Origin: a virus
Virus record (IMG/VR): IMGVR_UViG_3300048839_000550
Location: 1 to 22,629 of that record
DNA length: 22,629 nt
Strand: one strand, 5' to 3'
The position numbers and the translations under genes were made by a program. The notes beneath the pieces were generated by a model, which did not search any database, was not told the DNA's origin, and worked only from the letters and a program-made list of their open reading frames with translations. Of this stretch, positions 1-22,629 are shown one piece after another; the first letter of the stretch is position 1; the number at the start of each line of letters is the position of its first letter.

Positions 1-1324
1 CCAAAGGGACAGGTGCTAGGAAAGAGGCCGGGGGTCGCACCACGGCCAGGGAACCGGACACAGAGAGCAGCTCGCCGCCAGAGGCGAGAAGATTGTCCAC
101 GGCCGTCTTCACGTCGGGGTCGACGCCGTTGGCGTAGTCGTGGAAGGCGATCAGGCCGCCCTGGGCCAGCAGGGACGCCGCGCACCGAAGGTCGTTCTCG
201 ACGCTCACCAGGTCGTGCGCCCCGTCGATGAACGCGAGATCGAAGCCGCCTTCCGGCCAGTGATCACCGTCGGCGAAGAAGTCCAGCGGCGTCGTCTGGA
301 TCGTCACCTTGTCGGCCACGTCGTACCGCAGGAGGTTGGCCTGGAACGTCGCGAGCGTGTCGCGCGGCTCAGCAGTCCCCCGTCCGTCGTGTGGGTCGAT
401 CGCGTGGACGTGCAATGCGGTGCGTGCCATGCAGATCGTGGACAGCCCGCAATAACTGCCGATCTCCAGAACACGCTTACCCCTGGCGAGACGGGCGAGC
501 GCCTTACCCTCTTCGGGCAGCAGCCAGCCGAGCACGTCGAACGGATGCGCGTAGCCGTCGCGGTCAACAAGAGGCAGCGGGCTATGGTCGATCCATGCCC
601 GGTCGAACGGCTCGCCCCAGGCCCGTGTGTTCTCGAACCTTGCCGGGCCGCGATGGTTTAGTTTGATCTTGCGGGTAGCCCCGATCTTCAGGCCAATCTC
701 GTGACAGAGCCGCGAGAAGTACCAGTCTTCTGGTTCGCATTGAGCGATATATCGGTTGCTGTAGATATCATAAACGATCCGGTCGTTGATCGTGAACCGG
801 ACCTGTTTCGCCCACTCGTGATCGAATCGGCAAACCCACAGTCCCGTGTTCAGGAGTAATGGATGGCCGACGTCCTCGCTTGTGAAGGTGGCCGGCAGGC
901 GGTAGACCTCTCTCATCGTGAGCCGGCACAATGGCCGCCAGGTGTCTCCGTCGGGCCGGTCCAGAGCCAGCGAGGTCAAGCCCTTGTGATCCTTGATCGG
1001 CACCACGGCCCCGAGGATGTCGAGGTCGTTGGCCTCCAGTTCGTCAATCAGCGTGTCCAGCCACCAGTCTTGCGGCTCAACGTCCGCGTGGATCATCGCG
1101 AAGTAATCGACGCGGCGACCCTGGTGGGCCAGATTCAAAGCCGAGCACCACAGCGAATTGAAGTTGGCCGCGAGTAGAGACCCCTCGTTGTACTGGTGAT
1201 AAATCTGGTAGTCCGGCAGCTTCGTGGCCCGCCAGAAGGCACGAGACGCCCCGGCCGTCAGTTCGCCATAGCCAGGCTGGCCCAGAAAGATCCGTCGATC
1301 ATCGCGAGGCACAGATTCACGCAT
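1..1324 (-). CDS. Glycosyltransferase-like / class I SAM methyltransferase fusion (3' end off window)
   Basis: An open frame of 441 codons runs from the ATG at 1324 to the left edge without a stop, so the C-terminus is missing. Residues about 35-230 look like a GT-A glycosyltransferase: a beta-strand followed by HADVEP (79-84), in the place of a metal-binding DxD-type motif, then a WWLD segment. Residues about 283-430 form a class I SAM-dependent methyltransferase: glycine motif VLEIGSYCG (285-293), acidic AIDPHDG (308-314), FIDGAH (365-370) and HDY (395-397), like the Methyltransf_24 group. The start overlaps the end of the upstream gene by 8 bases (ATGCGTGA), which suggests translational coupling. 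It probably modifies a virion or host-surface glycan, but the substrate is unknown. Both domains are read in one frame by direct translation. The methyltransferase call is strong; the glycosyltransferase call is moderate. Confidence 0.8.
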   Translation of the reverse strand, partial: MRESVPRDDRRIFLGQPGYGELTAGASRAFWRATKLPDYQIYHQYNEGSLLAANFNSLWCSALNLAHQGRRVDYFAMIHADVEPQDWWLDTLIDELEANDLDILGAVVPIKDHKGLTSLALDRPDGDTWRPLCRLTMREVYRLPATFTSEDVGHPLLLNTGLWVCRFDHEWAKQVRFTINDRIVYDIYSNRYIAQCEPEDWYFSRLCHEIGLKIGATRKIKLNHRGPARFENTRAWGEPFDRAWIDHSPLPLVDRDGYAHPFDVLGWLLPEEGKALARLARGKRVLEIGSYCGLSTICMARTALHVHAIDPHDGRGTAEPRDTLATFQANLLRYDVADKVTIQTTPLDFFADGDHWPEGGFDLAFIDGAHDLVSVENDLRCAASLLAQGGLIAFHDYANGVDPDVKTAVDNLLASGGELLSVSGSLAVVRPPASFLAPVPL

Positions 1325-1634
1325 GAGGCGATCTCAACTCGGTATCACGGTGATTTTTCTTCGTCTTTCGACGACGACGGTTGTAGATCTGTCGAGATCC
1401 ATCCTGGGTATCGGGAGCCTGTTCATCGGACTCTGATTCGTCCTCAGGCTCATCAGCCTGGTCGTCGTCTTGGGGTGTCTCGTCGGCGATCGCTTCGGCC
1501 CAGTGTCGCCCCAGCAGCTCGCTGGCGGCCCTGGAATCGACCTCAACGATTTCGCCGTGCTGGGCATCGGAAGCCCGAAGCCCGAGTCTGCCGGCGTCGA
1601 AGACACTCAGATTGATCAGTAATTTCACACGCAT
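1317..1634 (-). CDS. Small phage protein downstream of capsid gene
   Basis: A 105-residue protein directly after the capsid gene. AGGAGG lies about 10 bases before the ATG at 1634. The N-terminal 50 residues look like a small folded domain (beta-strand VKLLINLSVF, then GEIVEVD and ASELLGRHWAEAI), a layout common in short phage proteins encoded next to the capsid. The rest is acidic (DDDQADEPEDESESDEQ, residues about 56-72) and ends in a basic stretch RRRRKTKK, so it is probably disordered and charged. A head-tail or capsid-accessory role is inferred from position only; I do not recognise the family. Its stop overlaps the start of the following glycosyltransferase-methyltransferase gene. Confidence 0.7.
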   Translation of the reverse strand: MRVKLLINLSVFDAGRLGLRASDAQHGEIVEVDSRAASELLGRHWAEAIADETPQDDDQADEPEDESESDEQAPDTQDGSRQIYNRRRRKTKKNHRDTELRSPHA

Positions 1635-1672
1635 TGGTCGCGAGCCTCCTGGGGATCAGTCGAGCCCCCGGA

Positions 1673-1693
1673 GGTCGTGAACAGGTCACGACC
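1673..1693 (-). terminator. Perfect hairpin downstream of the capsid gene
   Basis: GGTCGTGA and TCACGACC form a perfect 8-bp stem with a 5-base loop in the 84-base gap between the capsid stop (1719) and the next start (1634). No U-tract follows on the minus strand, so it may be an attenuator, an RNA-processing site or a weak terminator that lowers expression of the next two genes relative to the capsid. Confidence 0.4.
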
Positions 1694-1718
1694 CCGGAGG
1701 ACCACGTTAAGGCTCGGA

Positions 1719-3845
1719 TTACGCAGCGCCCTTGCTCTTCACGCCGCCCCGATACTCCTGCTTGGCGACTCCGAAGTGGTGCACGCCCCGGATCTGGATG
1801 CCCAGGGTATCGAAGTCGGCGTCGGCACTCTCGACGATCGGCATGTCCCGGCCGTCCAGGAGGGCGACCTCGATCACCGGCACGTCGTTCGGGTCGGCCA
1901 GGAGATACCAGGCCGTGGCGCTGTAGCCGGTGTAGCTGGAGTTGCTGAGGTACGACGCATGCACGACCCTGAAGTTGCCCGCGAACGGGTTGGACGTGCC
2001 GAACGAGGTGTTGGCGGTCGTGTCCCGGATCTCCGTCGAGTTCATGAGCTGACGAGCCGGACTCTTGAGCGCGTTGGGCACCAGCAGGATCTTCGGCATC
2101 ACACCCAGGGGCTTACCGTCGGGGTCCGTCTGGTTCAGGAACAGCGTTTCGGCCCGGGTCAGGCCCTCGATATTGAGACGGCTGTCGTTGGTGCCGGCGG
2201 TGGCGCCTTCCTGGTAGTTGCCGTTGCCGGTGGCGAAGAATGCGGAGTTGTCCATGAACGCACGCCAGAACACGTCGTTGATCTTCAGCGCGCCGCCACG
2301 CCCGAGCCGGCGCGGGACGGCCGTGAAGGCGCCCAGGTCGTCGTTGCGGATATCCTGGTACGTGATCGCCAGCATCCGGCCGTAGCTCTTGGCGCGGTTG
2401 GTGTACGTCTCCTCGCCCAGCGTGCCGTGCTTGATTTCGCCGGCCGGGCCGATCTCCAGGTAATCCAGGTCGCCGGTGAGCGAGTGGCTGGTGATCGTCT
2501 TGAAATCGTTCACCGGCCGAACCGCACTGATCTCCCGCCAGCCGGACTCGACGTGGTTGAACGCCTCGACCAGAAACTTATTGGCGACGTTGGCGAGGAT
2601 TCCAGGCAGGCTCATCGTCGAGAAACCGGACGCCTCGATCGACTGGCCGCGAGCGAACGAGGCTTCCAGCAAGCCCCGGACGTTGCGGGCCGAGATCGTG
2701 CCGTGTCCGTTCTCGCGAGCAGCCAGCATGAGCAACTCGACCAGGCCGAGGCCGTGCTTGAAGCTCTCGGAGGCTGCCTCTAGCGCTTCCTCCTTGAAGT
2801 GCTTTTCGGGATCGGACAGACCGGCCGACATGCAGATCGCCGCCTCAATTACCTTGGCGCTGGCCTTGCGGTTGGACCGAGAAATCATGCCGGGAGCCTG
2901 GGGTCGCATCGCCCGCAGAACGACCAGCTCGAACTCGGTCGGGCTGCTCTTGGCCTCGATCGCCGCCCTGGCCATGCGGCCCAACTCCTCGCGGAGCATC
3001 GGACGCTCGTCGATCGCCGCCTTGCACATCGCGGTGATCTTGTCCTGCCGCTCCTGCTCGCGCTGAGCTTCAGCCAGGATGTCATCAAGATTTGTTTGCA
3101 GTTGAGCCTGAACCGGAGTGTTCGGCGTCGAGGTCGGCGTGGGGGCCGGTGGCGGGGCCTGCTCGGCGTCGTAAGCCGCCTTAAGGACGGTCTTCTGCTC
3201 GTCACTGAGGGCCGCCGGGTCGAACCCCTTGGCCTGAAGCCATGCTTCAAATTTCATCTCTACACCCTCATGGGGATTGCCAGGGGAATTCGACGCGGCC
3301 ACGGAAGCCGACGTCTGCGAGTCCGCGCCGATGGCGACGAACGAGGTCTCTTTCAAAATCGCCTCGCGGGCGATCACCAGCGGGCCGGAAACGCGCCGGC
3401 CGTTGACCGTGGCCGTCTTGCCCGGTTCCAGGTACTCACGCCGGACAACGCCCGCACCGATCGACGCCTGCCACTGGAAGCCGTTGCGTGCGTGCGTGAC
3501 GACCTTGGCCGCATCGCCGTCGTCGCCGGTGATCGTGCCTTCCAGCCGGACCCCGGCCGCGTCGATCGTCGAGGTCGCCTGGCCGACGATCCGTGACGGG
3601 TCATGATCCAGCAGGATCGGGATACGGTCCCGGCTCGCCTTGAGCCCGGCCAGGTCGACGACGACGGGCGTATAAAATCCGGCCACGGTCATGACCGATC
3701 CGGTGTATCCGGTGATCGTGAACGTCGGCCGCTTACCCTCGCCTTCCGCCGCCTGGAACTCGACGGTTCCGGTCGCCTGGATCACGGACGGGGCGGCAGA
3801 CGCCTCAATCGTCGTCGGGGTCGTCGTCGGGGTCGTCGTCGGCAT
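1719..3845 (-). CDS. Prohead protease - major capsid protein fusion
   Basis: A 708-residue protein combining head-maturation protease and major capsid protein. The ATG at 3845 was chosen because GGAGG lies just upstream and the frame before it is a shadow of the portal gene. Residues 20-180 resemble the HK97 (S78) prohead protease: candidate catalytic His81 in LLDHD and Ser128 in QWQASIG, then an ETSFVAIGAD segment. Residues 197-330 are helical and charged, as expected of a scaffold or delta region (from MKFEAWLQAKGF). Residues about 330-708 are the capsid domain, ending in strands typical of HK97-fold or Mu gpT-like capsids (IGPAGEIKHGTLGEETYTNRAKSYGR near 510, IQIRGVHHFGVA near the end). 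Such fusions are known in phages. The scaffold would be cleaved after assembly. The gene overlaps the portal gene by 41 bases. Confidence 0.88.
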   Translation of the reverse strand: MPTTTPTTTPTTIEASAAPSVIQATGTVEFQAAEGEGKRPTFTITGYTGSVMTVAGFYTPVVVDLAGLKASRDRIPILLDHDPSRIVGQATSTIDAAGVRLEGTITGDDGDAAKVVTHARNGFQWQASIGAGVVRREYLEPGKTATVNGRRVSGPLVIAREAILKETSFVAIGADSQTSASVAASNSPGNPHEGVEMKFEAWLQAKGFDPAALSDEQKTVLKAAYDAEQAPPPAPTPTSTPNTPVQAQLQTNLDDILAEAQREQERQDKITAMCKAAIDERPMLREELGRMARAAIEAKSSPTEFELVVLRAMRPQAPGMISRSNRKASAKVIEAAICMSAGLSDPEKHFKEEALEAASESFKHGLGLVELLMLAARENGHGTISARNVRGLLEASFARGQSIEASGFSTMSLPGILANVANKFLVEAFNHVESGWREISAVRPVNDFKTITSHSLTGDLDYLEIGPAGEIKHGTLGEETYTNRAKSYGRMLAITYQDIRNDDLGAFTAVPRRLGRGGALKINDVFWRAFMDNSAFFATGNGNYQEGATAGTNDSRLNIEGLTRAETLFLNQTDPDGKPLGVMPKILLVPNALKSPARQLMNSTEIRDTTANTSFGTSNPFAGNFRVVHASYLSNSSYTGYSATAWYLLADPNDVPVIEVALLDGRDMPIVESADADFDTLGIQIRGVHHFGVAKQEYRGGVKSKGAA
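3255..3269 (-). promoter_or_regulatory. Possible internal ribosome site inside the protease-capsid gene
   Basis: An in-frame ATG (codon 197, bases 3257-3255) is preceded at about 8 bases by GAGGG. It falls exactly between the protease domain and the scaffold/capsid part, where an internal start would give extra capsid precursor without protease. Lambda C/Nu3 is a known precedent for internal starts in head genes. Seen in the sequence; use in the cell is inferred. Confidence 0.4.
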
Positions 3846-5289
3846 CGTCGCCTCCTGGGGCGGTTGACGGGGTGGCAGGTTGGACGGCCTCGCCGGGATA
3901 GGGCAGGCCCAGCTCGCGGTAATAGGCCCGCTCCTCGGCACGCTGGCGAGCGATCTCCCGCCAATCGTTGCCGTCCTCGGCACACTCGATATCCAGCGAG
4001 GTCGTGCCGTTGGCCAACCGCGTGTCCTGGGCGTTGGCTTCCTTGATCGGATCAACGTGCTTGAATCCGTCCCAGCCCCAGCGACGGCGGGGAAGACGGG
4101 TCAAATCGAGCCCGGCGACGGTCTCCGGGTCGGTCAGCGCCGCCTCGGTGAGCCAGGCCCGCAGAATCCGGTCAAGGATGCGCGTTTCGAGGAAGTAGCG
4201 GTCCACACCGATCGAGCGGTGATAGACCTGGTGGTCGAGCCGGCCAGAGGAGTAGTTGTAGGTCGAGCTGTTGCCTGCCGCGACGTTGAACGGCATGTTC
4301 AGGCATCGCGCAATCTCACCTAGCAACGCATTCTTGAAACTGTCATACGTGGTCGCCGGGTGGTCCGGCTTCATCTGCTGGGCCTCGTAGCCCTCGGGCA
4401 GCGCGGCCATCATGCCGCGGACCAGCTCCTGGGTATCGAACGGAGTGATGGCCGGCGTCTCATCGTCCGGAGGCATGGTCGTCTTGAGCAGCACCGCGAA
4501 CAGGGCCGCGATCTCGGCCGCGTGGACGGTCGCCAATGTGTACCGCCGCAACAGGGCGTACAGGGGCAGGGCCGGCGTGATTTCGGGCACGCCACGCACC
4601 TGACCGGATCGCCGGACCTTGAACCAGTGCAGTACGTACCGGGCGGGAACGCGATCGTACTGGCCCCAGGCCGCGCCCCGACCGCCCCAGTCGCCCGGGT
4701 GGTACTTCAGGACGTGGTATTCGCTCGGGTTGCCGTGGGCGTCGAACCGCACGCCATCGACCGCCAGGGGATCGTCCCAGGGCAGGTACGGCGTCGAGAC
4801 CTGATCACACTCCACGGCCTTGAGGTCGAGCTTGACCGCCGTCGGCAGCTCCGGGTTGGTGGTCAGCAGCAGGAACCCCTCGCCGCTGATCGTGCGGTCT
4901 TCACGGTAGGTCCGCAGTCTCTCGGCCAGGCCGGTGGCGGCGGCCCACTCCTCAAACGATTCAGCCACGCGAGCGTTGAGATCCCGGTCGGGTGTCTGGA
5001 GCTGGAGCCGTGGCCCGGTGCCGATCGTGTCGTTGGCGAGCGTCTCGGCCATTCCTGAGCAGTAACTATTGTTGTCCCGTTCATATCTCGCCCGCTCGCG
5101 GAGCTTACGCCGGACCTCCAGGCTGTTCGCCTGGGCAGCCGACAGCCCGTCGGCCTGTGCCCAGTGCGCCGTGTTCTCGGCGGTCGTCTGGGCCGCGTCG
5201 TACTTCGCGCGAAGGTTGCGCACGCCGGGCATGAGCTGACGAGCAGGAGAGGATCGCACAGGCTTGCCATCGGGACCGAGGATCGGCAC
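3805..5289 (-). CDS. Portal protein (lambda-type)
   Basis: A 494-residue portal protein that would form the dodecameric ring at the capsid vertex through which DNA is packaged. The start is a GTG at 5289, one base after the TGA of the upstream gene, with GGGAG about 10 bases upstream. Typical portal features are an N-terminal helical region with YERDNNSYCSGMAETLANDTIG (near 70-92), a central LHWFKVRRSGQVRGVPEI stretch (near 215), and a helical stem/clip region with GEIARCLNMPFNVAAGNSSTYNYSSG (near 345), all seen in lambda-family portals (Phage_portal_2). The length matches the family. The C-terminus is a very acidic tail (DDADDDPDDDPDDD) encoded by a 12-bp repeat that is also read in another frame as the start of the protease-capsid gene. 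Confidence 0.92.
   Translation of the reverse strand: MPILGPDGKPVRSSPARQLMPGVRNLRAKYDAAQTTAENTAHWAQADGLSAAQANSLEVRRKLRERARYERDNNSYCSGMAETLANDTIGTGPRLQLQTPDRDLNARVAESFEEWAAATGLAERLRTYREDRTISGEGFLLLTTNPELPTAVKLDLKAVECDQVSTPYLPWDDPLAVDGVRFDAHGNPSEYHVLKYHPGDWGGRGAAWGQYDRVPARYVLHWFKVRRSGQVRGVPEITPALPLYALLRRYTLATVHAAEIAALFAVLLKTTMPPDDETPAITPFDTQELVRGMMAALPEGYEAQQMKPDHPATTYDSFKNALLGEIARCLNMPFNVAAGNSSTYNYSSGRLDHQVYHRSIGVDRYFLETRILDRILRAWLTEAALTDPETVAGLDLTRLPRRRWGWDGFKHVDPIKEANAQDTRLANGTTSLDIECAEDGNDWREIARQRAEERAYYRELGLPYPGEAVQPATPSTAPGGDDADDDPDDDPDDD
3811..3843. repeat. 12-bp tandem repeat read in two overlapping genes
   Basis: GTCGTCGGGGTC occurs twice in tandem (3811-3822, 3823-3834), followed by a partial third copy. 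On the minus strand it encodes the acidic DDP/DDD tail of the portal in one frame and the TTTP repeats at the N-terminus of the protease-capsid protein in another. Confidence 0.85.
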
Positions 5290-5290
5290 G

Positions 5291-5812
5291 TCACACGGCT
5301 CCCGGTGGGATCAGTTTCGTGAATCGTACGCCACGCCGGCCGTTTGCTGATTTTGCGGCCAAATATTTGTCGGCTTCGATAAGATCCTTGAGGCTGTACT
5401 GCTCAACCTCGCCCATCGACCCCTTCACCCGCTTGGGACCAGCCAGAGCTGAGGCCAGTGCGCTGGGCGTCTCGGCAACCTCAGAGCCAGGTCCAGGCAG
5501 AACGTTGAGCGTGGCCTGCCACACGACCCGAGGCTCACTACCTTCGGTCAGGACGACGCGGGCCAGGTCGCCATGTCGCAGGGAAGCCGCGTCGGAGTCG
5601 TCGAAGGTCAGGCTGATCGTGCCATCGGCCGGAACGAGCCAGGAGGCCGACGAGGCGATCAGGGCGAACGCCGGCCCGCCAGCAGCGGGCCATACCTCCA
5701 GCGCCAGCGGCTCGGTGCCGTCGTAGACACCAACGACCGCAGCCCCGAGGCTGTCGCGGATCTGCACCTCATAGGCTGAGGAGCCTCCATGTTCAATGGT
5801 GATTGTGCTCAC
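5291..5812 (-). CDS. Beta-rich phage protein with possible gpW-like C-terminus
   Basis: A 173-residue protein directly upstream of the portal gene. I place the start at the GTG at 5812, two bases after the stop of the preceding gene; an upstream extension to 5992 would overlap that gene and looks like shadow sequence. Residues about 5-115 are strand-rich, with a repeating pattern of polar loops such as DGTISLTFDDSDAASLRHG. The last 40 residues differ: SLKDLIEADKYLAAKSANG, then RRGVRFTKLIPPGAV, a short helix and a basic tail. In lambda the head-completion protein gpW, also a short helical protein with an RRGPAGFYV tail, is encoded immediately before the portal. The gpW comparison is inference from position and tail shape; a structural role is likely but not proven. 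Confidence 0.7.
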   Translation of the reverse strand: MSTITIEHGGSSAYEVQIRDSLGAAVVGVYDGTEPLALEVWPAAGGPAFALIASSASWLVPADGTISLTFDDSDAASLRHGDLARVVLTEGSEPRVVWQATLNVLPGPGSEVAETPSALASALAGPKRVKGSMGEVEQYSLKDLIEADKYLAAKSANGRRGVRFTKLIPPGAV

Positions 5813-5814
5813 GC

Positions 5815-6213
5815 TTAGCTCGCGAGTGAGGTCAGGGTGAGATCGAGGTCGCCTATTGCGATTGTGAACGTGCCTCCCGCCGTCACCGCGACGGGAGAAG
5901 CCAGGGCTCCGGACCAGATGAAATTGCCACCCGTCGAAGCGTCCCAGAGTGAGACGTGGCTGTACGTTTCGCTTGCGGCCACCGTCGTCCACTGAATCTG
6001 AGACGTGTTCGAAATCGCGCCGCCTGAGGCAGCATCGCCGAACGTCGCTTGCTGTCGGGTCGTCTCCGTGGCCGCGTTGGCAGTGGCCGAAGCTCCAGGG
6101 TCGCCCGTGTGCAGTTTGACGTAGAGCCCACTCGGGGCCGTCCAGGACGTTCCGCCGCGAAGATGATTGAGGATCGGATTCGCGAGATTGGTGGTGCTGA
6201 AGCCGGTTGGCAT
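5815..6213 (-). CDS. Phage tail fibre / virion-surface type protein
   Basis: A 132-residue protein of a type often seen in tailed phages: N-terminal helix NLANPILNHLRGG, then strand GLYVKLHTGDPG, ATETTRQQATFG, IQWTTVAASETYSHVSLWD, GNFIWSGALASPVAV and a final FTIAIGDLDLTL. I recall this LHTGDPG...HVSLWD...IGDLDL layout from proteins annotated as phage tail fibre or virion protein; the exact function is not established. Start ATG at 6213; the stop is two bases before the GTG of the next gene, so it sits in one operon with the portal. Confidence 0.8.
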   Translation of the reverse strand: MPTGFSTTNLANPILNHLRGGTSWTAPSGLYVKLHTGDPGASATANAATETTRQQATFGDAASGGAISNTSQIQWTTVAASETYSHVSLWDASTGGNFIWSGALASPVAVTAGGTFTIAIGDLDLTLTSLAS

Positions 6214-6216
6214 CTC

Positions 6217-6765
6217 TTAGAGCCCTCGTATTGTTGACGTGAAAGGATCGGCACCTGTCCTGGAAGCGAAAGAGGATAACGGATTGGCACCGACCCGCAC
6301 GGCAATAGACGCGAACCGCGTCGGCTTCGCAGCCTCGCCGGGCGCCGACCCCGCCGCAACCAGGACGCCCGATCCCAGCAGTGAAGCCGAGCCGAACGAC
6401 TCCGCGAGGCCGGTCGCGCTGAGCAGGCCGGCACCTGTGAGGGCGGCCGAGCCGGTGTAAGAGGCAACGCCGCTGTATCCGTCAACCGCGAGAACTCCGA
6501 CGCCTTCCAGGGTCGCTGAGCCGGTGAAGGTCGCCGCCGAATACGTGCCAGCCGCCGTGAGGACGCCGACGCCTTCGAGGGTCGCCGCCCCGGCCCCGAC
6601 GCCGGTATAGACGCCTGATGCCGCCAGGACGCCTGTGCCTGCGAAGGTCGCCGATCCGGTGAACAGGGCAGGCGAATAGGTGCCGCTCGCGGCAAGGGAG
6701 CCCGTTCCTGCGAGGGTCGCCGACCCGGAATAGGACGGCGTTTGACCCAGGAAGAATTGGAGCAT
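6217..6765 (-). CDS. Repeat-built virion protein (six beta-like repeats)
   Basis: A 182-residue low-complexity protein. Residues 11-139 hold six imperfect repeats of about 22-24 residues with the pattern [FY]TGSATLxGxGVLAASG, starting near residues 11, 35, 58, 80, 103 and 124. Each unit alternates small and beta-branched residues, as in beta-helix or fibre shafts. The C-terminal 35 residues differ (VGANPLSSFASRTGADPF) and end in STIRGL; the tail protein encoded at 7600-8286 ends similarly in STLMRGL. The ATG overlaps the upstream stop by one base (TGATG). A fibre or decoration role is inferred from repeat character and position. Confidence 0.75.
   Translation of the reverse strand: MLQFFLGQTPSYSGSATLAGTGSLAASGTYSPALFTGSATFAGTGVLAASGVYTGVGAGAATLEGVGVLTAAGTYSAATFTGSATLEGVGVLAVDGYSGVASYTGSAALTGAGLLSATGLAESFGSASLLGSGVLVAAGSAPGEAAKPTRFASIAVRVGANPLSSFASRTGADPFTSTIRGL
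6352..6735 (-). repeat. Degenerate tandem repeat region (six units of about 66-72 bp)
   Basis: This coding stretch gives the six repeats of the preceding virion protein. On the plus strand the recurring element is a GACGCC(G/T)..CC(T/G)GCGAGGGTCGCC..CC-type sequence. The units have diverged but stay in frame, pointing to internal duplication under selection and not to recent slippage. Confidence 0.7.
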
Positions 6766-7598
6766 CAGTTAATTCGACCCAGGATCACGAAGGTTGCTGC
6801 GTTCGCTGGTGCTGCTGGGAACGCATCAGCGAACGCAAATGTTCGCGTGGCTCCGGTGTAGCCCGTTACCTTGCGGGCGATTCCATCAAGAGTCCCCGAC
6901 GTGAACGCCAGCACGCTGCCGACATAAAAGTTATCGCTGGACGACAGCCCCAAATCGCCGCTGAACCCGCTGGCCGTCGCCGAGCCGTCATTGACGCTCC
7001 CCAGCGTGCCGAAAGCGCCGAGCACGTCGAGCACCGCCTGAGCCGCCAGCGAGCCCACTGAGCCGACCACGTTACCGCCGACGTTGCCCGTCACGCTGCC
7101 CACTGTCGTTACGCTCGCCACGGTATCCGTGACCGGGTCGAAGTAATCGGCACTCGGGAGCGTTCGCGCGTTGAATTCGCTGACCGTGGGAAGGTCCGCA
7201 ATCTGCGTATCGAGGTTGGCCGATCCCAGCCCGACCGCCGAACGGACTCCTGCCGCGTCCAGCGGAGCCGCCGTGTTGGGAGCCGCAGAACCATAAAGCC
7301 AGTCGTAGACGTTCGCGTGCAGGACCGAAAACGCCTCCGCGAACGGGATAAAGCCCGACCCGGTGACGAGCACCTTGAGCCGCCCGATTGTGTTGGTGTC
7401 CGTCGCGTTCAGCGTCACCAGATAGTAGCCGTCCGAATCGTGCGTGATCGAGGTCGCGTCGTTGCGCACCGCGATCGCCCCGCCAGCCTTGCTGAGCTTG
7501 ATCGTCAGTGTTGCCGACGTGACGACCGCTCCGTCCGTGTCGATCACAGGTCCGACGCGAACGGTTGCGGAGGTCGATTGCCTTAAGTCGCGCGACAC
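6765..7598 (-). CDS. Tail-associated virion protein
   Basis: A 277-residue protein. The GTG start at 7598 is one base after the upstream stop in the arrangement TGACGTG, the same junction as before the portal gene. Residues 5-95 form a strand-rich domain (TVRVGPVIDTDGAVVTSATLTIKLSK, then DGYYLVTLNATDTNTIGRL), like the N-terminal domains of phage baseplate or fibre proteins. The middle has ANLDTQIADLPTVSEFNARTL and a glycine-valine repeat (VGSVTGNVGGNVVGSVGS, residues about 167-184), common in phage fibre proteins. The last 60 residues (SSSDNFYVGSVLAFTSGTLDG to FVILGRIN) are a third small beta domain. Tail or fibre assignment is by likeness and context. Confidence 0.75.
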   Translation of the reverse strand: MSRDLRQSTSATVRVGPVIDTDGAVVTSATLTIKLSKAGGAIAVRNDATSITHDSDGYYLVTLNATDTNTIGRLKVLVTGSGFIPFAEAFSVLHANVYDWLYGSAAPNTAAPLDAAGVRSAVGLGSANLDTQIADLPTVSEFNARTLPSADYFDPVTDTVASVTTVGSVTGNVGGNVVGSVGSLAAQAVLDVLGAFGTLGSVNDGSATASGFSGDLGLSSSDNFYVGSVLAFTSGTLDGIARKVTGYTGATRTFAFADAFPAAPANAATFVILGRIN

Positions 7599-7599
7599 G

Positions 7600-8286
7600 T
7601 CAGAGCCCCCGCATCAGGGTGGAGTAGATCGCCGGAATCGAGACGGAGGGACCACCCGCATCAGGCTTGAAAACGATCACTCCCACCGAATAAGTTGACG
7701 AGGCCCCATACGTCACATTGCCGCCCGCCGATGTGCCCGCATCTACCTCGTCTTCGGCAATCGTGAGGTTATGTCGATTCACGAAACTGATATAGGAGTC
7801 GATCCGTTCGTTCCACGGAGACGGCCATGTCGCCGGGGTGGGTGTGCTACTCCCCGTCATCGCCACGATCCCAAGGGCCAGGCTGCCGTTTTCGGCCACC
7901 GTGACGGTAGGGATCGGCACCGTGTCGCTCACGCCGGTCGCCGAGTTGGTGGCGTCTACCGGGCTGGACGTGGCGGCTCCAGTCAGCCTCAAGATCACCG
8001 CCTGCATTCCCTGGTCCGCGTTTACTCCCAGGTTAACAGTCGGTGTATCCGTGGAATCCCCCACCGCATAACGCCAATAGACATAAAAGCGCGTTATGAC
8101 AGCGCCACCCGACAGGGCCAGAGTCCAGCCGGAAGGCGTCGTCGGGTTGACGCCCGTGGTCGCGTGCCGAACCGAGACGACCAGCACAATCAGCGACCCG
8201 GCCACTACGCCAGACGGAGCTGAAGTGCTGACCGTCGAAGACACGTCTGACGACGTGACGGAGCCGATCGCCGCGACCGAAACCAC
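7600..8286 (-). CDS. Putative minor tail protein (beta-sandwich)
   Basis: A 228-residue protein. Start GTG at 8286 with GGGAG about 8 bases upstream. It has the arrangement VVAGSLIVLVVSVRHA, PSGWTLA, YWRYAVGDS, MQAVILRLTGAATSSPVDATNSATG, then VAENGSLALGIVAM and TPATWPSPW. I know this from phage and bacterial surface proteins with a jelly-roll-like fold (loosely: delay, value, YYR, ILRxxG, PVDA). No enzyme motif is visible. The C-terminal STLMRGL resembles the end of the repeat protein downstream. Probably a tail or host-contact protein; the receptor is unknown. Confidence 0.75.
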   Translation of the reverse strand: MVSVAAIGSVTSSDVSSTVSTSAPSGVVAGSLIVLVVSVRHATTGVNPTTPSGWTLALSGGAVITRFYVYWRYAVGDSTDTPTVNLGVNADQGMQAVILRLTGAATSSPVDATNSATGVSDTVPIPTVTVAENGSLALGIVAMTGSSTPTPATWPSPWNERIDSYISFVNRHNLTIAEDEVDAGTSAGGNVTYGASSTYSVGVIVFKPDAGGPSVSIPAIYSTLMRGL

Positions 8287-8289
8287 CGC

Positions 8290-8598
8290 TTATTCTCCCG
8301 GCTCGTATCGAGGGATATAGTGCGCGTTGAGCGCCGCCTGAATCACGCCTTGCAGCGTCGCGTCTGGAATCGACGAGCCTCCCGCGATAAACGCGGGCTG
8401 GTTCAGGACGTGATAGCTCAACCTATCCCCCCACGACGCCGCGCTGTCGATCGCCGTCTGAGCCCACGCCGTTTGCGCCGCCGTCGCGCTGACGTTGCCT
8501 AATATGTAGAGTGCGTAATCAGCGATAAGCGACGTGCAACGATCCAGGATCACCTTGCGGATTGCCAGCCGATCCGCCATGTTCAATTCCCACTCCAT
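8290..8598 (-). CDS. Small phage structural protein, hypothetical
   Basis: A protein of 102 residues if started at the ATG at 8598 (GAGG about 9 bases before), or 96 if started at the ATG at 8580. It is mostly helical (LAIRKVILDRCTSLIADYALYILG, then AQTAIDSAASWGDRLSYHVLNQPAF) with a final DATLQGVIQAALNAHYIP. It lies between the sigma-like gene and a tail protein gene, so a head-tail or tail function is possible. I do not recognise the family with certainty. Confidence 0.65.
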   Translation of the reverse strand: MEWELNMADRLAIRKVILDRCTSLIADYALYILGNVSATAAQTAWAQTAIDSAASWGDRLSYHVLNQPAFIAGGSSIPDATLQGVIQAALNAHYIPRYEPGE

Positions 8599-8602
8599 CG
8601 CA

Positions 8603-8884
8603 TCAAGCCTCGCTCATATCGAGTTCACTGAATCGCCAGAAACGCCGCATTTTCCGTCGCCGTTGTGCCCTCAGCACGATCCCGCGTGTGCTCAGGTACA
8701 GCCGATGCGTGAGCCATCGTTGAAATGACGCGCCCCGTTCCGGCTGCCACGACTCAGCCGCACGCCAGAGGATCAGCGGGTAATCGCCGCCGAAGTCCTC
8801 TCCGTAGCGCCGTTCCATGCGTTCGGCCCATCGCTCGCAGTAGGAGGACCACCGGCGAGCGAGGCGTTCTTGAGCAGATGTCAT
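8603..8884 (-). CDS. Small sigma-factor region 2-like protein
   Basis: A 93-residue basic protein. The ATG at 8884 overlaps the terminase stop (ATGA), so I reject the longer frame starting at 9049. Residues 36-72 (YPLILWRAAESWQPERG, SFQRWLTHRLYLSTRG) closely follow the pattern of sigma-70 region 2.2-2.4, where an acidic/aromatic helix is followed by F.P.RG..F..Y......I. The tail is strongly basic (RAQRRRKMRRFWRF). No region 4 is present. It could bind RNA polymerase or DNA as a late regulator, or the likeness could reflect a helix-turn-helix used in packaging. Pattern seen; function inferred. Confidence 0.65.
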   Translation of the reverse strand: MTSAQERLARRWSSYCERWAERMERRYGEDFGGDYPLILWRAAESWQPERGASFQRWLTHRLYLSTRGIVLRAQRRRKMRRFWRFSELDMSEA

Positions 8885-10974
8885 GCACCACGCTGCGACT
8901 GGAGATCCCTGAAGCTCATTCGCTTTCGCGGCTTTGGCTTCGACGGTTGGCTTTCGGCCAGCGACACGCCGCACATCGACGCAGCAACGGCAGATCCGAC
9001 GAGCGTGTCGAGATAGTGGTTGTCCGGCTTCCCGACAACCGGCTTCCACTCGTCAACGACCCGCGAGGAGCCGTCACGTCGAACAGCCACCGGGTATTCC
9101 GCCGTCAGATGATCGGCGTAGAGCCGGTGGGCTTGCGGCCGATCTCCAAACAGGACAAGAGACCCGCGATCGCCACGCGACACCGCCAATCTCGCATGAA
9201 CGAATGATTTCCAGTAATTCGCATCGAAAATCACCTTGCGAATCGACCGTTTTCCCCTGGAGTCCAGAGGCATGTACCAGTTCAGGCCCAGCCGCTCACC
9301 TGGCCTGGCCTTCCACTCGCTCATGGGACGACCGCTTGCCCCGATCCCCTTGCCGTGGCTCGGCGTCAAGATCGCCGCATGCTTCGACTCCCGGCAGAAC
9401 TGGTATACGACGTCTGTCTGGGCACCCCAGTTGGCGTCAATCGGGCAGCGTTCAACCCGAAACGACAATCCGTCGGCACGAATCCATTCGCGGTCCAGAA
9501 TCAGGTCCGTCAGCTTCTCTAGTCCGGCGTAAATCTGGCCCTCGACGCCAGCAGCCCGCGTCACCCGAGAAAGCGTCTGAGTCGCATCGCGGAGTGTGAA
9601 ATAGCCTCGCTTCTGGTCCGGGTAGGTGCCGTAGTCGATCACCGCGCCGCCGAAATGGTCGTCCCAACCGACAACGCTGTAATAGAGCACGTCCTGGTGC
9701 ACGTCGATGAACGCCGTCAGCCTGGTGCACTCCAGTGGGACAGTACCGCAAGCGATTCGGTTGATTCGCGCCGTGATCTCGTCGGCTGTCAGGATGTCGG
9801 CCCTGATCTCGGTGTCCGGCAAGGGCTCGTTCTGGTACTCAGCGAAGAATGCCGCAGGGTCGCGGAACTTCAAATTCATCGCATGCTGGATTGCGGATAT
9901 CTCGTCAGGGTCGTACCGTTCTGGCCATGAGACCTCCGATCCGGCATCCATCTCCTCGCGGTTGGCCCGATAGAAATCCGTGGCCTCTGACCCGTCTCGT
10001 CCGGCCTCCAGGCTCTCGCTGCGGATCTCGTGGTATCGCTCCCACAAGGCCGTGTTCGTCGGGAACGATCGAACCATCCGGGTCTTGCGTCCGCTCCACT
10101 CTGGGTTCTTCTTGCGGTCCAGGAGCTGGTCGGCCATGTCGTCGGCCTTGATGACCGTGCAGGGCATGATCGCCGCGATCTTCTTTCCAGGCCCAGCCAT
10201 GCCTAGCACATCTCCGCTCACGATCGCCATTCGGTCCTCACTCTGCGAGCGTGACCGGGCCGACTCCCGCGTCTGCGGATCGTCCAGAATCACCAGCTCG
10301 GGCCGCACGATCGAGCTGTCCGGCAAGGCTGCCGACTGGCCTCGCAAGGCCCCGGTGATCCCGGCGACAGTCACCGTCGACCCACCGACGTTCACGCCGT
10401 CGCAGGCCCAGTCCGGCATCCTGGGGAACGTCAGGCGGTCGGCCGCCCACTCGATCTGAGTCTGCTGGCCGTCGAAGAGCTGGCCGGCTGCCTTACGGGC
10501 GTTGTTTTCCAGCTTGATCAACGGGTGGCACACCTGGCGGAAGTCGGCGGCCAGAACCTCGTTGCACGTCAGATCGAACTTGATTTGCTTGAGAATTCGC
10601 TCGGCATGTCGCTCAGACGCGCCCACCAGGCACACGAATCGACGGTGCCCGTAAAGCAACGACCAGATCGCCGCCTTGACGCTGATCGTCGTTTTGCCGC
10701 TTCCTCGCGGCATCGCCAGCGCGAACAGCCCGCCGCCCAGGACGACCTCCTGCATTCGCTCCAGCACAAGCAGGTGGTCTGACGACCAGGCCAGAGGGAA
10801 CGCCGCGGGGAAGTAGTGCTCGCAAAATCGCCGCAGGTCTTTCTCGCACGCTTCTCGCGTTTCCAGATCACCCGACTCTGGATAATCCTCAGCGATATCC
10901 CGCGCGGTCCGACTGACAACCGCCGCCCTCGCGTTGTCTGCCGCCAGCGAATCGTGATAATTACGCCGTGGCAT
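8881..10974 (-). CDS. terL: Terminase large subunit
   Basis: A 697-residue ATPase-nuclease that pumps phage DNA into the prohead through the portal and cuts it. Walker A is AMPRGSGKTT (about 87-96), Walker B LVILDD (227-232). The C-terminal nuclease has the expected acidic residues: FIDVHQD near 425, an acidic region around LEKLTDLILDREW, and HYLDTLVGSAVAAS near 668. Length is close to lambda gpA and related enzymes. The ATG at 10974 has no clear Shine-Dalgarno sequence. A 180-base leader with a hairpin precedes it. No small terminase subunit is certain; the HTH protein at 13818-14051 is a candidate. Confidence 0.92.
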   Translation of the reverse strand: MPRRNYHDSLAADNARAAVVSRTARDIAEDYPESGDLETREACEKDLRRFCEHYFPAAFPLAWSSDHLLVLERMQEVVLGGGLFALAMPRGSGKTTISVKAAIWSLLYGHRRFVCLVGASERHAERILKQIKFDLTCNEVLAADFRQVCHPLIKLENNARKAAGQLFDGQQTQIEWAADRLTFPRMPDWACDGVNVGGSTVTVAGITGALRGQSAALPDSSIVRPELVILDDPQTRESARSRSQSEDRMAIVSGDVLGMAGPGKKIAAIMPCTVIKADDMADQLLDRKKNPEWSGRKTRMVRSFPTNTALWERYHEIRSESLEAGRDGSEATDFYRANREEMDAGSEVSWPERYDPDEISAIQHAMNLKFRDPAAFFAEYQNEPLPDTEIRADILTADEITARINRIACGTVPLECTRLTAFIDVHQDVLYYSVVGWDDHFGGAVIDYGTYPDQKRGYFTLRDATQTLSRVTRAAGVEGQIYAGLEKLTDLILDREWIRADGLSFRVERCPIDANWGAQTDVVYQFCRESKHAAILTPSHGKGIGASGRPMSEWKARPGERLGLNWYMPLDSRGKRSIRKVIFDANYWKSFVHARLAVSRGDRGSLVLFGDRPQAHRLYADHLTAEYPVAVRRDGSSRVVDEWKPVVGKPDNHYLDTLVGSAVAASMCGVSLAESQPSKPKPRKRMSFRDLQSQRGA

Positions 10975-11074
10975 TTGTTTATGGTTCAGGCGGGGAAGAA
11001 CGAAACACTATACGTTTGTAGCTGAAACCCAATCAGTAGCAAGCCCTTACGATTTTTGAAGGACCCGCGAGCCA

Positions 11075-11107
11075 CTCCGGGGACTGGGAGCCATTCGATC
11101 CCCGGAG
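11075..11107 (-). terminator. Hairpin in the leader of the terminase gene
   Basis: CTCCGGGGA and TCCCCGGAG form a perfect 9-bp stem with a 15-base loop, between the end of the membrane-protein cassette (11154) and the terminase start (10974). No U-run follows. It may be a terminator or attenuator separating the two gene groups. The rest of the 179-base gap is relatively AT-rich near the terminase start (TATAGT at 11012-11007), without a convincing -35 box. Confidence 0.4.
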
Positions 11108-11153
11108 CGAACCGGAGACGCGATCACCCCCTTTCCTGGGTTAGAGGAAAAGG

Positions 11154-11249
11154 CTATTGCCGCTCGCCCAGGAGATCGGCGAACATCTTCCCGAGCAGCC
11201 AGAGGGCCAGCAGGCCCACGATCAGCACGCCTGCGAGGAAGCGGATCAC
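11154..11249 (-). CDS. Very small single-pass membrane protein (31 aa)
   Basis: The GTG start overlaps the stop of the upstream gene (GTGA), and TAG ends at 11154. Translation gives VIRFLAGVLIVGLLALWLLG then KMFADLLGERQ. Residues 3-20 form one hydrophobic helix, followed by a short amphipathic, charged tail. It is the last of five coupled genes for membrane or secreted proteins. Holin, spanin-like or other membrane-active roles are possible; no family is recognised. The longer frame covering it (from 11666) is arginine/proline-rich shadow sequence. Confidence 0.6.
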   Translation of the reverse strand: MIRFLAGVLIVGLLALWLLGKMFADLLGERQ

Positions 11250-11635
11250 TTGCTTGCCTTGCGGGTTGCCGCCTTCTTGGCGGAAGCGACGGCGGGGGCC
11301 GAATCCAGCACGAACGGCTCGGCCGGGGCGGGTGCGGACGCGATTGATTCGGCAGCCAGGGCGCGACTGATCGAGGCCGCGAACTCGCGGGCCTTCTGCT
11401 GGGCGATCCGGTCGGCCACGATCCGATCCGCCAGCAGCTCGCCGTCCCGGTTGGCCTGGGAGACGATACCCAGAGGGACGGTCGGCTCGCTGTAGGACTG
11501 GCTGAACACGCTGGGCAGGATCGGGGCGGTGGACGGCTGGGCGGGCGTTCTCGCCTTCTTGCGAGGCCACAGGGCGTAGGCGACAGCGGCGAGCAGGACC
11601 AGGCCGGCGAGCAGGGTGGGGGTATCGAGGTTCAC
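11246..11635 (-). CDS. Membrane-anchored small protein
   Basis: A 129-residue protein starting at the GTG at 11635, which overlaps the upstream stop (GTGA). Residues 6-23 (PTLLAGLVLLAAVAYALW) form an N-terminal membrane anchor, followed by basic RKK. The remaining 100 residues are soluble, with an alanine-rich helical section (residues about 66-100, LLADRIVADRIAQQKAREFAASISRALAAE) and an Ala/Lys tail ending in ATRKASK. The helix could form a coiled coil. It is in the coupled membrane cassette. Function unknown. Confidence 0.7.
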   Translation of the reverse strand: MNLDTPTLLAGLVLLAAVAYALWPRKKARTPAQPSTAPILPSVFSQSYSEPTVPLGIVSQANRDGELLADRIVADRIAQQKAREFAASISRALAAESIASAPAPAEPFVLDSAPAVASAKKAATRKASK

Positions 11636-12177
11636 GGTTCTCTCCGGCTGGCGATGAACAGGACAACGATCGTGGCAGCCACCAGCAACGCCGCTGGCAG
11701 ATAGGGGGCGAGCGACAGGGACGCGGGCAAGGCGTTGGGTCCGATCGGCAACGGGACTTCCCGCTCGACCTCGGGGTACGTTTCCGACTCGCTGAGCAGA
11801 TCGACGCGAAATCCGGGGTCGTTCGTTTCGAACGTGCCGGGCTGCTGGTCCTGCTCGACGGCCTCCAGGTCCACGCCGAAATTTTCCACGTCTTCCAGAT
11901 CCTTGATCACGGGTTGCTTGGGTGGCTCCGGTTCCACCCTGACTTCCGGCTCAGGCTCAGGCTCCGGGGTCGGTTGCGGCTGCGGTGGCTTCTGGGCCAG
12001 GTGAGGATTTTCGGTTTCGTAGTACCGGATGGTCGTGCCCTCCAGCCAGCCGTAGAGGGTGCGGCCGTAGGCGTCCAGGTAGTACGCTTTCGCGACGCCG
12101 GTCGGGGCCGGGCAGCTCCCGTCGAGGCAAGGCTGCTGAGCGACGACCGCCAAAGCCAGGAAGATGGCGGCGGTCAT
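11632..12177 (-). CDS. Secreted, C-terminally anchored Pro/Glu-rich protein
   Basis: A 181-residue protein with an ATG that overlaps the peptidase gene stop (ATGA). A short signal-like hydrophobic segment (MTAAIFLALAVVA) is followed by a two-cysteine loop CLDGSCP, a YYLDAYGRTLYGWLEG stretch, a proline/glutamate repeat (PQPTPEPEPEPEVRVEPEPP, residues about 67-86), an acidic region, and a C-terminal membrane helix (residues about 158-177, YLPAALLVAATIVVLFIA) ending in SRREP. The Pro/Glu stretch would act as a periplasmic or cell-wall spacer. Function unknown; the shape recalls envelope-spanning proteins, which is inference. Confidence 0.7.
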   Translation of the reverse strand: MTAAIFLALAVVAQQPCLDGSCPAPTGVAKAYYLDAYGRTLYGWLEGTTIRYYETENPHLAQKPPQPQPTPEPEPEPEVRVEPEPPKQPVIKDLEDVENFGVDLEAVEQDQQPGTFETNDPGFRVDLLSESETYPEVEREVPLPIGPNALPASLSLAPYLPAALLVAATIVVLFIASRREP

Positions 12178-12914
12178 GCAAAGGACTCACTTTCCCGCCG
12201 CTTGCCGATCACGATCGTGACGGCAGCGGCGATCAGAATCACCAGGGGCAGAACACTCACGCCTGCCAGCATCGGCAATCGGGTCCACACCCAGGCCCAG
12301 CCGGTTGAGCCGTCGATCCAGCGGCGATCGAATTCTTGAGCCGGCATCCAGGAGTAGTACCCGGGCCGGTTGTTATCGACGACGCAGGCCCACTCGCCCT
12401 GTCGGTAGTGGACCAGGCTGACCATGTGATGGATCGGGCGATAGTTATATAACGCCCCGGTATTCATGGTCGCGCCGATCGGGTATCCCTTGCGACTCAG
12501 GGCGTCGAGGACCGACGTATCGCGGCCCACGTAACTGGCCCAGGTCTCGTCAGGGTGGATCGACTCGACGAGGTTCGCCAGCTTCTGGGGGGCATAGCCG
12601 CCCGGGCGCTGTTTCGCCGTCCTCCAGAGCTGGCTTTGCTTCGCACCTTCCAGGCCGGGCACCTGCTGATACTGACCGTTGGCGAGGATCGAGGCGATCA
12701 CGCACAACCCCGCGCCGTCGGAGCCACCCTCGTTCTGGATGTGCTGGGACGGTGGGATCGGGGCTGACGCCTTGACGCCCTGGTGGGTATCCGAGCGTGT
12801 CACCAGCTCGCCACGCGAGTCGGGCTGCTGGGCCTGGATGGATGAGGCACTTAGGCCCAGCAACACGACCACGGCGGCAACGACGGCAGCGAGGCGTTGC
12901 TTCCGGTAAATCAC
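12174..12914 (-). CDS. Secreted, membrane-anchored C39/papain-like cysteine peptidase candidate
   Basis: 246 residues from the GTG at 12914, which has GGGGAG 7 bases upstream and overlaps the upstream stop (GTGA). An annotation starting at 13205 would run through non-coding sequence. Signal peptide residues 1-28 (hydrophobic core 8-24, IQA cut site), then GGSDGAGLC with candidate nucleophile Cys71, IHHMVSLVHY with candidate His162/163, and CVVDNN with candidate Asp180/Asn181. A C-terminal membrane helix covers about 214-237, then a charged tail KRRESESFA. The Cys-His-Asp/Asn order and spacing fit C39-like/papain-like folds, and I recall similar proteins in planctomycetes. It could cleave an envelope protein or be an inactive relative. 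Activity is inferred, not shown. Confidence 0.75.
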   Translation of the reverse strand: MIYRKQRLAAVVAAVVVLLGLSASSIQAQQPDSRGELVTRSDTHQGVKASAPIPPSQHIQNEGGSDGAGLCVIASILANGQYQQVPGLEGAKQSQLWRTAKQRPGGYAPQKLANLVESIHPDETWASYVGRDTSVLDALSRKGYPIGATMNTGALYNYRPIHHMVSLVHYRQGEWACVVDNNRPGYYSWMPAQEFDRRWIDGSTGWAWVWTRLPMLAGVSVLPLVILIAAAVTIVIGKRRESESFA

Positions 12915-13075
12915 GTCAACTCTCCCCGTTTCGGCCGCATAACCACAAGGCTCTGTGTGAGGCAGACGACCAGGCCGACGACCCCCATGGCCAGGGGACC
13001 GCCAAGCTCCAGGCTTTCGATCATCAGGAGCCCGCCGTACAGGCCAAGCACGAACGAGGCGAGCAGACGATTCAT
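12911..13075 (-). CDS. Small two-helix membrane protein (54 aa), holin candidate
   Basis: The frame from the ATG at 13075 to the TGA at 12911 encodes 54 residues starting MNRLLASFVLGLYGG. Two hydrophobic segments, residues 4-19 and 27-46 (LAMGVVGLVVCLTQSLVV), are separated by ESLELGG, with a basic end RPKRGELT. Two short helices and a basic tail in about 50-60 residues is the shape of class II holins, but there is no firm family match. It is the first of five overlapping genes and lies after the strong hairpin at 13096-13131. No clear Shine-Dalgarno sequence is visible (GAGAG is near the start). Confidence 0.65.
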   Translation of the reverse strand: MNRLLASFVLGLYGGLLMIESLELGGPLAMGVVGLVVCLTQSLVVMRPKRGELT

Positions 13076-13095
13076 TGGCTCTCACCGATTTGAAG

Positions 13096-13131
13096 GAGGG
13101 GGCCGGAGGCACGTGAAACCCCGGCCCCCTC
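13096..13131 (-). terminator. Strong GC hairpin between tRNA and membrane cassette
   Basis: GAGGGGGCCGG pairs perfectly with CCGGCCCCCTC (11 bp) around a 14-base loop. A downstream U-tract is missing (CTTCAAATC on the minus strand). It lies 53 bases after the 3' end of the tRNA and 21 bases before the first cassette gene, so it may end tRNA transcripts or set the amount of read-through into the cassette. Confidence 0.55.
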
Positions 13132-13184
13132 TGCCGAAACACCACGCGCCCGACAGAGAGTGCACTCACGTTGTTTTTTTGAAG

Positions 13185-13256
13185 TGTCGGGGGCAGGATT
13201 TGCACCTGCGATCTCCAGATTATGAGACTGGCGAGATACTACTTCTCCACCCCGGC
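13185..13256 (-). tRNA. tRNA-Met (anticodon CAT), atypical
   Basis: A 72-base cloverleaf can be drawn. Acceptor GCCGGGG/CCCCGAC has a C2-A71 mismatch; then T8, D stem GAGA/TCTC with a 7-base D loop (AGTAGTA), G26, anticodon stem CCAGT/TCTGG with a T-T mismatch next to the loop CTCATAA, variable AGATC, T arm GCAGG/CCTGC with loop TGCAAAT, and discriminator A. CCA is not encoded. The D loop lacks the usual GG pair and the T loop has G where T55 is expected, so it is an odd or decaying phage tRNA. The acceptor and D-stem entry (GGGGTGGAG) resemble bacterial initiator tRNA, but the G-C pairs normally found in the initiator anticodon stem are absent. It could also be a CAT-anticodon tRNA-Ile2. Confidence 0.75.
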
Positions 13257-13262
13257 ATAGGA

Positions 13263-13430
13263 TCAGGGCACCCGACGAACGATCAACGCCGCGACCACGA
13301 TCGCCACGACGAACAGCAGCGAGGCCACACAGCCGTCGACGAAGCCCCGCCAGTACGTTAGCCGCAGAATCCCCTCGACGATCGCACGGAGGGCGTCAGG
13401 GAGCCTTGCGAGGACTTCGGCCTCGGACAC
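13263..13430 (-). CDS. Small membrane protein (55 aa)
   Basis: The start is the GTG at 13430, with GGAGG seven bases upstream; an upstream TTG at 13448 would place this ribosome site inside the gene. N-terminal half: amphipathic helix SEAEVLARLPDALRAIVEGILR. Residues about 32-51 form a membrane helix (VDGCVASLLFVVAIVVAALIV) followed by RRVP. It overlaps the preceding gene by 35 bases. The stop lies 7 bases from the mature 5' end of the tRNA-Met. No family recognised. Confidence 0.65.
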   Translation of the reverse strand: MSEAEVLARLPDALRAIVEGILRLTYWRGFVDGCVASLLFVVAIVVAALIVRRVP

Positions 13431-13851
13431 GCTGTAACCTCCGGTCAATCAGCACGCGAACGCCTAGCAGCTCCATGGGCGACTCCGTCACCGGGTCGAT
13501 CGCCTCGACGGGATCGGGTGACGAAGGGAGCAGCTTGCGGTACGGGTCGGGGTGCGGCTCGGGCTCGCCGACCGAGTGGCGGCGCCGCTCGATCTGGGGT
13601 GGCTCGTCTCGATCCATCGGTGCCCAGTAGGGGCTCTGCGTGTAGGGATGCTCGACCAGGTGGACGCCGATCAGGGTCGCGCCGTAAGGGGTCAGGATCA
13701 CGACCGGATCGTCGAGCTGCCAGATCTCGATCAACCCGGAACCGATCAGCTCGACGGCTGCCGGCACCTCGTCGAGCCGGCGCCAGGCGAGAGGACCGGA
13801 CGCCAGCTCGACGAGGATCAGTCTTGCGGCTCGCGGGACGCCTCCCGGCAT
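13396..13851 (-). CDS. Hypothetical protein, possible winged-helix N-terminus
   Basis: A 151-residue protein from the ATG at 13851 (AAGG about 7 bases before). Residues 7-70 (ARLILVELASGPLAWRRLDEVPAAVELIGSGLIEIW, then VVILTPYGATLIGVHL) resemble a small winged-helix unit: helices, then strand, wing and strand. The rest is proline-rich and polar (PPQIERRRHSVGEPEPHPDPYRKLLPSSPDP) and ends very basic (RRLQRVRGRSPRKAP). The gene overlaps the preceding HTH gene by 34 bases and the next small membrane gene by 35 bases. The frame is open back to 14388, but the region beyond 13851 overlaps the HTH gene and the att region and is not coding-like. DNA binding is a guess. Confidence 0.55.
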   Translation of the reverse strand: MPGGVPRAARLILVELASGPLAWRRLDEVPAAVELIGSGLIEIWQLDDPVVILTPYGATLIGVHLVEHPYTQSPYWAPMDRDEPPQIERRRHSVGEPEPHPDPYRKLLPSSPDPVEAIDPVTESPMELLGVRVLIDRRLQRVRGRSPRKAP

Positions 13852-14051
13852 CGGAGGCCCTTCTGGTACGACCTGGCAGCCTGAACGCCCCGCTTGACGG
13901 TTCGCTCGTGAACGCCCTCCAGTGCCGCAATCTCCCGGTACGTCATGCGGTTCCGGGAGAGAAAGTCCCACCACAAATTGCGGGCCTTCAGGACCGGACA
14001 CTCGGTTGCGCCGGGTCGGCCGCGCCGTCGCGGCATGGTCGCTGTACTCAT
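13818..14051 (-). CDS. Small HTH protein (small terminase or regulator candidate)
   Basis: A 77-residue basic protein with an ATG at 14051 (an alternative at 14036). After a basic leader (MPRRRGRPG), residues 35-60 (MTYREIAALEGVHERTVKRGVQAA) form a clear helix-turn-helix of the sigma-region-4/recombinase type. It is the first gene of the leftward late group and lies beside the attP site. It could be a late-gene activator, a control protein for integration, or the small terminase subunit, which is otherwise missing. No clear Shine-Dalgarno sequence. Confidence 0.6.
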   Translation of the reverse strand: MSTATMPRRRGRPGATECPVLKARNLWWDFLSRNRMTYREIAALEGVHERTVKRGVQAARSYQKGLRCREASREPQD

Positions 14052-14206
14052 GCGTGAAGATCGCCAGGGTCATGGGTGGCCCCTCTACCCTACGGGTAAC
14101 GGCGGACAGATATTCACTGGAAATCCACGTCCTGCTGCATCCTATCGATTGTCCCGCAAGGAGTTTACACGATTTCACCCAGTTCTCCAAACGGGACAGG
14201 AAATCC

Positions 14207-14230
14207 GGCACGCTATCCGGCACGGTATCC
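14207..14230. repeat. Left pair of integrase arm-type repeats
   Basis: Two adjacent 12-base copies, GGCACGCTATCC (14207-14218) and GGCACGGTATCC (14219-14230). The same motif, in the same orientation and with the same 12-base phase, recurs at 14407-14430, 200 bases away on the other side of the tRNA-Phe core. Probably binding sites for the N-terminal domain of the integrase. Confidence 0.7.
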
Positions 14231-14247
14231 CTGCCAGACGGGTGGGA

Positions 14248-14276
14248 TTGACGGTAATTCCCGGAAACGCTAGAAC
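14248..14276 (+). promoter_or_regulatory. Candidate integrase promoter
   Basis: TTGACG (14248-14253), a 17-base spacer and TAGAAC (14271-14276) fit a sigma-70 promoter pointing towards the integrase. The attP core (14334-14376) lies between this promoter and the integrase start, so integration would separate the two. There is no other clear promoter between the core and 14432. Confidence 0.5.
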
Positions 14277-14333
14277 GCCGCAACTCCCTGATATCCCTGG
14301 CATTGCAGGGGTTTACGTCGGCACGACACCCAC

Positions 14334-14376
14334 ACTGAAAATCCTGGTGTCGCCGGTTCGACCCCGGCTCTGCCCA
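14334..14376 (+). other. attP: attP core: 3' half of a tRNA-Phe(GAA) gene
   Basis: The sequence runs from an anticodon loop CTGAAAA (anticodon GAA) through TCCTG, GTGTC, T stem GCCGG, T loop TTCGACC, CCGGC, acceptor TCTGCCC and A73. The 5' half is absent: no GGGCAGA acceptor partner lies upstream. This is how a phage keeps the 3' part of its target tRNA so the gene is rebuilt on integration. Phage genes and matched arm repeats flank it on both sides, so it is attP and not attL or attR. Confidence 0.82.
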
Positions 14377-14406
14377 TTGCGAATTCACTGGACCTCGGGG
14401 AGATCT

Positions 14407-14430
14407 GGCACGCTATGAGGCACGCTATCC
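14407..14430. repeat. Right pair of integrase arm-type repeats
   Basis: GGCACGCTATGA (14407-14418) and GGCACGCTATCC (14419-14430). They end one base before the integrase ATG, covering the spot where a ribosome site would be, so integrase binding could repress its own expression. Another partial match, GGCACGACACCC, lies at 14320-14331. Confidence 0.7.
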
Positions 14431-14431
14431 A

Positions 14432-15457
14432 ATGCCACGGCCCCCCCGACCCTGGTTCCGCGCAGAGCGGAACGCCTGGTTCGCCCAGGTTGATGGCAAG
14501 CAAGTCCGGCTCGCGATAGGACGCACGAACCGCCCCGAAGCTGAGAAGACGCTCAGGAGGCTGCTGACGGCCCGCGACGAATGCAAGCCGATCTCTGCCG
14601 GCCTGACCGTCCGGGATGTGTGCAACCTGTTCCTCGCTCACTCCGCGAAGCGGCGGGCGGCGGTCACGGTGGCCGGGTACGAACGTCACCTCGTCTCAGC
14701 CTGCCGGTCGTTCGGCGCGGAGCGGGCCGAATCGCTGCCGCCGCACCGGGTCACCACCTGGCTGGACGGTCAGACGGGATGGGGCGACACGACCCGGTTC
14801 AACGCCGTCACGGCGGTCAAAGCGGCGTTCCGGTGGGCGAAGCGATCCGGGTACCTGGCGGTGAACCCGATCGCGGACCTGGAGCGCCCAACCCCGGCAC
14901 GACGCGAGGCGGTGCCGACTCCGGAGCAACTGGAGGCGATCCTCGACGCCTGCGGTCACGAACGGCACCGGGAGCTGCTATCCGCGCTGGCCTGGACGGG
15001 GTGCCGCCCCGGCGAGGTGTACGGGCTGACGGCTGCCGACGTTGACCTCGCCGCGGGGACGTGGACGGTGCAGAACAAGGTCGGCTGGAAGACGGGGGAG
15101 CGGACCCGCACGGTCTACCTGACAACCGAGGTGCTGGAGCTGTCCCGGCACCTGGTCGAGCGATTCCCGACCGGGCCGATCTTCCGCAACGTCTGCGGTC
15201 GGCCCTGGACGCGAAACGCCGTCGCCCTGCTCTTCCGCCGCATCCGCCGCAAGACGGGGCTGGGAAGGGAGGCGACGGCGTACGCGCTGCGGCATTATTA
15301 CGTAACCAGCGCTCTGGAGAGCGGGGTGCCGATCGCCACGGTGGCCGCGCTGGTGGGCCACCTGGACGTGACGATGATCTCCCGCGTCTACAGCAAGCTC
15401 AGTCAGAGGCGGGAGCATCTGCGGTCAGAGGCCGAACGGGTGAAGCGGGTGGGGTGA
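14432..15457 (+). CDS. int: Tyrosine recombinase, phage integrase
   Basis: A 341-residue site-specific recombinase that would join attP to the host tRNA-Phe gene. The N-terminal arm-binding part (residues 1-45, RPWFRAERNAWFAQVDGKQVRL) is followed by a SAM-like core-binding domain (about 57-150) and a catalytic domain (about 160-330). Catalytic residues: Arg192 (TGCRPGE), Lys216 or Lys220, Tyr284-x-x-Arg287-His288 (YALRH, where the usual first His is Tyr), His310 (LVGH) and nucleophile Tyr320 (SRVYSKL). It is the only convincing gene on the plus strand. No Shine-Dalgarno sequence precedes the ATG; arm repeats occupy that place. It converges on the gene at 15399-15626, overlapping it by 59 bases. 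Confidence 0.95.
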   Translation: MPRPPRPWFRAERNAWFAQVDGKQVRLAIGRTNRPEAEKTLRRLLTARDECKPISAGLTVRDVCNLFLAHSAKRRAAVTVAGYERHLVSACRSFGAERAESLPPHRVTTWLDGQTGWGDTTRFNAVTAVKAAFRWAKRSGYLAVNPIADLERPTPARREAVPTPEQLEAILDACGHERHRELLSALAWTGCRPGEVYGLTAADVDLAAGTWTVQNKVGWKTGERTRTVYLTTEVLELSRHLVERFPTGPIFRNVCGRPWTRNAVALLFRRIRRKTGLGREATAYALRHYYVTSALESGVPIATVAALVGHLDVTMISRVYSKLSQRREHLRSEAERVKRVG

Positions 15458-15626
15458 CTCGAATCGTCAGTCTTGCTGGGATGCGGTGCAAATTGCCTCG
15501 CACCGCATCTCTCAATCCAAGAGTCCACGTCTCGTCATCGACCTCGACAACGACACCCGTCAGGTGCTCCCCCGTAACGGGGTCATTCCACTCCACCCAG
15601 TCGTTGTGCTTTGGGATTTCTTTCAT
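15399..15626 (-). CDS. Small beta-rich protein behind a strong promoter
   Basis: A 75-residue protein from the ATG at 15626 (GAGAGAGG directly upstream). Sequence parts: NDWVEWNDPVTGEHLTGVVVEVDDETWTLGL then RIPARLTIRV, a pattern of strands that suggests an SH3-like or Tudor-like barrel. It is encoded opposite the 3' end of the integrase, with a 59-base overlap, and has its own sigma-70-like promoter with operator-like repeats. Convergent transcription could limit integrase expression. A role in the lysis-lysogeny choice is possible but only inferred. Confidence 0.6.
   Translation of the reverse strand: MKEIPKHNDWVEWNDPVTGEHLTGVVVEVDDETWTLGLRDAVRGNLHRIPARLTIRVTPPASPVRPLTADAPASD
15480..15509. 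terminator. Perfect hairpin after the integrase stop
   Basis: GATGCGGTGC and GCACCGCATC form a perfect 10-bp stem with a 10-base loop, 22 bases past the integrase stop and inside the convergent small gene. There is no strong U-tract. Candidate integrase terminator. Confidence 0.45.
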
Positions 15627-15656
15627 CGCCTCTCTCTTGATGCCACCTGCAATACA

Positions 15657-15684
15657 TCCAAGATTGATACTAGGTCCAAGATTG
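15657..15684. repeat. Operator-like direct repeats around a promoter
   Basis: TCCAAGATTG occurs at 15657-15666 and 15675-15684, a spacing of 18 bases, on either side of the -10 box of the minus-strand promoter. Such spacing (near two helix turns) suits a DNA-binding regulator. Confidence 0.5.
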
Positions 15685-15695
15685 CGTGCCGTCAA
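15667..15695 (-). promoter_or_regulatory. Sigma-70-like promoter
   Basis: Minus-strand TTGACG (15695-15690), 17-base spacer, TAGTAT (15672-15667). This is the best promoter match in the window. The start site would be near 15660, about 35 bases before the ATG at 15626. It overlaps the end of the excisionase-like gene. Confidence 0.65.
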
Positions 15696-15937
15696 CCTCG
15701 CATCAACTCCCCGATCCGGTCCCGCACCACGACACGCCGTCGCGGTTCCACGGTCGGCTGCTGATCCATCGCCTCGACCCGGCACCGTTGCCGGTACTCG
15801 GCCAGGTCAGCGTCGGTGATCACGATCCGGCCCCGCCCGAGTCCGTGCCGTTCGTGAGGGATCTTCCGCGCCGCGACGAGCTGGTAGCACAGCGTCAGGC
15901 TGATGCCCAACTCCTTCGCAGCCTGGTGCACGGTCAT
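15692..15937 (-). CDS. Excisionase-type HTH protein
   Basis: An 81-residue protein. The ATG overlaps the RusA stop (ATGA). Residues 1-50 (TVHQAAKELGISLTLCYQLVAARKIPHERHGLGRGRIVITDADLAEY) are a MerR/excisionase-type winged helix-turn-helix: helix-turn-helix, then a wing, then a strand and a helix. It is near the integrase, so it may act as the directionality factor (Xis) or as a regulator. The C-terminal 30 residues are basic. As it is encoded at the end of the early operon, it would appear with replication genes, as expected for excision. Confidence 0.7.
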   Translation of the reverse strand: MTVHQAAKELGISLTLCYQLVAARKIPHERHGLGRGRIVITDADLAEYRQRCRVEAMDQQPTVEPRRRVVVRDRIGELMRG

Positions 15938-16431
15938 GATGCTGTCACCCTCCGTTTTCGCTTGATTTGCGGGGAATCCGGCCAGTCCAGTGCGTAGTAG
16001 GTGACGGTCACATGGTCGTGGTCATCACGCAGTTTCGTGACGGATGCGGCCAGGATCTGCCGGTCGTTGGCGATCGCGATCCCCTGGGTCGCATCAATGA
16101 TCGCCTTGCTTAAGTTGTCCCAATCTCCCACGATCCCACTCGTGTGCCGGATGTCTACGGTGATCCGCACGGGACCGCTGTAGACGGGCCGGGCGCCCAT
16201 CGCGGCCATCGTGGTGAGCCTGACAGCGGCCTGCCAGTCGCGGACGGCTTTCGGCTTGTACGTGCCGTTGGTCGTCACGCGGCTGGGCTTCCACGGGATC
16301 GCCTTGCCGTGGACGGTGAACTTCACGATGACGGCCCCGGGCGGGATGCGTTCGGGCTGGCCGGAAGAATCACCCATCGGTTGATGCGACAGATAGCCGA
16401 ACGACACCGCTTTTCCTGTCTTGTCCGCCAC
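15934..16431 (-). CDS. RusA-family Holliday junction resolvase
   Basis: A 165-residue resolvase. The start is the GTG at 16431, with GGGAG 8 bases before; the ATG at 16377 is an alternative, giving an 8-base overlap with the ORF at 16370-16639. Main motif: residues 103-123 hold GDWDNLSKAIIDA followed by IANDRQI, giving the four acidic residues (Asp103, 105, 113, 123) typical of RusA. The N-terminal strand FTVHGKAIPWKPSR is also typical. It would resolve branched DNA formed in replication or recombination before packaging. The codon pattern supports coding up to 16431. Confidence 0.88.
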   Translation of the reverse strand: MADKTGKAVSFGYLSHQPMGDSSGQPERIPPGAVIVKFTVHGKAIPWKPSRVTTNGTYKPKAVRDWQAAVRLTTMAAMGARPVYSGPVRITVDIRHTSGIVGDWDNLSKAIIDATQGIAIANDRQILAASVTKLRDDHDHVTVTYYALDWPDSPQIKRKRRVTAS

Positions 16432-16639
16432 TGTCGTCACTCCCACAGGGTGAGTTGCCGGCGAGCCGCGCCGCCCGCCTGATGAGCTTCTGGGCCTTGC
16501 TCTGATGCCGGTTGATGCGACGAAAAGCCGACTGGCGACGCTTCTGATGGAGCGGAGACCATGGACACCATGGGACGATGATCGTCACGCATTCGTGTCG
16601 CCTCGCCAGGCTCAGGGCTCCGTAGACTTCCGGCCTCAC
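16370..16639 (-). CDS. Small basic protein overlapping its neighbours
   Basis: An 89-residue frame from the GTG at 16639, with a strong GAGGAGG 5 bases upstream. It starts MRPEVYGALSLARRHE and has a basic helix (RRQSAFRRINRHQSKAQKLIRRAARLAG, residues about 34-61). Third codon positions are GC-rich in this frame through about 16450, while the overlapping frame at 16437-16811 loses that bias there, so this frame seems to carry the coding in that stretch. The part past 16431 overlaps RusA and is probably an overrun. Two Trp-rich loops (VPWCPWSP) are notable. Function unknown. Confidence 0.5.
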   Translation of the reverse strand: MRPEVYGALSLARRHECVTIIVPWCPWSPLHQKRRQSAFRRINRHQSKAQKLIRRAARLAGNSPCGSDDSGGQDRKSGVVRLSVASTDG

Positions 16640-16811
16640 GTTCGCCTCCTCGCCAGCAGGGCGACTGTTCGCAGCCGTCGAAGAAGAAATAGGGGCAGGG
16701 TCCGGTCCCGGCCCAGTGCCAGCCACGGTTGCCGTCCAGGGCCATGCGGTACATGCCGCCATGCCCGGCGATCGGACGATCACGGATTCCCTGGGAGAGT
16801 GCTCGCTTCAT
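16437..16811 (-). CDS. Hypothetical protein with Cys cluster
   Basis: A 124-residue frame. The ATG overlaps the stop of the DUF3310 gene (ATGA). The first 55 residues have GC-rich third positions and a conserved-looking MYRMALDGNRGWHWAGTG and CPYFFFDGCEQSPCWRGG, with three cysteines that might bind metal. After about residue 58 the bias is lost, and coding-like bias moves to the frame of the 16370-16639 ORF, one base forward. Either this gene has a degenerate C-terminal half, or the two are one gene joined by a frameshift. Confidence 0.45.
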   Translation of the reverse strand: MKRALSQGIRDRPIAGHGGMYRMALDGNRGWHWAGTGPCPYFFFDGCEQSPCWRGGEREAGSLRSPEPGEATRMRDDHRPMVSMVSAPSEASPVGFSSHQPASEQGPEAHQAGGAARRQLTLWE

Positions 16812-17224
16812 GACGCCCACTGTTCGATCTCCCGGTTGATGTACCAGCACGCTTTCTTGAGATCCTCCACCGTTCGGGCGGGATCTTTCCGCCCGGCGCG
16901 TAGCAGGTACTTCACGGCGTTGCCTCGGTGGAACCCGAGCTGGTGGGCCTCGATCACCTTGATGGCCTCGTAAGGATTGTCGGCCCCTCCGTAGTGCGAG
17001 GGGTGGTCCACAGCAGTGCCTGTATCTGGACCTCGCACCGTTGTGTCCGGAGCCTGTGTCCGGACCTCGTGCGTGATCTTCTCCAGCACGGCCCTGCGTC
17101 CACTGATCCCGACACGGTAGGGCCACAGCCCCTTCTTCCTCGCATTCTTGAGGTGCGTCTTGATCGAGCTGGGCTTGCGGTTGCACTCGAAACAGAGGCC
17201 GGATCGGGAGACGGTCGCTCGCAT
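16808..17224 (-). CDS. DUF3310 family phage protein with N-terminal extension
   Basis: A 138-residue protein started at the ATG at 17224, with GGAG 7 bases upstream and a TGATG overlap with the preceding stop; two GTG codons just before are possible. Residues about 73-135 are a DUF3310 domain: VDHPSHYGG, YEAIKVIEAH, GNAVKYLLRAGRKD, DLKKACWYINREIE. This domain is common in phages; its function is not settled. The N-terminal 40 residues have CFECNRKPSSIKTHLKNARKKGLWPYRVG, a CxxC and a basic helix that may be a small DNA- or metal-binding part. The domain assignment is strong. Confidence 0.82.
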   Translation of the reverse strand: MRATVSRSGLCFECNRKPSSIKTHLKNARKKGLWPYRVGISGRRAVLEKITHEVRTQAPDTTVRGPDTGTAVDHPSHYGGADNPYEAIKVIEAHQLGFHRGNAVKYLLRAGRKDPARTVEDLKKACWYINREIEQWAS

Positions 17225-17328
17225 CACCACGCTCCTCTCCTCAGTGCCGCTCGAACGCTCACACGCCTGCTGATCGACCGGACCAGCCAGAGCGTGAGGC
17301 AGTACAATGCCGCCAGTAACGGGTACAC
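17224..17328 (-). CDS. Small membrane peptide candidate (34 aa)
   Basis: The frame from the GTG at 17328 encodes YPLLAALYCLTLWLVRSIS followed by a basic tail. It starts 19 bases after the metallopeptidase stop and its TGA overlaps the DUF3310 ATG (TGATG), an arrangement common in this genome. One hydrophobic helix with a basic end. The ribosome site is weak (GAGCGG), so it is only a candidate. Confidence 0.4.
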   Translation of the reverse strand: MYPLLAALYCLTLWLVRSISRRVSVRAALRRGAW

Positions 17329-17347
17329 GTTGCCGCTCGCTTTCGTG

Positions 17348-17947
17348 TCAGGCCGTTCGGGCTCCGAACGGGTGGCCGATCGTCCCTGACGGTTGATCCT
17401 GCAGGGCCTGATCGTCAGACCACGCGAACACCTGCTGGCGGAACGTGTCGGTCGCGTTGCGGAACGCCTGGACCTCCAGGGCGGACCCGCCGTGCCGTTC
17501 GGCGATCGCCCGGAATCCGCCGAGCTGCCAGTCATGGAGTCGGAGCCGGATCACCGGGCGATGGGCGTCGTCGGTCTTGTAGACGACCCGCACCGTCTTA
17601 CGGCCCCGGTCGTCCTCCTCCTCGATCGAGCCGATCGGCTCGACGACCAGGTGGTGCAGCTCGTGGTCGATCAGGGCTTCCCGTTCGGCCTCGTCGAGAT
17701 CCTCCCAGGAATCCTCGTCGATCGTGATGGTGGCGTCACAGTGCCCCTGGACACGATCACGCAGGCTGTTCTTCTTGACGGCCGCCGCACAGGGGTAGCC
17801 GTGCAGCTTGACCGCATCACCCTTCTTGGCGTAGGCAAACAGGGCGTTGACGGTGACGCCCGCCGTGACCAGATCGGGGTGATATTTCTCCTTGATCTCG
17901 TCGATCAGGTCGTGAACAGACTTCGGGGCCGGGGTGTAGCTGGGCAT
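17348..17947 (-). CDS. Putative phage metallopeptidase
   Basis: A 199-residue protein from the ATG at 17947, with GGAAGG 7 bases before. Residues 91-100 hold ALIDHELHHL, with a His-Glu-x-x-His zinc motif. I recognise the layout of the putative phage metallopeptidase family: FAYAKKGDAVKLHGYPCAAAVKKNSLRDRVQG, then DATITIDEDSWEDLD, then the HELHH helix, and a later VIRLRLHDWQLGGFRAIAERHG. Substrate unknown; in phages these lie in early regions and may act on host regulators, which is inference. It overlaps the upstream gene by 43 bases. Confidence 0.8.
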   Translation of the reverse strand: MPSYTPAPKSVHDLIDEIKEKYHPDLVTAGVTVNALFAYAKKGDAVKLHGYPCAAAVKKNSLRDRVQGHCDATITIDEDSWEDLDEAEREALIDHELHHLVVEPIGSIEEEDDRGRKTVRVVYKTDDAHRPVIRLRLHDWQLGGFRAIAERHGGSALEVQAFRNATDTFRQQVFAWSDDQALQDQPSGTIGHPFGARTA

Positions 17948-18279
17948 GGTTTATCCTTCCGGTTCCGGGTGGGGTCCAGGTCGTCCAGGATCACGTTGGG
18001 GTCCAGACCGGCCGTGCGATCCGTCCGGGTCCGGTCGTAGGCTTGCAGCTCGTCGTCCGGCCAGGTCACGCCGGACTCAGCCAGGTCATTGGCCCGCCGT
18101 CCCCAGACCTCGCGCCAGGGGGTCGGCCAACCGGCGACGATCGCGAGGATGCGACGGCGTTCCGGGTGGCCCGTCACGCTCACCTCGCGAGGGGCGGCAG
18201 GGGTCGGGGGATCAGGGGTTGGCGGGGTTGCGGGATCGTTCGTCACCGCACCTTCAGACCAGCTCGGGAGCCAGTTCAT
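17905..18279 (-). CDS. Hypothetical early protein
   Basis: A 124-residue protein from the ATG at 18279, with GGAG 8 bases before. The frame further up passes through the 9-bp repeats and would only add ADVADVVDV. Residues 1-40 are proline-rich and disordered. Residues about 45-95 (GHPERRRILAIVAGWPTPWREVWGRRANDLAESGVTWPDDELQAYDRTR) form a helical domain with conserved-looking tryptophans. It follows the origin candidate. No known family recognised; a role next to replication is possible from position only. Confidence 0.6.
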   Translation of the reverse strand: MNWLPSWSEGAVTNDPATPPTPDPPTPAAPREVSVTGHPERRRILAIVAGWPTPWREVWGRRANDLAESGVTWPDDELQAYDRTRTDRTAGLDPNVILDDLDPTRNRKDKPCPATPRPRSLFTT

Positions 18280-18303
18280 GGGTGGATCTCCAAGCACGTC
18301 CAC

Positions 18304-18536
18304 GACGTCCGCGACGTCCGCGACCAAATCATTGCGGGTTTGATAGTGGGTGCGTGCGCGTGATGCGCGTATGCGTATGTGTGTGTGCGCGGGTGCGCAA
18401 TAGTTTCGGAAATCGCGGACGTCGCGGACGTTGAACGTAAGTCCTTGCTGGATATGGGCTGGAACGTCCCTCCTATCGCGGACGTATCGCGGACGTATCG
18501 CGGACGTAACCCGGTCGCGTCCGCGACGTCCGCGAT
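18304..18536. repeat. Iteron-like repeat block: candidate origin of replication
   Basis: Nine copies of the 9-mer TCGCGGACG or its reverse complement lie in a 273-base gene-free gap after the primase-helicase gene. Two reverse copies are at 18306-18323, two forward copies in tandem at 18413-18430, three forward copies with 11-base spacing (TATCGCGGACG) at 18474-18506, and two reverse copies at 18518-18535. Between the first two groups, 18350-18391 is a nearly unbroken alternating purine/pyrimidine tract (GTGCGTGCGCG, TATGTGTGTGTGCGCG) that could melt or form Z-DNA. Grouped, mirrored iterons beside a replication initiator fit a phage origin. An alternative is a regulatory or partition site. 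Confidence 0.6.
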
Positions 18537-18552
18537 GTCGCCGCGTTGATGG

Positions 18553-21171
18553 TCAATAAGCATCATCGCCATCCGGGTTCAGGGCGAGGCCGATGAACGC
18601 GCGGTATCGCTCGCCGTCCGACCCGAGGCGAGCGACCTGGATCGTGCTGACAGCGGCTCGCAGCGACCGGCTGAAGCCCTGGACGTCGCCCGGATGGTCC
18701 CGGCCGTTCGCCTCGCACCAGGATTTCCAGGCGTCGTAAATCTCCTTGACGGGGGTCCGAACGCCAGGATTCAGCAGGCACCGTTCCGCCAGGAACGCCC
18801 CGATCGGGTTTGTCAGGGACTCGAACTCGTCGAGCAGCTCGCGGCCCGAGGTCGGCTGGAGAAACGTGCCGGACTGACGCAGGTCGTGCCAGCCGGCGAT
18901 CGCCCAGACGAGGATGCCGGGCAGCTCGCCGAGAATCCGGTTCCCCAGCTCCCTGTTTTCGCGGCCCAGGAAGCTCTCCGTCATCTTGAGGACGATCATG
19001 CGGGACGGCAGGGCCCCGGAATAGTCGCCGAGGCGTGGCAGCTCGTTGCCCAGCAGGACGAACCGGGAGCGAAGCGTTCCGGTCCATGCGGTCAGGTGCT
19101 TGCGGTCGATCGTCTGCGGGTCTTCACCCGAGATCGACAGCAATCGTTCCACGATCGCCTGGGAGTCGCTTCGTCCGCTCAGGCGGCTTTCGGGGACGAC
19201 GGCCAGGGTCTTGCCGATCAGGCTCTGGCAGCCAAACTGTGTCGCCAGGGTGCCCAGGGTCGGGGCCGCGACGTTGGCCTCGCCGACCAGGGCGCGAAGG
19301 GCCCGGGTGATCGTGCCCTTTCCGGAACGTCGGGGGCCGATCAGCAGCAGGATCTTCTGCTGCGAGGTGTCCGAGGTGATCAGGTAGCCGAACCACTGCT
19401 GGAGGGAGCGGATCGACTCGGGGTCGTCCGGCCAGAGTCCTCGCAGGAATTCCAGCCAGGCGTCAGGCCGGGGCGGGTTCGCCTCGAACCGATACCGCAG
19501 CAGGTTCGGGCTGAAGAATCGCGGCGTGGCAGACCGAACGGCATCCGGGTGGTCCGGTCCCGAATCCAGTAGGGTCGGTAGGTGGACGATCCCCGACTGG
19601 GTGGGCAGGCATTCGGACGGGTCCGGGCCGTCGCCGTCGATCCAGGCGGGTTGCTCGGGGACGGTCGCCAGCGGGATCAGGGCCATCCCTCGCAGAGCCA
19701 GGGAGACGTTGCCGATCAGTCGCGTCCCGACTCCCTTGGCGAGTCCCAGCCGCCCGAACTCTTCCTTGCAGAAGGTGGCCAGCCGGCCGTTCAGCTCGCG
19801 GTCGGACGTCGGCTTCCAGCGTCCGTTCCAGGCATGCCACTCGTCGTTCCACCAGCGCAAGGTCGGCCCGTCCGCATGCCGGTGACACGCCTTCAGGAAC
19901 GCCGCCGCCAGCCGGTGGGGGTCGTCGGCCGGGTCTGCAATCCCCGTCTCCGGGTCCGTGACCGTGACCGTCTTCTCGGCCTTCTTGCCCTTGCCGACCT
20001 CGGTCAGATCGCGAGGTGTTGCCGTGCCGGCCTTGCGTGCCGAGTCGATCGTCTTGCGGATCTCGTCGTCACCCAGGCCGATCTGGCGAGCCGTCTGTTC
20101 CAGGCTGGAGCGGACGTCGTGGTCGTCGAGCGTTCCGGCCGCGACGAGCTGGTACAGCGCGGCGGTTGACTTGAAGAGCTGATGGTTGCGTTGCCCGGTG
20201 GGTGCCGACGACAGGCGTGCCAGCTCTTCCTGCAGAGCGGTCTGGCAATAGGCTTCAACCGGATCGTCGCCCAGGTCGCGGGCGATTAGCCCCTTTCGCT
20301 TCGGCTTGCCGTTGGTCGTGGCCGTGCCGTTCGTCGAGGGAGCCTTGACCTGGCCGGCCAGGTGGACGAACCACTCGATGCCGACAGCTTGCAGCTTGCT
20401 GGGCACTTCGGCGAGAGCACTCAGCCGGTGAGGCCGTTCGTGCGTGTCTTCTCCCTTGCGGGCCCAGGTTCCGTACAGCTTGCAGACCCGGCTGGCGTTG
20501 TAGACGGATCGGTCAATCGCCACCTGGTCGTCGTCGAATTTTCCGGCCAGGTGGATCAGGGTCTTTCGCAGCAGCTCGGTCGTCGGCCCGTTGGCCAGCT
20601 TGACGACCGAGCCGTCACGCCGCTCAAACGCGTCGTCGGCCGGCAGATCGACACGGTATAGCAGGTGGTAGCCGTTGCCGGAATCCGACAGGACCGGATC
20701 GGGCCATCCCTCCGACCGAAGGTAATCGCGGACCTGTTTCACACGGACCAGGGCCGCGGCCTTCTCGGCGTCCGTGGAGCTGATACCGGCCGGTCGCACC
20801 GGGTCGCAATCAACCAGAAACCAGCGACGGGAGCTGATCCAGTGGTCGGCTGCCGATCCAGCTCCGACGACGTGCTTGTGGGCGATCGGGTTCAGGGTCG
20901 TCCAGACGGCCTCGCAGCGTCGAGACAGCTCGCGGGCCTCGGCCGCCAGCTTCTTGAGGCCGTGCTCGTCGGTCGCGAATACGGAGGACTCGGTGTGACG
21001 GGCCGTCGAGTTGTGTCGGGTGACACCGGCCGCCCGCAGCTCGATTAGGCCCTTCGGCTCGTCACCCACCAGGACGTTGAGCCACCGCAGGATGGCGTCC
21101 TTCTCGGGCCGGGTCTGCTTTGACCCGACCGCGTGGGCGTCGGTGGATTCGGATCGGGCGATCAGTGCCAT
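18553..21171 (-). CDS. Primase - SF3 helicase (P4/D5-type replication protein)
   Basis: An 872-residue replication protein likely combining primer synthesis and DNA unwinding. N-terminal archaeo-eukaryotic primase part: metal-binding LVDCD (Asp121, Asp123), SDSGNGYHLLYR with His169 (162-172), and AIDRSVYNASRVCKLYGTWARKG (219-240). A linker of about 150 residues is rich in basic and acidic stretches. Then a D5-N-like region (about 420-580) and an SF3 helicase: Walker A GPRRSGKGT (612-620), Walker B LAVVPE (656-661), motif C VLLGN (705-709) and an arginine-rich end. The ATG at 21171 has a weak ribosome site. It precedes the iteron block and follows the SSB-like gene, so it is probably the origin-binding or loading factor. 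Confidence 0.9.
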   Translation of the reverse strand: MALIARSESTDAHAVGSKQTRPEKDAILRWLNVLVGDEPKGLIELRAAGVTRHNSTARHTESSVFATDEHGLKKLAAEARELSRRCEAVWTTLNPIAHKHVVGAGSAADHWISSRRWFLVDCDPVRPAGISSTDAEKAAALVRVKQVRDYLRSEGWPDPVLSDSGNGYHLLYRVDLPADDAFERRDGSVVKLANGPTTELLRKTLIHLAGKFDDDQVAIDRSVYNASRVCKLYGTWARKGEDTHERPHRLSALAEVPSKLQAVGIEWFVHLAGQVKAPSTNGTATTNGKPKRKGLIARDLGDDPVEAYCQTALQEELARLSSAPTGQRNHQLFKSTAALYQLVAAGTLDDHDVRSSLEQTARQIGLGDDEIRKTIDSARKAGTATPRDLTEVGKGKKAEKTVTVTDPETGIADPADDPHRLAAAFLKACHRHADGPTLRWWNDEWHAWNGRWKPTSDRELNGRLATFCKEEFGRLGLAKGVGTRLIGNVSLALRGMALIPLATVPEQPAWIDGDGPDPSECLPTQSGIVHLPTLLDSGPDHPDAVRSATPRFFSPNLLRYRFEANPPRPDAWLEFLRGLWPDDPESIRSLQQWFGYLITSDTSQQKILLLIGPRRSGKGTITRALRALVGEANVAAPTLGTLATQFGCQSLIGKTLAVVPESRLSGRSDSQAIVERLLSISGEDPQTIDRKHLTAWTGTLRSRFVLLGNELPRLGDYSGALPSRMIVLKMTESFLGRENRELGNRILGELPGILVWAIAGWHDLRQSGTFLQPTSGRELLDEFESLTNPIGAFLAERCLLNPGVRTPVKEIYDAWKSWCEANGRDHPGDVQGFSRSLRAAVSTIQVARLGSDGERYRAFIGLALNPDGDDAY

Positions 21172-21253
21172 TGTCAGACAGTCCCGCGTCAGATGCCGTC
21201 AGGAAGAGGGAGGGCCGGGACGGACGTCGATCCGCCCCGGCGAAAGGGGTTGC

Positions 21254-21913
21254 TCAGAACGCAATGTCGTCGTCCTCGTCGTCGGCCGGCTTCGCCTTCG
21301 GCTTCTTGCCGGAGCTGTTGCCGTTGCTGACGCTGGTGCCGCCCTCGGACGACCCATGGACCTTGGTCCACTCGACGGACTTCTTGACCTGTTTCGCGAT
21401 CCACTCGGGGACGCTGGACGGGATGTCCTCCTCGGGGTCCAGCTCGTAAACGATCCCGTCCGACTCCGGGCGGATCCTGGGATCGTCCTCGTCGAGGCTG
21501 GTGAACGTCATCTCCTCGTACTTGGTTCCGGAGTCGGCCGTCTCGTGGACGACGTGCATCCGGCAGCCGGCGTCCAGGAGCAGCGTGACGTCATAGCCTT
21601 CCTTGGCCTCCTCGTCGGTGAAGTTGCGGCCCAGGATGCCCTCGACGACCTGCCGCAGCTTGGCCTTGGTGCCGTTCTTCTGCTTGCCGAACCGCAGGGG
21701 ATAGAACCCGCTGTACTTCAGCGGCTTGCCGTCCTCATCCTTGACCGGGCCGTTCTTCCTGTGCAGCTCGAACTCCAGGATGATCTTGTGGCTGGGCTCC
21801 CACCGTTCGCTGGCCTGGGTGCCGATGTCGTAGACACCCACGCAGACGCCGAAATACTTGCCCGCGGGGACCAGCTTGCGGGCCTCACCCTTGGCCGTTG
21901 CCATGATCGCCAT
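21254..21913 (-). CDS. Phage replication protein, SSB-like (NGO0469-type)
   Basis: A 219-residue protein from the ATG at 21913, with GGAAAGAG about 8-9 bases before; the ATG at 21904 is an alternative. The layout VPAGKYFGVCVGVYDIGTQ, then HKIILEFELHRKNG, then LRQVVEGILGRNFTDEEA and a C-terminal PEWIAKQVKKSVEW fits what I recall of the phage replication initiation family named after NGO0469. The last 9 residues (DDEDDDIAF) form an acidic tip ending in a hydrophobic residue, as in single-stranded-DNA-binding proteins (DDDIPF). Probably binds single-stranded DNA at the replication fork and recruits the primase-helicase. Family from memory; tail seen directly. Confidence 0.7.
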   Translation of the reverse strand: MAIMATAKGEARKLVPAGKYFGVCVGVYDIGTQASERWEPSHKIILEFELHRKNGPVKDEDGKPLKYSGFYPLRFGKQKNGTKAKLRQVVEGILGRNFTDEEAKEGYDVTLLLDAGCRMHVVHETADSGTKYEEMTFTSLDEDDPRIRPESDGIVYELDPEEDIPSSVPEWIAKQVKKSVEWTKVHGSSEGGTSVSNGNSSGKKPKAKPADDEDDDIAF

Positions 21914-21972
21914 GATTGAATCTCTTTCCGTGTTCTGGGGTCTGGGAGTCTGGGAATCAGGTCAGGATTGAA

Positions 21973-22629
21973 TCACGCTTGGATATCTAGGCTGACGATT
22001 TTAATGCGGTTCGTCCTGCGGCCACGGTTCAACGCCTCGATAACGCCGCTGGCCCACACCCGCTCACCACCCTTGGCATAAAACGCGCAGGCTCTAGCGA
22101 TGGCATCAAGAATCCCCTTGTTTCCAAGGTTGATGATCGCGACCCGCCAAGGATTTTTGAGCAGCGATACGCTTGAACCGGCAAGCGAACTCTCGATAAA
22201 CCATGTCGCCCCCATGACCCGCTCGTAAAGCGGCCCACCGTTGGCGATCAGAAGCCAAAGCGGCCAAATTTGCTTAAGCAATTCGGGATTACTTGCTGCA
22301 TACTTCAGCAGCGTGGTGACTGCCTTGATGTAAGGCTCACCTGACGTCGGCTGGGATGAAATTCGATATCCCGCCCTGGTAATGAGATTGTGAACCAGGA
22401 GTGCGGAATCATCCTCGATCGTCAGCAATGCCTTAAACTTGTCGATTCCCGTGAGAGGCTTGCGGAGCGTGTTTGCTCCAAGAAACCCTTTTGCTTCCTG
22501 CTTAAGCTCAAGGGCATCGAATACAATGCAAGGCAAGTCTTTAATGTCGCTGCGGCGCATTGCTGCGTCTCGACGATGCTGTCCATCGGTTGCCCACAAC
22601 GTCCCATCGGGCCGCTTGCTGACGATCAG
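21973..22629 (-). CDS. ParB-like nuclease-domain protein (5' end off window)
   Basis: The frame runs from the right edge to the TGA at 21973, giving at least 218 residues. The first residues (LIVSKRPDGTLWATDGQHRRDAAMRR) carry the ParB/Srx motif DGQHR followed by a helix, matching ParB-like families common in phages (also the DUF6551 group). The rest is helical (FKALLTIEDDSALLVHNLITRAGY, ILDAIARACAFYAKGG) with no clear HTH visible. It has more AT-rich third positions and more lysine than its neighbours, suggesting separate origin. The start is missing. DNA segregation, transcription control or nuclease roles are all possible. Confidence 0.75.
   Translation of the reverse strand: MIVSKRPDGTLWATDGQHRRDAAMRRSDIKDLPCIVFDALELKQEAKGFLGANTLRKPLTGIDKFKALLTIEDDSALLVHNLITRAGYRISSQPTSGEPYIKAVTTLLKYAASNPELLKQIWPLWLLIANGGPLYERVMGATWFIESSLAGSSVSLLKNPWRVAIINLGNKGILDAIARACAFYAKGGERVWASGVIEALNRGRRTNRIKIVSLDIQA

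Follow-up and report, generated by a model that had tools for sequence, protein, structure and literature searches.

The DNA analyzed here, hereafter the window, is the entire 22,629-base IMG/VR record IMGVR_UViG_3300048839_000550 and, as judged from its genes, derives from a temperate tailed phage. These genes encode a GpA-type terminase large subunit (TerL; 8881..10974, minus strand), a lambda-type portal, a prohead protease/capsid protein, a cement protein, an integrase, RusA and a DUF5906/D5 primase. A sister contig from a different metagenome (L106/G763) is 96.7% identical to the window across 11 kb and contributes a further ~14 kb of tail genes; all of the viral records compared are fragments, and the genome of the window virus is only partly covered. 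A planctomycete host is indicated by where relatives occur, namely in an Isosphaeraceae MAG and in genomes of the same family and class. The integrase gene starts at 14432, and 55 bp before it lies a stretch (14334-14376) that resembles the 3' part of tRNA-Phe, comprising the anticodon loop CTGAAAATC and the T-arm. This stretch is the likely attP, and the minus-strand ORF that reads across it (13396-14388) is probably spurious there. The early region also holds a gene for a putative phage metallopeptidase (17348-17947; PF18894) that has no signal peptide.

Adjoining the terminase gene are five coupled ORFs, p1 to p5, all on the minus strand and joined in order by GTGA, ATGA, GTGA and GTGA overlaps; both this arrangement and its place beside the terminase are as first described in the initial annotation, with p5 on the terminase side. 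The outermost ORFs are p1 (13075-12911; ATG start, 54 aa), a two-helix membrane protein, and p5 (11249-11154; GTG start, 31 aa), a single-helix ORF. The overlap chain was dropped as a significant feature in itself, since it is close to what chance yields in GC-rich DNA: order-2 Markov simulations produced at least five chained ORFs (minimum 28 aa) in 8 of 40 sequences, and three chained ORFs that were each 120 aa or longer in 10 of 200. Rather, the gene set is judged to be real because p2, p3 and p4 keep their order elsewhere. No counterparts of p1 or p5 were found in the loci of relatives, so the claim that all five genes form one system was not supported. Upstream of p1 are a phage-borne tRNA-Met (CAT; 13184..13256, minus strand; ARAGORN) and, separated from p1 by it, p0 (13263..13448, minus strand), which encodes a 61-aa protein with a helix and a C-terminal transmembrane (TM) helix. 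Counterparts of p0 in relatives are the small TM genes, common immediately upstream of p2, that share the motif Y-x-R/K-G-x-x-D-G; in pairwise comparisons p0 matched those of L022 and L023 weakly and that of L004 not at all. The natural boundaries of the cassette thus appear to differ from those of the five-gene set. None of p0, p1 and p5 matched a holin family in Pfam or PHROG, and all three are holin candidates by size and TM content only: p1 is a possible holin, and p5 may be either a chance ORF or a small holin-like peptide. Another possible holin is encoded within the tail-gene region of the sister contig (L187:6563-6814); it is 83 aa long and is predicted to have two TM helices.

The central gene, p2 (12914-12174, minus strand; GTG start, 246 aa), encodes a predicted exported cysteine peptidase of the papain/C39 fold with a signal peptide and a C-terminal TM anchor. 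Its AlphaFold model (pLDDT 88.2) has a papain/C39-like fold, in which helices 2-23 and 221-242 are the membrane features; both the export and the membrane topology of p2 are predictions. Foldseek searches of the PDB matched the model to Alr0975 and to the C39 domains of PCAT and ComA (probability 1.00) and, with a weaker E-value, to PeiR, while searches of viral models returned Lysin A of two Mycobacterium phages, the Gordonia OneUp endolysin and cyanophage lysozymes. When p2 was compared by hhalign profile alignment with the protein annotated as endolysin in Synechococcus phage S-CBS2 (probability 78.5, E 1.7e-5), the Cys, His and Asp residues were aligned. The p2 family was also linked to that endolysin by one weak tblastn match, and one family member had a weak match to a PHROG endolysin (E 0.063). 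Alignments placed the catalytic triad at C71-H163-D/N180-182, and among 19 diverse p2 sequences C71, H163 and N182 were invariant and D180 nearly so; Cys71 and His163, the two residues singled out in the initial annotation, were invariant in a set of 12 relatives as well. At the level of sequence, p2 of the window matched no Pfam family at E<=1, C39 included, and its relatives in L016 and L025 had weak unrelated Pfam matches only. Searches with p1 to p5 and with p2 profiles against Pfam, PHROG and PDB sequences returned nothing significant, and scans with p2 as a single sequence against viral contigs and INPHARED phages returned no relatives, these being reached only by profile search. The assignment of p2 as a C39-like/papain-fold peptidase is therefore by modelled fold and catalytic residues and not by Pfam. 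In L179 and L137, p2 is likely a lipoprotein.

Profile searches identified p2 relatives in 8 of the 45 genomes of the family of G001, in 59 of the 398 genomes of the class (12-sequence profile) and in 15 viral contigs. An apparent restriction to one family, seen in a phylum-wide search with a two-sequence profile, was rejected after the 12-sequence profile showed the low sensitivity of that search. At all loci inspected closely, p2 was followed by p3 and then p4, or by fused versions of these genes. The p2 and p3 parts form a single protein in L004, G753, L086-L090, L092, L095, L097, L099, L101 and L103, and from this recurrent fusion we argue for a shared function. In the L093/L094 pair, p2 is followed by a differently built anchored protein, and therefore the partner of p2 can vary. 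An integrase was found in the window, G753, G754 and G756, and many carriers of the trio are thus temperate. Several other genes were observed at these loci. In one Isosphaeraceae cassette a CAP-domain probable lipoprotein is encoded directly before p2 (L020:6508-6957; PF00188, E 2.2e-17), and a phosphoesterase-like protein of ~300-480 aa, in some cases with an N-terminal HTH, is encoded a few genes past p4 in L004 (3095-4549), L022, L023 (12122-13015) and L081 (5844-7055). In addition, a protein of the provirus G757 (L072-L075) has a match at E 3.8e-19 to PF24729, the hairpin domain of Acb2/Tad1, and is a candidate anti-CBASS/anti-Thoeris protein in a planctomycete prophage.

The two partners of p2 are also predicted membrane proteins. 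The 181-aa p3 (12177-11632, minus strand; ATG start) has a signal peptide, a Pro/Glu spacer, a C-terminal TM helix (residues 159-177) and an RR tail, and represents the short form of its family, without the thioredoxin-fold domain of the long form seen in many relatives. That domain lies at ~140-251 of the modelled long protein and matched many thioredoxins in Foldseek (probability 1.00, E ~2e-3); the mean pLDDT of the model is low (66.6), with the core of the domain mostly above 90. The p3-type protein of L170 matched PF13098 at E 3e-5, which is below the cut-off of that family. A redox role for the domain in general was ruled out, given that CxxC is missing from most p3 thioredoxin domains; it is present in L128. 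The 129-aa p4 (11635-11246, minus strand; GTG start) has an N-terminal TM helix, then basic residues, which are found in nearly all relatives, and a helical tail. By the positive-inside rule, p4 is probably N-out/C-in with its tail in the cytosol, the reverse of the topology of an i-spanin, and an Rz-like role was rejected on this basis. A two-component spanin is thus unlike this pair, as p4 does not have the N-in/C-out layout and neither p3 nor its relatives have a conserved lipobox; because of the latter, no o-spanin or u-spanin was recognized in the cassette.

Some relatives whose TerL and head genes are the same have an exported, C-terminally anchored trypsin-like protease in the slot of the trio. 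One such protease is encoded in the head operon of L150 (16679-18265; PF13365, E 1.3e-13), and further ones occupy the slot in, among others, L158, L164, L172, L174 and L185. In L128 (17819-19997) and L141 (19067-21248), a gene for a YiiX-like papain-fold protein (a likeness judged by eye, with no Pfam match) is followed by a trypsin-thioredoxin fusion, which in L128 carries the CxxC, and then by a small gene; L092 encodes a fusion of C39, trypsin and p3 parts. The occupants of the slot consistently combine export with a C-terminal anchor and a short helix in the cytosol, and many of the proteins share a CPxGxCP-type N-terminal motif. The trypsin-like replacement suggests a protein substrate rather than a simple endolysin, and proteolysis may be the general function of the module.

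The position of the cassette in the genome is also informative. Five contigs from five different metagenomes start shortly before TerL: L106-L109 at 48-49 nt and L110 at ~54 nt upstream of its start. The first of these is the sister contig, which begins exactly at window position 11022/11023, 48 nt before TerL. The most likely cause of these shared starts is a physical genome end of the cos type, placed at 11022..11023; scans for right-arm contigs ending at the site gave none. With a genome end at this position, the virion genome would terminate on its right side 131 bp beyond the cassette. In L086, L091, L125, L137 and L179 the trio is instead flanked by capsid genes on one side and head-tail or tail genes on the other. 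Both locations have precedents among lysis genes, those of lambda (S-R-Rz) lying at the right genome end beside cos and those of P2 between head and tail genes.

In agreement with the initial annotation, Pfam found no recognized endolysin, amidase or spanin among the window proteins, and no standard endolysin family was recognized among the 40 proteins called in the window virus and the sister contig. A six-frame search of 12 related records for Amidase_2, Phage_lysozyme, SLT and NLPC_P60 was negative, with control genomes positive, and the Pfam families listed for the called proteins of G757, G753, G754+G756, G765 and the window virus with its sister contig, in two of these scans up to 25 families, included no wall hydrolase; endolysin families beyond these four were covered by the Pfam scans alone. 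A second wall-active enzyme was likewise not recognized in the window virus or in the other records. The combination that the initial annotation had named as counting against its proposal, a standard endolysin elsewhere together with variability of the five genes, was sought in these fragmentary records and was not found. As planctomycete peptidoglycan is lysozyme-sensitive (PMC4432640), ordinary endolysins should work on it and their absence needs explaining; the same sensitivity means that a wall-peptide target and a protein target are both possible. C39-like/papain (N5) domains have been reported from mycobacteriophage LysA (PMC3314691), as has a C39 LysA gene from Gordonia phage Culver (PMC10868165). 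We found no description of lysis genes or of a lysis system of planctomycete phages in the open-licence literature.

The initial annotation had proposed that the five genes are a peptidase-based route through the planctomycete envelope. The conserved trio, the probable cos end, the absence of a standard endolysin from the records searched and the fold that p2 shares with C39-like endolysin domains support the peptidase part of that proposal, and the inclusion of all five genes is not supported. On these sequence-based grounds, we put at about even odds the reading that the cassette is a module, specific to planctomycete phages, for protease-based lysis or envelope release, most likely one that opens or loosens the envelope. 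On this reading, the cassette would be expressed late and attack the envelope. Exported by Sec and held by its C-terminal helix at the outer face of the inner membrane, p2 would cleave peptide bonds in the envelope, in peptidoglycan stem peptides and/or structural envelope proteins. Its periplasmic partner would be p3, which likewise has a C-terminal helix as its anchor and in many phages forms one protein with p2, and p4, through its membrane helix and cytosolic tail, would together with p0, p1 and p5 keep the complex inactive and then trigger or release it on time, as holins do. Against lysis, a signal peptide combined with a C-terminal anchor is unusual for an endolysin, the trypsin-like occupants of the slot are not expected to cut peptidoglycan, p4 is reversed relative to an Rz-type i-spanin, and no holin was recognized.

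Some of these points bear on other explanations. The trypsin-like replacement and the C39-plus-trypsin fusion would suit a protease that strips only a protein layer or outer-membrane tethers, as a spanin substitute, while an unrecognized enzyme elsewhere cuts the peptidoglycan. In L128 and L141 the YiiX-like gene directly upstream of the trypsin-thioredoxin gene could encode such a wall enzyme, and the added CAP-domain protein of L020 and the two-TM protein encoded by the sister contig also fit. We nevertheless regard this explanation as unlikely, since no second wall-active enzyme was recognized in the window virus or the other records and known outer-layer proteases are less close to p2 than endolysin C39 domains are. 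Somewhat less probable still is superinfection exclusion or receptor shaving, an idea also raised in the initial annotation, in which the anchored protease complex would destroy or mask phage receptors or injection channels. Two unrelated folds of anchored exported protease in one slot suit the cutting of surface or periplasmic proteins, and many carriers are temperate; yet the genes are placed among late/structural ones, either next to TerL or flanked by capsid and head-tail genes, and not in a lysogeny region. Exclusion genes also tend to be accessory, whereas p2 came with the rest of the trio at the loci inspected and no replacement endolysin was found in the 12 records searched.

The least probable of the explanations considered, in our estimation, is that the anchored protease/thioredoxin-fold complex serves envelope quality control or aids virion assembly by processing an exported phage or host protein for virion production. 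The trio does lie within the head operon in L086, L091, L125 and L179, and a thioredoxin-fold partner, with CxxC in L128, would be in keeping with such a role, but p2 and p3 are predicted to be exported whereas tailed virions assemble in the cytosol, and most p3 thioredoxin domains are without CxxC.

The proposed lysis or release module resembles several known systems in part. With the C39-like (N5/papain) domains of mycobacteriophage and Gordonia LysA and of cyanophage endolysins, p2 shares its fold, the Cys-His-Asp order and its presence in tailed phages; it differs from them in carrying a signal peptide of its own and often a C-terminal anchor, in lacking a cell-wall-binding domain and in having the obligate partners p3 and p4, and it falls under Pfam and PHROG thresholds. 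As with lambda S-R-Rz/Rz1, the cassette lies between the early region and cos/terminase (the cos site here being deduced from contig ends) and combines small TM proteins, a hydrolase and anchored partners in overlapping genes, but there is no homologous protein, the hydrolase is predicted to be exported, p4 has the opposite topology to Rz and there is no o-spanin lipoprotein. A self-exported, membrane-tethered p2, with small membrane proteins that would trigger rather than export it, recalls SAR endolysin/pinholin systems such as that of phi21, although the tether of p2 is C-terminal rather than an N-terminal SAR domain and its triggering is hypothetical. Finally, p3 is like a T1-type unimolecular spanin in being exported with a C-terminal TM helix, and differs in having no conserved lipobox and in the thioredoxin-fold domain and peptidase fusion of its relatives.

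More broadly, and more tentatively, planctomycete tailed phages may use an exported, anchored proteolytic machine in which an interchangeable catalytic domain (C39-like, trypsin-like or both) is coupled to an adaptor with a thioredoxin fold and a membrane protein anchored in reverse orientation, so that protein-directed lysis replaces the endolysin/spanin set. Planctomycetes are a phylum with an unusual envelope, and the occurrence of the trio in phages without recognized endolysins makes the question of how they lyse their hosts directly testable. If the proposal is true, it would represent a distinct lysis strategy built on anchored proteases, the trio would serve as a marker for planctomycete phages in metagenomes, and its proteins would be possible enzymes for opening planctomycete cells.
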